Shown piece by piece: positions 1 through 64,000 of a DNA stretch of 64,000 bases; position 1 is the stretch's first letter; every line of letters starts with the position of its first letter. The position numbers were made by a program, and so were the translations under genes. A model generated the notes under the pieces. It saw only the letters and a program-made list of their open reading frames with translations. It did not search any database and had not been told where the DNA came from. This stretch comes from Acidobacteriota bacterium (GTDB taxonomy: Bacteria; Acidobacteriota; Terriglobia; Acidiferrales; UBA7541): the NCBI GenBank assembly GCA_003224085.1, contig QHYK01000048.1, positions 1 to 64,000 of the forward strand, in the 5' to 3' direction.

Positions 1-118
1 GATGATCGTGAAAATAAGCTCGTGGGGATTGGCCCACGTTATAGGGGAGCGGCGGTAAATGCCCCAAGCATGGGAACTCAGCGTGGAGCTGCTACCTGTA
101 CGTCCGGCCCAGCCGAAA

Positions 119-232
119 TCAGGAGGTTTGGTGCAGAAAAGTTCGAAAATCGTCTGCTAGGGTCGACCTAACCATCTCGCGTATTTCGCGTTGAATAGGT
201 GCAAATTGATTTTTGCTGCCGTCATTCTCCAT
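119..232 (-). CDS. Possible 37-aa small ORF with strong ribosome binding site
   Basis: This ORF is too short for the ORF track. Reading the minus strand, an ATG at 232 is preceded about 8 nt upstream by GTAGGAGGAG, a near-ideal Shine-Dalgarno sequence. The 37-residue product begins MENDGSKNQFAPIQ and is charged and hydrophilic, with no signal or membrane segment. It stops at TGA at 119. I do not recognise it. It could be a real small protein or the start of a gene broken by a frameshift, because another frame stays open beyond the stop to the window edge. Confidence 0.3.
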   Translation of the reverse strand: MENDGSKNQFAPIQREIREMVRSTLADDFRTFLHQTS

Positions 233-376
233 TGGTGTAACTCCTCCTACTGAATTCCCGAAGCAAGAGTATTGTTACCATTATTATAGTGGGATGCCCA
301 AGGCAGGCCGACGGTCATAAACGAAATAGGAAGGATAGCTCCGAAATCGTCCTCTAGATTGCCTTCGTGCGGAACG

Positions 377-562
377 TCAGAAAGCACTCAGCCGTATTTT
401 TGTAGGAAAGTAGGTCTCGTACTTCCTGTTTGCCTCGGTCTCGTTGCGCCACTCTTCGTACTGGAACAGCGTGAACCGGGAGTTTCCCGTTGTCATGGCT
501 TCCTCGCCGCATAATTCTGCGATTCGGACAACCTTTAGGGATTTCTTGACATTCAAGGACAA
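377..562 (-). CDS. Small hypothetical ORF or gene remnant
   Basis: This is a 61-aa ORF with a TTG start; an internal ATG would leave 39 aa. The translation (for example GNSRFTLFQYEEWRNETEAN) has protein-like composition and a GC-rich third position. No family is recognised, no good ribosome binding site precedes the TTG, and the frame is open a little further upstream without a start. A remnant of a longer gene is as likely as a functional small protein. Its 5' part overlaps the likely promoter of the divergent porin gene. Confidence 0.25.
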   Translation of the reverse strand: MSLNVKKSLKVVRIAELCGEEAMTTGNSRFTLFQYEEWRNETEANRKYETYFPTKIRLSAF

Positions 563-574
563 GGTGTATATGAA
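546..574 (+). promoter_or_regulatory. Candidate sigma70 promoter for the porin gene
   Basis: A perfect -35 box TTGACA (546-551) is followed after 17 bases by TATGAA (569-574), which matches four of six bases of the -10 consensus. It lies about 75 bases upstream of the ATG at 649. This was read by eye; no transcription start is known. Confidence 0.45.
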
Positions 575-648
575 CGGGGCGTTTCAGGGCCTTTCGCGTC
601 TGTAAACCTAACCGGCATCTCAATGCTGAGTCAAAGGAGGTATTCGAG

Positions 649-2577
649 ATGAGAAGGAAACCATTTTGGGTGGTGGTGTGTTTGTTGTTAGCCCTCGGCT
701 TGGCTGATTGCAGTTGGGCACAACAGCCGATGGACAACAAATCTGCCGTCAATCCGCTCGTTCGCGTCTTGCAAGACAAGGGCATCTTAACCGCAGACGA
801 AGTTGCGCAAATCACCCAAGTGTCCTCTGGTGATGCAGAACGGAGGCTTGCAAAACTGCTCCTCATGAAGGGAATAATCTCCCAGGCCGATTATGATCGG
901 ACCGAAGGCACGCCGAGCGTGATCAAGGCTTCTAGTGCGGGAACGAGCGGTGCGACTCAAATTGCCGCTGTCTACCGCGTGCCCGTCAACAACGCAGCAA
1001 GTCTACTTCCCCCTTCGAACCTAGAACCATCGGCGAATGCACCTTCCAATCAAACGGCCTCGGAAGCCCCGGCCGTGATCCCGGCCCTTACGCCAATCCG
1101 CTTCCTTCCAGTAGGCCCACTCCCTCGAGAGGCGGGCACGGTTGCGTTCAAGATTGGATCAATTCGCGTCACACCTTATGGCTTCTTGAAAGCCACTGCC
1201 GTCCACGACAGCTCTTCGCCTAACGGCGATGATTTCCCGCTTCCGGGATTCATCGCAGCCGATACCGGTCCCGGCGGTGCACCGGAGTTTCACGTGAAGG
1301 CTCGTGCTTCACGCATTGGCACCGACATCGGATGGCTCGATCCATCCTCGAACTTCACCATTACCGGAAAATTCGAGGGCGACTTTGAAGGAAACTTCAG
1401 CCGCGTTGACAATAGGAATATCGGCACCATACGCTCCAGCATGTTCAGCATCCGCTTGGCCTACGCGCGGCTCGATTACAAGTTCAGCGACAACAACAGC
1501 GTCAACCTTCTCTTCGGCCAGGACTGGACGCCCTTTGCCTCCTCCACGCTTCCCAGCATCCTCGAAACCACCGGCACGGAAATCGGTTTCGGTGTTCTGT
1601 GGGAACGGGCACCCCAGATGCGTGCCGGTTGGACTCACGACTTCGGCGGTGGTTTCAAGCTGATGCCCGAAGTCGCCATGGTCTTCCCCGCCTTCGGCGA
1701 CGTGCCCGCAAATGTGCAAACCGCGACCGGCACTCTCGCCGTCACGGGTGTCGCCAACCAGCTCGGCTATGGCGAACGCCAAGGCGCCGATTCGGGCCGC
1801 CCCGAAGTGCAAGGCCGCATTGTCGCTCAGTTTCAACTTGATCATGCCCCGGGTGTAGCTCCCGCCCAGATCATTTTCAGCGGCGAGCAAGCGCGCCGTA
1901 CGGCCGTTGTCCTGAAATCCGCGGTGCCTGCGGCGGCGGCATTCCAGGCTGCCTTCCCGAACGGCGCAACGGTTAGCAGCGATACTGCCGGATGGACTGG
2001 TGAATTCCAGCTTCCTACTCGCTACGCCACATTGATTGGAAAGTACTACGACGGGAGCGACCTGCGATTCTACTTCGGCGGCCAGCTCTTCTCGAACTTC
2101 AACGACACCGCGGGACTTACTGGAACCACGACCGTAGCCTCGGTCGACGGAGCATCCAACGTCGTGTTCGGCACCAACGCGGCCGGTAATGCGGTCGTCG
2201 CTCCTCAGCGTGCAGTGCGCAGCCAGGGCGGTTTCGTAAACCTCGGTTTTCCACTCTCTCGCATATTTAACGCTAACCCGTCCGGTCGCAATGCGGGCTG
2301 GTCGCTCTATTTCACTTATGGTGAAGACTTCGCCAAGGCCCGCGATGTCCGCCGGACGTTGGCCGCCGGAGCCCGCGGTACCCGCTATAGGAGCGCTATG
2401 TACGACGGTACCTTGAACTACAAGCTCAACAACTGGGTGACATTCAGCTTCGAACAGTCACTCTACGAAACCCGTGCCCTGCCAGGCTCGACCGGGGAAC
2501 TCCCTCTTTTCAATGGCATCCCTTCGCGGACCTGGCGCGACCTCCGCAGTGAAGCCGGCCCCATTTTCACCTTCTAA
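649..2577 (+). CDS. Outer-membrane beta-barrel porin-like protein
   Basis: The 642-aa product has an N-terminal signal peptide (hydrophobic residues 6-20, then SWAQQ). A soluble region of about 60 residues resembles the helical N-terminal segment of some trimeric porins (DKGILTADEVAQITQ). From about residue 170 to the end the sequence alternates amphipathic, Gly/Asn/aromatic-rich beta strands. The last residue is Phe (GPIFTF), the usual C-terminal beta-signal read by the BAM complex. A clear AAAGGAGG ribosome binding site precedes the ATG. It probably forms an outer-membrane channel of DcaP-like type; the substrate cannot be told. An Ala/Ser/Pro-rich linker (about 100-150) separates the two parts. 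It stands alone, followed by a strong hairpin and then cstA. Confidence 0.75.
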   Translation: MRRKPFWVVVCLLLALGLADCSWAQQPMDNKSAVNPLVRVLQDKGILTADEVAQITQVSSGDAERRLAKLLLMKGIISQADYDRTEGTPSVIKASSAGTSGATQIAAVYRVPVNNAASLLPPSNLEPSANAPSNQTASEAPAVIPALTPIRFLPVGPLPREAGTVAFKIGSIRVTPYGFLKATAVHDSSSPNGDDFPLPGFIAADTGPGGAPEFHVKARASRIGTDIGWLDPSSNFTITGKFEGDFEGNFSRVDNRNIGTIRSSMFSIRLAYARLDYKFSDNNSVNLLFGQDWTPFASSTLPSILETTGTEIGFGVLWERAPQMRAGWTHDFGGGFKLMPEVAMVFPAFGDVPANVQTATGTLAVTGVANQLGYGERQGADSGRPEVQGRIVAQFQLDHAPGVAPAQIIFSGEQARRTAVVLKSAVPAAAAFQAAFPNGATVSSDTAGWTGEFQLPTRYATLIGKYYDGSDLRFYFGGQLFSNFNDTAGLTGTTTVASVDGASNVVFGTNAAGNAVVAPQRAVRSQGGFVNLGFPLSRIFNANPSGRNAGWSLYFTYGEDFAKARDVRRTLAAGARGTRYRSAMYDGTLNYKLNNWVTFSFEQSLYETRALPGSTGELPLFNGIPSRTWRDLRSEAGPIFTF

Positions 2578-2589
2578 CATCGTCCTTGT

Positions 2590-2626
2590 CACGGGGAGCG
2601 CGCCATTTGCAAACGCGCGCTCCGTG
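2590..2626 (+). terminator. Inverted repeat after the porin gene, possible terminator
   Basis: CACGGGGAGCGCG and CGCGCTCCGTG form a strong stem with a two-base bulge and a loop of about 13 bases, starting 12 bases after the porin stop. No T-run follows, so it is not a canonical intrinsic terminator. It could protect the porin mRNA 3' end. Confidence 0.4.
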
Positions 2627-2780
2627 AACAAGCGGGTCGGTTCCCCGGTAGGCTCGTTTTCGGAAATCCTAATCGTTTATGAGAAGATGAGTACGACAGG
2701 AGAAAAACTTGCACTGCAACCCATGAATGTGGGGAACCGGTCTTGGCTGAAATCGAGTTTCCCGATGGAAGGAGGCGAGT

Positions 2781-4631
2781 ATGAACACGTTTCCCGCAAT
2801 CCTCGGCGCACTTTGCGTTTACGCGATTGCCTATCGCTACTACAGCGCGTTCATTGCCGCTAAAGTTCTAGCGCTGGACGACCGTAGGACGACTCCCGCA
2901 CACACTTTTGAAGATGGGCACAATTATGTTCCGTCGCCGAAGCTTGTCTTGTTCGGGCATCACTTTGCAGCGATTGCCGGAGCCGGGCCTCTTGTGGGGC
3001 CGACACTTGCCGCACAATTCGGTTTTGCTCCCGGATTCCTGTGGATCTTGATTGGCGCCGTGCTGGCTGGCTGCGTCCACGATTTCATGGTCTTGGTGGC
3101 CTCCTTCCGGCATGGTGGGCGCTCATTGGCAGAGATAGCCCGGACGGAAATCGGCCGGTTCGCCGGCCTAGTGGCCATGCTTGCGGTTCTGTTCATTTTG
3201 CTAGTGACGCTGGCAGGGCTTGGAATCGTGGTGGTCAACGCGCTTGCGAACAGTCCTTGGGGTGTGTTCACCATCGCAATGACGATTCCGATCGGTATTT
3301 TCATGGGCCTGTACATGTTCAAGAGCACACCAGGACAAATCAAGGTTGCCGTTCCGAGCGCAATTGGTGTGCTGCTCCTGATCGCCGCCGTAGTTGGAGG
3401 GCGCTGGATCGCTATGACGCCGTTTGCTGCGCACCTTACATTCAGCCCTCACCAAATCACCATGCTGATGGCGATATACGGGTTTGTCGCCTCGGTTCTG
3501 CCTGTATGGTTCCTGCTGGAGCCGCGCGATTACCTCTCAACTTACGTTAAGCTCGGCACGATCGCGATTCTCGTTGTTGGCGTGATCGTCGTGCATCCAG
3601 ACATCAAATTCCCGGCCGTGACGCAGTTCATCCACGGCGGCGGACCGATCATCAAGGGCAAACTCTTCCCGTTCCTGTTCGTAACGATTGCCTGCGGAGC
3701 GATTTCGGGCTTCCATTCGCTTGTGGGTTCAGGCACAACACCGAAGATGCTCGATAAAGAGACGGATGCCCGCTTCATCGGCTATGGAGCGATGGTGGCA
3801 GAATCCCTGGTCGCGGTGCTGTCGCTGGTCGCCGCTTGCTCGCTTTTTCCTGGAGACTACTTCGCGATTAATGTTCCACCGGACATTTTTGCAAAACTGG
3901 GGATGCATAGCGTAAACCTCAACATGTTCTCAGCCGAGGTGGGCGAGAATCTTGCCGGCCGTACAGGCGGCGCAGTTTCCCTGGCCGTGGGCATGGCGCA
4001 GATTTTTCGTGGGCTGCCGGGAATGGCCCGGCTGATGGGCTACTGGTATCACTACGCCATCATGTTTGAGGCCCTGTTCATCCTCACGACGATTGACACC
4101 GGCACTCGCGTGGCCCGCTACGTCTTGCAAGAACTCTTGGGGAAGGTTCACACGCCCTTTGCCAATGCGAAGTGGCTCCCTGGAAATTTGGTCACGACGA
4201 CACTTGTGGTGGTTGGCTGGGGCTATCTCATCTATACGGGTAGTATTTCCACGCTCTGGCCGCTTTTCGGTACCGGGAACCAGTTACTTGCAACGATCGC
4301 TCTGGCTGTGAGCACCACGTTTCTGATCAACATGGGAAAAGCAAAATATGCTTGGATCACAGCGCTGCCGATGCTGTTTGTCGGCGTGACTACGCTCACG
4401 GCAGGCGTGCTGTCCATTGAAAACATCTTCTGGCCGCTAACCAAGGTGCCTGGCAAAGTGTTCACTGGGTACCTCGATTCAGTCTTAATGGCGACGTTCG
4501 TCGTGGGCGTGATTCTGGTCTTGATCGATGCCGCTCGTCGCTGCTGGATGACGTTGCACGGCGCTCCGATTCCCAAGCAGGCCTTCGGTCCGCCCGTGGT
4601 GGACGGCCAGATTCGCATGGGCTGCTGCTAA
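2781..4631 (+). CDS. cstA: Carbon starvation protein CstA family transporter
   Basis: This 616-aa polytopic inner-membrane protein belongs to the CstA family, which imports peptides and/or pyruvate and is typically induced on carbon limitation. The family N-terminus is clear: [10 protein letters not shown] near residue 20, [14 protein letters not shown] near 40, and the signature [16 protein letters not shown] near 60-75. Some 15 or more hydrophobic segments follow. Its length falls in the range of shorter CstA proteins (E. coli CstA is about 700 aa). An excellent ribosome binding site (GGAAGGAGG) sits 8 bases before the ATG. No LytTR or histidine-kinase partner is adjacent, so regulation cannot be judged. 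The C-terminus ends GQIRMGCC. Confidence in the family is high; the actual substrate is not shown by sequence. Confidence 0.93.
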
Positions 4632-4691
4632 GTGCGGCCGCTCTCTTTACAACCCTGAGGAATGAAGCTGGCGTAGTCGTTCGGCAGACAA

Positions 4692-4716
4692 TCGGGGAGC
4701 GAAATCTCCTCCCCGA
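4692..4716. terminator. Hairpin between convergent cstA and amidase remnant
   Basis: TCGGGGAG (4692-4699) and CTCCCCGA (4709-4716) form a perfect 8-bp stem with a 9-base loop. It lies between the cstA stop and the end of the minus-strand remnant, so it could act in either direction. No T-tract follows on either strand, so terminator function is only suggested. Confidence 0.35.
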
Positions 4717-4733
4717 GGCCGGGTCGGAAATAG

Positions 4734-5069
4734 TTACTTCTTTGTGAACATGGACTTGGGGATCATGCAGTGCAAGCCCTCGCGGATATCCACTACCTGC
4801 GAGACGCGGCAATCGCCGACGATCGAAGTGAGTGAATGGGCCTCTTCGCGCGACATCGGCACTGTCTTCTGTTCCGCCAGGAAATTCACAGTTTCACGCA
4901 CGGCAATCTTCCTTGCTTCGTTCAAGTCTTCGTCGAATCCCATGAAAATCCAATGTGTGGAGGTCTCCGCGCGCGGCCAATCGATGTGAAGATCCTTGCG
5001 CACGATGGGTTGGATTTCAATTGCCCTATAGGAACATTCCAGACTTGCAGGAAGGAAAGGAATTACCAA
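4734..5069 (-). pseudogene. Acetamidase/formamidase family, C-terminal fragment only
   Basis: The 111-aa reading frame matches the C-terminal end of the FmdA/AmdA acetamidase-formamidase family: DWPRAETSTHWIFMGFDEDL, then SLTSIVGDCRVSQVVD, and the characteristic ending MIPKSMFTKK. Intact family members are about 300-400 aa, so the N-terminal two thirds, including the core of the amidase fold, is missing. The ORF-track start is a TTG that overlaps the stop codon of the upstream pseudopilin gene, so the annotated start is an artefact. Family-like sequence begins around residue 10-15. I read this as the stump left by a deletion that brought the pseudopilin gene next to it. It could be read through from the secretion operon but should not be active. 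Confidence 0.8.
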
Positions 5070-5509
5070 TCGTTGTAAGGCGTGCCATCGAATGGAGACG
5101 TTTTCGGAGAATTGGAGTGTACGTCCACCATTCCGGTGGTGGTTTGATCGGCGCTCAGGACCACGCTGTCGAACTGCGGCACCCAGTCCTTGGCGCCGGT
5201 CATGGGATCCACGGGCACGGAGCGGAGGTAGCCTGCTTGTTGTAGATCATCAATAGATTGCGGCGCGGCCTGTTTGTCCAGCGTGTAATTATCGATGGCG
5301 TCGCGAATGCTTCTAAGATCGGTTTTCAATGCGGCTTCCTTGGAGTGTTGGACGACCTTGTCGTAACGAACCGCGGCGATGCCGATAAGAATCAAGATGA
5401 TGGTCATGACGATCATCAACTCGATGATAGTGAACCCGAGATTGCGCCCTTCACCGCGCCATTTCCGTGGTGAGCGCGCAAGCAATCGGCTAGGCAAGAG
5501 TATCTTCAC
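5063..5509 (-). CDS. GspG-like type II secretion pseudopilin
   Basis: This 148-aa protein carries a classic prepilin N-terminus: a basic leader of about 25 residues, then the cleavage/methylation motif GFTIIELMIVMTI with Glu at +5, running into one hydrophobic helix. A prepilin peptidase would cut between Gly and Phe. The C-terminal domain has the GspG features VPVDPMTG.KDWV and a terminal PFDGTPYNDW. GspG is the major pseudopilin of type II secretion; T4P-like relatives are possible. It is the third gene of an apparent operon (secretin, pseudopilin, pseudopilin), 18 bases after the preceding gene. No GspE, GspF or prepilin peptidase gene is in the window. Its stop codon overlaps the frame of the amidase remnant. 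Confidence 0.85.
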   Translation of the reverse strand: MKILLPSRLLARSPRKWRGEGRNLGFTIIELMIVMTIILILIGIAAVRYDKVVQHSKEAALKTDLRSIRDAIDNYTLDKQAAPQSIDDLQQAGYLRSVPVDPMTGAKDWVPQFDSVVLSADQTTTGMVDVHSNSPKTSPFDGTPYNDW

Positions 5510-5527
5510 GTTGATTCTTTCCTCCCC

Positions 5528-6058
5528 TCACCAGTCCGAGTACTTCGTGCCATCCAGCGCCGTGCCGGTGGATTGGGAATACACGTCGAAAACGTTTTTA
5601 CCGCCCCACTCCCTGGAGTCCGGATCGTCCTGCACGGCGCGCAGTCCCCAGTCCGCTTTGCCGGTCATTGGATCGATGGGGATCTTGCGCAAAAAACGAA
5701 TCTTCCTGTCGCTGCTGCCGCTGCTGCCAATACCCCCGGTGTTTGTGCCAAGTGGCACGCCTGTGACCAAGGTCTGGAGATCGGGCGGGTACCCCTCGCT
5801 TCCCATCTCCACTTTAATCTGGTTGTGGTCCGCCGCATCTTTGTAGCGATCTATGGCATCGCGGATTTCGTCCAAGTTGTGGTGCAGCGTGGCTTCTTTT
5901 TCGCGAACCAGGGAGTAACGAGCGATGGGCAGCGCGATGGAGGACAAGATTAGCAAGAGGGAGCAGGTCAGGATGAGCTCGAGAAGAGTCATGCCTGCCT
6001 GCGAGGCGCGCCGGTGACGGCGGTTGCGCAATCGAATTGGAGGTTCGGGCAACATCAC
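5528..6058 (-). CDS. Second GspG/H-like pseudopilin
   Basis: This 176-aa protein has a prepilin-type N-terminus: a basic leader (about 22 residues) followed by GMTLLELILTCSLLLILSS, with Glu at +5 after the cleavage site, then an amphipathic helix and a GspG-like soluble domain. Near the end it repeats the features of its neighbour (IPIDPMTGKADWG and a terminal DGTKYSDW), so the two are probably ancient tandem paralogues. A short Gly/Ser stretch (TGGIGSSGSS, about residue 105) looks like a flexible loop. It lies 13 bases downstream of the secretin gene and 18 bases upstream of the other pseudopilin, consistent with one transcript. It may be a major or minor pseudopilin. Confidence 0.82.
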   Translation of the reverse strand: MMLPEPPIRLRNRRHRRASQAGMTLLELILTCSLLLILSSIALPIARYSLVREKEATLHHNLDEIRDAIDRYKDAADHNQIKVEMGSEGYPPDLQTLVTGVPLGTNTGGIGSSGSSDRKIRFLRKIPIDPMTGKADWGLRAVQDDPDSREWGGKNVFDVYSQSTGTALDGTKYSDW

Positions 6059-6071
6059 TCTATAAATTCGA

Positions 6072-8339
6072 CTACTTCTGGACTTGCAGAGTTGCTTCGC
6101 TGGCGACCAGCGGAATGAGCTTCTGCTGCGAATCTTTCGCGTTCACCTGCACGATGGACAAAGGCGAAGAGCCGGGCGCGACAGCTTTTACCACGAGCCC
6201 GAGAAGTGTTCCACTGCCGCTTACCCCAGGAGTGCTCGGGGGCCGGGTGGCGGAAATGATGTATTGGCCTTTGTCTTTGATCGGCTGCGAAACGATGGAG
6301 ATTTCCTGCGCACCACCGTTGGAGAGGAAGCCGCCGTGTTGTACTTCTTCGACGCTGATCACCTTGGGGTCGTATTGCAACATCAAAGGAATGGAGAAAA
6401 GGTCGTTCACGTTTTCCACGACCACGCCTAAGGTGGCGGTCTGGCCGGCCTTGAGCGTGAGTGTTTGCGGCTCGAAGCGAATCTTTGCGACGGCATTGGC
6501 GGCTGACGAAGATTGAGTCGCGGCGCCTGGTGCGGGGTTCGACGGCGTCGTGGTCGGATTGGGAGTCGGATTCGCCGGCGGCTGAGTCTGTTCCGGCTGC
6601 GGCGCGCGAAGCTCGCTTTCGCGCTTGGTCTGCACATTGACTTCTGTTCCGGAGAGCATTGGCCGCAAATTGGCTTTTGTCCAGAATGGCATCCGCACAA
6701 TGTGCGGAATCAACACAATGAGCGTCTCGTCTTCCTCGTGGTCCGTTTTAGTGTCGGAGAAAAGGCGCCCGAGGATGGGGAGTTTTGCAAAGCCCGGCCA
6801 ACCGCTTATGCTTTTGGAATCCGTGCGCTCAATCAAGCCTCCAAGGAGATTAACCTCACCCTCCTTCAAACGGATATCGTGCTCGATGGTCTTCGTGCCG
6901 ATCACTGGCTGTTGAATGCCGCCAATGTTCACGGTGTTTAACTCCGAAGAGATCTCAATACGCAATTTCAAGCTGACTTCGCGGTCGGGGTGCACGCGCG
7001 GAGTGACATCTATCTTGACTCCGACGTCCAAGTACGTGAACTGGGTGTTGACCAGCGGGTTGACGAAGCCCGCCCCTCCGGTGGCCCCCACACCGACGCC
7101 CGCTTGAAAACTGCCCGTGGCTACGGGAATGCGCTGGCCGATTATTAGTTTGGCGATCTGCCCATCCACGGAGCGAATTTCAGGATTTTGAATAATTTTT
7201 GTATCTGTGTCCGACAAGAGCATGGTGGCGGTAAAACTTGGCAGCGTAACACTGTAGCTGTTGCCATTCAGGTGGCGGAGCGAGTTGAACGTAATAGGAT
7301 TGCTTGTCGTGGTGCTTCCCGAAGTTGTGCTGCCGTTCGAAATGGCGACCGACGCAGTTTGCCCGGGCGAAATCCCGAGCTCGCGCATGCGGTCCGTGGT
7401 GGTCTGCAGGACTTCCACCTGGACCACGACTTCCGGCTTGGCCTTGTCAATGTCGTCCAGCATCTTTTGGACGAGCAACAACTTGTCTGGGGTATCGCGG
7501 ATGACGATGGCATTTTGCGCGTTCACTTGCTGGATGCGTTTTAAGTCAAACAGTTGCCGCAGCCCGGTCATGATTTCCGTAATGTCCTGCGGCTGCGTGA
7601 CGTTCGAAAGATAAAACGTTTTGACGACTTCTTCGTCGTAGTCGCGGCGCTTCTGGGGCTGGTCGGGAATGACGAAGATCGTGTTTTCCGTAACCGGCTT
7701 GGTGAACGCCTTGCTTTCCAGCGACGTGATCTCCAGCGCCTGCTCCAGGGTGATGTTGTTGAAGTCCACCGTGATGCGCCGCCCCGTAAAGTCCGGGTCA
7801 TACACCATTGTCAGCCCAGCCAATTTGCCAATCGTGTCGAAGACCACCTTCGCATCGTTCGACATCTTCAGGTTGATCGGCGCGCGCGAAAGCGGCTTGA
7901 TCTCCGGCGGCATGGAGGCCAGCGGCTGCTGATTGTGGTCCGTGGGCGGCTCGCTAGTTTGGTTCCGATGCTCCCTTTCCGCGAGCATTTCCGCGGCCCG
8001 GCTCAATTCCTGCTCGGCGATGGAACTCGAAGGGTCTGCGCCGAGCGCTTTTTGGAATTCGATCGCCGCGCCGTCCAGCTCGCCTCTTTTTCGCATCTCC
8101 AGGCCGCGCTTTACATGAAACTCCCCAGCCTCGAAACGCGCCTGATTCAGGCGGATTCGATAGGCAGCGTTGTGGGGTTCTGCTTTGACCGCTTTTTCGT
8201 AATAACTGAGAGCGGCGTCGTAGTCCTGGAGGTCCTCCGCTTTCATGCCTTGGCTATATTCGCCGTGTCCCTTGGGGCATCCTGCGGCGAACAGCCCGAA
8301 ACTTACACATAGCAATAGCGTTCCCGGGGTCTGACGCAT
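6072..8339 (-). CDS. Secretin lipoprotein with N-terminal TPRs and C-terminal cohesin domain
   Basis: The 755-aa product starts with a lipoprotein signal ending FAAGC (Cys21). TPR-like repeats cover about 30-120. Next comes an STN/N0-like domain (about 155-230), a secretin N1 domain (about 240-300) and the secretin channel domain (about 300-550, with VPVATG-like and VGVKIDVTPRV segments, then LLGGLIERTDSKSISGWPG). A Pro/Thr/Asn-rich linker (575-615) leads to a cohesin-like beta-sandwich (about 618-755: LKAGQTATLGVVVENVNDL, LQYDPKVISV). GspD/PilQ-type secretins form the outer-membrane pore of type II secretion or type IV pili. The C-terminal cohesin replaces the usual pilotin-binding S-domain and suggests carbohydrate or protein docking. 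It is the first gene of an operon with two pseudopilins and is divergent from smpB. Confidence 0.88.
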   Translation of the reverse strand: MRQTPGTLLLCVSFGLFAAGCPKGHGEYSQGMKAEDLQDYDAALSYYEKAVKAEPHNAAYRIRLNQARFEAGEFHVKRGLEMRKRGELDGAAIEFQKALGADPSSSIAEQELSRAAEMLAEREHRNQTSEPPTDHNQQPLASMPPEIKPLSRAPINLKMSNDAKVVFDTIGKLAGLTMVYDPDFTGRRITVDFNNITLEQALEITSLESKAFTKPVTENTIFVIPDQPQKRRDYDEEVVKTFYLSNVTQPQDITEIMTGLRQLFDLKRIQQVNAQNAIVIRDTPDKLLLVQKMLDDIDKAKPEVVVQVEVLQTTTDRMRELGISPGQTASVAISNGSTTSGSTTTSNPITFNSLRHLNGNSYSVTLPSFTATMLLSDTDTKIIQNPEIRSVDGQIAKLIIGQRIPVATGSFQAGVGVGATGGAGFVNPLVNTQFTYLDVGVKIDVTPRVHPDREVSLKLRIEISSELNTVNIGGIQQPVIGTKTIEHDIRLKEGEVNLLGGLIERTDSKSISGWPGFAKLPILGRLFSDTKTDHEEDETLIVLIPHIVRMPFWTKANLRPMLSGTEVNVQTKRESELRAPQPEQTQPPANPTPNPTTTPSNPAPGAATQSSSAANAVAKIRFEPQTLTLKAGQTATLGVVVENVNDLFSIPLMLQYDPKVISVEEVQHGGFLSNGGAQEISIVSQPIKDKGQYIISATRPPSTPGVSGSGTLLGLVVKAVAPGSSPLSIVQVNAKDSQQKLIPLVASEATLQVQK

Positions 8340-8495
8340 ACTCTCTCCGCGGCTATGAAAGGATCTTGCCTTTGCAGTCTAACACTCGCTTTAGACGTGC
8401 GGCAAGGAAGCTAAGGTTGACAGTCTTTCATGTAATCAACCGCCATTTCTTGCCGGGAGTGACAACTTTTTTGGCAGCGGCTATGATGGACGGTC

Positions 8496-8993
8496 GTGGC
8501 CAAGCCTGGGAAAAAAACTGTGAAGTCCGCCAAGCCCGGCGAGCAAATCGTAGCTCAAAACCGCGCGGCTTCGTATAACTACCATATTCTCGAGAAACAT
8601 GAGGCCGGCCTAGTTCTCCATGGCACCGAAGTAAAGGCGCTCCGCGAGGGGAAGGCCAATATCCGGGATGCTTACGTGGATTTCCAGCCCAATGGCGCCT
8701 GGCTCGTTAACGCACACATTGCACAGTACTTACCGGGCGGTCCCTGGAATCATGAGCCCCTTGGGTCGCGCAAGCTCCTGCTCCACAAGAGCGAAATCCA
8801 CAAACTTTCTGGCCGCGCCGCGTCTAAAGGTCTAACCGTCATCCCCTTGAGAATCTATTTCCGCAACAGCATCGCGAAAGTGGAGATTGCGCTGGTGCAG
8901 GGCAAGAAGGCCTGGGATCGGCGTCAGGACGAGCGCACCAAGGAAGCGCGCCGGGAAGTGGAAGAATCCATGTATCGCAATCGGAGGCGATAG
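8496..8993 (+). CDS. smpB: SsrA-binding protein SmpB
   Basis: This 165-aa protein binds tmRNA and delivers it to stalled ribosomes for trans-translation. Family landmarks are visible: QNRAASYNYHILEKHEAGLVL (about 20-40), GTEVKALREGKANI, HIAQY, the LLLHKSEI segment and the C-terminal basic tail KKAWDRRQDERTKEARREVE that becomes helical in the ribosome. The start is GTG; the N-terminal 20 residues are Lys-rich. The tmRNA gene (ssrA) was not seen in this window. pepA follows 7 bases downstream and is probably co-transcribed. Confidence 0.95.
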   Translation: MAKPGKKTVKSAKPGEQIVAQNRAASYNYHILEKHEAGLVLHGTEVKALREGKANIRDAYVDFQPNGAWLVNAHIAQYLPGGPWNHEPLGSRKLLLHKSEIHKLSGRAASKGLTVIPLRIYFRNSIAKVEIALVQGKKAWDRRQDERTKEARREVEESMYRNRRR

Positions 8994-9000
8994 AGCAATC

Positions 9001-10491
9001 ATGCAAGTCACATTGGAGAGCAAGCCGTTCGCAGGGATCGAGACCGAAGCCCTTGTTTCCTATGTGTTTGAAGAGACCGACCCGGTACAGGGGCGCGTTG
9101 CGGAAATCGATCAATCCGCCGGGGGGCTGCTGCGAAAGCTTGCCAAGAGCGGTGAACTGACCGGGAAGATGCTGGAGTTTACGCTTATCCACGCGCCGGC
9201 AGGACTTAAAGCGGCTCGATTGCTTTTGGTTGGGGCGGGGAAGCGCGAGCCGTTTAATTCCGCGGGGCTTCGCAAAGTCGCCGGAGCGGCCATGCGTTAT
9301 TTGAAATCGCGATCTGTGAAGAATTTCGCGCTGCTGGTCCGAGAGGGCGACGCCACGGAAGAATCCGCGCAGGCCGTCACCGAAGGCGTGCTGACCGCGG
9401 ATTTCGAGCCGGACAAATACAAGACCGACAAAAAGAACGACAAAAGAATCGAGTCTGTCTTAATCGTCGGCTACTCCGAAGCCAAACGTAGGGCAGGGGA
9501 AAAAGGCGTCGCCAAGGGCCGCATCATCGCGGATTCGCAGAATTTTGCCCGCGATTTGGTGAACGAGCCTTCGAACAAAATGACCCCGAGCATCCTGGCG
9601 CAAAAAGCCGAAGCGATGGCCAAGGCCGCGGGACTTTCCGTTGCGATTCTCGATGAAAAGAAAATCGCCGAATTGAAAATGGGAGCGCTTCTCAGCGTCG
9701 CGCAAGGCAGTGTGGAACCGCCGCGCATGATCGTCATTACGTACAATCCGCCCGCAGCCAAGCCGCGCGCGCCGGTCATTGGCCTGATTGGCAAAGCCGT
9801 TACCTTTGATACCGGGGGGATTTCCATCAAGCCCGCGGATGGCATGGAGAAAATGAAGTACGACATGGCCGGTGGCGCCACGATGATTGGTGTGATGTAC
9901 GCCCTGGCCGCGCTGAAGCCCGCGGTGAAGGTGCTCTGCGTTGTGCCGTCTACGGAAAACATGCCTGGCGGGCGCGCGCAGAAGCCGGGCGACATTCAGA
10001 CGGCCATGTCCGGGAAGACGATTGAGGTGCTCAACACCGACGCAGAAGGCCGCTTGATCCTCGCCGACGGCGTGCATTATGCGAAGCAGCTTGGCGCCAC
10101 GCATTTGATTGATGCGGCCACGTTGACGGGTGCGATTGTTGTGGCGCTAGCGAGTGTCAATGTGGGCGTTTTCGGCTCCGACCAAGCATTCACCGACAAA
10201 CTCTTGGCTAGCGCGAAAGCCGCCGGCGAGAAAATGTGGCAGATGCCGGTGGACGACGACTATCGTGAATTCATCAAAGGGACGGTCGCGGACATTCAGA
10301 ACATCGGCAGCGGCAAAGGTGGCGGTGCCACCATCGGTGCGATGTTCATCAAGGAATTCACCGGAGACTCACCGTGGATTCACCTCGACATCGCCGGAAC
10401 CGCCTGGAATGACGACGCAAAGCTGTGGATGGCAAAGGGCCCCACAGGTGTGGGCCTGCGCACGCTCGTGCATCTCATCATGTCCTACTGA
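9001..10491 (+). CDS. pepA: Cytosol (leucyl) aminopeptidase, M17 family
   Basis: This M17 metallo-aminopeptidase removes N-terminal residues from peptides in the cytosol using two metal ions. The signature NTDAEGRL is present (around residue 345), together with GKAVTFDTGGISIKP and the MKYDMAGGA segment that supply metal ligands and the catalytic Lys. The ORF track starts at 8887 inside smpB. The true start is more likely ATG 9001, because the product then begins MQVTLESKPF, as family members do, and GGAGG lies upstream. This gives 496 aa, the normal length. It is 7 bases after smpB, so the two probably share a transcript. Confidence 0.93.
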   Translation: MQVTLESKPFAGIETEALVSYVFEETDPVQGRVAEIDQSAGGLLRKLAKSGELTGKMLEFTLIHAPAGLKAARLLLVGAGKREPFNSAGLRKVAGAAMRYLKSRSVKNFALLVREGDATEESAQAVTEGVLTADFEPDKYKTDKKNDKRIESVLIVGYSEAKRRAGEKGVAKGRIIADSQNFARDLVNEPSNKMTPSILAQKAEAMAKAAGLSVAILDEKKIAELKMGALLSVAQGSVEPPRMIVITYNPPAAKPRAPVIGLIGKAVTFDTGGISIKPADGMEKMKYDMAGGATMIGVMYALAALKPAVKVLCVVPSTENMPGGRAQKPGDIQTAMSGKTIEVLNTDAEGRLILADGVHYAKQLGATHLIDAATLTGAIVVALASVNVGVFGSDQAFTDKLLASAKAAGEKMWQMPVDDDYREFIKGTVADIQNIGSGKGGGATIGAMFIKEFTGDSPWIHLDIAGTAWNDDAKLWMAKGPTGVGLRTLVHLIMSY

Positions 10492-10956
10492 GGTTTTTCG
10501 TTTTGGCTCACGCTCGCCAGTGGCGTAACTTTCGGTTTAGGATGCGTTCCTTCGTCATCCTGCCGCGGGGGCCTCTCGTTTTTGCTTCCTATAGACAGTC
10601 GGAGTCAGGAGAGGGCGGCGAAGGCGGAACCATTGGTTGCGGGCACGCTTTGTATCCGTGGTGCGGGGCCGCAAAAGAGATCGGTAAAGATAGAGAGGGA
10701 CATCGGTGGTTCACGGGCGACTCAACACGCGCATGGCTCGGACGATGAACTGTATCGGCTTAGCCGACAAGCCAGGCTTAGACCCCGAAAAACGAATCGA
10801 GGCTATTGGGACGATGGGTATGTCTTTCTCGACCGTCATCCAGAAAGACGCGGGGGACCAGGGGGCGAGTCTGGTCAAATAGGCAATACAATTACGAGAT
10901 TGAAGCAGGCGCACGACACCATAGGGGTCAAAGGTTCTTGATTCGTTTTTCTGGAG
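10492..10956. other. 465-base intergenic region between pepA and argS
   Basis: This is the gap between the convergent pepA and argS genes. The track ORFs here (10425-10748, 10582-10941) have shuffled, arginine-rich translations and look like noise. One short frame, 10733-10882, is more protein-like and is listed separately. No terminator with a T-run was found. Confidence 0.5.
10733..10882 (+). CDS. Possible 49-aa small protein
   Basis: This short ATG frame lies below the ORF-track cutoff and reads MARTMNCIGLADKPGLDPEK and so on, ending SLVK. Its composition is balanced and protein-like, including a short helix-prone stretch (PEKRIEAIGTMGMSFSTVIQ). A GTG 27 bases upstream in frame is an alternative start. 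No clear ribosome binding site is visible, and no family is recognised. It could be a small conserved protein, a decayed gene end, or chance. Confidence 0.25.
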   Translation: MARTMNCIGLADKPGLDPEKRIEAIGTMGMSFSTVIQKDAGDQGASLVK

Positions 10957-12972
10957 TCACATCTTTTCCGGGGCTTCGATTCCGAGCAGGCTCAGCGCCC
11001 GAACGAGCTGCGCTTCCACCAATTCTGTCAGTTGCAGCAAGAAGGCGCGCTTTTGCTCATCGGTTTCCGACAAGATGTGATGTCTGTGGTAGAAATTGTT
11101 GAACAACTGCGCCAGCTGAAACGCGTATTTAGCCGCAAACGCAGGCTCTTGCGTGGCGATTGCGGCGTCCACGGAGTAGTCGAGCGAACCGGCACCAAGC
11201 AATAACTCCCACAAATCGTCGGCATCGGCCGCGGAAAGGAATCGATTGGCTGAATCGGCATCCAGTTTGGACTTGTGTGTTGCTCCTTCGGTCCCTTTTC
11301 GGCGGATTCCTCGGATGCGCACGACAGCGTATTGGCAATACGGGCCGGTTTCGCCTTCGAAGCTCAGCGCGTCCTTGAAATCGAAAGCGATGATCGCGTT
11401 TCGCGTAAACTTCAGCAGAAAGAATCGCAGGGCACCCACGGCTATCGCGTGTGCCGTGCGCTTCTGCTCTTTTTCGCTCATTTCCGGGTGGCGCTGCTGG
11501 ACTTCTGCCAGGGTGGCCGCCTCCAATTTGTCAATCAGGTCGTCGGCCTTGACTCCGAAGCCTTTGCGCCCGCTCACTTCCACGTACGGCTTTTTCGCTT
11601 CTTCCGGCGAAAGCTCGTAGTTCAGCTCGGCGGCGCATCGCGGCGTCAGCGCGACGATTTCATAGGCAAAATGGATGGAGTTTTTCGCTGCCTGCTCATG
11701 GCCAAGGCGCCGCAAACCTTCCGCGACCACGTCCTGCAAATACGCCTGGCGCGAATCAATCACGTTGTAAACTACGGATGCGGGCTCACCAAAGTGCGGC
11801 GCGTCCGGCTCGCTTTTTCTGCTTGTCGTGGCCCAAACCGTTCGCCCAGCCGGCGCTTCTGGCCATTTCTCGTAGCAGAAATCTTTTCCAAGCAGGCCGA
11901 ATTTCCAGAGCTGATAAGCGATGTCCTTTCCGACGTATGTCACCGTTCCATTCGAACGCACAATAATCTTGTCCTGCTCGTTCTCGTCCTCTTCTTCCGC
12001 AGCCGTTTTCTTTCCTGCGTCCTTTGTGTTCTGTGTGTCCTCTGCATTGATTCCCGGGTTCTCTTTCCACGGCAAAACCCAACAACCCTTCATCTTGCCG
12101 CTGGTGGCCAGGTGAATAGCGCCGGACTTTTTCAACATTTCGAACGCGGTGTCCCAGAACTTCAAATGCAGAATTTCGCTCTCGCGCGCCAGCAAATCGT
12201 AGTGAATGTCCAGCCGCGCCATAGTCTTCAAGTGGCAAGTGACGATGGCATCGGCCACAATTTGTGCGACCTCCGCATCTTCCCCGCGATTTTCTTCGAT
12301 GGCTTTCAGGGTTTCTGCACGCAGCTTGGCGGCGCGCCCGGGATCTTCGGCAAAAAAGCTTGTGGCCTTGGCGTACAAATCCCAGCAGTAGTAGTCGAAT
12401 TTCGGCTCCCGCGCTAATGCCATCACGTTGGTGACGGTTCGCTGTTCCATGCGCAGCAGCCCGATGACGACGTCGGCCACTTGAACGCCAGTGTTGTCGA
12501 TGTAGTTCTGAATCTGAACGCGCTTTCCCGCGTGCCGCAGGATTTGCACCATGGTGTCGCCCAGCACTGCATTTCGCACGTGCCCGATGTGCGCCGCTTT
12601 GTTGGGATTGATGCTGGTGTGTTCGACGATGATTTTCCCGTGGCTGGTCGCGGCAGGCTGCGGGCTGCTTGCTTGGCTCTGCGCGATTTCCCAGAATGCT
12701 CCGCGGTCGAAGTAGGCGTTCAAGTAGCCGCCGCCCGCCACTTCCACCCGCGCGATCCCTTCAACCTCGCCGAGACTCGTTGAAATCTCCTGGGCAATCT
12801 GGCGTGGCGCTTTTTTGAGCTGCTTCGCGAGCTCGAAGCACACCGGCGAAGCCGCTTCACCCATTTCGAGCTTGGGCGGCCGGTTCAGGACCATCTCAAG
12901 CTCCACGCCATACTTTTCGCGAATGTGCGCGGCCAGTGCCTCACGCAGTCTCTTCGTCAGTGTCTGGTACAC
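10957..12972 (-). CDS. argS: Arginyl-tRNA synthetase
   Basis: This class I synthetase charges tRNA-Arg. It has the Arg-specific N-terminal domain (about 1-105), the HIGH motif in NPNKAAHIGHVRNAVLGD (about 122-139) followed by NYIDNTGVQVADV, and a C-terminal DALR anticodon-binding domain ending in the family-typical FNNFYHRHHIL segment. At 671 aa it is about 100 residues longer than a typical bacterial ArgS. Part of the excess is an acidic, low-complexity insertion at about 308-335 (TAAEEEDENEQDK) in the catalytic domain. The KMSKS position is divergent (VSGRKGFGVKADDL), as is common in ArgS. It is divergent from larC, with about 270 bases between them. Confidence 0.95.
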   Translation of the reverse strand: MYQTLTKRLREALAAHIREKYGVELEMVLNRPPKLEMGEAASPVCFELAKQLKKAPRQIAQEISTSLGEVEGIARVEVAGGGYLNAYFDRGAFWEIAQSQASSPQPAATSHGKIIVEHTSINPNKAAHIGHVRNAVLGDTMVQILRHAGKRVQIQNYIDNTGVQVADVVIGLLRMEQRTVTNVMALAREPKFDYYCWDLYAKATSFFAEDPGRAAKLRAETLKAIEENRGEDAEVAQIVADAIVTCHLKTMARLDIHYDLLARESEILHLKFWDTAFEMLKKSGAIHLATSGKMKGCWVLPWKENPGINAEDTQNTKDAGKKTAAEEEDENEQDKIIVRSNGTVTYVGKDIAYQLWKFGLLGKDFCYEKWPEAPAGRTVWATTSRKSEPDAPHFGEPASVVYNVIDSRQAYLQDVVAEGLRRLGHEQAAKNSIHFAYEIVALTPRCAAELNYELSPEEAKKPYVEVSGRKGFGVKADDLIDKLEAATLAEVQQRHPEMSEKEQKRTAHAIAVGALRFFLLKFTRNAIIAFDFKDALSFEGETGPYCQYAVVRIRGIRRKGTEGATHKSKLDADSANRFLSAADADDLWELLLGAGSLDYSVDAAIATQEPAFAAKYAFQLAQLFNNFYHRHHILSETDEQKRAFLLQLTELVEAQLVRALSLLGIEAPEKM

Positions 12973-13151
12973 GCGTCCTCTGGGTAAGCAAGCAGCTGAT
13001 TCGAATCCCGCCAGTATAGGAGATGCCCGCGATGAGGGTCAAAAAGGACACTCTTCCGACATATCACGAGGTTCAAAGAAAGGGCTCGGCTCGCAAGCAG
13101 GACGAAAGCTTTTCTGGACATCAATCCTCCTTGTGGGTGCTACAAGGCAGT

Positions 13152-13180
13152 TTGACAGTACCTGTCTGCGCCGATAGTAT
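13152..13180 (+). promoter_or_regulatory. Candidate sigma70 promoter for larC
   Basis: TTGACA (13152-13157) is followed by a 17-base spacer and TAGTAT (13175-13180), an ideal -35 box with a fair -10 box. It is 61 bases upstream of the preferred larC start. If used, the transcription start would fall near 13187, which leaves the upstream GTG at 13199 with almost no leader and favours ATG 13241. Confidence 0.5.
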
Positions 13181-13240
13181 CAATTTGAATCCGACGGAGT
13201 GACAAATCCGGCTGAAGTCCCACCGTTCGGCGGTTTTTCC

Positions 13241-14446
13241 ATGAAACTGGCCTATTTAGACTGTTTTTCTGGCATTAGCGGCGACATGACCCTCGGGGCC
13301 TTGGTTGATGCCGGCTGTCCGGTCGAGCATTTGCGCTCGGAACTTAGCGGCCTTCGGGTTCCCGGTTGGGAGCTCTCTGCCGAAAAAGTTTGGAAGAACG
13401 GCATGGCGGCCACCTTCGTCAAGGTGAAAACGGAGGACCAGCAGAAGCACCGCTCGCTCAGCGCCATTCTCGAAATTTTGAAAAATTCGAAACTGGCGCC
13501 GTGGGTTTGCGAAACCGCAGCGGCTATTTTCACAAAACTTGGCGAGGCCGAGGGGCGTGTGCATGACGTGCCGCTCGAAAAGATTCATTTTCATGAAGTA
13601 GGCGCGGTCGATGCGATGGTGGACATTGTTGGGACTTGTGTCGGCTTTCACTTCTTGGGCATCAAAAAATTTGCATGTTCTGCGTTGAATGTGGGCGGGG
13701 GCACGGCAAAAATGGCGCATGGGATTTTGCCGGTGCCGGCGCCGGCCACGGCGAACTTGCTGCAGGGGAAACCGACGTATTCAAACGGAGTGCAGAAAGA
13801 ACTCGTCACGCCCACCGGTGCGGCGATTGTCGCGACACTTTGCGATTCGTTCGGCGCGCAGCCGTCGATGAGTGTAACGGCCATCGGGTATGGCGCTGGA
13901 ACCGCCGACTTGGAAGGCCAGCCCAATGTTGTTCGGATCATGATTGGCGAGGCTGCGGAAAAGACGGTTCCCGGCTTCGATGAAGAAATCGCCGTGATCG
14001 AGGCCAACCTCGACGACATGAACCCGCAAATCTGCGGCTACTTTTTGGAAAAAGCGCTGGCTGCAGGCGCGTTGGACGTGTTCACGACGCCGGTGCAGAT
14101 GAAAAAAAATCGTCCGGGAATCTTGCTCACGGTTTTGTGCAAGCCTCAGGATACGGAGGCGCTGATGTCGCTGATTTTCGCAGAGACGACGACGTTCGGC
14201 GCGCGCACATACCGCGCGCAACGCCGCACGCTTCCGCGCGAGTTTGTCAGTGTGTCCACGGATTTTGGCGACGTGCGCATCAAGATTTCTCGCCTGAACG
14301 GCCGCATCCTCCACGTCGCCCCGGAATACGACGACTGCCGCAAGCTGGCGGTCGAGAAAAACGTGCCGTTGCAACGCGTCATCAGCGAAGCCTTGCGCCG
14401 GTACGAAAGGGGATCCTGGGCGGCGTGCGAAACGCCTGGCGGCTAA
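13241..14446 (+). CDS. larC: Nickel-pincer cofactor biosynthesis protein LarC
   Basis: LarC is the CTP-dependent cyclometallase that inserts nickel into the pincer nucleotide cofactor used by lactate racemase and related enzymes. The family start is clear: MKLAYLDCFSGISGDMTLGAL. Further landmarks are IHFHEVGAVDAMVDIVG (about 110-130, putative metal ligands), the PVPAPATANLL segment and ATIEANLDDMNPQ-like sequence in the C-terminal half. The ORF track begins at a GTG (13199); I prefer ATG 13241 because the conserved sequence starts there, giving 401 aa. larE is 8 kb away on the other strand, and no larA or larB homologue is in the window. Confidence 0.92.
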   Translation: MKLAYLDCFSGISGDMTLGALVDAGCPVEHLRSELSGLRVPGWELSAEKVWKNGMAATFVKVKTEDQQKHRSLSAILEILKNSKLAPWVCETAAAIFTKLGEAEGRVHDVPLEKIHFHEVGAVDAMVDIVGTCVGFHFLGIKKFACSALNVGGGTAKMAHGILPVPAPATANLLQGKPTYSNGVQKELVTPTGAAIVATLCDSFGAQPSMSVTAIGYGAGTADLEGQPNVVRIMIGEAAEKTVPGFDEEIAVIEANLDDMNPQICGYFLEKALAAGALDVFTTPVQMKKNRPGILLTVLCKPQDTEALMSLIFAETTTFGARTYRAQRRTLPREFVSVSTDFGDVRIKISRLNGRILHVAPEYDDCRKLAVEKNVPLQRVISEALRRYERGSWAACETPGG

Positions 14447-14614
14447 CCTTACTGTAAGTCGCGTAGAATCAGGGGCCTAGCTGGGGCAGCTTGTCAGGAG
14501 AACCGCAGGAAAAGCCGCCAGGTCGATAGCGCCACAATCGAGATAGCGCGGCTAGGTAGTTTGTAGTGCAAGCTAGTTTATGCGAGGAGGGAGCTCCGGA
14601 ACTGAAGGCAGACC

Positions 14615-16591
14615 ATGCCTGGAAAACCCAAATTCTATCTGACCACGCCCATCTACTACACGAACGGCTTGCCGCATATCGGGCACACGTATACGACGGT
14701 GGTGGCGGACACGATTCGCCGTTACAAACGCATGCGCGGGTACGAAGTGGTGATGACCACGGGCACGGACGAGCACGGCGTGAACGTCGAGCGCGCCGCC
14801 AAGAAAGCCGGCATCCCGGAATCCGAATTCGTTGCAAAAATGGCGGCAGAGTGGCGGGCGTTGTGGGAGGAACTGGGCCTCGGCGCAGATGAATTCGTTC
14901 GAACCACGGACCTGCCTCACGTTCGAACGGTGCAGTGGCTCTTTCGGCTCTGCCGCGAGAACGGTTACGTCTACAAAGGCAACTACACCGGGCAATACTG
15001 CATTTACGACAATGCTTTCGTGAATGACGCTAAGCCGGGAGACAATTGTCCCGACTGCGGTCGGCCGACGGAAACAATCACCGAAGAAAACTACTTTTTC
15101 AAGCTCTCGGCATTTCAAAGGCCGCTGCTCGATTTCTACAAGAAGAACCCGGATTTTATCCAGCCGGAGTCGCGCCGCAACGAAATCGTGAGTTTCGTGG
15201 AAGGCGGATTGAAAGATCTGAGCATCACGCGCACGACGATTCGCTGGGGCATTCCGGTTCCTGGGGAAGAGCCGCACGTGTTTTACGTGTGGTTCGACGC
15301 GTTGACGGCGTATCTCAGCGCCGTCGGCGGCCCGGAATTCGAGAAGCGCGGCATGTGGCCGGCGGATTTGCACCTTGTGGGCAAAGACATCATTCGTTTC
15401 CACACCGTTTACTGGCCGGCGTTTTTGATGGCGGCGATGCTGCCTGTGCCGAAGCAAGTGTGGGCGCACGGCTGGTTCCTGATGGATGCCACGAAGATGA
15501 GCAAATCGAAAGGCAACGTAGTCTTGCCGCGGCCGATTGCCAACATGCTGGGCATGGATGCATTGCGGTATTTCCTGCTGCGCGAAGTGGTTTTCGGGCA
15601 GGATGGAAACTTTAGTTACGATGCTTTGGTCACGCGTTACAACAGCGATCTGGCAAACGGTCTTGGCAACCTTGCGAGCCGCACTGCCGCGCTGATCGAG
15701 AAAAATTTTGGCGGCAAGATTCCGAAAGCGACGGAGTGCAAGCCGCAGGACGAGGCACTTGCCAAGGAGGTGCAAGCCGCCATTGGCGAAGTGTTGGAGA
15801 ACTACGAGAATTTGAGTTTTGCGCGTGCTCTGGAGGCGATTTGGGGAGTGGTTGCTTCCGCGGACAAGTACCTCACGACGGAACAGCCATGGGCGCTCGG
15901 AAACTCCGAGAAGGACCAAGCGCGAAAGGCCACCGTGTTGTGGAATGCGGCGGAGTTGCTGCGAATCGTGACCGTGCTGGCGCATCCGGTGCTTCCGGCG
16001 AGCACGGCCAAAGTGTGGACTCTGCTTGGGCTGCCGGGTTCCGTTGCAAGCGTCGAGCTGGACGGTCTTCAATGGGGCCAGCCCGCGCCAGGAAAGCAAC
16101 TCGGCCCTGCACAGCCACTGTTCCCGCGCGTGGACAAAAATGAGGCCATAGAAAGGATTGAAGCGATGGCAAATGAAGAATTAAATCCGGCTCCGCCTGC
16201 GAAGCCTGCGGTGAGCGCGACTCCGGCGGGAGCGGCTGCGGCGCCGCAAACTGCGCCAGAAAAAATCGGCATCGATGATTTTGCGAAAGTCGAGATGCGC
16301 GTGGGGCAGATCAAAACGGCGGAGCGCATTGTCGGCGCGGATAAGCTGCTGAAGCTTACCGTGGATATTGGAACAGAGATTCGGCAGATTTGCGCGGGGA
16401 TCGCGCAGTATTACGACCCGGAGAAGCTGATCGGGCGCAAGGTCGCAGTAGTGGTGAACCTCGCGCCGCGCAAGCTTCGCGGTGTTGAATCTAACGGCAT
16501 GATTATCGCGGCCGCGGTGGGGCCGGAGGGGCGGCCGGTTTTGGCAGGCTTTCCCGACGAAGACGTGGAAGTTGGCGCCCGCCTCAAGTAG
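14615..16591 (+). CDS. metG: Methionyl-tRNA synthetase with C-terminal tRNA-binding domain
   Basis: This 658-aa class I synthetase charges tRNA-Met. The HIGH motif appears in GLPHIGHTYTTVVADTI (about 20-35), followed by GTDEHGVNVERAA. A reduced zinc knuckle (NCPDCGRP) sits near 145. The KMSKS loop is exact (KMSKSKGNVV, about 300). After the helical anticodon-binding domain there is an Ala/Pro linker (about 525-548). The C-terminal EMAP/Trbp111-type tRNA-binding domain (about 550-658: IGIDDFAKVEMRVGQIKTAE) also provides dimerisation in related enzymes. GAAGG precedes the ATG by 7 bases. tatD follows 55 bases downstream. Confidence 0.96.
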   Translation: MPGKPKFYLTTPIYYTNGLPHIGHTYTTVVADTIRRYKRMRGYEVVMTTGTDEHGVNVERAAKKAGIPESEFVAKMAAEWRALWEELGLGADEFVRTTDLPHVRTVQWLFRLCRENGYVYKGNYTGQYCIYDNAFVNDAKPGDNCPDCGRPTETITEENYFFKLSAFQRPLLDFYKKNPDFIQPESRRNEIVSFVEGGLKDLSITRTTIRWGIPVPGEEPHVFYVWFDALTAYLSAVGGPEFEKRGMWPADLHLVGKDIIRFHTVYWPAFLMAAMLPVPKQVWAHGWFLMDATKMSKSKGNVVLPRPIANMLGMDALRYFLLREVVFGQDGNFSYDALVTRYNSDLANGLGNLASRTAALIEKNFGGKIPKATECKPQDEALAKEVQAAIGEVLENYENLSFARALEAIWGVVASADKYLTTEQPWALGNSEKDQARKATVLWNAAELLRIVTVLAHPVLPASTAKVWTLLGLPGSVASVELDGLQWGQPAPGKQLGPAQPLFPRVDKNEAIERIEAMANEELNPAPPAKPAVSATPAGAAAAPQTAPEKIGIDDFAKVEMRVGQIKTAERIVGADKLLKLTVDIGTEIRQICAGIAQYYDPEKLIGRKVAVVVNLAPRKLRGVESNGMIIAAAVGPEGRPVLAGFPDEDVEVGARLK

Positions 16592-16646
16592 AGAAGGGGA
16601 CGAAATGTCGTGCCCCTACGGTTGCCGCAGCGCGCCTTCATAAACC

Positions 16647-17462
16647 ATGGAATTGATTGACTCGCACGCGCACATTGATTTTCCGCAGTTTGCGGAAGAT
16701 CGCGAAGCCATGCTGGAACGCGCGCGGGTGGCAGGCGTAACGACGCTTCTCGCGATAGGCACAGGCCCAGGGCCGGAAAAACTCGACTCCGCCATCCCAT
16801 TTGCCGAACAGCACGATTGGATATACGCGACCATTGGCATTCATCCTCATGAAGCCAAAGAAGTGAGACCCCGGCACCTGGAACAATTGTCTAAGCTTGC
16901 CAAACATCCAAAAGTGATTGCCTGGGGTGAGATTGGGCTCGACTATTTCTACGATCACTCTCCGCGCGAAACGCAACAAAAGGTTTTCCAAGACCAAATG
17001 GAGCTGGCGGCCCAGGCGAAGTTGCCCATCGTCATTCATTGCCGCGATGCTTGGACCGATTGCCTGAATATGCTGGAAGAACATTGGAGACCTACAGGCT
17101 TGGGCGGGATTTTGCATTGTTTCAGCGGCACTCTCGAAGATGCACGTCGTGGCGTGAACCTGGGCTTCCTGACTTCTTTTGCGGGAAATTCGACGTATAC
17201 GAAAGCGCAGAACTTGCGCGACGTTTCGAAAGCTTTGCCGCTCCAGAAACTTTTGATTGAGACGGATTCGCCGTACCTGGCGCCGCGGCCGTATCGCGGA
17301 AAGCGCAATGAGCCCGCCTATGTTGCGGAAGTAGCGCGCACGCTTGCGAGTGTGAGAAACTTGTCGGCTGACGAAATTGCCGCTGCGACTTCGGAAAATT
17401 TCAAGCGGCTGTTTCGCCTCCCGCGGCCTCAAATGTCTGCTAACGCGGAATCCCGGAACTAG
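16647..17462 (+). CDS. tatD: TatD family metal-dependent hydrolase (DNase)
   Basis: This 271-aa TIM-barrel hydrolase is of the TatD/YcfH type, with two-metal phosphodiesterase chemistry on DNA. All metal-binding motifs are visible in order: DSHAHIDF at the N-terminus, GEIGLDYFYD (about 92-101), HCRDAW (about 131), HCFSG (about 157) and ETDSPYLAP (about 206). Length and motifs are standard. It sits between metG and the polyprenyl synthase; a metG-tatD pairing is common in bacteria. The cellular role (DNA repair or RNA/DNA end processing) is not settled by sequence. Confidence 0.93.
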   Translation: MELIDSHAHIDFPQFAEDREAMLERARVAGVTTLLAIGTGPGPEKLDSAIPFAEQHDWIYATIGIHPHEAKEVRPRHLEQLSKLAKHPKVIAWGEIGLDYFYDHSPRETQQKVFQDQMELAAQAKLPIVIHCRDAWTDCLNMLEEHWRPTGLGGILHCFSGTLEDARRGVNLGFLTSFAGNSTYTKAQNLRDVSKALPLQKLLIETDSPYLAPRPYRGKRNEPAYVAEVARTLASVRNLSADEIAAATSENFKRLFRLPRPQMSANAESRN

Positions 17463-17498
17463 ACGCAGGCCAGGAGGAAGGCCATCGCACTGCTCACG

Positions 17499-18467
17499 GT
17501 GAAAGAGATCTTTGACCTCGTCCGCGACGACCTTGCTCAGGTGGAAGACGAGCTGGCGCGGCAAAGCGACACCGCGTTTCCGGCGGTGTCGGAAACTGCC
17601 GCGTATTTGCTGGGTGGCGGGGGCAAGCGCTTGCGACCCGCACTGCTGCTTCTTTCCGCGAATTACGCGGGTGGCAAGGACCGCAGCGCCATTCGCCTGG
17701 CTGCAGTGGTTGAGCTGCTGCACAGCGCCACGCTGATTCACGACGACGTGATCGACAGCGCGGGCACCCGCCGCGGGCGTCCTTCGGCCAATGCGCGGTG
17801 GGGAAATCACCGGAGTGTGCTCACCGGCGACTGGCTCTACATGCAGTCCTTCCAGATGGCGCTGGAAGAGCGCAATTTCCGCATTCTCGATGTCCTTATC
17901 GACCTGACGCAGAAAATGGTCGAAGGCGAGTTGATCCAGCTTGAAAAAATCGGCCGAATTGACGTGACGGAAGAAGACGCCTTGCGCCTGGCGACGTACA
18001 AAACGGCGTGCCTCTTCAGCGGCTGCGCGCGGCTGGGTGCAGTGCTGGGCCGGCTTGCCAGTCGAGAGGAAGAAGCGCTCGCGGAGTACGGAAGGTATGC
18101 GGGGCTGGCATTCCAGTTGGTGGATGACCTGCTGGATTTTACGGCTTCCGCGCAGCAACTCGGCAAACCGGTTTTGAGCGATCTGAAAGAAGGCAAAGTC
18201 ACGTTGCCGCTGATTTATGCGATGGAGAACGGCCACCGGGAGGCGAGAGAACTTGTCGCGCGCGTGCTTGCGGAGAAGGAATTTGATTCTGTCCGCCCGG
18301 AGACGATTGTGTCGCTGGTACAGGATTCCGGCGCACTCGACCGGGCGCGCCGTCTTGCCCACGACTGCGCACAGCGGGCCAAGGCCTGCTTGAACGGTCA
18401 CCGAGATTCCGAATATGCGCGGGCACTGGCTACGCTTCCGGATTTCATCCTGGAGCGGGAGAATTAA
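17499..18467 (+). CDS. Trans-isoprenyl diphosphate (polyprenyl) synthase
   Basis: This 322-aa all-helical prenyl elongase condenses IPP units onto allylic diphosphates to make a long-chain polyprenyl diphosphate, probably the quinone side chain. The first Asp-rich motif is LIHDDVIDSAGTRRGRPSAN (about 80-100) and the second is LAFQLVDDLLDFTAS (about 207-220). The GGGGKRLRPAL segment near 40 binds IPP. The residues before the first motif (HSATLIHDDVID) resemble octaprenyl/heptaprenyl synthases rather than short-chain FPP synthases. The start is GTG, with CCAGGAGG about 20 bases upstream; an earlier non-ATG start is possible. The exact chain length cannot be read. Confidence 0.9.
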   Translation: MKEIFDLVRDDLAQVEDELARQSDTAFPAVSETAAYLLGGGGKRLRPALLLLSANYAGGKDRSAIRLAAVVELLHSATLIHDDVIDSAGTRRGRPSANARWGNHRSVLTGDWLYMQSFQMALEERNFRILDVLIDLTQKMVEGELIQLEKIGRIDVTEEDALRLATYKTACLFSGCARLGAVLGRLASREEEALAEYGRYAGLAFQLVDDLLDFTASAQQLGKPVLSDLKEGKVTLPLIYAMENGHREARELVARVLAEKEFDSVRPETIVSLVQDSGALDRARRLAHDCAQRAKACLNGHRDSEYARALATLPDFILEREN

Positions 18468-18523
18468 GGAAAGTCGAAGAGATCAAGGTTCAAGAGTTCA
18501 AAAACCACTCCGGAATTGATTTC

Positions 18524-19471
18524 ATGAAGGCCTCTCTCCCATTCAAGATTGTTTATCATGACCGCTACGATCTGAACCTGGGCGCGCATGTTTTTCCGTC
18601 GCAAAAATTTCGGCTCATTTACGAAATGCTTTTGAAGGAAGGGCTGGCGAAGGAAGAGGATTTTGTGCGGCCCAATTTTGCCAAGGAGGAAGACATTCTA
18701 CGCGTGCACACACCGGAGTGGGTTCGCAAGCTGAAAACAGGGACGCTCACCGCCAGTGAGGTTATGCTGCTGGAAGTTCCTTATTCGCGGGAGCTGGTAG
18801 AAGCGGTGTGGCTGGCGGCGGGCGGAACAATCCTCGCGGCGCAATCGGCGCTACAGGACGGATTTGGGTCCAATCTAAGCGGCGGCTTTCATCACGCTCA
18901 TCCGGGGCACGGCGAGGGATTCTGTGCGATTCACGACGTGGCGGTGGCGATTCGGAAGCTGCAAGCCGACGGTTCGATCAAAAAAGCGATCGTAGTCGAC
19001 ACGGACGTGCACCATGGCAATGGCACAGCGGCTATTTTTCAGGATGACCCGACCGTGTTCACACTTTCGATCCATCAATTCAACAATTACCCCGCGCACA
19101 AGCCGGCTTCCAACCTCGATCTTCACATGGATGATGGCGTGGAAGACGAAGAATACCTCGGCGCATTGATTCCTGCCGTCGAAGAGGCGCTCGACAAGTT
19201 TCAGCCGGAGATTCTTTTTTACCTAGGCGGCGCGGATCCGTACCGCGGAGATCAGCTTGGCGGACTCGCGCTAACGAAGGACGGACTGAAGCGGCGCGAC
19301 CGCAGTGTGTTCGAGGAAGCGCGCCAGCGAGGCATCCCTGTTGCGATGACGCTGGCCGGTGGGTATGCCCGGTGCGTGGAAGACACAGTTCGAATTCACG
19401 TGAATACCATCCTCGCCGCGTGCGAAGTGGCGGGCGCTTTTCCCTCAGCGTCCAGCGTGCGAAGCAGCTAG
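18524..19471 (+). CDS. Histone deacetylase-superfamily (AcuC/HdaH-like) deacetylase
   Basis: This 315-aa zinc amidohydrolase has the arginase/deacetylase fold. Catalytic landmarks are intact: the tandem-His loop in GGFHHAHPGHGEGFC (about 124-138), the zinc ligands in DTDVHHGNGTAAIFQ (about 158-172), the second zinc Asp in GGADPYRGDQLGG (about 235), and the Gly-Gly-Tyr that carries the transition-state Tyr (LAGGYA, about 284). Bacterial relatives deacetylate acetyl-lysine proteins (AcuC on acetyl-CoA synthetase) or small acetylated amines. No acs or acetyltransferase gene is adjacent, so the substrate is open. It is followed convergently by the thioredoxin-like gene. Confidence 0.9.
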   Translation: MKASLPFKIVYHDRYDLNLGAHVFPSQKFRLIYEMLLKEGLAKEEDFVRPNFAKEEDILRVHTPEWVRKLKTGTLTASEVMLLEVPYSRELVEAVWLAAGGTILAAQSALQDGFGSNLSGGFHHAHPGHGEGFCAIHDVAVAIRKLQADGSIKKAIVVDTDVHHGNGTAAIFQDDPTVFTLSIHQFNNYPAHKPASNLDLHMDDGVEDEEYLGALIPAVEEALDKFQPEILFYLGGADPYRGDQLGGLALTKDGLKRRDRSVFEEARQRGIPVAMTLAGGYARCVEDTVRIHVNTILAACEVAGAFPSASSVRSS

Positions 19472-19503
19472 ACTTTCCTTCGCCAAGCCGCTACTGCCTT
19501 GAT

Positions 19504-20859
19504 TCAGTCTTCGGGGCGCGGCGCCGTATTATCGAGAGCGTTGCGCACGGCCAGTGAAAGGTTCCGCTCAAAACCGTCTGGCTGGAAGCCAATGGAACGA
19601 AAAACGATTTTTCCGTCTCGATCTATCACGATGACAGTGGGGAAGGAATCGACCGAGAAGAGCCGCTCGAGACCGCCGGCAAAGACGACTTCGGTTGTCA
19701 GTTTGTCTTTCTGCAAATAAGGAGCAACCAGAGTTTCGTCCTCATCGCAATTTACTGACAAAAAGAATGCATCGGGAAGACCGCGAAAATCAGCGGCCAC
19801 GTGAGCGAAGAGCGGCTCCAGCGCGTGACAAGGGCCACACCAGGTGGCCCAGAAATTCAGAGCCACTACTTTTCCTTTCGTGCCTTTCAACGGGTACGGA
19901 CCTCCGGTCGTTGCCCTCCGAACCGTGAAATCGGAAAGCTCTTTACCTCCTTCTTCATTTCGCCCGGCCTTTTTTTGCGAAGCGCGCGTCACGGCATCAT
20001 ACGTAGTCAGCAAGTACTCGCCCAGCCCGATCTCGGATCCGTGGGCGAGGCGCCAGACATTGCCAATTTTCCGGCGAATTTCTTCGCGGCTGACGTTTCC
20101 ATTCTTTCCTTCAGCAAGAGCAAAAGCGCGCGCGTACTGCTGGATGGCGGTATTCAAATCCTTTTGAAGCTCTGCGGTTTCGGCCAGCCGCTCGGCCGCG
20201 CCCGCGCTCGGGAAGATTTCATAGCTGGCTTCAAGATCCTTTCGCGCAGCGTCATAGTCTCTCAGTTTGAAATAGAGGTCGCCGCGCAGGAAGTGCGCGT
20301 TGGCGAGATCACTCTTTTTCTGTTGTTCCCATTGCTCGACGGACACGCGCGCGGAGCGTTCCGCGGGAGAGATGTGTTCCACAAGACCGAGAATGCGGGT
20401 GGAGTAGCTGACCGCGCGGCGAAAGGCAGCTTCGTCCTCCCGGCGCTCCAGAAGTTCAATGGCCAGCAACAAGTTGGGGATATCATTGGGACTCAAGGCC
20501 ACCATGCGCTCGGCGTAATCGGCGGCGCGCGTGTCGTTTTTTAATTGAAGGCTGGCTTCAACAAGGGCGCGGTAGATTCCCGTGCGGTTGGGATAATTCG
20601 GATATTTTTTCAGGAAGCCTTCGAGGTTACGGACGAGAGCGAAGCGGTCGCTTCCGGCATCGTTGAGGGCGTGTTGCAACTCCTCTTCGGGGTCGGGCTG
20701 CTTGACGGCAGCTTTGTCCTGGTCGCGGGCGGCGTTCGAGCCTGGAGATGGAGTTTGTTGGGGCCCCTGCGATGCCACCCCCACGCCTGCCAGGACCAGA
20801 GAGGGCCATGCGCAGAGCAGCAGCGCTGCAAGGGCTGGAGAGAGGCGCGGAGAGGGCAT
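19504..20859 (-). CDS. Exported TPR protein with C-terminal TlpA-like thioredoxin domain
   Basis: The 451-aa product has a signal peptide (residues about 5-25, LVLAGVGVASQG region). A helical TPR-rich region covers about 45-290 (for example NAHFLRGDLYFKLRDYDAAR). A thioredoxin/TlpA fold occupies the last 140 residues. The redox motif WCGPC is present in NFWATWCGPCHALEPLF (about 340), and the cis-Pro segment is DSFPTVIVIDRDG. It probably acts as a periplasmic or membrane-side thiol-disulfide reductase whose partners bind the TPRs. It is the last gene of a minus-strand run after the DUF4097 lipoprotein. Cytochrome c maturation genes are not nearby. Confidence 0.85.
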   Translation of the reverse strand: MPSPRLSPALAALLLCAWPSLVLAGVGVASQGPQQTPSPGSNAARDQDKAAVKQPDPEEELQHALNDAGSDRFALVRNLEGFLKKYPNYPNRTGIYRALVEASLQLKNDTRAADYAERMVALSPNDIPNLLLAIELLERREDEAAFRRAVSYSTRILGLVEHISPAERSARVSVEQWEQQKKSDLANAHFLRGDLYFKLRDYDAARKDLEASYEIFPSAGAAERLAETAELQKDLNTAIQQYARAFALAEGKNGNVSREEIRRKIGNVWRLAHGSEIGLGEYLLTTYDAVTRASQKKAGRNEEGGKELSDFTVRRATTGGPYPLKGTKGKVVALNFWATWCGPCHALEPLFAHVAADFRGLPDAFFLSVNCDEDETLVAPYLQKDKLTTEVVFAGGLERLFSVDSFPTVIVIDRDGKIVFRSIGFQPDGFERNLSLAVRNALDNTAPRPED

Positions 20860-20945
20860 GTGGGGATTCTAAACGCACAACGGCGAATTGTCGCTATCCG
20901 GCCGCGATTGGCGCAAAGGGGCACAGGCCCGGCATCCGTGCGGGG

Positions 20946-21926
20946 CTAGCTTCCGCTAAGGCGAATTTCTCCGGAGGCGGTGTGCACTTCCACGCGCCCG
21001 CCACCGGTTCCCAGGCGGGCACGGAGAGAGTGTTTTCCCTGCTCTTCGATAATGATGGGAATATCCGTACGGATCTCACCGGAGGCAGCGTCGGCCGAAA
21101 GGTGAAAATTTGCCGAAGGAGGAACGCTGATTTGCACGCCGCCGGAAGCGGTCCTCAGATTCCAATATCCTTGAGCGCCGGGATTTCCCTGCACGTAAAC
21201 GCGGCCTGAAGCCGAATGAGCGGTTACGTCATTTGCGGCCCCCTGGATTTCGACTTCACCGCTCGCGGTGCTTCCGTCGACGCGCCCGCCGGGATGTGAG
21301 ATGCGAATGACACCGGACATCACATGGACGCGGGTATCGCCTTTGACGTTGGAAACCGTCACGTTGCCCGAGGCGCTGGAAACCTGAACGTCGCCGCCAA
21401 TATTTTCCGCGGAGATGGTGCCGCTGGCGGTGGAGAGCTGAGCGTTGCGATCGATTTTCTCAACGTAAATGGTTCCTGAGGCAGAGTGGACTTTCACGGG
21501 GCCGCGAAGGTCTCGAATGTTCTGCGCACCGGAGGCAACGTTCGAATCGACTTCCGTGTCGTGCGGGACTTGAATCTTGTAGCTAATGGAGACATTGCGC
21601 ATGCGGGAAAAATCCTTGCCGATGCGAATGGTGTCGCCTCTTTGTTCGATCGCAGGGTTCGATACGATTTCGTTCAAACGCGTTTGCGTGTTTTCAAATC
21701 CCAACCCGGAAGCCCGCACTTCCGCCTGAATCGACACGGTTCCTGCTGCTCCCTCAGAAATGTCCACGCCGCCTGATGCATTACTGAGTTCCAGGCGGAT
21801 GGGGCCCGAGACGCGGAGCGTGCGCGCGAAACTCCCGTTGACCGATGGGCCGGCGTTACATCCGCCAAGAGCAATGATGGCTGTGAAGAGCAGCAGGAAA
21901 CTGGCGAGATTGCGATAGCGCGCCAT
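20946..21926 (-). CDS. DUF4097-type lipoprotein (putative adhesin-like beta-helix)
   Basis: This 326-aa protein has a lipoprotein signal (LGGCN, Cys near 23). The rest is a beta-rich repeat array with a recurring short motif SASG or TASG spaced about 17-22 residues apart (HSASGTIYVEKI, STASGTISAEN, SSASGNVTVSN and so on). This is the hallmark of DUF4097/putative-adhesin domains, which form a right-handed beta-solenoid. Function is not established; such proteins often accompany anti-sigma or envelope-stress genes, which are absent here. It lies 67 bases after larE and 86 bases before the thioredoxin-like gene on the same strand. Confidence 0.8.
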   Translation of the reverse strand: MARYRNLASFLLLFTAIIALGGCNAGPSVNGSFARTLRVSGPIRLELSNASGGVDISEGAAGTVSIQAEVRASGLGFENTQTRLNEIVSNPAIEQRGDTIRIGKDFSRMRNVSISYKIQVPHDTEVDSNVASGAQNIRDLRGPVKVHSASGTIYVEKIDRNAQLSTASGTISAENIGGDVQVSSASGNVTVSNVKGDTRVHVMSGVIRISHPGGRVDGSTASGEVEIQGAANDVTAHSASGRVYVQGNPGAQGYWNLRTASGGVQISVPPSANFHLSADAASGEIRTDIPIIIEEQGKHSLRARLGTGGGRVEVHTASGEIRLSGS

Positions 21927-21993
21927 TCCTCCTCCAAGGAAGCCCCAAACAACCGCTTGGATGTTCCACTAATAGCTACGCAAAAACAATCCA

Positions 21994-22887
21994 TTATGTT
22001 CCGGAAACTGTCTTGCGGGATGGCTGCACCGAACGCGCCAGAGCTTCGTTGAGAGAGCCCTGGCGATAACCCTGGAGGTCCAAAGCGACGTAGGCAAAGC
22101 CGGCGGCCTGCAGGCGCGCTGCCATGGCGGCGGCCATTTCCTGAGAAAGTGCTCGAGGCATTTCATCCTTTGAGATCTCGACGCGTGCGAGATTGTCGTG
22201 AATGCGCACCCGGAATTGCCGGAAGCCGAGTTCGCGCAGTACGGCTTCACCGCGCTCGATGAGTGCGAGACGCTCCGGCGTCACTTCCGTTCCATAGGGA
22301 ACACGAGAAGCAAGACACGCCGAAGCGGGACGGTCCCATGTGGGTAAGCCGGCCCGGCGGGACAGCGCGCGGATCTCGGATTTGGTGAGGCGGGCATCGA
22401 GGAGGGGTGCAAGAACTTGATGCTCCGTGGCGGCGCGATGACCGGGCCGAAAATCGAGTGTGTCATCGGCATTCACGCCGTAGGCGATGGCAGCGAATCC
22501 GCGGGCAAGTGCCAGCTTATCCAGCACGGAAAACAACTCATCCTTGCAGAAGTAGCAGCGGTCGGGTTGGTTCGCGCGATAGGCAGGGTTTTCCATCTCG
22601 TGCGTTTCGATGAATTCATGGCGCAACGCGATTTTTTCGACGAACTGCTCGACCATTTCGCGGTCGTGCGCGGAAAAACTCGGGGAGACAGCAGTCACGG
22701 ATAGCGCACGCGCGCCTAATCCTCGGTTCGCGGCCCAAGCCAGGTAGGCAGAATCAGCGCCGCCGGATAGTGCCACGACCAGCGAAGGGATTTCCGCAAG
22801 GCGCGAGACCAGGAGTTCTTCCTTTCTTTCCGGTGTGAGAGATGGCCCCTCTCCATGGCGAATTTGAAGCAGCCTTTGCATATCCAT
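21994..22887 (-). CDS. larE: ATP-dependent sacrificial sulfur transferase LarE
   Basis: LarE installs sulfur on the pyridinium-dicarboxylate mononucleotide precursor of the nickel-pincer cofactor. The PP-loop ATP pyrophosphatase motif is SGGADSAYL (about 40-48). A CxxC-type segment RCYFCKDELF follows near 112. The conserved PASACLASRVPYG (about 188-200) contains the Cys that in characterised LarE proteins donates its own sulfur. At 297 aa it is slightly longer than usual. It pairs functionally with larC at 13241. An alternative start two codons downstream is possible. Confidence 0.93.
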   Translation of the reverse strand: MDMQRLLQIRHGEGPSLTPERKEELLVSRLAEIPSLVVALSGGADSAYLAWAANRGLGARALSVTAVSPSFSAHDREMVEQFVEKIALRHEFIETHEMENPAYRANQPDRCYFCKDELFSVLDKLALARGFAAIAYGVNADDTLDFRPGHRAATEHQVLAPLLDARLTKSEIRALSRRAGLPTWDRPASACLASRVPYGTEVTPERLALIERGEAVLRELGFRQFRVRIHDNLARVEISKDEMPRALSQEMAAAMAARLQAAGFAYVALDLQGYRQGSLNEALARSVQPSRKTVSGT

Positions 22888-22940
22888 AGCGAGTATAGCG
22901 CAGGGGCAGGTTGCGATGTAGGCCTCCGGCCGCCGTAGAC

Positions 22941-24251
22941 TTATTGGAAATCCAAGAGAACGTCGACCGTACCGGTTTTGGGGTCAGGCTGGAGCCAGTG
23001 GCCGACTTTTTCGTAATGAAGCGGGAGATCCCCGAATATCTGTTCCTCATGCAATTGCAGTTTGGTCAGGACTTCCTCATATTTCGCCTTGTCGAAAATG
23101 TCTCCTGGCGGAATCGGCCAGGCTCCTTGCAACTTCTTCTCAGCGGTTGGAGACAGCCCGGTCAGAACCATTTTGCCGAAGCGATACTGCGGCCCCTCGT
23201 GAATGCTCACGGAATAAGAGACGGTGTGCGCCGATTCGTCAAACGATGGAACGGCATCGACTTTGGCGTCCAGGTAGCCGTGGCGGCCGAATTCTTCGCG
23301 CACGCGATCCCACCCTGCTTCGATTTCCATGCCCTCCGCAACACCTCCCGGTTTTAACCCGACGTCAGCACTCAGCGTGAATTCTGAAACCGTCGCGTTT
23401 CCCGTCCAATGAACTCCTTTCCAGTAATAGACCGGTCCGGGGTCGATAGGAACAAATACAGGTACCTGGTCGGGCAGCTTTTGATGGGGATTGCCAGTGA
23501 GACGTATTTCTGGTGGGCCCAGTTTTGGATGCAAACAACCTTTGCGAAGGTAAACAGGCCGGATGGCTTCGGTAAGAAACACATCGATAGCCATTCTCGA
23601 ATACGGCTTGCCAACAATCTCGGAGAGACGCTGCTGAACGGTTTTGGAGGACAATAGGGAAGCCTCGCTGAATTCCAATTTTTCGATTCGCAGCGATGGG
23701 CCTTCCACTTTAAAGAGCTGAACGTTGCCATCACCTATGGGGTTGCCGGTGACCTCGTGCTCAACGGTGACCTGCATGCCGTGCGACGCGATCGATTCCT
23801 TGAGGGCTTCCGCCGCTTGATCTACCGCACCTCCAGCCTCGGGCAGAGTCCCATCAAAGAAAGGCAGTCTCTTGCGAATGGCGTCGGCAAGCTCCGTATC
23901 GGCGAACCAAGGAATGTTGTCAAAATAAGCGGGAATGCGCGGAGACTCTGTGACGTGGTAGGTAACCACGACGCCAGTACGCGTTTCAAAGTTGTAGTTG
24001 ACCTTGCTAAAGAGGCCAGTCTGCACGAGTTTGTCTGCGGCAGCTTGAAGGTCCGAGCGGCCAACTTGAGAACCCACGACGAGGCCGGTCAGGGCGCTCA
24101 CCTGAGCTTCGGAAAAATGTTTTTGTCCATCCACGCGAACTTCGCGCAAAGTGGCGATTGCACGATCCGGAGTTTGTGCTGCTAAAAGGCATGCCGCTGG
24201 CCCCCAGAGCAGCGAAAGAAGGGCCAGGCTCGCCCGAAAATCGCGTCGCAT
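22941..24251 (-). CDS. Exported POTRA-repeat protein lacking a beta-barrel
   Basis: This 436-aa protein has a signal peptide (about 8-25, ending LLAAQ) followed by successive POTRA-like modules. The first is clear (LREVRVDGQKHFSEAQVSAL ... GLFSKVNYNFETRTG). Later ones end in GQ/GPQYRFGKMVLTG-type strands near 365. BamA/TamA proteins place such domains before a 16-strand barrel of about 400 residues, but here the protein stops after the last POTRA (DVLLDFQ). It may be a periplasmic partner of outer-membrane assembly or a specialised scaffold. It lies between glmS (31 bases) and larE (53 bases). Sequence to its stop shows no frameshift into barrel sequence. Confidence 0.8.
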   Translation of the reverse strand: MRRDFRASLALLSLLWGPAACLLAAQTPDRAIATLREVRVDGQKHFSEAQVSALTGLVVGSQVGRSDLQAAADKLVQTGLFSKVNYNFETRTGVVVTYHVTESPRIPAYFDNIPWFADTELADAIRKRLPFFDGTLPEAGGAVDQAAEALKESIASHGMQVTVEHEVTGNPIGDGNVQLFKVEGPSLRIEKLEFSEASLLSSKTVQQRLSEIVGKPYSRMAIDVFLTEAIRPVYLRKGCLHPKLGPPEIRLTGNPHQKLPDQVPVFVPIDPGPVYYWKGVHWTGNATVSEFTLSADVGLKPGGVAEGMEIEAGWDRVREEFGRHGYLDAKVDAVPSFDESAHTVSYSVSIHEGPQYRFGKMVLTGLSPTAEKKLQGAWPIPPGDIFDKAKYEEVLTKLQLHEEQIFGDLPLHYEKVGHWLQPDPKTGTVDVLLDFQ

Positions 24252-24282
24252 GAAATTATTCTAGCCGAAAACGCTCCAGAGA

Positions 24283-26148
24283 TTACTCGACGGTGACGGA
24301 TTTCGCGAGGTTGCGTGGCTGATCGACGTCGCAGCCCCGGCGCACCGCAATGTGATACGCCAGCAACTGCAAGGGAATAATCTCGAGCAAAGGCGCGAGG
24401 AGTTCGGGCGCGGCAGGAAGCTCGATGATGTGGTCCGAAGCTTCGCGAGCGAGTTGATCCTTTGTCGTAGCGACAGAGATTACGATCCCGTCGCGCGCCT
24501 TGACCTCCTTGATGTTGGAGACGCTCTTTTCATAGCGGGTCATGGCTTCCGGGTCGGATTCGTCCCGAGTGGCGAGCACGACCACGGGAAGATTTTCGTC
24601 GATGAGCGCGTTTGGCCCGTGCTTCATTTCGCCGGCTGGGTAACCCTCGGCGTGAATGTAAGAAATTTCCTTGAGCTTCAAAGCGCCTTCGAGCGCGATG
24701 GGATAGTGGATGCCGCGTCCCAAATAGAGAAAGTCGGTATTGCGGAAGAATTGCCGCGCGAGGTTCTCGTACAAGCCGGATGCGTCGGCCTGGAGGACAG
24801 TTTCCATCTTGTGCGGGATGCGCAAAGATTCCTGCATCAGGTTCCTGGCCGCGCCGTCGCTAATCTTTCCCCGAACCTGACCGAGATAAGAAGCGAGTAG
24901 CAAGAGGGCCGCCAATTGCGACGTAAATGCCTTGGTGGAAGCAACGCCGATTTCCGGGCCGGCATGCGTGGGGATGGTGCCGCTCGCCTCGCGCGTGATC
25001 ATCGAACCGATGACGTTGCAAATCGCCAAGGTAGGTGAACCTTTGAGTTTCGCTTCGCGCTGTGCGGCTAAAGTATCCGCGGTCTCACCCGACTGGCTGA
25101 TGCACACCGTTAATGTATTCGAATCGATGATGGGATCGCGGTAGCGGAACTCGCTTCCGTAATCCACTTCCACGGGCAGGCGCGCCAGGCGTTCGATCAT
25201 GAATTTTCCGGCCAGTCCGGCGTGCCAACTCGTGCCGCAGGCCACGATGCGCACCTGCTGAAACTCGCGGAACTGTTTCTCGGTCAGCTGCATTTCATCG
25301 AGGAACACTTTTCCTGTGTCCTGAGAAACGCGGCCCACCAGCGTGTCGCGGACAGCGCGTGGCTGCTCGAAAATTTCCTTCTGCATGAAGTGTTTGTAGC
25401 CGCCCTTTTCCGCCATGATGGGATCCCAGGCAACGTGCTGCGCGGGGCGCTGGACAGGGCGTCCCTCGTGATCCATGACCCGAACGCCGTCCTTGGTGAG
25501 GACGGCGATGTCGCCATCGGCGAGGAAAAAGACGTCGCGGGTGTGCTCAAGAAGTGCGGGGATGTCGCTCGCGACGAAATATTCGTGGTCGCCGAGGCCA
25601 ACCACGGAGGGAGGGCCGAGACGAGCGGCAACGATTTTTTGCGGGTCTTTAGCAGAAAGGAACACGAGCGCGTAGATGCCGCGCAGCTCTTTCAGTGAAC
25701 GACGCACTGCTTCTTCGAGCGGAACACCGCCCTGTGAATTCTTCTCTACGAGATGCGCGACGATTTCGGTGTCCGTTTCCGTGGCGAACTTGTGGCCTTC
25801 CTTCTGCAGTTTTTCTTTGAGCTCGTGATAGTTTTCGATAATTCCGTTGTGCACCACGACGATCTGTCCCGTGCAGTCGCGGTGCGGGTGGGCATTTTCT
25901 TCCGTGGGGCGCCCATGCGTGGCCCAGCGCGTGTGCCCGATTCCGTAGGTTCCTTCGATGGGCGATTTGGCAATAGCTTCTTCGAGGTTGCGAAGTTTTC
26001 CGGGAGCGCGGCGAATCTCCAGCTTGCCGGTGCCGTTTACGACGGCGATGCCGGCGGAATCGTAGCCGCGGTATTCCAATTTGCGGAGGCCTTCAATGAC
26101 CACGGGCACGACTTTTTTCGGGCCAATATATCCGAGAATTCCGCACAT
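24283..26148 (-). CDS. glmS: Glutamine-fructose-6-phosphate aminotransferase
   Basis: GlmS makes glucosamine-6-phosphate from fructose-6-phosphate and glutamine, the first step to UDP-GlcNAc for peptidoglycan and LPS. The Ntn-type glutaminase domain must begin with Cys after Met removal, so I place the start at 26148 ([12 protein letters not shown]) rather than the ORF-track ATG four codons upstream; AGGTGG precedes it by 8 bases. The N-terminal domain runs to about 240. Two SIS sugar-isomerase domains follow ([27 protein letters not shown] near 350), and the family C-terminus [13 protein letters not shown] is intact. The length, 621 aa, is slightly above usual. No glmS ribozyme was recognised. 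Confidence 0.97.
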
Positions 26149-26240
26149 GCGCGGGACCACCTCAAAGGGATTCTACCAGCGGAACAAGCAAAGCAACTCG
26201 AAGCCGGTCAGCGATTGCGTTATGCGGCAATGAAACCGGG

Positions 26241-26483
26241 TCAGTCAACGATCTCAAAACGGTATTCCTCGATGACCGGATTCGTGAGCACTTCCTTAGA
26301 AATTCGCTCAAGTTGTTTTTGCGCTTCCTCACGGTTCCATCCATCGAGATTCAATACGAAGAATTTTCCCTGGCGCACATCTTTCACGGCCGTGTATCCA
26401 AGCCCTGAAAGAGCGTGGTGAATCGTTTGTCCCTGGGGATCGAGGACCGTGCGTTTTGGCATCACCCAAACGTGCGCTTTCAT
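26241..26483 (-). CDS. purS: Phosphoribosylformylglycinamidine synthase subunit PurS
   Basis: This 80-aa protein is PurS, the small bridging subunit of the PurS-PurQ-PurL FGAM synthase. Its full sequence fits the family: VLDPQGQTIHHALSGLGY (about 14-31), VKDVRQGKFF, then NPVIEEYRFEIVD at the C-terminus. PurQ and small PurL, which it needs, are not in the window, although purS is usually next to purQ/purL. Here it lies between adenosine-deaminase-like and glmS genes. Another track ORF (26329-26517) is a shadow. Confidence 0.92.
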   Translation of the reverse strand: MKAHVWVMPKRTVLDPQGQTIHHALSGLGYTAVKDVRQGKFFVLNLDGWNREEAQKQLERISKEVLTNPVIEEYRFEIVD

Positions 26484-26522
26484 GCCGCCAGTATAGCATT
26501 GCAGCGCGTTGCATCATGTCGC

Positions 26523-27512
26523 TTACACTCTGGCATCTGGCTGAAACGCGTAATGGAAACCCATAGTGCGGATCTGTTCCAATTCGCTTTCTCGCAAGCC
26601 CATCCGCGCGGCATGAGCGTATTCCCCGCGCAGCGTGGTCTGAAACAGCGCGGGATCGTCGGTGGACAGAACGACCGGGATCCCGTGGCGGAAAAGAGCC
26701 GGCAATGGATGATCCTCGAGCCGGACATTTTCACGCGAGAGTTGCCGGGCGAGGGCCCCGGTGCTCAGGTTGCTCTGTGGGCAAATTTCCAAAGGGATTT
26801 TTCGCTCGGCCAGGAAATCCATCAATGCCGGATCCTTAATCGCCGCAATGCCATGTCCGATGCGCTCGACTCCCAGTAATTCGATGGCTTCCCGAATTTT
26901 CTCCGGCCCACCCACCTCGCCGGCATGAATCAGACGGTGGAAGCCAAGCTCGGCAGCGCGTTCATACACCTGCTGAAATTCCGCTGAGGACAAGCTCAGC
27001 TCGTCCCCGCCTATGCTGAAGGCCACAATCGCTTTCGACGCGCAACGCCTAGCGGCCTCCACCACAGCCATCGCGGCCTCTGCTCCAAATTGTCGAACCG
27101 CGTCAAACACCCACCGCAAGCGCAGGCCGCGGCGTTCGAATGGCTCGGTTGCACGAATCAGTGCTTCGAAATTTGCTTCCGCCTGCTGCTTTCTCCGCAG
27201 CATCACACCCACCGAAAGCGTCACCTCGGCGTAAGCAACATTTTGGCCGAGCAAGTGTTCCGCGAGGGCCTGAGCGACATGAGCGTAGTCTTTTGGTACG
27301 CGCAAAAACGAAGTCACCCACTTGAAGGTCCCGAGAAAGCCGGGAAAATCGCGAAACGCATAATGCTGAAGCACCTCCTGCTCGGTCGCTTTCACCCCGT
27401 GACGAGCCATGAGTGTCTGCGCTGTGGCTGGCTGAATTGCGCCTTCCAGGTGCAAATGAAGCTCGGCTTTGGGGAGAGAATCGAATCGGGCTGAGAGCGG
27501 GGGTTGAGCCAT
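26523..27512 (-). CDS. Adenosine deaminase family hydrolase
   Basis: This 329-aa amidohydrolase has a TIM barrel and deaminates adenosine-type substrates. The zinc-binding HLHLEG (about 18-23) is followed by HAGEVGG (about 195), with the catalytic Glu and His, RIGHG (about 218) and STDDPALFQT (about 283, with the zinc/catalytic Asp pair). It could be adenosine deaminase, adenine deaminase or aminodeoxyfutalosine deaminase (menaquinone pathway); sequence alone does not settle this. Neighbouring purS favours purine metabolism, but no mqn genes are nearby. It is separated by only 9 bases from the downstream-in-coordinate phospholipase-like gene. Confidence 0.88.
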   Translation of the reverse strand: MAQPPLSARFDSLPKAELHLHLEGAIQPATAQTLMARHGVKATEQEVLQHYAFRDFPGFLGTFKWVTSFLRVPKDYAHVAQALAEHLLGQNVAYAEVTLSVGVMLRRKQQAEANFEALIRATEPFERRGLRLRWVFDAVRQFGAEAAMAVVEAARRCASKAIVAFSIGGDELSLSSAEFQQVYERAAELGFHRLIHAGEVGGPEKIREAIELLGVERIGHGIAAIKDPALMDFLAERKIPLEICPQSNLSTGALARQLSRENVRLEDHPLPALFRHGIPVVLSTDDPALFQTTLRGEYAHAARMGLRESELEQIRTMGFHYAFQPDARV

Positions 27513-27521
27513 CCTTAAAAA

Positions 27522-28379
27522 TCAATGCGGCAGAGCAGGGCGGCCGGCATTGTTCCAAGCGGTGAGCCAAAAGGAGCCTACATCGGTCGCAGCATCGGAG
27601 AGCTGGCGGATCAGAATCGCCCCGGCTTCGTTGTAGAACCGGTCGTAGTAATCATCGTTGTAGGAGTTTTCGCCGCGGAGCGCGTTCCGGTCAGCAAGAA
27701 GAATGGATTCGAGCCATCGATGCGCACTGAGGCAGGCATCGAATGCATGATCGGTGGGGTCACTGATGAAAGAGGCATCGTTGGGACGTATGGGGAAGAA
27801 TGATGAGTAGCGGTCGATCAGGTTGCCGCCGAAGCGATCGTTAATTCCGGTTTGACCGCTCAAGTGACCGTCCGAGTTATCCGTCGTGCTAAAAGGGTCG
27901 TGGGCCTGGGCCACGTAGTGCGCGAGAATGGCCGCATCCAGCTTAGCTTCATCCCACTTTCCTGCCCTAAACGCTTCCGTCAGTTTTTCGCTGTACACAC
28001 CGATTTGCCAGGGCAGAAGGCCGTTGGCCTCCAGTTTCATCTTGCCAAACCTGGTTAAGGCAGCTTTGTAGTTGCGAGGCAGCGCTTCGAAAGGGAAGCG
28101 CCCATACTTGTCCAGGGCAACAAAATCGTTGCGCCGCTCGAGAGGATTCTTGGCGATGGCATCGAGGGGATCGGTCACGTGCTGCAAAAGCGTGCCGCGA
28201 TTCTCTTCAAAGAATGCGCGAATGTCGCCGGGCAGCGTGTCCACGGCTTTATTGATGATGAGTCTGTGCGCGTTTCTGCCCCAGGCCCAGGAGTTTTGCG
28301 GAAGAAGCAGGGAGGCCACCATTGCGCCCAGTGTCAGGCTCGAACGCCGCAATCTTTGACAGTAAGCCCACCCCTGCAT
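27522..28379 (-). CDS. Exported phospholipase C/P1 nuclease-superfamily protein
   Basis: This 285-aa protein begins with a hydrophobic signal region and then WGRNAHRLIINKAVDTLP, where the exposed Trp and His after signal cleavage are the first zinc ligands in the zinc-dependent phospholipase C/S1-P1 nuclease superfamily. Further ligands fit: HVTDPLD (about 77) and AHYVAQAHDPFSTTDN (about 152-167), followed by an invariant-looking Asn/Arg region (GGNLIDRY). It is an all-helical trinuclear zinc hydrolase, but phospholipase and nuclease members cannot be separated by eye. It lies 12 bases after the permease gene on the same strand. Confidence 0.75.
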   Translation of the reverse strand: MQGWAYCQRLRRSSLTLGAMVASLLLPQNSWAWGRNAHRLIINKAVDTLPGDIRAFFEENRGTLLQHVTDPLDAIAKNPLERRNDFVALDKYGRFPFEALPRNYKAALTRFGKMKLEANGLLPWQIGVYSEKLTEAFRAGKWDEAKLDAAILAHYVAQAHDPFSTTDNSDGHLSGQTGINDRFGGNLIDRYSSFFPIRPNDASFISDPTDHAFDACLSAHRWLESILLADRNALRGENSYNDDYYDRFYNEAGAILIRQLSDAATDVGSFWLTAWNNAGRPALPH

Positions 28380-28391
28380 GACTGAATTCCC

Positions 28392-29927
28392 CTAGGCCTG
28401 ATTTGCCAGCCGCAATGTGCTTCGCTTCCGTCCGTAGTTGTAGTAAATCACAAGTCCAATCGCCATCCATACGAAGAAGCGGATCCAATTCATGATGGGC
28501 AAACCGGCCATGAGCAGGACGCAAGTGAGAATCGTCAGGATTGGGGCGATGGGTCCTCCAGGAGCGCGAAAGGCGCGCTGGCGATCCGGTTCGCGGTAAC
28601 GGAGAATCAAGACGCCGCTGGCAACCAAAGCGAACGCGAAAAGAGTGCCGATGTTCGAGAGGTCGGCAAATGTTCCGATGTCGAGAAGGCCCGCGGGAAT
28701 TCCAACAACAAAGCCGGCCACCCAGGTGGAGAAATCCGGCGTTCTGAAACGTGGATGAACGCGGCTGAAAATTCTTGGAAATAGGCCGTCGCGGGACATG
28801 GCGAACCACACGCGCGCCTGGCCAATTTGGAAGACGAGCAACGACGAGATCATGCCCATCAAGGCGCCAATCAGCACGATCAGCCGCACACCGGAGATGT
28901 GCAGCCGCTTGAGCGTATTCACAACCGGCGCAGCATCGTCCATCAGTGTATCCCAGCGCACGAGCCCCGTGAGCACGACCACAACAGCGACATACAGGAG
29001 TGTGCAAACCACCAGCGTCGCGATGATGCCAATCGGCAAATCGCGCTGCGGGCGATTGCACTCCTCCGCTGCTGTTGAAACCGAGTCAAAGCCGATGTAG
29101 GTGAAGAAAACAATCGATCCGCCGGTCAAAATTCCGGGCCAGCCATGGGGCGCGAAGGGATGCCAGTTAGCAGGATGAATAAAACGCGATGCGAAGCTCA
29201 CGAACACGAGGATGGCGATAATTTTGGTCAGCACCATCACGTTGTTGGTCTCAGCCGACTCACGGATCCCGCGCACCAGGAGGACTGTAAGCAGCATCAC
29301 GATAATGAAGGCTGGCCAGTTGAAGCCGAAATGCCATCCCGGCGGGTACAGCATGTTGCCTTCCAGATCGGATAGCCCGCTGGGGAGATAAGCCGGCGAA
29401 ATCCATCGCGGATTGGGGTGCACGGCGAACCAATCCAGCAAGTTAACGACATGCTGGGAAAAACCCACGCTGACCGCCATGTTGCTGACGGCGTACTCAA
29501 GAATCAGGTCCCATCCGATAATCCAGGCGGTGAGTTCGCCCATCGTGGCATAGGTGTAGGTATAGGCACTGCCGGCAATCGGAATCATGGCCGCAAGCTC
29601 GGCGTAGCAGACGGAGGCGAATCCGCAGGCGATGGCCACGAGAATAAACGAGAGGGCGATCGCAGGCCCTGCTCCTGGACGGCCGAAAGAGGCCGAATGG
29701 TGGATGACATACTCGAGAAGTGGAGCGTTCAGAATTGATGAGGCTTGAAACTTTTGCCCGGCGATTGCGGTACCGACGATGGTGAAAATTCCCGATCCGA
29801 TGACCGCCCCGATGCCGAGCGACGTCAAGCTTAGCAAGCCGAGAGACTTTTTTAATCGGATTTCAGCATTCTCAGAGTCGGCCAAGAGCTGGTCAATGCT
29901 CTTACAGCGGAAAAGTTGTGAGGTCAA
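28392..29927 (-). CDS. APC-superfamily cationic amino acid transporter
   Basis: This 511-aa inner-membrane permease has about 12-14 hydrophobic segments. The N-terminal APC signature LTSLGIGAVIGSGIFTIVGTA (about 33-53) carries the conserved unwound TM1 Gly-rich substrate site. The later FFTYIGFDSVSTAAEECNRPQRDLP (about 270-295) is typical of the cationic amino-acid transporter (CAT/YfnA) subfamily, as is the C-terminal short-tail arrangement. The TM8-TM9 region (GLFPRIFSRVHPRFRTPDFS) is also conserved. Substrate specificity is unknown; Lys/Arg or neutral amino acids are likely. Its product may be co-expressed with the downstream P1-nuclease-like and deaminase genes. Confidence 0.9.
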   Translation of the reverse strand: MTSQLFRCKSIDQLLADSENAEIRLKKSLGLLSLTSLGIGAVIGSGIFTIVGTAIAGQKFQASSILNAPLLEYVIHHSASFGRPGAGPAIALSFILVAIACGFASVCYAELAAMIPIAGSAYTYTYATMGELTAWIIGWDLILEYAVSNMAVSVGFSQHVVNLLDWFAVHPNPRWISPAYLPSGLSDLEGNMLYPPGWHFGFNWPAFIIVMLLTVLLVRGIRESAETNNVMVLTKIIAILVFVSFASRFIHPANWHPFAPHGWPGILTGGSIVFFTYIGFDSVSTAAEECNRPQRDLPIGIIATLVVCTLLYVAVVVVLTGLVRWDTLMDDAAPVVNTLKRLHISGVRLIVLIGALMGMISSLLVFQIGQARVWFAMSRDGLFPRIFSRVHPRFRTPDFSTWVAGFVVGIPAGLLDIGTFADLSNIGTLFAFALVASGVLILRYREPDRQRAFRAPGGPIAPILTILTCVLLMAGLPIMNWIRFFVWMAIGLVIYYNYGRKRSTLRLANQA

Positions 29928-30073
29928 TCATCTTCTCCGATCGCGCCCCTGAAACGCGGCGGGGTCAAATCACGCAAATTCTGCAATGAGGGATAAGAAC
30001 GGGCCTCAATGTACCCTGAGATGCTCTGTCGCGCAACCCGTGGCGGACTTTGGTTGTCGCAAAATTGCGTGCG

Positions 30074-32341
30074 CTAGGCCTGCTCCAACTGCGCATAGCG
30101 CTCGATGAATTTTTTTGTGCCGCGCCCGGGAAAGCTCACGGAAACACGGCGATCTTCGTCGTCTCCTTCGACGCCCACAATCGTTCCGACACCGTAGCTC
30201 GGATGCCGCACTCGTCGCCCGAGCATGGGATTTGCGTCGCCTCCGCGTTTTGCGGCCGGGGGGCCAAACGAGCCTGAACTCGCAGCTCTGCGCGGAGCGG
30301 CCGCCGGTTTTTGCTCACGGCGAACACGCCGCAGAAATTCTTCCGGAGAATACGAGTATTCCGGATCAGGCTCGTAGCGGCGTGTCTCGCCGATCTCCGC
30401 CATGGAGCCGCGGACAGTCTCCACCAATTCGCCCGGAATTTCCGACAAGAAACGCGAGGGCAGGGAAGCGCGTAATTGCTGTTCATTGCCAAAAATTCGC
30501 CGATAGACGGCGCGAGTGAGGGTCAGCGACTTTCGTGCCCGTGTCATCCCCACGTAAACGAGACGGCGCTCCTCTTCGATTCCTTTCTCTTTTTCCTCCT
30601 TAATGGAACGTGTATGCGGACAGATGCCTTCTTCCATACCGGTGAGAAAGACGTGGTCAAACTCCAGCCCCTTGGTGCTATGCAAGGTGATCAGCGTGAC
30701 GCCGGGCTTGCCATCATATTGGTCGGCGTCGCTCACGAGCCACGCGGCATCGAGGAAATCGGTGAACGATTCCCCCGCGTCCATGCTCTCCGCGCCGGCT
30801 CGCGTGAGCTCTTCCAGGTTTTCCATTCGAGCGACGTCTTCCGCCGTATTGCGGTCCTTCAGCATGTCCATGTATCCGGATTCTTCCAGAACGAAGCGCA
30901 AGAATTCTGCCGGTTCCTTTGTGGAAAGCGACTCCTGAAGCTTGCGAATGAGTTCCTGGAACGCCCGCAGAGGCGCAACGGCGCGGCCGGTCGTGCCGCC
31001 GGCGACGATCTTTTCAATGGCATTCCACAAAGGTGTTTGGTCGGTCCGCGCAGTTTCGCGCATCGCATCCACAGTTGTCTTCCCGATGCCACGCGGCGGC
31101 AGGTTGAGAACGCGCAATAGCGAAATATCGTCTTCCGGGTGCATAGCCAGGCGCACGTAGGCCAGCGCGTCTCGTATCTCAGCCCGCTTGTAGAAGCTAA
31201 ACCCGCCTACAAGTCGGTACCGGATCCCGCGTCGGCGAAGTGCTTCTTCAAACGACCGTGATTGCGCTATGGTCCTGTACTCAACTGCGCAAGTCTGTTG
31301 TGAATCGTCGTCCAGGATTTTCTGAAGTTCCGCCGCAACGTACTCGGCTTCTGCTTGAGCATCCCGGGCCTCGAAATACCTTAGCTTTGAGCCGCCCCCC
31401 TTTTCCGCGCTGAGGGACTTGTGCAAGTGCTCCGTATTGTTTGCTACGACGGCACGCGCTGCATCAAGGATTTGTTGGGAGGAGCGATAGTTGCGCTCCA
31501 GCTTAATGATTCGCGCAGCCGGAAAATCACGCGAAAAACTCAGCAGGATGGATACGTCGGCCCCACGCCAGGCATAGATGGACTGGTCTTCGTCCCCCAC
31601 AACGCAAATATTTTGCCTCGTCCCGGTGAGAAGACGCATGAGTTCGTACTGTACGCGGTTGGTGTCCTGATATTCGTCGACATGGATGTATTGAAAGCGC
31701 GCCTGCCACTTGTCGCGCGTGGCGGACGATTCTCGCAGCAACCGAGCGGACCGCAGCAACAGGTCATCGAAGTCCAGAGCATTGCTGTCGTGCAGAGCCT
31801 TTTCGTAAGCGCTAAAAATCTCAGCTGTCCGGCGGCCTTCCTCCGTGAATGCTCCTGCACGGACCTGCTCTGGCGTCTGCCCATGATTTTTTGCGTAACT
31901 GATGCGGCTCAGCACATTCCGCGGAGTCAAATTCTCCGCTTCAATCTGCAGCTTGGCCATGGCCAGCTTCACCGCCGCAACCTGATCGTCGTCGTCGTAG
32001 ATGGCGAAGTCGCGCGGCAAACCGGCCGCCGGAGCTTCGCGCCTCAAAAGCCGCGCGCAAAGCGAATGGAACGTGGAAACCCAAGGTTGCCCCGGCGGAA
32101 CTCCAGCGCGCAGCAGCAAATCCGTCACGCGGTTGCGCATCTCTTCCGCCGCTTTATTGGTGAAGGTTAAGGCCAGGATCGATTCGCCGGCGGATATTCC
32201 CTTGGCAATCAGGTTTGCCATCCGATAGATAATGGCGCGCGTCTTGCCCGTCCCCGCGCCTGCGAGGATCAATACCGGGCCTTCCAGCGTTTCTACAGCT
32301 TGGCGTTGTTCGGGGTTCAATTCTTCGAGAAGTTTAAGCAT
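30074..32341 (-). CDS. pcrA: ATP-dependent DNA helicase PcrA/UvrD
   Basis: This 755-aa superfamily 1A helicase has the expected motif series: Q-motif LNPEQRQAVE, Walker A GAGTGKT (about 30), Ia LTFTNKAAEEM, Walker B DEYQDTN (about 220), GDEDQSIYAWRGAD (motif III), RNYRSS (IV), TLHSTKGLEFDHVFL (V) and VYVGMTRARKSLTL (VI). The C-terminal RNAP-binding Tudor-like module is present (GRRVRHPSYGVGTIVGVEGD, about 690-710). It acts in nucleotide excision repair and removal of stalled complexes. Length is normal. PcrA or UvrD naming is arbitrary outside reference species. Confidence 0.95.
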   Translation of the reverse strand: MLKLLEELNPEQRQAVETLEGPVLILAGAGTGKTRAIIYRMANLIAKGISAGESILALTFTNKAAEEMRNRVTDLLLRAGVPPGQPWVSTFHSLCARLLRREAPAAGLPRDFAIYDDDDQVAAVKLAMAKLQIEAENLTPRNVLSRISYAKNHGQTPEQVRAGAFTEEGRRTAEIFSAYEKALHDSNALDFDDLLLRSARLLRESSATRDKWQARFQYIHVDEYQDTNRVQYELMRLLTGTRQNICVVGDEDQSIYAWRGADVSILLSFSRDFPAARIIKLERNYRSSQQILDAARAVVANNTEHLHKSLSAEKGGGSKLRYFEARDAQAEAEYVAAELQKILDDDSQQTCAVEYRTIAQSRSFEEALRRRGIRYRLVGGFSFYKRAEIRDALAYVRLAMHPEDDISLLRVLNLPPRGIGKTTVDAMRETARTDQTPLWNAIEKIVAGGTTGRAVAPLRAFQELIRKLQESLSTKEPAEFLRFVLEESGYMDMLKDRNTAEDVARMENLEELTRAGAESMDAGESFTDFLDAAWLVSDADQYDGKPGVTLITLHSTKGLEFDHVFLTGMEEGICPHTRSIKEEKEKGIEEERRLVYVGMTRARKSLTLTRAVYRRIFGNEQQLRASLPSRFLSEIPGELVETVRGSMAEIGETRRYEPDPEYSYSPEEFLRRVRREQKPAAAPRRAASSGSFGPPAAKRGGDANPMLGRRVRHPSYGVGTIVGVEGDDEDRRVSVSFPGRGTKKFIERYAQLEQA

Positions 32342-32470
32342 GGGTTCGTGGCGTCAGGAAAAAGTGGCACACGACATGGTAGCTGACCGCGAAGATGTGC
32401 GCAAACGGGCGTTCGCGGTTAGTAATTTCAGTTGCGTGAAGAAAATTCCTTGGATAGCGCCCGTTAGAAT

Positions 32471-33136
32471 TTAGTGTCCACCGGCTTGGCTCAAATCAAT
32501 CTCGAAGTACAGCAACTCGCGATTCTTTTCGAGCGCCACGACTTCAGGAACGTACAGGTGGGCGCTGCCCAGAAGATCGAATTGGCTTCGTACGTCGAAA
32601 TAGAGCAGCCCCCGAACGGTACTATGCGGTGCGATGATACCGGCCTTCACACCCGCGTCTCGCAGCTCTTGTTGGACCTCTACCCATTTTTTGTCATGCC
32701 CTACCTTGGGCCCGCCTAGGGGGATCGGGAACCGCCTACGGGTCACATCTTTTGTCGCTGGTTTCTGAATCACGTCGGCGGCCTCTTCCGAAGTCAAAGG
32801 ATTCAAAGCCTGCCGATCATCTTCCGACAGCGTGACGTTCAGCCGAATTCGCTCCAGGTTCACTTTCAGGCTGTCGTCCGAATCGTTCCGAAACGTTACT
32901 TGCACGGCCACAATCCCCGCCGCGTATGGCGATTTCTTATGAAATTTTTCCTTGTACAGGGCGGGGTTGGTCCACGGTTGCGCGGAAATCGTCATGCCCT
33001 CGTGCGATTCGAGCGCGGAAGTCTTAAGGGAAGCTTCCTGCTGCGCTGCAGTTCTTCCGCTCCCTGCGTGCAAGACCGGCAAAACTAGGAGGAAAGGGGT
33101 TAGCCTTCGGGCCGGGTTATAATAGACTTTTGTCAT
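32471..33136 (-). CDS. Exported protein of unknown function
   Basis: The ORF track starts at 33226, but the first 30 residues look non-coding. I prefer ATG 33136, which gives 221 aa with a signal peptide (residues about 10-30) and a GAAGG-type ribosome binding site. The mature part has beta-sandwich-like alternation (IVAVQVTFRNDSDDSLKVNLERI; LLYFDVRSQFDLLGSAHLYVPEV), as in proteins with an Ig-like or copper-chaperone-type fold. I recognise no named family, and no catalytic motif is visible. It is 130 bases upstream of pcrA and divergent from the waaA cluster, with a 95-base gap. Confidence 0.65.
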   Translation of the reverse strand: MTKVYYNPARRLTPFLLVLPVLHAGSGRTAAQQEASLKTSALESHEGMTISAQPWTNPALYKEKFHKKSPYAAGIVAVQVTFRNDSDDSLKVNLERIRLNVTLSEDDRQALNPLTSEEAADVIQKPATKDVTRRRFPIPLGGPKVGHDKKWVEVQQELRDAGVKAGIIAPHSTVRGLLYFDVRSQFDLLGSAHLYVPEVVALEKNRELLYFEIDLSQAGGH

Positions 33137-33231
33137 ATTGACGCCTTCGATTCCTGAGGGATACGCAGGGTTGCCCTGCGCTGTGCGCCCGCGCGCTGTC
33201 GCCGGGGCACAGACTAACGGAGCCACGCTTA

Positions 33232-34602
33232 GTGTATTTTATCTATAGTCTGCTCATGGGCCTCGCGGCTCTTCTGCTCGCGCCTTACTGGCTGGTGAAG
33301 GGGTTGCGCCACGGCAAGTATTTGTCCAACTTGAAAGAGCGCTTGGGGTTTTCCTTTCCGTCGCTGGCTAGACTTCCGGCGGAGCACGCCGGCGCCATCT
33401 GGATTCATGCCGTCAGCGTCGGCGAAGTGCTGTCCGGGGTAACCTTGGCGAGGCAGTTGAAGTCCGACTATCCGGAGCGGCCTCTCATCCTTTCCACAAC
33501 CACGAGCACGGGGCAGGCCCTGGCCCGCGAGCGGTTGCCTTTTGCTGATGCCGTTATTTATTTTCCACTTGATTGGAGGTTTTGCGTTTGCCGCGCTTTG
33601 GACGCCGTGCGACCATCACTCGTCATCGTACTGGAAACGGAAATCTGGCCGAATTTTCTGCGGGAGGCGGGGAAGCGGAAAATTACCATCCTCTTTGTCA
33701 GCGGACGCATTTCCGACCGTTCCTTTGCGCGATATCAGAATTTTTTTGGTGCCTTTGGTTTTTTTCTGCGGCCGCTTCTGAAGGACGCCCTTTCTCATGC
33801 GAGCGCATTCCTGATGCAGGGCGAAAAGGACGCCGAACGGATTCGCGCGCTGGGGGCGCCCGCCGAGCGCGTCATGGCCAGCGGTAATTTGAAATATGAC
33901 TCAGAGCTTCCTTCACCAACGCCGCTCTCGAATTGGCTGGAAGAGGAGTTGAAGCGAAGCGGCCGCTCGCCCGTCATCGTGGCGGGAAGTGTGGTCGCCA
34001 CCGAAGAACCTCTCGCGCTGATTGCGTTTGGAACGCTCCAGGGCGAATACCGCAACGCATTCCTGGTTCTCGCCCCGCGAAAGCCGGAACAATTTGCCGC
34101 TGCCGCGGAGTTCATTGACGAATCGCATCGCAAATTTATCCGGCGCTCGGAGTTGCCGATCCCAGGTCCCGCGCAAGCGGCTGTGCGAGGCAACGGTTCA
34201 GGCTCTGCCGCAATTCCCGATAATGCGACGGTTCTGCTTCTCGATAGCATCGGCGAGTTGGCCTCGCTCTACCGTTTGGCGGACGGCGCGTTTGTGGGAG
34301 GCTCTCTCGTCCCTTCCGGCGGCCACAACATTTTGGAACCGGCGGCGTTCGGGAAAGTTCCTGTTTTTGGCCCGTCGATGGAAAATTTTGCAGAAATCGC
34401 TTCGCGCTTTGTTTCATCAGGCGCCGCGATTCAAGTCGAAAGCCCGGAAGACGTTGGCGTGGCATGGATAGAGTTGTTTCGCAATCCAGCGCACATGAGA
34501 AAGATGGCAGAAACCGCGCGCCACTTGGTGGAAAGCTCGCGCGGCGCGACTTCCCGTGCGCTCGCACAAATTGCCTCTCATCTCCATGGTGCCGTGCGAT
34601 GA
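33232..34602 (+). CDS. waaA: 3-deoxy-D-manno-octulosonic acid (Kdo) transferase WaaA
   Basis: This 456-aa GT30 enzyme adds Kdo to lipid IVA at the cytoplasmic face of the inner membrane. It has a single N-terminal membrane anchor (about 4-22), then IWIHAVSVGEVLSG (about 55-68, with the catalytic Glu) and STTTSTGQALA. The GT-B C-terminal domain carries the nucleotide-binding GGSLVPSGGHNILEPAAFGKPV-like segment (SGGHNILEPAAFGKV, about 362). The start is GTG with CGGAG upstream. It is the first gene of a seven-gene run with overlapping stop/start codons, opening with ATGA overlap to lpxK. Confidence 0.94.
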   Translation: MYFIYSLLMGLAALLLAPYWLVKGLRHGKYLSNLKERLGFSFPSLARLPAEHAGAIWIHAVSVGEVLSGVTLARQLKSDYPERPLILSTTTSTGQALARERLPFADAVIYFPLDWRFCVCRALDAVRPSLVIVLETEIWPNFLREAGKRKITILFVSGRISDRSFARYQNFFGAFGFFLRPLLKDALSHASAFLMQGEKDAERIRALGAPAERVMASGNLKYDSELPSPTPLSNWLEEELKRSGRSPVIVAGSVVATEEPLALIAFGTLQGEYRNAFLVLAPRKPEQFAAAAEFIDESHRKFIRRSELPIPGPAQAAVRGNGSGSAAIPDNATVLLLDSIGELASLYRLADGAFVGGSLVPSGGHNILEPAAFGKVPVFGPSMENFAEIASRFVSSGAAIQVESPEDVGVAWIELFRNPAHMRKMAETARHLVESSRGATSRALAQIASHLHGAVR

Positions 34603-35606
34603 ATCTACCTCCGGCCGTGCGCGCTCTTCTGTGGCCGCTTTCTCTTCTCTACGGCGTTGTTGCGCTCGCGCGTGTCTGGATGTACCAAAACGGCTGGCTC
34701 AAGCAAAAGCGCCTGAAAGCGACGGTCATCAGTGTTGGCAACCTGACTGTGGGCGGCACCGGCAAGACCCCCATGGTGATTTGGCTGGCTGAGAAGTTTC
34801 TTGCGGCGGGGAAGCGTGTGGCGGTTCTTAGCCGCGGATATCGCGGCTCGAACGGCACCAGCGACGAAATCGAATTGATGAAGTTCCGGCTACAGAATCG
34901 CGTTGCCTTCGGCGTTGGCAAGAACCGCTTCGCGGAAGGCCAGCGGCTGGAAGCGCGGCAGCCCGTTGACATTTTACTTCTCGATGACGGCTTTCAGCAT
35001 CTGCAACTGGCGCGCGATTTGGATATTCTTTTGATGGATGCATCTTGTCCGCTGAATGGCGAACGCTTGCTTCCGGCGGGCCGGCTTCGTGAGCCGCTTT
35101 CGGCGATGAGCCGCGCAAACGTCATCGTTCTTACGCGCACCGAGGCCGCTCCGGGTGCCCACGAAGCCATTGAAAAGCTTTCTCAGTTTCCCGTCTTTGC
35201 CGCCGCGACCCGCTTAATAGGATTCCGGCGTTATGGTGCGGGCATCCAGCTCCAACCGGCTCAGGAAATCGGCGGCGGCCCGTTTTTTGCCTTTTGCGGG
35301 CTGGGCAATCCCGAGGCCTTCTTCCGGGATCTTCAAGCGTGGGGACTCGCAATTTGTGGCCGCACTGTCTTTCCCGATCATCACCGTTACACGGCGCGAG
35401 ACCTGTTGAGAATCACGCAAGCGGGAAGAAATACTGGCGCCGAGGCATTTATCACCACAGAAAAGGACGCGCAAAATCTTTCTGGATTGAAATTTGATGG
35501 GGCTCCCTTATACATTTCTGTAATTGAAATGGCGCTCAGTCCGGAAGCCGACTTCCGCAATATTCTTGACCGCGTGCTCAAGGAAAAGATGGGTGCCGCA
35601 GCGTGA
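34599..35606 (+). CDS. lpxK: Tetraacyldisaccharide 4'-kinase LpxK
   Basis: LpxK phosphorylates the 4' position of the lipid A disaccharide. The family signature VGNLTVGGTGKTPMVIWLAE (about 46-65) includes the P-loop. The LLDDGFQH motif (about 125) follows, and the membrane-proximal N-terminal helix is present. The ORF track begins at 34464 inside waaA; I place the start at ATG 34599, which overlaps the waaA stop by ATGA and starts MNLPPAVRALLWPLS. This gives 335 aa, the normal length. It ends by GTGA overlap with waaF. Confidence 0.93.
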   Translation: MNLPPAVRALLWPLSLLYGVVALARVWMYQNGWLKQKRLKATVISVGNLTVGGTGKTPMVIWLAEKFLAAGKRVAVLSRGYRGSNGTSDEIELMKFRLQNRVAFGVGKNRFAEGQRLEARQPVDILLLDDGFQHLQLARDLDILLMDASCPLNGERLLPAGRLREPLSAMSRANVIVLTRTEAAPGAHEAIEKLSQFPVFAAATRLIGFRRYGAGIQLQPAQEIGGGPFFAFCGLGNPEAFFRDLQAWGLAICGRTVFPDHHRYTARDLLRITQAGRNTGAEAFITTEKDAQNLSGLKFDGAPLYISVIEMALSPEADFRNILDRVLKEKMGAAA

Positions 35607-36649
35607 AAATCCTTGTCCGCGCGACGAATTGGGTGGGCGACGCGATCATGGCCTTGCCTGCGCTCCGAGCGTTGCGTGGCCGCTTTCCAGGGGCGGAAAT
35701 CGCCATTCTCGCGCGTCCCTATGTGGCGTATATCTACGGCGACCAGCAGGTTTGTAATCAACTCATCCCTTATGATTCTCAGAAAAAGCATGCCGGAGTG
35801 TGGGGCCGCGAGCGCCTGGCCGCGGAATTGCGCGCTCTGAGATTTGACGTTGCTGTTCTGCTGCAAAATGCCTTTGACGCCGCCTGGCTGGCGTGGCGCG
35901 CCGGCGTCCCCGAGCGCATCGGCTACTCGCGCGATGGGCGCAGCTTTCTTCTGACGAAAGCCATCACCGTTCCCAAGCCAGGCGAAATTCCGCCTCACGA
36001 AAAATTTTATTACCTCGAACTTCTTCGCCGCGCTGGCTGGATCGATTCGCTCCCCGACGAATCTTTCATAGAGTTGAACGTATCGGAACAAAAGAAACGC
36101 CAGGCAGCTGAGTTTCTGGTTCAATCCGGCGCACGCCCTGGTTCCCTACGCGTGGCCATCGGCGCTGGTGCCTCCTACGGCTCGGCAAAGTGCTGGCCGC
36201 CACCGCGATTTGCCGAACTTGCGAATCGCCTTCAGGCGCAAACGGATGCGGATGTGATCCTTTTCGGAGCCGCCACCGAGGCGGCCGTCACGCGTGCCAT
36301 CTCTTCAGAGCTGCGCCGGCCTCCCGTCGATCTCACGGAGAAAACCGCGATTGACGATCTTCCGGCGCTACTCTCCCAGTGTCATCTTTTCATCGGGAAC
36401 GATTCTGGAGCGATGCACGTTGCTGCGGCTGTGGGTTTGCCTGTGGTGGCTCTGTTTGGTCCGACCGATCCCTTCGGCACCGCTCCCGTAACGCCGCATT
36501 GCACCATCGTTCGGCAAAAGCCATATTGCAGTCCCTGTTTTCTCCGCCATTGCCCGACCGACCATCGCTGCATGCGCGCCATCACGCCTGATATGGTGGA
36601 GGCTGCCGCAAACCCCTGGCTCCCAGGAGTAAAGACGCAGCGTGCTTGA
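35603..36649 (+). CDS. waaF: ADP-heptose:LPS heptosyltransferase II (WaaF)
   Basis: This 348-aa GT9 enzyme transfers ADP-L-glycero-D-manno-heptose to the inner core. The N-terminus MKILVRATNWVGDAIMALPALRAL is diagnostic of WaaF. The C-terminal GT9 signature is FIGNDSGAMHVAAAVGLPVVALFGPTDP (about 262-289), the ADP-heptose site. A later conserved Cys cluster (QKPYCSPCFLRHCPTDHRCM) near 302-322 is typical of the WaaF branch. The GTG start overlaps the lpxK stop. It is probably translated coupled with lpxK and hldA. Confidence 0.93.
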   Translation: MKILVRATNWVGDAIMALPALRALRGRFPGAEIAILARPYVAYIYGDQQVCNQLIPYDSQKKHAGVWGRERLAAELRALRFDVAVLLQNAFDAAWLAWRAGVPERIGYSRDGRSFLLTKAITVPKPGEIPPHEKFYYLELLRRAGWIDSLPDESFIELNVSEQKKRQAAEFLVQSGARPGSLRVAIGAGASYGSAKCWPPPRFAELANRLQAQTDADVILFGAATEAAVTRAISSELRRPPVDLTEKTAIDDLPALLSQCHLFIGNDSGAMHVAAAVGLPVVALFGPTDPFGTAPVTPHCTIVRQKPYCSPCFLRHCPTDHRCMRAITPDMVEAAANPWLPGVKTQRA

Positions 36650-36659
36650 GGCAACCGCG

Positions 36660-37718
36660 ATGAAGCGCCCGCCCGCCAACAAAACAGTCTCGCCTTCCGT
36701 GGATCTTCGTGACCTCGCCGAGTGCGTAGAGAAATTTCCGGGGAAAACCGTCGTTCTCCTGGGCGATTTCGTTGCGGATGAGTTTCGCTTCGGAGACATT
36801 TCGCGTGTTTCCCGTGAAGCGCCGGTTCTCATCCTGAAGCACCGCGAGACGCAAGTAGTTCCGGGCGGAGGCGCCAACGCCGCCAACAATCTCTCCACCC
36901 TTGGCGCTAACGTTTTCCCCATCGCCGTCGTTGGCGACGACGCCGCTGGCGACGCCCTTCTCCAGTATTTCCGTCAGCAGCGTGTGAACACGAGCGGTAT
37001 CTTTCGAGTAAAGGGCCGGCCCACTCCGACCAAGACGCGGTTTCTTGCTGGCTGGGCGCACACCGTCGCGCAGCAAGTTCTTCGCTTTGACTACGAATCA
37101 CAAGCGCCTCTCCCCGAAGTTATTCACCGCAAGATCCAGCAAAAGCTCGCGGTTAACCTGAGGCGCGCTGACGCTCTCGCTGTCTCAGATTACGGATTCG
37201 GCGTGGCCACTCCGGAACTTGTCCGCCAAGCGACAGGGAAGCTCAGAAAGCCGGTGCCTGTCACACTCGACGCGCGCTACAAGCTTCACAGCTATGCCAA
37301 ATCTGGCATCCTATCGGCCACGCCCAACGAGGCAGAACTGGAAGACGAGCATCACACCAGAATTGGCTCGGATGCTGACGAACTGGCGAGGGCGGGCCGC
37401 GCCACCCTCTCCAGCATGAAGTTGCAAGCGCTTCTGGTAACTCGCGGCAGGCACGGCGCAGCTCTGTTTGAGGCCGGCGACCGGCTCACGCACATCCCGG
37501 TGCACGGTTCCGACCAAGCCGTTGACGTCACCGGCGCGGGTGACACAGTCCTTGCGGCCTACACTCTGGCCCTCGCCTGCGGCGCTTCGCCTCTCGAAGC
37601 AGCGCAGATCGCCAACATCGCTGGTGGCCTGGTGGTCATGAAACGAGGCACCGCCACGGTCTCGCGGCAGGAACTTCTTGACGCCATTCGCAGCGAGATG
37701 TCCGGGGCGTCTTCCTGA
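36660..37718 (+). CDS. hldA: D-glycero-beta-D-manno-heptose-7-phosphate kinase (HldA/RfaE1)
   Basis: This PfkB-family kinase phosphorylates heptose-7-phosphate at C1. It corresponds to the N-terminal half of the fused HldE of enterobacteria. Features include SREAPVLILKHRETQVVPGGGANAANNL (about 42-68, substrate site) and DVTGAGDTVLAAYTLALA (about 288-305, anion hole and catalytic Asp). I choose ATG 36660, which has a GAGG site 9 bases before; the track start is a GTG at 36642 that overlaps the waaF stop. The adenylyltransferase half is a separate gene directly after. Phosphate isomerase (gmhA) and phosphatase (gmhB) genes are not in the window. Confidence 0.9.
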   Translation: MKRPPANKTVSPSVDLRDLAECVEKFPGKTVVLLGDFVADEFRFGDISRVSREAPVLILKHRETQVVPGGGANAANNLSTLGANVFPIAVVGDDAAGDALLQYFRQQRVNTSGIFRVKGRPTPTKTRFLAGWAHTVAQQVLRFDYESQAPLPEVIHRKIQQKLAVNLRRADALAVSDYGFGVATPELVRQATGKLRKPVPVTLDARYKLHSYAKSGILSATPNEAELEDEHHTRIGSDADELARAGRATLSSMKLQALLVTRGRHGAALFEAGDRLTHIPVHGSDQAVDVTGAGDTVLAAYTLALACGASPLEAAQIANIAGGLVVMKRGTATVSRQELLDAIRSEMSGASS

Positions 37719-37721
37719 ATC

Positions 37722-38213
37722 ATGCGCGAAGCTGCCAGAAAGATCCTTTCTCGCGACGTGCTCCAGCGCAAACTCGCGGAGCACAAGCGCGCCGGCCAGC
37801 GCATCGTCTTTGCCAACGGATGCTTCGATGTGCTGCACGTTGGCCACATCCGCTATCTCAAAGGCGCGCGGCGTGAAGGCCACATTCTCGTCGTCGGCGT
37901 CAACGCTGATTCCAGCGTGGGCGCCTTGAAAGGGCCTGGCCGGCCCGTGCTTGACGAAAACGCTCGCGCGCTGCTCGTTGCGGCGCTCCGTCCCGTCGAT
38001 TATGTCGTGCTTTTTTCCGAAGCCACCGTGGAGAAATTGCTCGAGGAATTCCTGCCCGACGTTCACGCGAAGGGTACCGACTACACGGCGGAAACTGTTC
38101 CGGAGCGCGCCACCGCCGCGCGGCTCGGCATTCGCTTTGCCATGGTGGGCGATCCCAAGAATCACTCCACTCGATCCCTCTTCGATTCCATTCGCAAGGC
38201 AGCGCATGACTGA
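37722..38213 (+). CDS. hldC: Heptose-1-phosphate adenylyltransferase (HldC/RfaE2)
   Basis: This 163-aa nucleotidyltransferase makes ADP-D-glycero-beta-D-manno-heptose from heptose-1-phosphate and ATP. The cytidylyltransferase-like HxGH motif is GCFDVLHVGHIRYL (about 33-46), with GRPVLDENAR and the C-terminal NHSTRSLFDSI loop. It corresponds to the C-terminal domain of HldE but is encoded separately, as in many non-enteric bacteria. It is 3 bases after hldA, and its end overlaps the next heptosyltransferase by 8 bases. Confidence 0.93.
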   Translation: MREAARKILSRDVLQRKLAEHKRAGQRIVFANGCFDVLHVGHIRYLKGARREGHILVVGVNADSSVGALKGPGRPVLDENARALLVAALRPVDYVVLFSEATVEKLLEEFLPDVHAKGTDYTAETVPERATAARLGIRFAMVGDPKNHSTRSLFDSIRKAAHD

Positions 38214-39222
38214 GCCGCGCTTCCTCGTGGTGCGCCTCGGCTCGCTCGGAGATATTGTCCATACATTTCCCGCTGTTGCGGCATTGCGCGAGTCTTTTCC
38301 CAAGGCCGAAATCGTTTGGCTGACCCATCCTCGCTGGAAAGCGCTGGTCGGGAGCAGCGAGCTGCCCACCGAGACTTGGGAGGTTGAGACGCGCGCTTTC
38401 GGCCCCGTCCGCGACATCCTTGCCCGCATTCGAAACAAGCAATTCACGGCGGCAATCGACTATCAGGGCCTTTGGAAATCCGCGACACTGCCTTTTCTCG
38501 GACGTGTGCCGCGCCGCATCGGATTTTCCGCGCACTCGATTCGTGAATTTGGAGTGCCCCTTCTTTACACCGAGGGCATTCGAACCACGCAGGCTCACAT
38601 TGCCGACCAGAACGGCGAGCTTACCCTGCGCGCCGGCGCCCGGAACGGCGTTGGCCCCTTCTCGCTTTCCGTGCCTTCATCGCAGGAAGAGTCCGCGATG
38701 CAGTTCCTGCAAAATCTGAATATTGACCGCTACCTTGTCCTGAGTCCCGCTGGTGGCTGGCGTTCGAAATGCTGGCCTCCTGAGCGCTACGGCCGACTTT
38801 GTAAGCAAATCCGTGAAAATCTCGGATGGCCCTGCATCTTGAATCAGGGGCCGGGCGACGAGGACTGCATCGCCGCCGTCAAAGCGGCAAGCGGTGACGC
38901 TGTGCCCATTGCTTGCAAGAGTTCCCTTCACCAACTAATGGTTTTATTGCGCAACGCACTCTGCGTCGTCGGCGGCGACACCGGCCCCTTGCATCTTGCC
39001 GTAGCGCTAGGGACGCCCGTCGTCGCGCTTTTTGGCCCGACGGATCCCGCGCGCAATGGTCCCTATCGACCGTGTGCGGATTCCGCAAGAGACATCGTTC
39101 TGCGCAGCTCCAATGCAACGACGAGTTACAAGCGACGGGATCAGCCCGATCCTTCCTTGCTGCAACTCGAAGTCGCAGCCGTTTTTGACGCGGTTCGCTG
39201 TCAAGTCGAGGCGCGCCGATGA
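38206..39222 (+). CDS. GT9 heptosyltransferase, WaaC-like
   Basis: The ORF track starts at 37951 inside hldC; the real start is ATG 38206, giving MTEPRFLVVRLGSLGDIVHTFPAVAALR, a typical heptosyltransferase N-terminus, and 338 aa. The GT9 C-terminal signature is CVVGGDTGPLHLAVALGTPVVALFGPTDPARNGPYRP (about 246-282), with the Asp that contacts the heptose. WaaC adds the first heptose to Kdo; the earlier waaF then adds the second. The DTGPLHLA form and NGPY motif agree with WaaC rather than WaaF. It overlaps hldC by 8 bases and the next gene by ATGA. Confidence 0.88.
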   Translation: MTEPRFLVVRLGSLGDIVHTFPAVAALRESFPKAEIVWLTHPRWKALVGSSELPTETWEVETRAFGPVRDILARIRNKQFTAAIDYQGLWKSATLPFLGRVPRRIGFSAHSIREFGVPLLYTEGIRTTQAHIADQNGELTLRAGARNGVGPFSLSVPSSQEESAMQFLQNLNIDRYLVLSPAGGWRSKCWPPERYGRLCKQIRENLGWPCILNQGPGDEDCIAAVKAASGDAVPIACKSSLHQLMVLLRNALCVVGGDTGPLHLAVALGTPVVALFGPTDPARNGPYRPCADSARDIVLRSSNATTSYKRRDQPDPSLLQLEVAAVFDAVRCQVEARR

Positions 39223-39794
39223 GCCTTGCGCAGGGCCAGGGAGCTCCTGGAGCTTTCTTCATGCGCTGGCGCGTTCGCCTCGGTTATCCACTGGCCGCTC
39301 TCGTACTATGGCTTGCTCGCCCTTCTCCTCGGAGCATCTTCGTCGGTGGCTTGGTGGGAATGCTTGGCCTTTGGCTGCGCGGCTATGCCGCAGGCTATCT
39401 GCGCAAGCAGGAAGCTCTCGCCGTGACGGGCCCTTACGCCTATACGCGGAATCCTCTCTATTTTGGCAGCGCCATCCTGGCATTCGGCGCAGCGATCGCC
39501 ACGCGGTGGTGGGTCTCGGCATCTCTCCTACTTCTCTATTTTGCGGTTTTCTATTCGAGAGTGATGCGGCGCGAGGAGAGGGAGTTGCAGATGCGTTATG
39601 GCGCCGCGTTTGAAGAATATGCTCGTGCGGTTCCACGCTTCTTTCCGAGTTTGCGGCCTGCGAGAGTTTCGGAAGAATCTGCGTGCTCGTTCTCATTCGA
39701 GCAGTACAAAAAAAATCGTGAATGGCAGGCGGCCGTAGGCTTTTTACTGCTTCTCGGTGTTCTTGTTTTGATTTGGCATCTTCGCCAGCGTTGA
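39219..39794 (+). CDS. Isoprenylcysteine carboxyl methyltransferase-like membrane protein
   Basis: This 191-aa protein has about 4-5 membrane segments and the ICMT/PEMT signature GPYAYTRNPLYFGSA (about 72-86) followed by EERELQMRYGAAFEEYARAVPRFFP (about 117-141), which binds S-adenosylmethionine. Such proteins methylate isoprenylated or phospholipid-type substrates in eukaryotes; bacterial members are mostly uncharacterised and often sit in envelope clusters. Here translation is coupled to the heptosyltransferase by ATGA, so a lipid or LPS-related substrate is plausible. It ends the plus-strand cluster. Confidence 0.82.
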   Translation: MSLAQGQGAPGAFFMRWRVRLGYPLAALVLWLARPSPRSIFVGGLVGMLGLWLRGYAAGYLRKQEALAVTGPYAYTRNPLYFGSAILAFGAAIATRWWVSASLLLLYFAVFYSRVMRREERELQMRYGAAFEEYARAVPRFFPSLRPARVSEESACSFSFEQYKKNREWQAAVGFLLLLGVLVLIWHLRQR

Positions 39795-40096
39795 CACCAC
39801 AGTTTGTGCGCCAGGGCAAGCAACGTCCGTCAGTCAGAACGTGCACGGCGCCATCGCGATCTGTGCGCAGCAGATGTACGCCCGACGCCCTGCAACCGCT
39901 CCGGCAGTTCGGGACTTCTCCCACGGAAATAATTGCAATCCTCGGTTCGACGCACGGAGGAACTCTTGAGTTGTGGAGTTCTTACCACCGTGATGGTCAA
40001 TCAGTACCTGAGACCGCCATGTTTCCGGCCGGCTTTCGGCAAGCCCGAGTACGCCTCCGCAGGGGAAGGCTGCGGCAAGCGCAAGGGCCGGGAGCC
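39795..40096. other. 302-base convergent gap after the LPS cluster
   Basis: This region separates the convergent methyltransferase and rlmD genes. No terminator with a T-run was seen. A minus-strand frame (39834-40100) covers most of it and is listed separately; the long 39259-39924 minus ORF is a shadow with no family resemblance. Confidence 0.5.
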
Positions 40097-40100
40097 TCAT
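39834..40100 (-). CDS. Possible small exported protein coupled to rlmD
   Basis: This 88-aa frame starts with an ATG that overlaps the rlmD stop by ATGA, so it could be translated by coupling. The first residues (MRLPALALAAAFPCGGVLGLA) look like a short signal peptide, although the rest (RSQVLIDHHGGKNSTTQEFL, later RAYICCAQIAMAPC) matches nothing I recognise. It may be a real small secreted protein or a chance frame in a gap. A stop or frameshift could have truncated a longer product. Confidence 0.3.
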   Translation of the reverse strand: MRLPALALAAAFPCGGVLGLAESRPETWRSQVLIDHHGGKNSTTQEFLRASNRGLQLFPWEKSRTAGAVAGRRAYICCAQIAMAPCTF

Positions 40101-41419
40101 GGAACTCTTCGCAACCTAACCAAAGTTTCGATATGAAATGTTTGCGGGAATAGATCAAACAGGTGCATCTCCGTGATTTCGTAGCGATGGCTTGGCGAAG
40201 CAATTTCTTTCAGCTTCCGCGCGGAATTCGTCAAAACTGCCAAATCGCGAGCCAGTGTGGACGGGTCGCAGGAGAGGTAGACAATTTCGTCCGCGCCAAG
40301 CTCTGCAAGATCCTTCGCCGCTGGTGCGCCCAGCCCCACGCGGGGGGGATCGAGTACAACAAGATCCGGCTTTTCCTTCGTCTTCTTCAAGAACGCTTCG
40401 GCATGTTCGTTGTGCGAGGTGACGGCCATTTTCGCTAGTTCCGCGTTTGCCTGGAGATCCCGCGTCGCGGCGAGATTAGCATCCACACTCACTACCTTCC
40501 CAAAAGTCTTCGCTAGCGGCAGCGTGAAGAATCCCACGCCTGCGTACAAATCCAGCGCTTGTTCGCCGCGCGCATTTGCGATAACGGTTTTCAGCAAGTC
40601 CTCGATAAGAAACCGGTTCACTTGAAAAAACGAAAGATGGCTGACGCGATATTGGTAGAGGTCGGTTTCCTGAGTCAGGTAGCCCGCGCCGCTCAATTCA
40701 AACTTGTTCTTTTTCTGATCCAGCAACAGCAAGCTCTCCAACTGTGGAAGCGCGTTGTGAAAAGCCGATGTCAACTCGGAGGCAGGTTTTGGAAACCTCT
40801 CAAAAGCCATGTTAAGCGCAACTTTTTCATCTCGTGAATCTGCAAACGCCTCGATCTCCTGCACGCCGCTAGGCAGCACACCTGATCGTGTCATGTCCTG
40901 AAGCTTCAAAAACGTCTGCGCGAGCAGCGGCGAAAGCACGGGACATTCGTCAATCGGCAGGACTACGGAACTCTCCGGCAAAAAATATCCGAGGGCCCGA
41001 GGCATTCCTCCTCGGACCGCCCACTGCGCACGGTTGCGGTAGCCATAAGGCGCAGCCGTGTGCTCCACAATCTCACCGGTCCATGAAATTCCGCCAAGCC
41101 GCGAAAGCGTTTCCCGCAAAATCTCCTTTTTCAGCCGCAACTGCTCGGAGGCGGAAATATGCTGGTAGTGACACCCACCGCATTTCTGAAAATGCGGGCA
41201 CGTTGGCCTGTCGCGTTCTTTTGCCGGAGAGGTGACCTCAAGTAGTTCTGCCCAAAGCAGTTTCTTTTGTTTCTTCCTGGTGGCTGCACGCACCTCTTCC
41301 CCAGGAAGGACATACGGCACAAACACGGTGTTGCCGTCGGCGTAGGCCAAGCCTTCGCCGCCATAAACCAGCTTTGCAATCGATAGTTTTAAGTCGTCGG
41401 GCATGTCGAGCTTTCCCAT
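40097..41419 (-). CDS. rlmD: 23S rRNA (uracil-5-)-methyltransferase, RlmD/RumA family
   Basis: This 440-aa SAM-dependent RNA methyltransferase has an N-terminal TRAM domain (about 8-65), an iron-sulfur cluster region CPHFQKCGGCHYQH (about 74-87), a SAM site LDLYAGVGFFTLPLA (about 283) and the catalytic Cys motif LSCDPSTLARDL (about 385). It modifies a uridine to m5U in 23S rRNA or tRNA; the exact site depends on subfamily (RlmD, RlmC or TrmA-like). An alternative ATG is five codons downstream. It is in a minus-strand run with the unknown gene at 41503 and coaX. Confidence 0.9.
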   Translation of the reverse strand: MGKLDMPDDLKLSIAKLVYGGEGLAYADGNTVFVPYVLPGEEVRAATRKKQKKLLWAELLEVTSPAKERDRPTCPHFQKCGGCHYQHISASEQLRLKKEILRETLSRLGGISWTGEIVEHTAAPYGYRNRAQWAVRGGMPRALGYFLPESSVVLPIDECPVLSPLLAQTFLKLQDMTRSGVLPSGVQEIEAFADSRDEKVALNMAFERFPKPASELTSAFHNALPQLESLLLLDQKKNKFELSGAGYLTQETDLYQYRVSHLSFFQVNRFLIEDLLKTVIANARGEQALDLYAGVGFFTLPLAKTFGKVVSVDANLAATRDLQANAELAKMAVTSHNEHAEAFLKKTKEKPDLVVLDPPRVGLGAPAAKDLAELGADEIVYLSCDPSTLARDLAVLTNSARKLKEIASPSHRYEITEMHLFDLFPQTFHIETLVRLRRVP

Positions 41420-41502
41420 TCTACGACACCCGGGTTAGGCAGGGCCAAGGTCGAGGCGGAACAGACCCCGGCAGTCAATCTAAGTGCTGTGAATACAATA
41501 GC

Positions 41503-42273
41503 TTAGTGAGGCACTTCCTCCCCGCTGCGCTTGCCCCCGGCTGTGTCAAAGTCAAGGAGGTAGAACAGACTCAAGCGCGGGAGGGCGAACTCTTCCAGCA
41601 ACCGCTTCTGGACGTACTGTTTTTCAACCAGAGCCAGTTGCGCAGCTTTCATCTTGCGGCGGTAAGTTGCGAGTTGCCCGTCCAATTCGCGGCGGATCTT
41701 CAGCATAAGGTCTTCCGGAGCGTGACTTATCAGCAGCGCTTGCGTCTTTTCATCCAGAACCGTGAAGCGTCGCTCTAAGTCTTCCAGATCCAGTGTTCCA
41801 GGCGTCTCCAGGAGAGTTGCCGTGGCCTCAAGCGATCTTCCGATTTCTGCCAGCGCCGCGGAGAGTTCTGGATGCGCGCTCCGGTGGTTTTCTGCCGCCT
41901 GTTTTATTTGCGCGACGTTCCGCTCAAAATACTTTTTCAGCTCTTCGCGCGAAAAAGTTTCTTTCGCTTGTCCTCGCGGCGATGCGGGCGTCTTGCCAGT
42001 TGACGCTTCCAGTTGTTCTTCAGCCGCCTCCAGGACAGCATCCGTGCAATATGCGAGGCTTTTGAGCGGTTTGCCAGCGCCGCGCCGGGACCTTCCATAG
42101 CTATCGAATGCGCGATCAATTCCTTTCAGCACCGCTTCCAACGGCACGCCCGCCTTCTGCCAAGCCTCCATGATGGCCCAATCGAGCGGCGACACCAGCA
42201 GGTGCGCTCCGCGCTTCTTCCAGAAGTATTCCTCGATTTCCGTGAAGTAATTGAAGTAGTTCCAGCCGTCCAT
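41503..42273 (-). CDS. Hypothetical protein, helix-rich
   Basis: I do not recognise this 256-aa protein. The N-terminal 70 residues (NYFNYFTEIEEYFWKKRGAH, SPLDWAIMEAWQKAGVPLEA) resemble a winged-helix-like or DnaD-type start, followed by a long charged helical region (about 95-215) likely to form coiled coil, and a C-terminal segment ending in KRSGEEVPH. No signal peptide or membrane segment is present. It lies 65 bases after coaX and 83 bases before rlmD on the same strand. The gene looks real from composition, length and placement. Confidence 0.65.
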   Translation of the reverse strand: MDGWNYFNYFTEIEEYFWKKRGAHLLVSPLDWAIMEAWQKAGVPLEAVLKGIDRAFDSYGRSRRGAGKPLKSLAYCTDAVLEAAEEQLEASTGKTPASPRGQAKETFSREELKKYFERNVAQIKQAAENHRSAHPELSAALAEIGRSLEATATLLETPGTLDLEDLERRFTVLDEKTQALLISHAPEDLMLKIRRELDGQLATYRRKMKAAQLALVEKQYVQKRLLEEFALPRLSLFYLLDFDTAGGKRSGEEVPH

Positions 42274-42338
42274 TTTGTTGGTGAAGTGCAGAATGCATCA
42301 AATCAACTTACTGGGTGGGGTCCTCCCCGGCTTGCGCG

Positions 42339-43181
42339 CTACCTCTGCGCTTTCTTTACCGGAATCGCGCTCCGCGTCCCTTGCACCTCCGCTGCGGCGC
42401 TTTTCCCGTGCTCCACCGGCTGATTCTTCTCCCAGATCAACCGCAGTCCCGTCAGCGTCAGAAATTCATCGATATGCTCAATGTACTTTGATCCCTTGGC
42501 CACAAGTCGCGCCTGTCCTCCCGTCGCCACGACTTTTGCATTCTGGCCAAGCTCTTTTTTCATCCGCGCAAGCATTCCGTCCACCATATCGACGGCGCCA
42601 TAATACAAGCCTGCTTGCATGTGCGTGACGGTATTTGTCCCGATGACTTTCCCGGGGTCTTTAATTTCCACGCGGGGGAGTTTTGCGGCTCGGGAAAACA
42701 AGGCCTCCGCAGCGATTCCCAACCCCGGGGCGATGACGCCGCCTAGGTATTCTCCCTTTGGCGAAATCGCATCGAACGTGATCGCCGTCCCGAAATCCAC
42801 CACGATGCACGGCCCGGCGTACAAGTGAAACGCGGCCACGCCGTTCACGATGCGGTCCGCTCCCACTTCCGCGGGATTGTCCACCAGGACGGCCATGCCG
42901 GTCTTTACGCCCATTTCTACGAACAGCGCCTTCTTGCCCAAATAGACGCGCGACATCTCTCCCAGGGTCCAGTTCACCGGAGGCACCACTGAGCTGATGA
43001 TTACCCCCGTAATATCATTCCGGTCGAGCCCCGCCAGCGCGAACAAATTCCGCGTCAGCACGCCGTATTCGTCGACCGTCTGCTCGCGCGCCGTCGTTAA
43101 TCGCCAGTTCGCGATGAGGTCCACGCCGCGAAACACGCCCAGCACCGTGTTCGTGTTTCCCACGTCGATGGTCAGCAGCAT
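42339..43181 (-). CDS. coaX: Type III pantothenate kinase CoaX
   Basis: This 280-aa ASKHA-fold kinase performs the first step of coenzyme A synthesis. The phosphate motif is IDVGNTNTVLGVF at the N-terminus, the ADRIVNGVAAFHLY (about 107-120) region carries substrate contacts, and CIVVDFGTAITFDAIS (about 124-139) carries the second nucleotide motif. GGVIAPGLGIAAEALF is also conserved. Its start abuts the birA stop. The short C-terminal extension past about 255 is Ala/Lys-rich. Confidence 0.95.
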   Translation of the reverse strand: MLLTIDVGNTNTVLGVFRGVDLIANWRLTTAREQTVDEYGVLTRNLFALAGLDRNDITGVIISSVVPPVNWTLGEMSRVYLGKKALFVEMGVKTGMAVLVDNPAEVGADRIVNGVAAFHLYAGPCIVVDFGTAITFDAISPKGEYLGGVIAPGLGIAAEALFSRAAKLPRVEIKDPGKVIGTNTVTHMQAGLYYGAVDMVDGMLARMKKELGQNAKVVATGGQARLVAKGSKYIEHIDEFLTLTGLRLIWEKNQPVEHGKSAAAEVQGTRSAIPVKKAQR

Positions 43182-44186
43182 CTACCGCGCCTCCGCCACG
43201 TCCCCCGCAATCACGGTGACGACGTGCCCGTCGTCGCGCTCCACTTGGAGCAATCCTTCGGGTCCCAAACCCACGGTCGTGCCCAGATAGCTCTCCGTAC
43301 CGTTGGTCACTCGCACGCGCTTGCCATGCGCATAACTCGAGAGTACTTCGAAGCGCTTCACCACGCTTGACACTCCTTCGCGCACGAACCGATTGTAGTC
43401 GCTCTCGAATTCGCGCAGCAACCGCACGAGCGATTCCATGCGCGATTGCGTTTTTCCCGTTTCCTGGCGCAGGGAAGTCGCAACATTGGCAAGCTCAGCG
43501 GGGAATCTCTCTTGGTTCACGTTCAAGCCGATCCCCACCACCACAAATCGCACCTGCCCCGGATCGGCGTGCATTTCTGTTAGAATGCCGCCGGCCTTTT
43601 TCCCTCGAATCATCAAGTCATTCGGCCACTTCAAATCCACGGTGAGGCCCGTAACCGCCTCCACCGCGGCATGCGCCGAGAGTCCCGCGATCATGGTCAG
43701 AATCGGAGCCTGCACGGGCGCCAACTTTGGCCGCAGCAGCAACGTCATGTAAATCCCCGTTGCGCGCTCGGAGTGCCACGTGCGCCCCGCGCGTCCTCGT
43801 CCTCCGGTTTGCTCTTCTGCCAGGACAACTACACCTTCTGGTTCGCCCGCCTCCCCCAATTCAAACGCCACGCGATTCGTCGAATCCGTCTTGAAAAAGT
43901 GATAGATGCGCTTGCCGAAAAGGCTGCCTTTCAACCGCTTCTTCAACTCGTCAGCTGTAAGAATGTCAGGAACTTTTTCGAGGAAATAACCCGTGGCGGC
44001 GCGGCCCCTGACCTTTACGCCATGCTCCCGAAGCCGCTCGACCCAGCGCCACACCGCGGACCGGGACACGCCGATCTCCCGGGCAATGCGCGCTCCGCTG
44101 ATGGCAATGGTGGCGTTTTCCGACAGGAGGCGCAGCAGCCCCGCCACTCTCCGGTCCGTCGTTCCGGGCAAGGGTTCTGGATTCAT
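43182..44186 (-). CDS. birA: Biotin-protein ligase BirA with N-terminal HTH
   Basis: This 334-aa bifunctional protein activates biotin as biotinyl-AMP and attaches it to carboxylase BCCP; the HTH lets it repress biotin genes. The HTH is in residues about 15-60 (GARIAREIGVSRSAVWRWVERL). The ligase carries DSTNRVAFELGEAGEPEGVVVLAEEQTGGRGRAGRTWHS (about 105-140, including the RGRRGR-like GRGRAG biotinyl-AMP loop) and LKWPNDLMIRGKKAGGIL (about 190). A C-terminal SH3-like domain closes the protein. It lies between nadC and coaX on the same strand, as in many bacteria. Confidence 0.94.
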   Translation of the reverse strand: MNPEPLPGTTDRRVAGLLRLLSENATIAISGARIAREIGVSRSAVWRWVERLREHGVKVRGRAATGYFLEKVPDILTADELKKRLKGSLFGKRIYHFFKTDSTNRVAFELGEAGEPEGVVVLAEEQTGGRGRAGRTWHSERATGIYMTLLLRPKLAPVQAPILTMIAGLSAHAAVEAVTGLTVDLKWPNDLMIRGKKAGGILTEMHADPGQVRFVVVGIGLNVNQERFPAELANVATSLRQETGKTQSRMESLVRLLREFESDYNRFVREGVSSVVKRFEVLSSYAHGKRVRVTNGTESYLGTTVGLGPEGLLQVERDDGHVVTVIAGDVAEAR

Positions 44187-44219
44187 GGGGATATCGTCGC
44201 GCTCGTGCGCCGCCTAAGC

Positions 44220-45152
44220 TTACGTTTCCTCGACGCCGTCCACAAGCAGGCTGAGGTTCGCCGCGGGGGCCGAGTGCGTCAGGATTCCAGAAGAGAGAAA
44301 ATCCGCCCCGGCCTTGGCATAAGCATGCGCATTTTCAAGCGTAATCCCGCCGGAAATCTCGATCACGCACTCGGGGCACATTCCGCGCGCAATCCTCACG
44401 CACTCCGCCGCGCGCTCCGCCGTCATGTTGTCGAGCAACACGGCTTCCGCGCCCGCTCCCAGCCCTTCGATCAATTCACGTTCGTTCCGCACCTCAATCT
44501 GGACGGTCAGGGGGCCGGGTCCCACAACCTCCGGATCCAGTCCGGCCGCATCGTAAGCGCTAGCCGTTCGCGGCGGGGCCGATTTAGGCGCGACATAGGT
44601 GTGCGCCTTGTCCAGCGCTACTTTGATTCCACCTGCTAGGGCGATGTGATTCTCTTTCAACAGAATGGCATCGTAGAGCCCCAAGCGGTGATTCATCCCG
44701 CCGCCCATTTTCACGGCGTATTTGTCCAGGACGCGTAAACCTGGGGTGGTTTTTCGCGTGTCGCGAATTCGCGTCTTGGTGGCCGCCAGCTGCTCCACAA
44801 ATCGCCGCGTGTACGTAGCAATTCCGCAAAGATGTGATAGAAAATTGAGCGCTGTTCGCTCACCGGTCAAAATCGCTGCCGCGTTTCCCCGCATTTGCAC
44901 CAGCTTCGCGCCAGGTTCGACGAACGAGCCGTCCGCGTGCAGGCAGACGACTTCCATCTCGGGGTCCAGCGCGCGAAACACGTTTTCCGCCAGCGGTAAT
45001 CCCGCGCAAACCAGCGTTTGCCGCGCCAGGATGTGCGCGCGCGCCAAGGCGTTTGGCGGAATCGTTGCCGCCGTGCTCGCGTCCCCCGAACCGATGTCTT
45101 CGGCCAGGGCGTTTCGAACGATATTCTCGATTTCTTCCGAGTGCCAGTTCAC
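44220..45152 (-). CDS. nadC: Nicotinate-nucleotide diphosphorylase (carboxylating) NadC
   Basis: This 310-aa quinolinate phosphoribosyltransferase makes nicotinate mononucleotide for NAD. Landmarks are EDIGSGDASTAAT (about 20), GERTALNFLSHLCGIATYT (about 97-115), TRKTTPGLRVLDKYAVKMGGGMNHRLGLYDAILLKENHI (about 137-175), the PRPP and quinolinate basic residues, and EISGGITLENAHAYAKAGADFLSSG (about 265-290). The GTG start overlaps the valS stop by GTGA. nadA and nadB are not in the window. Confidence 0.95.
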   Translation of the reverse strand: MNWHSEEIENIVRNALAEDIGSGDASTAATIPPNALARAHILARQTLVCAGLPLAENVFRALDPEMEVVCLHADGSFVEPGAKLVQMRGNAAAILTGERTALNFLSHLCGIATYTRRFVEQLAATKTRIRDTRKTTPGLRVLDKYAVKMGGGMNHRLGLYDAILLKENHIALAGGIKVALDKAHTYVAPKSAPPRTASAYDAAGLDPEVVGPGPLTVQIEVRNERELIEGLGAGAEAVLLDNMTAERAAECVRIARGMCPECVIEISGGITLENAHAYAKAGADFLSSGILTHSAPAANLSLLVDGVEET

Positions 45153-47872
45153 GAGGTGCCGGCCGCCTGACTCCCTGCCTCCAGGTCTCTCAGCCGCTTC
45201 CGCAATTTATCCAGCTCAACTTTTTGTTGCGCCAACGTTGCTTCCAGCCCCTTGATAATTTTCTCCGGCGCACGGCTGCGAAAGGTTTGGTCTCCGAGCT
45301 GCCTTTCTTTTGACGCGATAGCTTTCTCCAACCCTTCGATCTCTTTCTTCAGCCGCGCCTTCTCCGCGCCCGCGTCCACGGTCTCCGAATACGCCACGCG
45401 CACATCGAACGTCGCGGTCGAGCGCACTGCTCCACTCTTGGCGTCAAACTTATCCTTTGGAACGATACGCAAGTCCGACAAAACAGCGAATCGTTCCACG
45501 GCCTCGCGGTTGGTTTGTATTAAGGCGCCCATAGCGCGGTCGATCGTGGAGAAATCCGCCGGCACCTTCTTCTTGGCGTCCACCTTGAGTTCCGCCCGGA
45601 TTGCCCGCAATGCCGTCACGACTTCCTGAATCCGCGCCACTTCGCGAAGAGCCTCCGCGTTCTTCCATGGCGGCTGTGCCTCCGGGAGGCGGTCCAGCGC
45701 AATCGACTTCGCTCCCGCCAGTTGCGGCAATTGATGCCACAGCTCTTCTGTCAAGAACGGCATGAACGGATGCAGCAGGCGTAGAGCTGCGTTGAACGCG
45801 GCGAACAAATTCTTCCACGCCACGCTCGCGCGTTCTCGGTCCGCACTTTGCAATTCCGGCTTGACCCATTCGATGTACCAGTCGCAGAAGTCGCCCCAGA
45901 AAAACTGGTAAACGCTCTGGGCGGCTTCGTGAAACCGGTAATTCTCGAGCGCGTCGTTGACCGTTTCGATGGTGGTCGCCAGTCTAGCGAAAAGCCAAGC
46001 GTCCACCAGCGGAAGTTTTCCGCCAACAGCGTAGGGCGCTTTTGCGCGAATCTCCGGCCCCGCCAGCTCTTCTAAGTTTGCCCCACCTTGCTCATACTTC
46101 TCCAAATTTACGAACAAGAACCGCGCGGCGTTCCAAATTTTGTTGGCAAAATTCCGTGAACTGGCCAGGCGGTCTTCCGAAAGGATGATGTCCGTTCCGG
46201 GCGCTGCCATTGACGCCAGGCAGAAGCGCATCGCGTCCGTTCCGTACTGCTGGTTGAGCTCCACTGGATCCAGCCCAGTACCTTTGGATTTCGACATTTT
46301 CTCGCCGCTTCCCGTGCGCACCAGCGAGTGCAAGTACACTGCGCGGAAGGGAACCTTGCCCGTGAAATGAATCCCCAGCATGATCATCCGCGCGACCCAG
46401 AAAAACAGGATGTCGTATCCGGTGATCAGCAGGGTTGTCGGATAGTAGGTCTTGAAGTCTTCGGTTTGCTCCGGCCAGCCCAGCGTCGAGAACGGCCACA
46501 ATCCCGAGCTGAACCACGTATCTAGAACGTCGGGATCCTGCTCCAGGTTCGGCGACCCGCACGCCGCGCACTTTGCGGGAGTCTCCCGCGCCACCGTGAC
46601 ATGTTTATTTTCTTTGCAGTACCACGCGGGAATGCGGTGCCCCCACCAAAGTTGCCGCGATATGGTCCAATCGCGGATGTTCGTCATCCAGTTGAAATAT
46701 TCCGTACGCCGGTTTTCCGGCACGATCAGAATGTCTCCGCTTTCGACTGCAGCAATCGCCGGCTCTGCCAGCGGCTTCATTTTGCAAAACCACTGTGTGG
46801 AAAGGCGCGGTTCCACCACCGTTTTGCTTCGTTCGCAAAGTCCGATCGCGTTGGCATGTTCCGTAATTTTCTCGAGCAAGCCTTGCGCTTTCAAATCCTC
46901 CACGACCTTTTTCCGAGCGGCAAACCGGTCCAGTCCTGCGTACGCGCCGGCATTCGCGTTCATGTGCGCGTCGTCAGTCATCACGTCGATTTCCTCGAGG
47001 TTGTGCCGCTTGCCCATTTCAAGGTCATTTGGATCGTGCGCGGGCGTAATCTTCACGGCGCCCGTCCCGAATTCGCGGTCGACCGCCTCATCGGCAATGA
47101 TGGCAATCTCGCGGTTCATCAGCGGTAGCAAGGCCTTCTTCCCAACAAGGTGCTTGTACCGTTCGTCTTCTGGATGCACGGCGACCGCCGTGTCTCCGAG
47201 CATCGTTTCCGGCCGTGTGGTCGCCACCGTCAGAAACTGCTTCGTTCCGACGACCGGATACTTGATGTGCCACAAATGGCCCTGCCGCTCCTCGTGGACC
47301 ACTTCCAGGTCGCTGAGTACGGTCAGGCAGTCCGGGCACCAGTTCACCAGCCGCTTCTCGCGGTAAATTAGCTTCTCTTCGTACAGCCGGACGAAAACCT
47401 CCCGCACTTTGCGGGACATCTCCGGCGACAGGGTGAACTTCTCCCTGGTCCAGTCACAGCTTTCTCCAATTCCCCTCATCTGCTGCGTGATCTGTCCGCC
47501 TGCTTCTTCCTTCCATTTCCACACTTGTTTCTCAAATTCTTCACGTCCCAACTTCTGATAATTGATCCCTTGGTCTGCAAGGTATTTCACGACAACCCGT
47601 TGCGTCGAAATTCCGGCGTGGTCCGTCCCGGGCAAATAGAGCGTGTTGTACCCGCGCATCCGGTGCCAGCGCGTGAGTACATCAATCTGCGTATGCTCCA
47701 GCATGTGGCCGATATGCAGGGAACCGGTCACATTCGGCGGTGGAATGACAATGGAAAACACCGGTCCGCGCGCTCGCGGGTCGGCCTTGAAAAGGGCCTC
47801 TTTCACCCAGAATTCGGCCCAGCGCGGTTCAATCCGCTGCGGTTCGTACGCTTTGGCGATTTCACGAGCCAT
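45149..47872 (-). CDS. valS: Valyl-tRNA synthetase
   Basis: This 907-aa class I synthetase charges tRNA-Val. The HIGH motif is NVTGSLHIGHMLEHTQ (about 48-63), the editing CP1 domain includes TTRPETMLGDTAVAVHP (about 217-233), and KMSKSKGTGLDP (about 542) is the KMSKS loop. A C-terminal coiled coil (about 835-900) is typical of ValS. Its ATG at 47872 lies inside the last codons of the TnpB remnant (ORF 47862-48743), and the nearest Shine-Dalgarno-like sequence (TAGGAG) is in that remnant, so expression probably depends on transcription through the IS scar. It heads a run of valS-nadC-birA-coaX. Confidence 0.97.
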   Translation of the reverse strand: MAREIAKAYEPQRIEPRWAEFWVKEALFKADPRARGPVFSIVIPPPNVTGSLHIGHMLEHTQIDVLTRWHRMRGYNTLYLPGTDHAGISTQRVVVKYLADQGINYQKLGREEFEKQVWKWKEEAGGQITQQMRGIGESCDWTREKFTLSPEMSRKVREVFVRLYEEKLIYREKRLVNWCPDCLTVLSDLEVVHEERQGHLWHIKYPVVGTKQFLTVATTRPETMLGDTAVAVHPEDERYKHLVGKKALLPLMNREIAIIADEAVDREFGTGAVKITPAHDPNDLEMGKRHNLEEIDVMTDDAHMNANAGAYAGLDRFAARKKVVEDLKAQGLLEKITEHANAIGLCERSKTVVEPRLSTQWFCKMKPLAEPAIAAVESGDILIVPENRRTEYFNWMTNIRDWTISRQLWWGHRIPAWYCKENKHVTVARETPAKCAACGSPNLEQDPDVLDTWFSSGLWPFSTLGWPEQTEDFKTYYPTTLLITGYDILFFWVARMIMLGIHFTGKVPFRAVYLHSLVRTGSGEKMSKSKGTGLDPVELNQQYGTDAMRFCLASMAAPGTDIILSEDRLASSRNFANKIWNAARFLFVNLEKYEQGGANLEELAGPEIRAKAPYAVGGKLPLVDAWLFARLATTIETVNDALENYRFHEAAQSVYQFFWGDFCDWYIEWVKPELQSADRERASVAWKNLFAAFNAALRLLHPFMPFLTEELWHQLPQLAGAKSIALDRLPEAQPPWKNAEALREVARIQEVVTALRAIRAELKVDAKKKVPADFSTIDRAMGALIQTNREAVERFAVLSDLRIVPKDKFDAKSGAVRSTATFDVRVAYSETVDAGAEKARLKKEIEGLEKAIASKERQLGDQTFRSRAPEKIIKGLEATLAQQKVELDKLRKRLRDLEAGSQAAGTS

Positions 47873-48743
47873 TCCGTGTGGCTTCTCCTACTTTGACGAG
47901 CGTTCTTCCATGCCACTTGCACTTGTATTCCAACATACGAACGAACTCGCCGAAGCCCGCATCCAAGATGGCTCTAGCTAAGCGGCGATTCTTAAGTAGG
48001 TTCTTGGTGCCGAGCGTCTCAACCATAATCACTTGGTTTTTGTGAATCAGTTGAGTGCTCAATTTCTGAAGAAAATCCGTGCGCAGATCGGTTACTCGCT
48101 GACAAATATGAGCCACCCTGCTACGCGCCTTCTCGCGGTTCTTAGAACCCTGCTCACAACGCTTTTGGGCGGTGCAGAGCTTTGACAGTGCCGCCAACAA
48201 AGGACGAGGCAACCACACCTGAGACCACCTTCTTCCATTGAACGCCTTGGTGTTCATGTCCACCGATAGGCGATGGCTCGCGGGGCCTACAACAGGCAAC
48301 GGCTGCTCTACTTGGAACGAAACATAATATCGGCCTGCAGGCGTCATGCTCAGCACAACAGAGGATGGCTCGCCGCTTAACGTCGGTGGTTTTACTTTAT
48401 CCGGACGCTTACCCATCAAGGAGTCGAACCAATTCCTGTACGCGGTATCTAAAGCACACCCGGTCTGCTGTAACGATGGGGCGCTGACTTCGCGGAGCCA
48501 AGGCAACGCGGTCTTTATTCTAGCAGCTGCCACCCCGTTGGGGTGGTTATGCGACCTTGAAACTCGATCCCGAGGCCTATTGATTCCAAAAGACTTAAAA
48601 TCGAGTTTCTGAGGAGGTATCAAATTGAAGAGACGCTCGGCAACCTTATCCACAAGCACTTTACGACGGCACTTCGGACACCAAACAACATGGTATTTGC
48701 TGCTGTAAACGACGTTGTGATTGGACTTGTATCCTAGCATCAT
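47862..48743 (-). pseudogene. Chimeric IS200/IS605 remnant: TnpA start fused to internally deleted TnpB
   Basis: The 293-codon open frame joins two transposon genes. Residues 1-38 match the N-terminus of Y1 transposase TnpA (KYHVVWCPKCRRKVLVDKV) but the HUH motif and catalytic Tyr are gone. Residues about 76-285 match TnpB (LPWLREVSAPSLQQ; RuvC-I-like SVDMNTKAF; GSKNREKARSRVAHICQRV; RuvC-II-like VETLGTKNLL; DAGFGEFVRMLEYK). TnpB normally is about 370-400 aa; here parts of the middle and the C-terminal zinc ribbon with the last RuvC Asp are missing. Residues 39-75 match neither gene. The last eight residues belong to the valS leader. An inactive product is expected. Confidence 0.82.
48530..48546. 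repeat. Perfect 7-bp hairpin inside the TnpA/TnpB junction
   Basis: CCACCCC (48530-48536), loop GTT and GGGGTGG (48540-48546) form a perfect stem-loop. It lies at the end of the unexplained 39-75 segment of the chimeric ORF, just before TnpB sequence begins. It could be an end hairpin of another mobile element or a deletion scar. Confidence 0.45.
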
Positions 48744-48744
48744 A

Positions 48745-48822
48745 AGGGCCTTATAGCCCTTCGCTTTTCTTTCGTAAATAGTTTTCTAGAAGCCTTATAT
48801 CCCCATGCCTGAAGGCAGGGGG
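48745..48822. repeat. Hairpins at the IS200/IS605 end upstream of TnpA
   Basis: Two stem-loops lie just upstream of the TnpA start. The first is AAGGGC-CTTATA-GCCCTT (48745-48762). The second is CCCC-A-TGCC-TGAA-GGCA-GGGG (48802-48822), an imperfect hairpin with one bulged base, which is the form recognised by Y1 transposases at IS200/IS605 ends. I take the second as the surviving left end. No matching right end was found at the valS side. Confidence 0.6.
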
Positions 48823-48941
48823 CTTTACGGCTCCCCTCGGTAATCCTCGACTATACGGGGCGAAAAGCTATGACGTCAATTCGGGGGGAGTCTGGAGAGA
48901 GAATCGCAAACTTCATAGCCAGCGGTTGCCAGGGCGGGGAA

Positions 48942-50606
48942 CTACGGCTTTTTTGACTTGAGCTCTTCTTTGACCATCGCTTCCACGACCGGCTTTAGAA
49001 TCTCTCGCGTCACCGCTTGCAGCATTTCCGGATTCATCTTGGCCAGAACTTTGGCAACCAGATCGTCCATGGTCGGTGCAGGCGCGGCTGGGGTGGATGT
49101 TGCCTGCGACGGGCTGTTGGGCTCTAAGACGCCCTCTTCCTCCTGCGCGTAGAAGCTGCTCCCGTCTGACGACGCGGCTTGCGGGCCTTCGAGGATGAAC
49201 GTAGCGTCTTCGGTTACCTGGGCCGCTTCCTCGCGAATCGCTTCGACCGCAGCCGGCGGCAGCGCAGCCTCTTCAATCACTGTTTTTGCTTCCGGGCTGA
49301 CCTCGCTCGCTTTTTCATTTCCGTTCTTCGGCGCGCTTCCGTGGTTTGCCGGCGCTGGCCCATCCCACGTCGAAGCCAACTGGCTGGCCTTCTGCATCTC
49401 GCTTTCCCACGGGCTCGACGAGACAGAAAACCACGAGTCTTTTCCGTCTTTCCTCTCCGCAGGCTTCGCGTCGCTTGCTGTCTTTGCCTTATCCTCAACA
49501 ACAGCCGTCGCCGTTTCGGTCGCACACTTCTCATTGGAAACCGCGGAAACTACGGGCGCCACAGAAACGGGCGCCCAGGCATCGGTTTTAAACGGTTTGC
49601 TTGGAACCGGCGATGTCTCTTGGACCGGGGCCGGAGGAACAACCGTCGGCGTTTCGGGTGCCCGAATGCTTGCCACTGGAGCTGCTTCCACTGGCGCCGG
49701 TTTCTCTTCCTCTACCGGCTCCCATGCCACGTTGCGCGACTTGCTGGCCGCAATCTGTTCGAATCCGCCCGTGCGCCAGTCGCTTGTGCTACTCTTCGAC
49801 TTCTTCGTTTTGGCGGCAGAAACCTCTTCTTCTTCTCCCGCGCTCTCGGGCCTCCAGGCTGCCGGCTCTTCGTCTTCCCCTTCTTCTTCCGCTACTTCTT
49901 CGTCCTGGTCGCGCCAATCATGCTCCATCGTGAATTCTGGCGAGGTTGCCGTCGTAAACCTTGCGTCATCCTCGGCTGCTTCTGCAGGCGTCTCCAGCAA
50001 GGTGCCGAACGCCACTGGCTGCGACCCCGAATCAATCTTGATCGGTTCCGGCTTAGCGGGCACTTCCTCCACAAAACTCTCGTTCTCCGCCGCGGAAGTA
50101 TCGCCGAAGTTGAATTCTTGTACGGGCGTCGCCACGACCGTCGGCACGCCGGTGCTGTTTGGTGTGAACATGTTCTGAGCGTCAAAAGGTTCCGGCTCGG
50201 AAGCCTTTGCCGCAGGAGCGTTCAACTGGCCTGCCCCCGAGCGTTGTAGCGCGGACTTCACCATCGAGATCAACGGATCGGGCGGAATGAACGGCTTCTT
50301 CAACACCCCGTCCGCTCCTACCCTCTGCGCTTCTTGCTCATCGAGTGGGTCGAACGCACCCACAAGCAGAATGACAGGAATGTGTGACAGCGCGGAATCC
50401 ATCTTTACGAACTGACAGACTTCATAGCCGTTTCTCACGGGCATGAACACGTCGGCAAGCACCAGGTCCGGCCGCACGTCCGCGATCTTTCGCACCGCCG
50501 CTTCGCCGTTTCCAACGGCGACAACGTCAATGCCCTGATCTTTCAGTGCAAGACCAACCATCTTCTGGATGTTGCTGTTATCGTCCGCAACCAGAATTTT
50601 CGGCAC
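48942..50606 (-). CDS. Response-regulator receiver protein with long disordered tail
   Basis: Residues 1-120 form a CheY-like receiver: acidic pocket Asp8-Asp9 (LVADDN), phospho-acceptor Asp52 (VLADVFMP) and Lys103 (VLKKPF). The usual Thr/Ser after beta-4 is replaced by Gly (LLVGAFDP). Residues about 125-500 are Ala/Pro/Glu/Ser-rich low complexity, clearly disordered, with no DNA-binding domain. The last 45 residues (MDDLVAKVLAKMNPEMLQAVTREILKPVVEAMV) look like a conserved helical module also seen at the end of similar receiver proteins in Deltaproteobacteria/Acidobacteria. No kinase is adjacent. It follows the bamD terminator. Confidence 0.85.
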   Translation of the reverse strand: MPKILVADDNSNIQKMVGLALKDQGIDVVAVGNGEAAVRKIADVRPDLVLADVFMPVRNGYEVCQFVKMDSALSHIPVILLVGAFDPLDEQEAQRVGADGVLKKPFIPPDPLISMVKSALQRSGAGQLNAPAAKASEPEPFDAQNMFTPNSTGVPTVVATPVQEFNFGDTSAAENESFVEEVPAKPEPIKIDSGSQPVAFGTLLETPAEAAEDDARFTTATSPEFTMEHDWRDQDEEVAEEEGEDEEPAAWRPESAGEEEEVSAAKTKKSKSSTSDWRTGGFEQIAASKSRNVAWEPVEEEKPAPVEAAPVASIRAPETPTVVPPAPVQETSPVPSKPFKTDAWAPVSVAPVVSAVSNEKCATETATAVVEDKAKTASDAKPAERKDGKDSWFSVSSSPWESEMQKASQLASTWDGPAPANHGSAPKNGNEKASEVSPEAKTVIEEAALPPAAVEAIREEAAQVTEDATFILEGPQAASSDGSSFYAQEEEGVLEPNSPSQATSTPAAPAPTMDDLVAKVLAKMNPEMLQAVTREILKPVVEAMVKEELKSKKP

Positions 50607-50783
50607 TCAACGCCCTCCGCCGATACTTCACCGCCGCAAGCCACTCCAGCTGCATCGCAGCCCAAAGGGGTGCCCTGCCTGAATTTATTGGAGCATTGGC
50701 GCACGTGTGCGTCAATCACCCCCGGGCAGGATTGTGTCGCAAAGCAATACTGCCCAATTGTACATAACCCGCCGACGCGAATG

Positions 50784-50823
50784 TTCAAAACAGAAAGGGG
50801 CCGGCAACTGCTGCACCCCTTTC
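50784..50823 (-). terminator. Intrinsic terminator downstream of bamD
   Basis: On the minus strand GAAAGGGG and CCCCTTTC form a perfect 8-bp stem with a 15-base loop, followed by TGTTTTGAAC. The stem is close to the bamD stop (34 bases). It would separate bamD from the receiver gene. Confidence 0.6.
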
Positions 50824-50856
50824 CTTGGACTAACGGGGTTCCCTAAAGCCTAAAGA

Positions 50857-52326
50857 CTACCAAGGCACAATCTTTCGCAAGCCCTTCTTTTTCTTGCTGC
50901 TAGACTCTTTCTTGCTGTCCTTCTTGTCAGTCGGACTAGCCGCCGGGGGGTCGCCCTGTGTGGAGGTGGCATCCGGCCTTGTTCCATCGCTCGCTTGGCC
51001 GCCAGCGGCCGTCCGCCCATCGGTTTTCGCGGCTCCCTCCGCCGCCCCAGCCGTCACGCCAGCGCCGTCGGTCTTTGCCGCAGAATCACTTGTTCCCGTC
51101 GACGTCGTTGATGCGCCGGCCGGATCACTTGCTCTTGCTGGCTCCGCATCGGCCTTTTGCCTTTCCGTCTTCGCCTCGTTTCCGTTTGCGGGCGGCGTTA
51201 CGCTTTCTGCGCTACTCGTCGCCTCCGCCGTTCCTCCAGCGGCTACCGTCGCAACGATCGACGAACCGGCCCCGCCAATGCGGGATTGATTTCCTCCGGC
51301 CAGAATGTCCATTCCCGCGTCATTGTCCGACTCTGGCGTCATTGTGGGCGCGCCGGATTTCGCCGCCGCGTACAACTCCTCCCTGGGGCCAGTCCTTACT
51401 AGCGCCAGCGGCTTGGCCACGAGGGAATGGTGCTTCCGCGGTGAGTTCTTCTCCGCCGTCATCCACGCCACAGCCTTGGGGTCGGGCTGCGGCACCGGGG
51501 CCTTCAGCTCCTTCAGCTTGTCTTTGGCTTGCGGAACCATCGGCGATAGCGGATATTCCCGCACGATTCTGGCGTAATACGGCGCCGCCAGTTCCTTCTT
51601 TTCCGAGCCTTCCCAGATGTTTCCGAGCATCCACAGCGCGCGGTCGGCTTTGCTGTACAACGGATAGCGGTTTACCAGCGATGCCAGCCTCGAACCCGCC
51701 GCTCTCTTGTCTCCTCGCGTGGTGTAATAAAAATAGCCGATCCGAAAATCTCCCTCAGCCAGCACTTCCTGGACTTCCCGCAAATACTGTTCTGCCTTGG
51801 GCGCCAGCGGATCATTCGGAAACTTTTGCAAGAATACCTGGAACGCATCTTCCGCTTCGCGCGCCTGGGTCCGGTCGCGGTCCGGCTTTTCCATTTGCCG
51901 GAAATGCGCCATGGCTACCTGCAGCTTTGCGTAGGCCGCTTCCGGCAGCATGGGGAAGAAAACATAGAAATCCTCGTAGGCTTGTATCGCTTGCGTGGTG
52001 TTGGCCGTCCCGCCCTCTTTGTAATACGAATCTGCAATCGCTAGTTTCGCTTTGGCCAAGTATTCGCTGTCTGGATACGTATTGATCAGCGTCTGCATGT
52101 TGAGCCGGCCGACTTCATGCCTGCCATGCTTGATGTCGTCCATGGCCCTGTCGAACAGAAGCTTGTCCGGCTCGGCGTTGTTGTCCGCGCTGGTGGACTT
52201 ATTGATCTTTTTTTTCTTGTGGACGAGAAATTGCGCACTGCTGGGTGTAGCGGTCGACAGCATCAATGCACTCGAAATCAAGATGCTCAACCACGCCGCG
52301 CTAGCCCTCGAACAAGTAACGCGCAC
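50857..52326 (-). CDS. bamD: BamD-like outer-membrane assembly protein with low-complexity C-terminal tail
   Basis: This 489-aa exported protein has a signal peptide (about 8-30, SSAQ). The TPR-like repeat region (about 50-260) fits BamD/ComL: LLFDRAMDDIKHGRHEVGRLNMQTLINTYPDSEYLAKAKLAIADSYYKEGG, then AEDAFQVFLQKFPNDPLAPKAEQ and AAPYYARIVREYPLSP. No lipobox Cys is at the usual place, so it may be soluble or anchored differently. After about 300 there is an Ala/Gly/Ser/Thr/Asp-rich region with a Lys/Ser-rich end (SSSKKKKGLRKIVPW); E. coli BamD (about 245 aa) lacks this. GTG is the start, with AGGTGAGG upstream. A TATAAT box lies about 90 bases upstream (52414-52419). Confidence 0.82.
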   Translation of the reverse strand: MRVTCSRASAAWLSILISSALMLSTATPSSAQFLVHKKKKINKSTSADNNAEPDKLLFDRAMDDIKHGRHEVGRLNMQTLINTYPDSEYLAKAKLAIADSYYKEGGTANTTQAIQAYEDFYVFFPMLPEAAYAKLQVAMAHFRQMEKPDRDRTQAREAEDAFQVFLQKFPNDPLAPKAEQYLREVQEVLAEGDFRIGYFYYTTRGDKRAAGSRLASLVNRYPLYSKADRALWMLGNIWEGSEKKELAAPYYARIVREYPLSPMVPQAKDKLKELKAPVPQPDPKAVAWMTAEKNSPRKHHSLVAKPLALVRTGPREELYAAAKSGAPTMTPESDNDAGMDILAGGNQSRIGGAGSSIVATVAAGGTAEATSSAESVTPPANGNEAKTERQKADAEPARASDPAGASTTSTGTSDSAAKTDGAGVTAGAAEGAAKTDGRTAAGGQASDGTRPDATSTQGDPPAASPTDKKDSKKESSSKKKKGLRKIVPW

Positions 52327-52903
52327 TCCTCACCTCTCTCGCAAATCTAGGATTGCCCACACAGACTACCATCGCCACACCAGCCCGCAGCCCTCCCCAG
52401 TTTAAACCATTTGATTATACCTGAACGAAAGGACAGGTCCCATTAATCTTACCATTCCTACCATTCCTCGACGCGGCCGCGGGCCCCCGCCTGGCTGTCC
52501 AATTGTTTCAGATGCCGAGGTTGCCTGCCAGGGGTTGCCTCATGCCTTTTCCCATCCCCGCCCACTCTTTCCGCGCCGCGAAACGCGTTGCACTCGAATT
52601 CACCATTCGCATCTTGAATTTTCGAATTTTCTCGCGCTACGATCCACTTCCATCTAAGGCCGCACATTATAGCCCCAATTCATCTATCCGCGGCTCGCCT
52701 GCCCTAGCAAAGCGAACCTGCGCGGCAGGAGTTCTTTTTCAGGCAGGGAATATTTGGGCTCTTTAGCTGGTCTCTAGCAGCAGGGCGGAGTGTAGCTGTA
52801 GCCCAGGGACCTCGACGAAGACCCAGTTTCTACTTTCCGCTCGAAGAGGAGTTCATTTCGTGAGAAGTTGGAGCTAAGGGGTCCGATCTCTGTGGATTCC
52901 GTT
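52327..52903. other. 577-base divergent gap between bamD and the redoxin gene
   Basis: No gene is recognised here. The track ORFs (52458-52667 minus, 52503-52766 plus) have shuffled translations. A tandem duplicate of TACCATTCC occupies 52450-52467, and the possible bamD -10 box is nearby. The stretch near 52730-52800 (GGCAGG, then CAGGCAGGG) shows no strong hairpin or tRNA fold. Confidence 0.55.
52414..52419 (-). promoter_or_regulatory. Candidate -10 box upstream of bamD
   Basis: On the minus strand the sequence TATAAT is exact at 52419-52414, about 90 bases from the bamD start. No good -35 box is found at 16-18 bases. It might be a weak or activated promoter. Confidence 0.3.
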
Positions 52904-53491
52904 ATGATGAAACGCGCGCTGGTGGCTGGCTCACTTCTGATGGTTGCGGCGGCGGTGCCCCGGCTGGCTCACCAAGTGCACAAAGCGGAAGTGGCGCACA
53001 TGTCCCTGAAAGTGGGCGACATGGCGCCTGACTTTATCCTTCTCACCAACGACTGGAAAACCGTGCGCCTCAGCGACTACCGCGACAAGAAAAACGTCTT
53101 CCTCGCCGTTTACGTGCTGGCCTTCTCGGAAGGCTGTACCGCGCAAATGCGAGCCGTGCAGGCCGGCATAGACTCCGGCCGCATACCCACCGCCGACACC
53201 GCCGTATTTGGCGTCAGCATGGACAGTCCCGCCGCCAACGCCGCCTTCGCCGAGCAGAACGGACTCCACTTTCCTCTGCTCAGTGACATGAACCACAAGA
53301 TGGTCACTTCCTACGGCATCCTGAAAACGTACAGCATCGAAAACGAGGACTATCGGTGGGCTCTTCGCGCCAATATCGTCATCGACAAGCGGGGCATCAT
53401 CCGCCTCATCGACGAAGGCGACAATGCCGTCGACCCCAACACTGCGCTCACCCTTTGCACCACCCTCCACAAGCAGCCTCCTACCAACTAA
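52904..53491 (+). CDS. Exported peroxiredoxin-like (AhpC/TSA) protein
   Basis: The product, 195 aa from ATG 52904, has a signal-like hydrophobic segment (about 5-20) and a thioredoxin-fold redoxin domain. MSLKVGDMAPDFILLTNDWKTVRLSDYRDKKNVFLAVYVLAFSEGCTAQM contains the peroxidatic-type Cys in the position of the PxxxTxxC motif, although the Pro and Thr are replaced (VLAFSEGC). The WALRANIVIDKRGIIR segment is typical of Bcp/AhpE-type proteins. The ORF track starts at a TTG 12 codons upstream; I choose the MM pair. It would reduce peroxides in the periplasm or serve a thiol role. It stands alone. Confidence 0.75.
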   Translation: MMKRALVAGSLLMVAAAVPRLAHQVHKAEVAHMSLKVGDMAPDFILLTNDWKTVRLSDYRDKKNVFLAVYVLAFSEGCTAQMRAVQAGIDSGRIPTADTAVFGVSMDSPAANAAFAEQNGLHFPLLSDMNHKMVTSYGILKTYSIENEDYRWALRANIVIDKRGIIRLIDEGDNAVDPNTALTLCTTLHKQPPTN

Positions 53492-53593
53492 CCTGCTGGC
53501 GCTTCTCCTCGCCCTTTACTAAGGCTCAACGCACCGCCAATGGCGCGGAGGCTAGTTGAGAAACGTTGCCCGTGCAGGTTGCTAAGAATGGGG

Positions 53594-54511
53594 CTAGTTT
53601 GAAGTTTCTGTAGCGGCGTAGATATCTTTGGCGGCGTCACCGTACAGGTGCAGGAGTTGTGACGCGCGTTTCAGCAAATCGGAAGGCATGTCTCCCGGCT
53701 GGTAGTCCACCCACCCGGTCGTGTAGGCCAGCGAAATCTTTTTCCCGGCGCATTCCAATTCCATCGACCCCATGCGGTTCAACACCTGCGTTACTTCGCC
53801 TACGTTGCATTTTGGCAACACCAACACGAAATCGTCGTTGGCCAGCCGCACGGCATAGTCCGAGCCGCGGCTCACTTCTTTCAGCCGCCCGGCAAACTCT
53901 TTCAGCGCCTGATCCAGCGCCGTTTTCCCATACTGCTGGGTCAGTTCCGCCAGGTCTTCCAGGTGAATGGTGGCCAGGCTCAGCGCCGTGTTGTGCCGCT
54001 TCGCGCGGGCGATTTCTCTTGCGAGATGCAGCAGCGCCGAAGTGCGCGTGTACAGGCCGGTAACCGGATCCAATGCGGCGGAGTCGTCGGAAGTCGCTTC
54101 ATTGCCTTGCGAATCGGCGCTGGGCGCGGCCGCTTTCTTGCGCATTTTTCGAAATATTCTTTGTCGGTACAGCATCCAGCCGTTGAAAAGGAGGAGCAAG
54201 CACAAAACTCCCCAGCGCGCTTGCTCGGGCGTTATTTCGTAGAAGTGGTCCTTGTGTTTGAACAGGCGGGAGAATGCGGTTAGCAGCAATGCCACTGCGG
54301 AAAGCGTAGTAACGGTCAGGGCGGAGAACCACAGCCACGATTCGCGCCGACCTAGTTTCTTTAAGTCGATTTCCGTCGTTTGGCCGTAATAACTGGCGGG
54401 TCCTTCGAGCGGGGAGGACTTGGTCGTCAGGCTTACCCGATCTCCGAACTCAGACACCGTGGTTCTGCCAGGCCGGCCAAACATAATCTTCAATGTAGGC
54501 CGCTGCTGCAA
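53594..54511 (-). CDS. Membrane protein with degenerate GGDEF domain
   Basis: This 305-aa protein has two hydrophobic segments (about 58-80, 95-115) and a C-terminal diguanylate-cyclase fold (about 140-300: LDPVTGLYTRTSALLHLAREIARAKRHNTALSLATIHLEDLAELTQQYG, the standard DxLTGLxNR-like start). The catalytic GGDEF site is replaced by RLANDDFVLVLP, so the Gly-Gly-Asp-Glu-Phe signature is missing and diguanylate cyclase activity is unlikely. It may sense or bind nucleotides or be a degraded signalling protein. It sits next to a PilZ-containing stretch. Confidence 0.82.
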   Translation of the reverse strand: MQQRPTLKIMFGRPGRTTVSEFGDRVSLTTKSSPLEGPASYYGQTTEIDLKKLGRRESWLWFSALTVTTLSAVALLLTAFSRLFKHKDHFYEITPEQARWGVLCLLLLFNGWMLYRQRIFRKMRKKAAAPSADSQGNEATSDDSAALDPVTGLYTRTSALLHLAREIARAKRHNTALSLATIHLEDLAELTQQYGKTALDQALKEFAGRLKEVSRGSDYAVRLANDDFVLVLPKCNVGEVTQVLNRMGSMELECAGKKISLAYTTGWVDYQPGDMPSDLLKRASQLLHLYGDAAKDIYAATETSN

Positions 54512-54608
54512 AGTGAAGCAATCCCCAAAAGGTACAGGCCCTCCCTTTCAGGAACCTGCACCAAAGTACTGTTGTTCTAAAATACGTTTATGAAACCCTC
54601 CTATAACA

Positions 54609-55361
54609 TCAGCCGGGCATTCTTCTCGCCAGATTTTGCGCCCAGGTCGCGAAACAGTGCCAGGCGTCTGTGTGGCCGAGGGGCACCCGCACTTGTTGCA
54701 CTACGATTAAGAAGGCGCTCGCCCAAATGGTAACGCGATGCACTGTCCTAGTGGTCCACAAATCATGCGCGACCAACAGCAGCAGGAATCCGTACGTGCA
54801 CAATTGTGCCACCCAGAACGGGTTGTTCTGGATGAATCCAATCGGCCAGCGCGCGACGGCCGCAATCATCAACGCGGTGGTTGCAATCAGAAGGAAACGC
54901 TTGTGTGCGGGAGGATTGGATCGAGCTCGGAACGCCAAAAACACTAGTATCCCAAAGATCAGCATATCAGTCAGGGGAATAATGTAAAAGGTCTTCGGGT
55001 CCAAGCCAGAGGCATCGGTTGGCTGGCCGAATTCTCTTCGCAGCAGGTCCGTCGACGCCAGGACGCCGAGAAGGACCATCAAACAGGCCAACACGAAACC
55101 CACCAGTCCCAGCTTTCGGTGAACCTCCACGCGATTTGCGGCGACCAGCGACGTCTGCGTGATCAGCAACAGAACCCACGACGAAAACGCAGCGCCGTGC
55201 AAATGAATCAGCACATTGGGCAACGGCGCCTTGAACACTCCCGCGAGAAAGTACGTCCGCGCAAATCCCCAAAGCACGGTGGCCAATATCAGCAGCGCTA
55301 TCGCAGGGAAAAAGTATTTGTCCAGGCGCGACTCCTGCGGTTCGAACACCTTTGTCGCCAT
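54609..55361 (-). CDS. Multi-pass membrane protein of unknown function
   Basis: The ORF track starts at 55421, but ATG 55361 has an excellent CGGAGG site 6 bases before and begins MATKVFEPQESRLDKYFF. The resulting 250-aa protein has about 7 hydrophobic segments. The segment LIHLHGAAFSSWVLLLITQTSLVAANRVEVHRKLGLVGF (about 65-103), with two conserved-looking His residues, is familiar from a widespread family of unknown function. His may bind heme or metal. No neighbour clarifies the role. Confidence 0.75.
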   Translation of the reverse strand: MATKVFEPQESRLDKYFFPAIALLILATVLWGFARTYFLAGVFKAPLPNVLIHLHGAAFSSWVLLLITQTSLVAANRVEVHRKLGLVGFVLACLMVLLGVLASTDLLRREFGQPTDASGLDPKTFYIIPLTDMLIFGILVFLAFRARSNPPAHKRFLLIATTALMIAAVARWPIGFIQNNPFWVAQLCTYGFLLLLVAHDLWTTRTVHRVTIWASAFLIVVQQVRVPLGHTDAWHCFATWAQNLARRMPG

Positions 55362-55458
55362 CGTTCCTCCGTCTGTTTTATGAATTTGAGATTTGACCGC
55401 GGGGCCTGAATAGGTCTGCATTATCTACACCGACTTCGTGTTGTGTCGAAGCTCTAAG

Positions 55459-55818
55459 CTAGCTCTTAGTTTCGTTGCGCGGACGCGTGGCGATTTGACT
55501 ACTGCTTGGCAGTTTGCCGGATCGCGTCCAGTCGTCGGTGGGGGGATACAGCTCAAGGCCAATTTCGTAGGTGCCGTCCTGGCGCGTTGCGCAGTGGGCC
55601 ACGCGCCCCCGGGAGGGAAGGTTCCCGCGAATCGGCTGGACTAAAAGAGCGTGGTTCGTGTTCCAAAAGCGTTTCGTCACCAGGCGCGCGCCGTGGCAGC
55701 TCACATCAACGGTGGAGGTGATTTCGAATGCACCGGTCACAGGGTCGGAAATCTTCACGAACATCTTCAATGAGATGCGGCTTTCCGCCCGGCGAAGAAG
55801 GGGAGCGTCCACGAACAC
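55459..55818 (-). CDS. Single-domain PilZ protein
   Basis: This 119-aa protein fits the PilZ fold: a basic RRAESR (RxxxR-like, about residues 9-14) ahead of a beta-barrel with DVSCHGARL (D/NxSxxG, about 38-46), both needed for cyclic-di-GMP binding. The tail after about 95 is polar and disordered. The GTG start has a weak AGGA site. It lies between the membrane protein and the metalloprotease; no pilus or motility genes are present. Confidence 0.78.
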   Translation of the reverse strand: MFVDAPLLRRAESRISLKMFVKISDPVTGAFEITSTVDVSCHGARLVTKRFWNTNHALLVQPIRGNLPSRGRVAHCATRQDGTYEIGLELYPPTDDWTRSGKLPSSSQIATRPRNETKS

Positions 55819-56037
55819 GATCCTGTACTAACGTATTGTTCGGGGAAATGAAGGCGGGGCTCTGGCAGAGTCATCTTGCTTTTCTCTTGGCTGGACGTCA
55901 ATAGTACTCGGCTACTATTTTCGTTCCTCCAGTGCTTCGCAGATTTCGGGAAGGCCGAATCCGCCAGCGGCCGACACCATACCTTTGAAAATACTCGCAG
56001 CAGCGCCCTGCAGGCTGGCCGACGCTTCCAGCCAGCT

Positions 56038-58800
56038 TCAGAAGCCGGTGCGCTGCATATTGGCCTTGAGTGCGTCATCAATGCGGGCCACGGATTCGCT
56101 GAGATGCGCCTTTGTTTCCACGGACATTTTGATGCCCGGCTTGTTCAGCGCGGTTTGCAACTGGCTTCGCAGAGTAGTCAACTCCTGTCGCGACAGCGTC
56201 TGCGCATCTTCAGGCACGGCCGAATCGTGCAACACCATGGCCACCAATCTGCGCAGATGCGCCCGCTGCAGCGAGCGCCGGTAGCTGTTGATGTTCAGGG
56301 AATCGCCGGGCGCTTTGGTCTCCGCCCACACGGAGTCCTGAACGCCGGTGAACAGCGACGCAAGACTGAATGATTCCGCCGGCGGAGCAACCTTTACTTC
56401 GGAATCCAGAATGCGGCTCAGAACAAGCGGATGAAACAGGCGATCCAAGACCTGGCTCTGCAAGGAGAGCACCATGTCGTGAATAGGGACGTCGAAACGC
56501 GTGCGCATGGCGAAGAAGTCGACAAAGTCCGAATGTCGCGGGCTGGCCAACTTGTTGAGCAATTGCGGGGAAAATTGAAACGCCTTGGGCGAGAACAAAT
56601 GCTCACGCAATAGGTCCAGCGCTTCTTTTTGTTTTGCCACGGGCACCGGTTCGAACGGCAGACGGCTTCCCGGATCGCCCACGTGCGACCGGTAATGGTA
56701 AACGCCACCGATGTATTTCGAGGCAAGGTACAGCGCGTAGCCTTCCTGCCCCAATGCGTTGTTAAAGCTTCGGCGGAGGACTTGGTAGCCCTCGCCAGGC
56801 TTTTCGAGCCTCTTTTCCATACTGTTGCGGATTTCGTCGGCGAGTTTGACGCGCAAAGCGTAGAACTTCAGCGGGTCGTTGCCAAAATCAAAGCGGTTCA
56901 CCGCCGGGTCCATATCGAATGGTCCGCCGCCGATTCCAGCGTCTTCATCGGTGTCGTAAGCCAGTTGAGGTTCCGCGGCTCGGGAGGCAATCTTCGCCAG
57001 CTCGGGCAACTCTTCATCGGGGGTGTTCGCGGTAATCGGCTTGTACGCATATTCGATGGCCCAGTAATCGTAAGGTCCCAGAGTCGTCTGGTGATACTGC
57101 CCCTGCTTTTGTCCGGGCGCCGCAACGTTTGTTGGGATGTAGTCCATCACGGAGCCTGTAAGCCCCTCTTTCGCCGTCAGCGCCGTATCCTGCGCCTGCT
57201 CCAGGGTATGGATCGTGCTTGCGCGGAAATTGTGACGGAGCCCTAGCGTGTGGCCTACTTCATGCGCGGTAATTTCCACCAAAATATCGTGGACGAACTC
57301 CTCGGCCTCCGGACCTTGCGGGTCCATGCCACGGGCAGTTAGAAGATCAATGGCGAACTCCGCCTCGCGCACTTTGCCGCGCGCCAGGTCACAGAATTCC
57401 GCCGGGCCGTTATGCCAGGGCGCGAGGAACGGCTTCACTTGATCCTCCATCCAGGGCAGCAAGGACATGCCGGCGGGATTCACGTATTCGTTGACTTCGC
57501 GGCGGAAATAGCGCGTCATGCCCGCGTCGAAGCGGATGTCCGCGTCATAGATTTCTCCCGTTAAAGGGTTCACGCGTGAAGGCCCTTCGGCGAATCCTGG
57601 GTCGGGATAGCCAGTGAACCAGCGAAGCGAGCTGTAGCGCACGTCGGCGGGATCCCAATCGGCGTTATCGGGCTGCTGTTTGACCTGGATGGCGTCCGTA
57701 AAGCCAATCCGTTCGAACGCCTTGTTCCAAAGCAAAACGCCCTCGCGGATGGCATCGCGATATTCCACGGGTATGGTGTTTTCCATCCAAAACACGATGG
57801 GCTGTTTCGGCGGAGAGAGCGGGGCCGAGGGATCCTGTCTCTCGAGTCTCCAGCGATGGATGTACCTGCGACCGGACTCAAAATTGCGGTCACTGTCGTA
57901 GTCTTCCACTTGCGTGAAGAAGTGGCCCACGCGGTCATCCGCGAGACGCGGGCGGAATCCCGGACCCGGCAATTCGGAAATGCTGTAACGGAAATGAAAA
58001 AGCAGGCTGCGCACGTCGGGGACGTTGCGCGGGGGCGGCGGGGTCGGCGGGGGCGGAGCGCCGGGAGGCAGCAACGGGGGTAAGGGCGGCTGCTCAGCGG
58101 CAAAGTGGTTGATGGTTTCAATTTCGATGTTGCGCTTGAACGCCTTGAGCCTGCCGAAGTTGCTGTTCTTCGCGTCGTAGTGATAACCGATGCGAAAAAC
58201 GTCGTTCAGCGCGTAAGCCATCATGGGGATGTCGGTCAGCAGGATGGCTCCCAAGTCCATCAGATCGCTCTTGCGTTCCGGATGAGGGAGGCTCTCGCGT
58301 TTGGTGGAGCCGAGGATCGAGTCGCTGAAGGAATGCGCCACGGCGCGCCCCATTGGGGAGTTGGTCTGGGCGGCAAAGCGCGTGTTCTTCAGGATCACTT
58401 GAATGTTCTTTCCGTCCTTGTGGAAGACGATGGGCGTCTCTCCGCAGTAGCTGTCCGCGTAGAATCCGCCTTCGCCCAGGCCCGATTCGCACGTCAGGGA
58501 CAACATGTACATTTTGTCGAACTGAGCGGGCTGAATTTCCAGAAAAACCTTTTCTTCAGTTTTATAGAACGTGAACAGCCCCTGGATCACTTCTGCGTCT
58601 TTGACAACGTCGGCAAAGGGTTTTTCCTTCGGCGGCTCCGGCTTTTGATCGGGAGCCGCGGCTTTTTTATCGGCGTCGGCTTTCTGGTCGGCGGCAGGTC
58701 TTTTGTCGTCGGCCTTGCCTTGGGGCGGCTGCGCGGGCAGTTTTGCGCTTGCAGCCAAAAAAAGAGTGGCCACGTAGAGTGTGAAGATTACCTTTCGCAT
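56038..58800 (-). CDS. Exported DUF5117/DUF5118-type zinc metalloprotease
   Basis: This 920-aa protein, counting from ATG 58800 (SD AAGGAG, 7 bases), has a signal peptide (about 3-22) and a charged Lys/Ala-rich pro-region (about 25-60). The catalytic motif HEVGHTLGLRHNF (about 510-522) is a metzincin HExxHxxGxxH. Family features include PADVRYSSLRWFTGYPDPG and RFDFGNDPLKF. A Pro-rich run (LPPLLPPGAPPPPTPPPPRN, about 240-260) marks a flexible linker. A candidate promoter (TTGACT-17-TATCAG) lies 61-89 bases upstream. Homologues are large secreted or periplasmic proteins of Acidobacteriota/Bacteroidota; the substrates are unknown. Confidence 0.85.
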   Translation of the reverse strand: MRKVIFTLYVATLFLAASAKLPAQPPQGKADDKRPAADQKADADKKAAAPDQKPEPPKEKPFADVVKDAEVIQGLFTFYKTEEKVFLEIQPAQFDKMYMLSLTCESGLGEGGFYADSYCGETPIVFHKDGKNIQVILKNTRFAAQTNSPMGRAVAHSFSDSILGSTKRESLPHPERKSDLMDLGAILLTDIPMMAYALNDVFRIGYHYDAKNSNFGRLKAFKRNIEIETINHFAAEQPPLPPLLPPGAPPPPTPPPPRNVPDVRSLLFHFRYSISELPGPGFRPRLADDRVGHFFTQVEDYDSDRNFESGRRYIHRWRLERQDPSAPLSPPKQPIVFWMENTIPVEYRDAIREGVLLWNKAFERIGFTDAIQVKQQPDNADWDPADVRYSSLRWFTGYPDPGFAEGPSRVNPLTGEIYDADIRFDAGMTRYFRREVNEYVNPAGMSLLPWMEDQVKPFLAPWHNGPAEFCDLARGKVREAEFAIDLLTARGMDPQGPEAEEFVHDILVEITAHEVGHTLGLRHNFRASTIHTLEQAQDTALTAKEGLTGSVMDYIPTNVAAPGQKQGQYHQTTLGPYDYWAIEYAYKPITANTPDEELPELAKIASRAAEPQLAYDTDEDAGIGGGPFDMDPAVNRFDFGNDPLKFYALRVKLADEIRNSMEKRLEKPGEGYQVLRRSFNNALGQEGYALYLASKYIGGVYHYRSHVGDPGSRLPFEPVPVAKQKEALDLLREHLFSPKAFQFSPQLLNKLASPRHSDFVDFFAMRTRFDVPIHDMVLSLQSQVLDRLFHPLVLSRILDSEVKVAPPAESFSLASLFTGVQDSVWAETKAPGDSLNINSYRRSLQRAHLRRLVAMVLHDSAVPEDAQTLSRQELTTLRSQLQTALNKPGIKMSVETKAHLSESVARIDDALKANMQRTGF

Positions 58801-58860
58801 GGGGTTCACTCCTTGCTTGACCGTTTCGCCGGTCATTGTGCGGTGTGAAGAGATATGCGC

Positions 58861-58889
58861 CTGATATGGGAGTTTAGAGCCAAAGTCAA
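58861..58889 (-). promoter_or_regulatory. Candidate sigma70 promoter for the metalloprotease gene
   Basis: On the minus strand TTGACT (58889-58884) is followed by 17 bases and TATCAG (58866-58861), 61 bases upstream of the preferred ATG at 58800. The boxes match consensus at 5/6 and 4/6 positions. Confidence 0.4.
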
Positions 58890-58890
58890 G

Positions 58891-59296
58891 TCAAGCCCGA
58901 ATTTCCGTGAGGCGGAACCCGCCGCCAGGGGCCAAACGATAGCCCGGAACATATTCGTAAGCGACGCTCCCGACGGCACCTCCGGATGCAGCGAACATTT
59001 CTGCGTGCGGCCAGTCTTTCTTTGAGGACAATTTCACCGACGACGGAAGCAATTCCGCCCGCAGCGCCGGCCCACAGGAAGTCCTCGATGCCTACGCGAA
59101 ACCGGGCATCGAGGTCGAAGAGCGGCGGCGGCGTGCAATACTGCGGGACGAATAGGAAGCTGGTGAGCGCCAGCGGAGCAGTAACCACCGTGCCCCAGAG
59201 GATCTGCCGACGCTATTGCTTGCCGCGGAGCAAGCAGGCAAGCCAGGCCGCGTCAAAAAGGAGAGTTCCAACCAGATACGCGAAGTGCTAGTTCAT
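58891..59296 (-). pseudogene. Decayed membrane-protein gene (lycopene-cyclase-domain-like)
   Basis: Reading from ATG 59296, the frame has an in-frame TAG after two codons and another TAG after the segment FAYLVGTLLFDAAWLACLLRG; it then continues as the 100-aa track ORF (ILWGTVVTAPLALTSFLF ... ARFRVGIEDFLWAGAAGG). Past the segment ERLAARRNVR the sensible reading shifts to another frame (MFAASGGAVGSVAYEYVPG) and stops at 58891. The two parts together read like a small four-helix membrane protein resembling lycopene-cyclase-domain proteins. Two stops and a frameshift mark it as broken. Confidence 0.6.
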
Positions 59297-59470
59297 CGCT
59301 CTTCCCCTATTCGGAGGTGTGCATTTAAACGGAGTTACTGTACAGAGCGTTAGCTGTCGAACTCAAACCAGTGTCAAACGATCAACCGTCCCTGATCTTT
59401 TCGCTGGTTCTGAGTTAGAATGCGCACCAACCCCGCGGAATTCCAACCGCCTTTTGAGAGGAGCATCTTG

Positions 59471-59812
59471 GTGCAACCTGAGCGCCCGCGCGCACGCCGC
59501 CATCCTTTTGTAGCTGGTATTGAAATCACCGATGTGGAGTCCGAGACGCAGAGTAACGAACAGACGTGCGACCTGAGTTTATTCGGCTGTGGTGTGCACA
59601 CGCAGAAGCCGTTGGCACCGGGGACGCGGGTCAGGATCAGGATTGTTCGCAGCGGGGCGAGCTTTGTTGCCCTGGGCAAGATAGCTTACGCAGGAAAGAG
59701 CACGCGAATGGGGGTGTTGTTCACGAAGATCGAACCGAATCAGCAATTGGTTTTGGAAAAGTGGATCGCGGAGATGCGCGAAGCGCGCGGGGTGAATCAG
59801 GCGGAAGGGTAG
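59471..59812 (+). CDS. PilZ domain protein
   Basis: This short protein has RPRARRHPF (RxxxR) and, after a loop, CDLSLFGCGV (D/NxSxxG) and a following Val/Arg-rich barrel, the hallmarks of PilZ c-di-GMP receptors. The ORF track starts at ATG 59420, which lacks a ribosome binding site; GTG 59471 has AGAGGAG eight bases before it and gives 113 aa beginning VQPERPRARRH, so I prefer it. It may respond to c-di-GMP; the target is unknown. It stands alone and is convergent with the PASTA protein gene. Confidence 0.78.
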   Translation: MQPERPRARRHPFVAGIEITDVESETQSNEQTCDLSLFGCGVHTQKPLAPGTRVRIRIVRSGASFVALGKIAYAGKSTRMGVLFTKIEPNQQLVLEKWIAEMREARGVNQAEG

Positions 59813-59932
59813 TGGGACGACCTGGGATTCTGCGCCGGGTGAAACGACGGAACGCAGGAAAGCGGAACTGACAATAGAAAAGGGAGCCATTAAACTCGGT
59901 TCTGCTTAGAGACGTCAAATTAGCGGCTGGAG

Positions 59933-60682
59933 TCAGTTCGCGACGGTGAGTTCGATGGTGGCGGAGGCGGAAACTTTTGTGCCGGCCAAGGGGGACTGGT
60001 CGATGACGGCGCCGTGAGGCCACTGCGGGGCGGAAACGTAATTCACTTTGCGGCGCATCTGCGCCTGGTCGAGGCGGCGCTGCGCTTCGATTTCGTTCCA
60101 TCCCACAAGATGAGGCATTACAAAGGCCGTCTCTCGCGGCCCTTGGGAGATCAGCACGTCCACGCGCGGCGTGGCAGCCCCCGCGCCCGGTTTGGGGTTC
60201 TGGAGCACGATGGTGTCGACCGGTTCGTCGGGCATGTTGATGGCGGAGACTTCCCCGACCTGCAAGCCCTGGCGAAGCAATTCGACGCGCGAAGCGCGCA
60301 AGGAATTGCCTTCGAGCAGAGGAATTTGCAGCTGGCGCTGGCCCAGGCTGAGAACAACGTGGGCTTGCTGGGAGACTTTCATGAGCAGGCCCGCGGGAGG
60401 CGTTTGGCGAAGGACGGTGTTGATGGGCTGGTCGCTGTAGATGCGGTCGGCAACGCGCAGGACCAGACCGCGCGACTGCAGCATTTTGCTGGCCTCCGAG
60501 ACGTTGTTGCCCACAAGGTTGGGCATGGTGACTTCACGGCCGTGAATGGCGATGCGCATGGCGGTGATGGCGCTGAGAAAGGCCGCGGACGCGAGGATGA
60601 AAACGAGCAGCGTCATGCGGGTGAGCCATTCGAGGCGCTCGCGAAGCGTCATGGGGAGTTTTGGCTGCTCGTTCTCAGTCAT
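59933..60682 (-). CDS. Membrane-anchored PASTA-repeat protein
   Basis: This 249-aa protein has one N-terminal transmembrane helix (about 22-43) and then three PASTA-like modules: VTMPNLVGNNVSEASKMLQSRGL (about 51-73), the QIPLLEGNSLRASRVELLRQGL module (about 118-140) and FVMPHLVGWNEIEAQRRLDQAQM (about 187-209). PASTA domains bind peptidoglycan stem peptides in Ser/Thr kinases and PBPs; no kinase or transpeptidase domain is present. It may be an accessory wall-sensing protein. It lies 133 bases after the TldE-like gene. Confidence 0.85.
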   Translation of the reverse strand: MTENEQPKLPMTLRERLEWLTRMTLLVFILASAAFLSAITAMRIAIHGREVTMPNLVGNNVSEASKMLQSRGLVLRVADRIYSDQPINTVLRQTPPAGLLMKVSQQAHVVLSLGQRQLQIPLLEGNSLRASRVELLRQGLQVGEVSAINMPDEPVDTIVLQNPKPGAGAATPRVDVLISQGPRETAFVMPHLVGWNEIEAQRRLDQAQMRRKVNYVSAPQWPHGAVIDQSPLAGTKVSASATIELTVAN

Positions 60683-60815
60683 CGTTCTCGCCCTCAGTAG
60701 AGCAAGAAAACCAACCGACGCCCGCTACGCTCATCAGAAAACTTGGTCTTCAGGAATCAGTTCTCAGTAGGAGACGTAATCTGGCAATGGAAGACCGATA
60801 ACCGAAAGCTCAAAA

Positions 60816-62513
60816 CTACTTTTTCGCCAGCGGCGGGGGCGGATACTCAGGCAATTTGTCCTTGCTGGTGTCCGCGCGCTTCACTTCCAATTCGTCGAAG
60901 AGCAGAGACGGGCCGATCACGGTTGTTGGAATGCCGCCCGGGCGGTTGCTCACCAGCGGATCGTTGCCTGCCGCGATGACGCCTGTACGCAGTGCGCGAG
61001 TGTCCAGCTCGTTGAACACGGCGCCGCGCACCAATTCTTCGTGGCCGTCGCCGGCGTAGACGCGATAGAGAAGGCGCGGAGTGTTTCCTGGCTGGCCGAG
61101 CGTTTCGACACGATAGCCGTAAGGCTTGCCCTGTTCTTGGACCATTTCGATGACTTTCTTTTTCAAGTCGTCAGGCGACTGCGCTTCGGAACTTTTCAAC
61201 AGCAGCACGCCAAGATTCGGGCCCGGCGCCATGCCAGCGGCGGCGCGACCATGGCCGTTCGAATCAGGGAAGTCGCGCAGGGGCTGGCGGCCAATGAGGT
61301 AATTCGTGAGCGTGCCGTTTTCGATGGTATTGACGGGTTGAGCTTTCACGCCCTCGCTATCGAACATGTAGCTGCCGATAAGGCTTTTGCCCTGGAAGTC
61401 TTTGAGCGTGGGGTCGTCCACGACGGAAAGAAAATTCGGCAGCACGCGCGCTTTGTAACTGGTGGCAAATGCTCCGGTCGTGCGGTTCGGACGGCCAAGG
61501 GCCGGCTTGTGACCGACGACATTTTGGCCGATGAGAGAGGCGACGATGTCGTCGGCGGCATCAGCGGAGAACAAGATGGGGCCGCGATACTCCTCTTCGA
61601 CAATGGGGGCCTGACGCAGCGCGACGATGGTATCGAGCATTTTCTTTGCGTCGGTCATCAGCAGATCGCGTGAGGGTAATTCTTCCATGCGCGCGACAAC
61701 ATATGCGGGGCTGCGGCTGAGACGCATGCCGTCGGCGGCTTGCGCGGAACCGTTCAACTGCACGGAATAGGTGGTTCTGCCGCAGCGCGTGACGGTGCCT
61801 TCAGAATTGATGAGGTAATCGTTGACGGCGGAAAAGCGCGCCGACGCGGTGACCGATTGCACGTCAGGATACTGGCGATACAAGCTGGTGACGTCCTCCA
61901 GGGTTTTCTTCCAGGAGGTTTCATCGAGCTTCAGCGAAACGGTAGGCTCTACGGCAATAAGCGGCGCAGACCTGGCGAAGTCGTCGATGGGATTCGCGTC
62001 GACGCTGAATCGTTTGAGTTCGGCCTGCTTTTCGGCGAGCGCCTGGCCGGCTTCCTTGTAGGCGCTGTCGGTGGCGAGCCAGATTTGGCGACGAAGCGCG
62101 ATGGAGTCGTTATCAAGCGGGAGGATCATGGACTCGCCTTCGCCGCGCCCGTAGAAGCTGTCTTGCTTGTAGTCGCCGATGCGAACGACGACGCGCAGGA
62201 CACGATAGTGCCCGTGTTGATTTTCGCGGAGGGCGCCAAAAGCGGCTTCGGCGGAATAGTCTTCGACGTCGCTGACACGATACTCGATGAAATAGGGCGG
62301 CTGGACCTGGTCCATCTTGAGTTGCGCTTTGGAACGGTCGAGTTCTGTGAGCAGAGCTTCGAGAAGACCGTCGCCTTTAACGGCGACGTGAGCGGCAGCC
62401 AGCGCGGGGTCGAGCGCGGGTTTCGAGTCACCGGAGGAGGCGCGGAGAGTATGCGTCATCGAAGTGAGGGAAAGAGCGAGCGCAAATGCCAAGTTGCGGT
62501 AAAGCAGTGTCAT
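60816..62513 (-). CDS. Exported TldD/PmbA-family protein, TldE-like
   Basis: This 565-aa protein has a signal peptide (about 5-25, SMTHTLRAS region) and a TldD/PmbA fold. The C-terminal half carries FLSVVDDPTLKDFQGKSLIGSYMFDSEG and LRDFPDSNGHGRAAAG, closely parallel to the upstream gene. The HExxxH metal motif of TldD is absent; the equivalent position reads IGQNVVGHKP, so this is the non-catalytic (TldE/PmbA-like) member. TldD/TldE heterodimers are proteases that open unfolded peptides. In E. coli they are cytosolic; here a signal is predicted. It overlaps the upstream gene by ATGA. Confidence 0.85.
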   Translation of the reverse strand: MTLLYRNLAFALALSLTSMTHTLRASSGDSKPALDPALAAAHVAVKGDGLLEALLTELDRSKAQLKMDQVQPPYFIEYRVSDVEDYSAEAAFGALRENQHGHYRVLRVVVRIGDYKQDSFYGRGEGESMILPLDNDSIALRRQIWLATDSAYKEAGQALAEKQAELKRFSVDANPIDDFARSAPLIAVEPTVSLKLDETSWKKTLEDVTSLYRQYPDVQSVTASARFSAVNDYLINSEGTVTRCGRTTYSVQLNGSAQAADGMRLSRSPAYVVARMEELPSRDLLMTDAKKMLDTIVALRQAPIVEEEYRGPILFSADAADDIVASLIGQNVVGHKPALGRPNRTTGAFATSYKARVLPNFLSVVDDPTLKDFQGKSLIGSYMFDSEGVKAQPVNTIENGTLTNYLIGRQPLRDFPDSNGHGRAAAGMAPGPNLGVLLLKSSEAQSPDDLKKKVIEMVQEQGKPYGYRVETLGQPGNTPRLLYRVYAGDGHEELVRGAVFNELDTRALRTGVIAAGNDPLVSNRPGGIPTTVIGPSLLFDELEVKRADTSKDKLPEYPPPPLAKK

Positions 62514-64000
62514 GGCTTCACCCCCGCGTTGGTTTCCGTGGCGGTCTTTGCAGGAGGTGCGCTGTCTTCAAAGCCGGGCGGAGGCAACAGCGGCGGACGC
62601 TCGTGCTGATGCGCGCGCTTTTGCACTTCCATTTCGGAAAAGAGCATGAAAGGCGCGACCGCGGCAACGGGAACCTGGCCACTTTCCGCGCCGCAGACGC
62701 CGTTGAAGACATGCTCCTGATCGCCGGTGGTGAGGATACGAGTTAAAGCGGCCAGCGGTGTGCCAACGATGTCCACTCCGCGCACTAATTCATCGGGACG
62801 GCCATCGGCGTAAACTTTGTAGACCATCACGGGCAGTACCTGAAACGCCTGCGGCAACTGGCGCGTGGTGATGGTGAAACCACCTTGTATGTCATCGAAA
62901 TACAAGCCGTAGGGTTTGCCTTGCTTTTTCACTTCGTCGATGAGTTTCTGGCGCATCTGGGCTTCGGGGACCGTTTGCGTCGAAGTGACGATTAAGTTTC
63001 CCTGGCGGCCGGTGGGCATGAGGCCGGGCTGATTGCGGCCGTGACCATTGGAAACGCTGAAGTCTTTGATGGGCATGCGCGACATCAGGAAATTCTTGAG
63101 CACGCCGTCTTTGATGACATCGACGTGCCGGGCGGGTGTGCCTTCATTGTCGTAACCATAGGAGCCTGCTAGCTTGACGCCAGCAATTTCGTGGATGGTC
63201 GGATCGTCAACGACGCTTAGGAATTTCGGAAGAACTTCCTGGCCGATTTTCTTGGTGAAAGTCTGTCCTTCTTCTTCATCGCGTTGGCGGTGGCCTTCGA
63301 GGCGGTGGCCGAGGACTTCGTGGAAGAAGACGGCGCTGGCGCGCCCGCTTAAAAGAGCCGGGCCGTCATAAGGTTCGGCGACGGGAGCCTTGCGAAGATC
63401 GCTGAGGTCTGCGGCCATTTTTTCGATTTTGCTAGTGAGTTCGGCTTCGGCCGGCAGACCCGTGGCGTTGGGGCCCTGGAAAGTTTCGACACGGAGAAGG
63501 TCCATGCCATCGTCGGCGCGTGTTTGCGCTTCCATTACGAGGCGCGCGGAAGAAGTGGGCGAAACAAGAGTCGTGCCTTCGTTTGTGACCATGCGCGAAT
63601 TGGAATTCGAGACCTGAAGCACGACGCTGGCGAAATACACTTCGGGATACTTGCGGAAAGCTGCGGAGAGTCGCTTGATTTCGCTTTCCCAGGAGGCGCG
63701 ATCGAAAGGCGCGGCGGTGGCTTCACCGATATGCGTTTCCGGTTTTTCCTTGGAGAAGTCGGGGGACTTGTCCTCTTCTTCCGCGCGAACGGCGGTGTTC
63801 GTGCGGACGTTCATGAGAGCAGGAACTGCGCGCTTGTACTCGCGGTCGGTGAGTTCCCACAAGACACGGGCGAGGGCTTCCCGGTCATTGCCGAGAGGAA
63901 GGGTTCCGGAGGTGACGCCGCTCGAGCGGCTCTGGCCATGCGTGTTATCGAGGTCGGGAGCGCCGACGCGCATGGTGACGTCCGCAAAGCGGCGAGCAGC
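62510..64000 (-). CDS. TldD-like metalloprotease, partial at right edge
   Basis: The reading frame is open to the window end, so the true start lies outside; the ORF-track ATG at 63973 (MRVGAPDLDNTHGQ) is internal, since the codons before it (AARRFADVT) fit the family. The HExxxH metal motif is intact (SAVFFHEVLGHRLEGHRQ). FLSVVDDPTIHEIAGVKLAGSYGYDNEG and DFSVSNGHGRNQPG repeat the neighbouring gene. The C-terminus ends in a Pro-rich tail (ERPPLLPPPGFEDSAPP). It would be the catalytic subunit; the stop overlaps the start of the TldE-like gene, so both should be made together. A signal peptide could not be checked. Confidence 0.88.
   Translation of the reverse strand, partial: AARRFADVTMRVGAPDLDNTHGQSRSSGVTSGTLPLGNDREALARVLWELTDREYKRAVPALMNVRTNTAVRAEEEDKSPDFSKEKPETHIGEATAAPFDRASWESEIKRLSAAFRKYPEVYFASVVLQVSNSNSRMVTNEGTTLVSPTSSARLVMEAQTRADDGMDLLRVETFQGPNATGLPAEAELTSKIEKMAADLSDLRKAPVAEPYDGPALLSGRASAVFFHEVLGHRLEGHRQRDEEEGQTFTKKIGQEVLPKFLSVVDDPTIHEIAGVKLAGSYGYDNEGTPARHVDVIKDGVLKNFLMSRMPIKDFSVSNGHGRNQPGLMPTGRQGNLIVTSTQTVPEAQMRQKLIDEVKKQGKPYGLYFDDIQGGFTITTRQLPQAFQVLPVMVYKVYADGRPDELVRGVDIVGTPLAALTRILTTGDQEHVFNGVCGAESGQVPVAAVAPFMLFSEMEVQKRAHQHERPPLLPPPGFEDSAPPAKTATETNAGVKP

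Follow-up and report, generated by a model that had tools for sequence, protein, structure and literature searches.

The secretin gene and its neighbours

The window analysed here is a stretch of 64,000 nucleotides (C131:1-64000) of an Acidobacteriota genome of 6.8 Mb in 159 contigs. It contains a secretin gene followed, in the same direction and after gaps of 13 and 18 bp, by two ORFs with prepilin motifs (Table 1). The ORF list places the secretin gene exactly where the initial annotation had it, and the encoded chain runs from a lipobox through a TPR region, N0/N1 domains, the secretin core, an S-domain-like stretch and a disordered Pro/Thr linker to a cohesin domain. The order proposed initially (lipobox, TPR, STN, secretin, Pro/Thr linker, cohesin) was thereby borne out by the sequence, Pfam and an AlphaFold2 model of the full-length protein, in which helical TPR, N0-N1, secretin strands, the disordered linker and the cohesin domain can all be recognized.

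Table 1. Features of the secretin locus, with positions in the window
Feature	Position	Strand	Evidence
Secretin gene, 755 aa	6072..8339	-	ORF, Pfam; full model pLDDT 80.7
Lipobox cysteine, Cys21 of LFAAGC	8277..8279	-	Sequence
TPR helical region, residues ~25-127	7959..8267	-	Pfam TPR_2/TPR_14; all-helical, mostly pLDDT >90
N0 (STN-like) and N1 (Secretin_N) periplasmic domains, residues ~155-298	7446..7877	-	
Secretin channel core, residues 303-549	6693..7433	-	Pfam Secretin 6.4e-35
S-domain-like stretch, residues 550-578, conserved NLRP...GT	6606..6692	-	Consensus of 46 relatives
Pro/Thr-rich disordered linker, residues 579-614	6498..6605	-	pLDDT <50
Cohesin-fold domain, residues ~619-755	6075..6485	-	Pfam, PDB profile search, AlphaFold2, Foldseek
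Pseudopilin 1, prepilin motif GMTLLE, C-terminal DGTKYSDW	5528..6058	-	N_methyl, TIGR02532
Pseudopilin 2, GspG-like, prepilin motif GFTIIE, C-terminal DGTPYNDW	5063..5509	-	TIGR01710 below cut-off

The lipobox predicts a mature protein starting at Cys21, with Pro rather than Asp at position +2. Among 66 aligned rows, which include duplicates, 49 had the pattern; it was missing mainly in the sister family f2, and most of the Acidobacteriaceae-like relatives in the class lacked it. TPR_2 matched the 755-aa ORF at E=1.1e-7. Pfam matches to STN and Secretin_N were weak; the N0-N1 model shows a strand-helix pattern, and this region aligned with PilQ and GspD chains in a PDB profile search, which also matched the core to the GspD chains 5wln, 6i1x and 6hcg.

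The secretin missed the cut-offs of both the GspD equivalog TIGR02517 (122.9 vs 351.35 bits) and the PilQ family TIGR02515 (108.3 vs 284.35). Likewise, pseudopilin 2 carries a prepilin motif and matched GspG (TIGR01710) at E=1.5e-10, with 41.2 bits falling below the cut-off of 88.85. As the curated GspD, GspG and PilQ cut-offs were all missed, the system is best described as T2SS-like and not as a classical T2SS.

In many relatives, a homologue of pseudopilin 1 comes directly after the homologous secretin, and homologues of pseudopilin 2 also adjoin the secretin. The two pseudopilins share their terminal motif (DGTKYSDW and DGTPYNDW; window 5063-6058), which by eye looks like the C-terminal calcium-loop region of GspG. 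A 111-aa ORF after pseudopilin 2 (window 4734-5069, minus strand) resembles by eye the C-terminal end of an acetamidase/formamidase; it had no Pfam match, was absent downstream in the relatives looked at and is probably a remnant.

The C-terminal cohesin domain

The full ORF scored 25.6 bits with Cohesin (PF00963), which is borderline given the cut-off of 24.1, and the domain alone reached 29.4 bits. To go beyond this single score, relatives were collected and 46 diverse C-termini aligned, of which 44 matched the Cohesin family (best 9e-15), and a profile of these C-termini found solved cohesins in the PDB at E=7e-9. AlphaFold2 modelled the isolated domain with a mean pLDDT of 95.2, and all of the 50 best PDB fold matches listed by Foldseek were cohesin chains, with E-values down to 1.9e-11 and a TM of 0.78-0.82 for the first two. 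The fold closely resembles that of cohesins whose structures were determined together with a dockerin. The model and profile matches thus establish a true cohesin fold at the C-terminus of the secretin, as had been suggested initially. An S-domain or an unrelated Ig-like fold, which the structure prediction could have returned instead, was ruled out by the Foldseek matches to cohesins.

Cohesins are protein-binding modules. In its own genome, the domain gave the only cohesin match and occurs as a single copy, so that there is no scaffold of several cohesins.

Secretin-borne cohesins and dockerins

The initial annotation proposed that the cohesin docks dockerin-bearing enzymes as in a cellulosome, so that exported enzymes would be retained at the cell surface by a minimal one-cohesin cellulosome built on a secretin. 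The closeness of the fold to dockerin-bound cohesins speaks for this proposal, as does the occurrence of dockerins and free cohesins elsewhere in the phylum. However, a Pfam profile search, which a highly divergent dockerin could escape, gave no dockerin match in the genome itself, and among the matches listed dockerins occurred in none of 15 genomes of the class (this genome and 14 others), compared with a secretin-borne cohesin in all 15.

At the scale of the phylum, 109 of 149 Acidobacteriota genomes had a secretin-borne cohesin among the matches listed. On the same basis, dockerins were found in 42 of these 109 genomes and in 15 of the 40 others (odds ratio 1.04, p=1.0), so that secretin-borne cohesins are statistically independent of dockerins in this sample. 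Free-standing cohesin-like proteins served as a positive control: among the matches listed, dockerins were present in 17 of the 21 genomes that had such proteins and in 40 of the other 128 (odds ratio 9.35, p=4e-5). The p-values are indicative, as genomes are not independent samples. The dockerin-richest lineages (e.g., G016, G056 and G043) lacked a secretin cohesin among the matches listed. With the C-terminus being periplasmic in known secretins (PMC6532946), display of enzymes on the cell surface appears very unlikely, and we rejected it on the grounds of dockerin absence, co-occurrence and topology.

Six genomes without a secretin-borne cohesin (G016, G056, G043, G030, G068 and G079) had 12 to 40 dockerin matches each, among the matches listed, together with few or no detectable cohesins, and may possibly contain undescribed dockerin partners. 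Elsewhere in acidobacteria, an fn3-dockerin protein is encoded beside small free cohesin-like proteins (L132:304-1740, L133:4776-7069), which are candidates for a stand-alone cohesin-dockerin pair.

A platform operon on the same contig

No ATPase or platform gene (gspE/gspF) adjoins the secretin and pseudopilin genes in the window. All ATPases of this kind in the genome, namely two of the PilB/GspE type and PilT, were found together with two GspF/PilC genes at C131:145-159 kb. A type IV pilus cluster in this region (pilB-pilT-pilC, a two-component pair and four pilins) is adjoined by an operon with the order lolA-gspF-gspE-pilM-pilN-pilO-pilP-pseudopilin (C131:155153-162495), which lies 147 kb from the secretin locus on the same contig and contains no secretin. 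Pfam matches in this operon were LolA (7e-18), T2SSF (1e-53), T2SSE (2e-129, with MshEN), PilN and PilO/T2SSM_b. The PilM- and PilP-like genes had no Pfam match and were labelled by position and similarity to relatives. GspE and GspF (C131:156-159 kb) are a set of their own, separate from PilB and PilC of the type IV pilus. The two adjacent pseudopilins and the lack of a motor described in the initial annotation therefore hold locally, but the lack of a motor does not hold for the genome.

The genome encodes further secretins. A PilQ-like ordinary secretin is located with pilMNOP-like genes in a pilMNOPQ-type operon on contig C122, and a second TPR-secretin of 611 aa, without cohesin, is located on contig C17 with its own PilM-N-O-P-like genes (L023, L130) and no GspE/GspF on that contig. 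We infer that the window secretin is paired with the sole spare GspE/GspF, and the platform may serve the C17 secretin as well.

Also encoded around the C17 secretin (G000 C17:45-63 kb; L023, L130) are a multihaem cytochrome of 705 aa, which contains an MtrC/MtrF-like domain, and two multicopper oxidases. The region has the look of a locus that exports redox proteins out of the cell, reminiscent of OmpB in Geobacter. A further secretin of 1286 aa (G000 C33:135-139 kb; L024:7040-10897) has the uncommon feature of He_PIG Ig and FG-GAP repeats inserted between its N1 region and secretin domain.

The absence of gspE/gspF beside the locus could also indicate that the secretin and its two pseudopilins are a remnant that has degenerated and lost its function. 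However, the ORFs are intact and full-length, their relatives share 46-79% identity with them and motor genes are present on the same contig. A remnant is thus hardly credible, and the finding of the platform operon led us to reject an orphan secretin.

Split and contiguous gene sets in relatives

In other Acidobacteriota families, the TPR-secretin-cohesin gene and the pseudopilin genes are contiguous with gspF, gspE and pilM/N/O/P (L079, L082, L088, L091). A close GspE orthologue was present in 120 genomes, and in 74 of them, representing 44 families, the secretin was encoded within 12 kb of it. This argues that the window holds one half of a split T2SS-like machine and that the ATPase and platform seem to be missing from the locus only because the operon is split. 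Within the class, the two genes were apart in all 15 genomes, and the GspE regions of those examined contain combinations of LolA, GspF, PilM-P and a third pseudopilin. A window-type secretin was never recognized beside GspE in ten split loci, nine of them from the class, one of the ten (L139) giving one weak secretin-like match. The stand-alone specialized display module that had been proposed thus gives way to half of a T2SS-like system, the gene set being contiguous in 44 other families. More generally, split operons can hide complete secretion systems from local readings of gene neighbourhood.

Related systems on Burkholderiales plasmids

Outside Acidobacteriota, the sample consisted of plasmid records, as the genome scan returned acidobacteria only. 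Burkholderiales plasmids carry compact systems in which gspF, gspE, PilM/N/O/P-like genes, a TPR-secretin and pseudopilins are all contiguous. The secretin ends in a cohesin in the plasmids of Eleftheria terrae, Janthinobacterium lividum EIF2 and Burkholderia ambifaria, but lacks it in those of J. lividum HAMBI_1919 and Cupriavidus metallidurans CH34. Genes beside the compact systems encode RHS/FG-GAP repeat proteins, an M4 metalloprotease and a multicopper oxidase (L136:1-6438, L138:776-3445, L135:14167-15798), which are plausible cargo.

The C17 paralogue and the two Burkholderiales homologues without the domain indicate that the cohesin is an optional part of the system. In the tree, the paralogue and one of these two homologues are nested among cohesin-bearing secretins, which suggests that they have lost it.

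Two of the plasmid secretins are named “cohesin domain-containing protein” in NCBI/RefSeq, and the secretin-cohesin architecture is therefore already visible in databases. Automatic names of this kind, “polysaccharide catabolic process” among them, can be misleading for members of this secretin family. In the literature searched, we found no experimental work on the TPR-secretin-cohesin system and no paper linking cohesin to secretin, the one match being a review of display technology.

Topology and possible role of the cohesin

In secretin structures, only the rim of the channel lies in the outer membrane, the remainder being periplasmic, and it is in the periplasm that the pilotin contacts the C-terminal S-domain (PMC6532946). 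The match of the secretin profile to 6hcg extends past the barrel, up to profile position 573, and by homology the linker should therefore emerge on the periplasmic face of the outer membrane. The cohesin domain would then most likely be an accessory component hanging within the envelope and not on the surface. Taken as a whole, the observation of a secretin ending in a cohesin is confirmed, and the interpretation attached to it is partly supported: the domain order and the cohesin fold are right, but surface display of enzymes conflicts with a C-terminus that is periplasmic by homology and with dockerins that are independent of secretin cohesins.

We consider it probable that the gene encodes the secretin, probably self-piloted, of an atypical T2SS of the PilMNO type, to which an optional periplasmic cohesin module has been added. 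In such a system, about a dozen or more secretin subunits would form the channel, and GspE/GspF would work with the pseudopilins to drive folded substrates through the ring. The lipid anchor and the fused TPR would act as a built-in pilotin, with the Lol pathway carrying the secretin. There is precedent in HxcQ, a lipoprotein secretin that requires no pilotin (PMC3542185), and in TadD, a pilotin that is a TPR lipoprotein with a PilF-like fold; it packs around the secretin, whose C-terminus it binds (PMC10499894). The LolA gene, which adjoins gspF here and in some relatives of the class, is suggestive of Lol-dependent targeting. As sister family f2 mostly lacks lipidation, self-piloting is not general and would apply to the window secretin and most other families.

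The cohesin of each subunit would be held in the periplasm, below the outer membrane, on a 36-residue flexible tether leading from the S-like stretch. There it could serve as an optional protein-binding module that either links the ring with a further component of the envelope or collects substrate, its partner probably not being a canonical dockerin. It is possible, though we put it forward tentatively, that the cohesins act as an envelope anchor or assembly clamp, binding a partner in the machine or envelope and thereby stabilizing the ring; equally tentative candidates for this partner are PilP, the TPR fused to an adjacent subunit or some other protein of the periplasm. The stabilization would resemble that by contacts between S-domain and pilotin. 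Such a role agrees with the position of the cohesin directly after the stretch that binds the pilotin in T2SS and Tad secretins and with its wide distribution (109/149 genomes, among the matches listed), but paralogues and Burkholderiales homologues without cohesin are found with the same kind of surrounding gene set, so that the domain is dispensable there for channel formation. The other role, in which the cohesin would bind periplasmic exoproteins through a tag other than a dockerin and hand them on to the channel, seems rather unlikely given that by homology the domain lies outside the barrel and not at its mouth; it would suit a protein-binding module and the patchy presence of cohesins among similar systems with differing neighbours (multicopper oxidase, M4 protease, RHS/FG-GAP).

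Acidobacteriota are a dominant soil phylum in which secretion has been little studied. That a flexible ring of periplasmic cohesins binds a non-dockerin partner in most of the phylum and governs assembly, anchoring or substrate choice is a proposal that we regard as falling a little short of probable. The preferred reading of an atypical T2SS with an accessory cohesin gives the cohesin fold a probable dockerin-free life inside the envelope, within a secretion machine of most sampled Acidobacteriota.

Comparison with known systems

The window domain shares its fold with CohA2 of C. acetobutylicum and the A. fulgidus cohesin 2xdh (TM 0.78-0.82), with detectable sequence similarity. It differs from cellulosomal and non-cellulosomal cohesins in being single-copy, fused to a secretin, probably periplasmic and without a detectable dockerin partner.

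Like the classical T2SS with its PulD/XcpQ-type GspD, the system has the secretin core, GspE, GspF and a GspG-like pseudopilin, but it has fewer N-domains, a TPR fusion and PilMNOP-like genes in place of GspC/L/M. A lipid-anchored secretin is also known in HxcQ, and a TPR lipoprotein that aids secretin assembly in TadD/PilF (PMC3542185, PMC10499894), whereas here the TPR and the predicted lipid anchor are within the secretin chain itself. The PilMNO-type T2SS of Burkholderiales plasmids has the same components (TPR-secretin-cohesin, GspF, GspE, PilM/N/O/P-like genes and pseudopilins), but its genes are contiguous, its secretins form a separate clade and close homologues without cohesin exist.

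The nearest described system that we can name, likened here by its description in the literature, is Pul/Oxp of Geobacteraceae, an “atypical” T2SS with the pseudopilins PulG, OxpG and TklG, without which the multicopper oxidase OmpB is not secreted (PMC3543383, citing Mehta 2006). Compared with that description, the window locus itself has no multicopper oxidase neighbour. The parallel is strengthened by the multicopper oxidases near the C17 TPR-secretin and the Cupriavidus CH34 system, which are 57% identical to each other.
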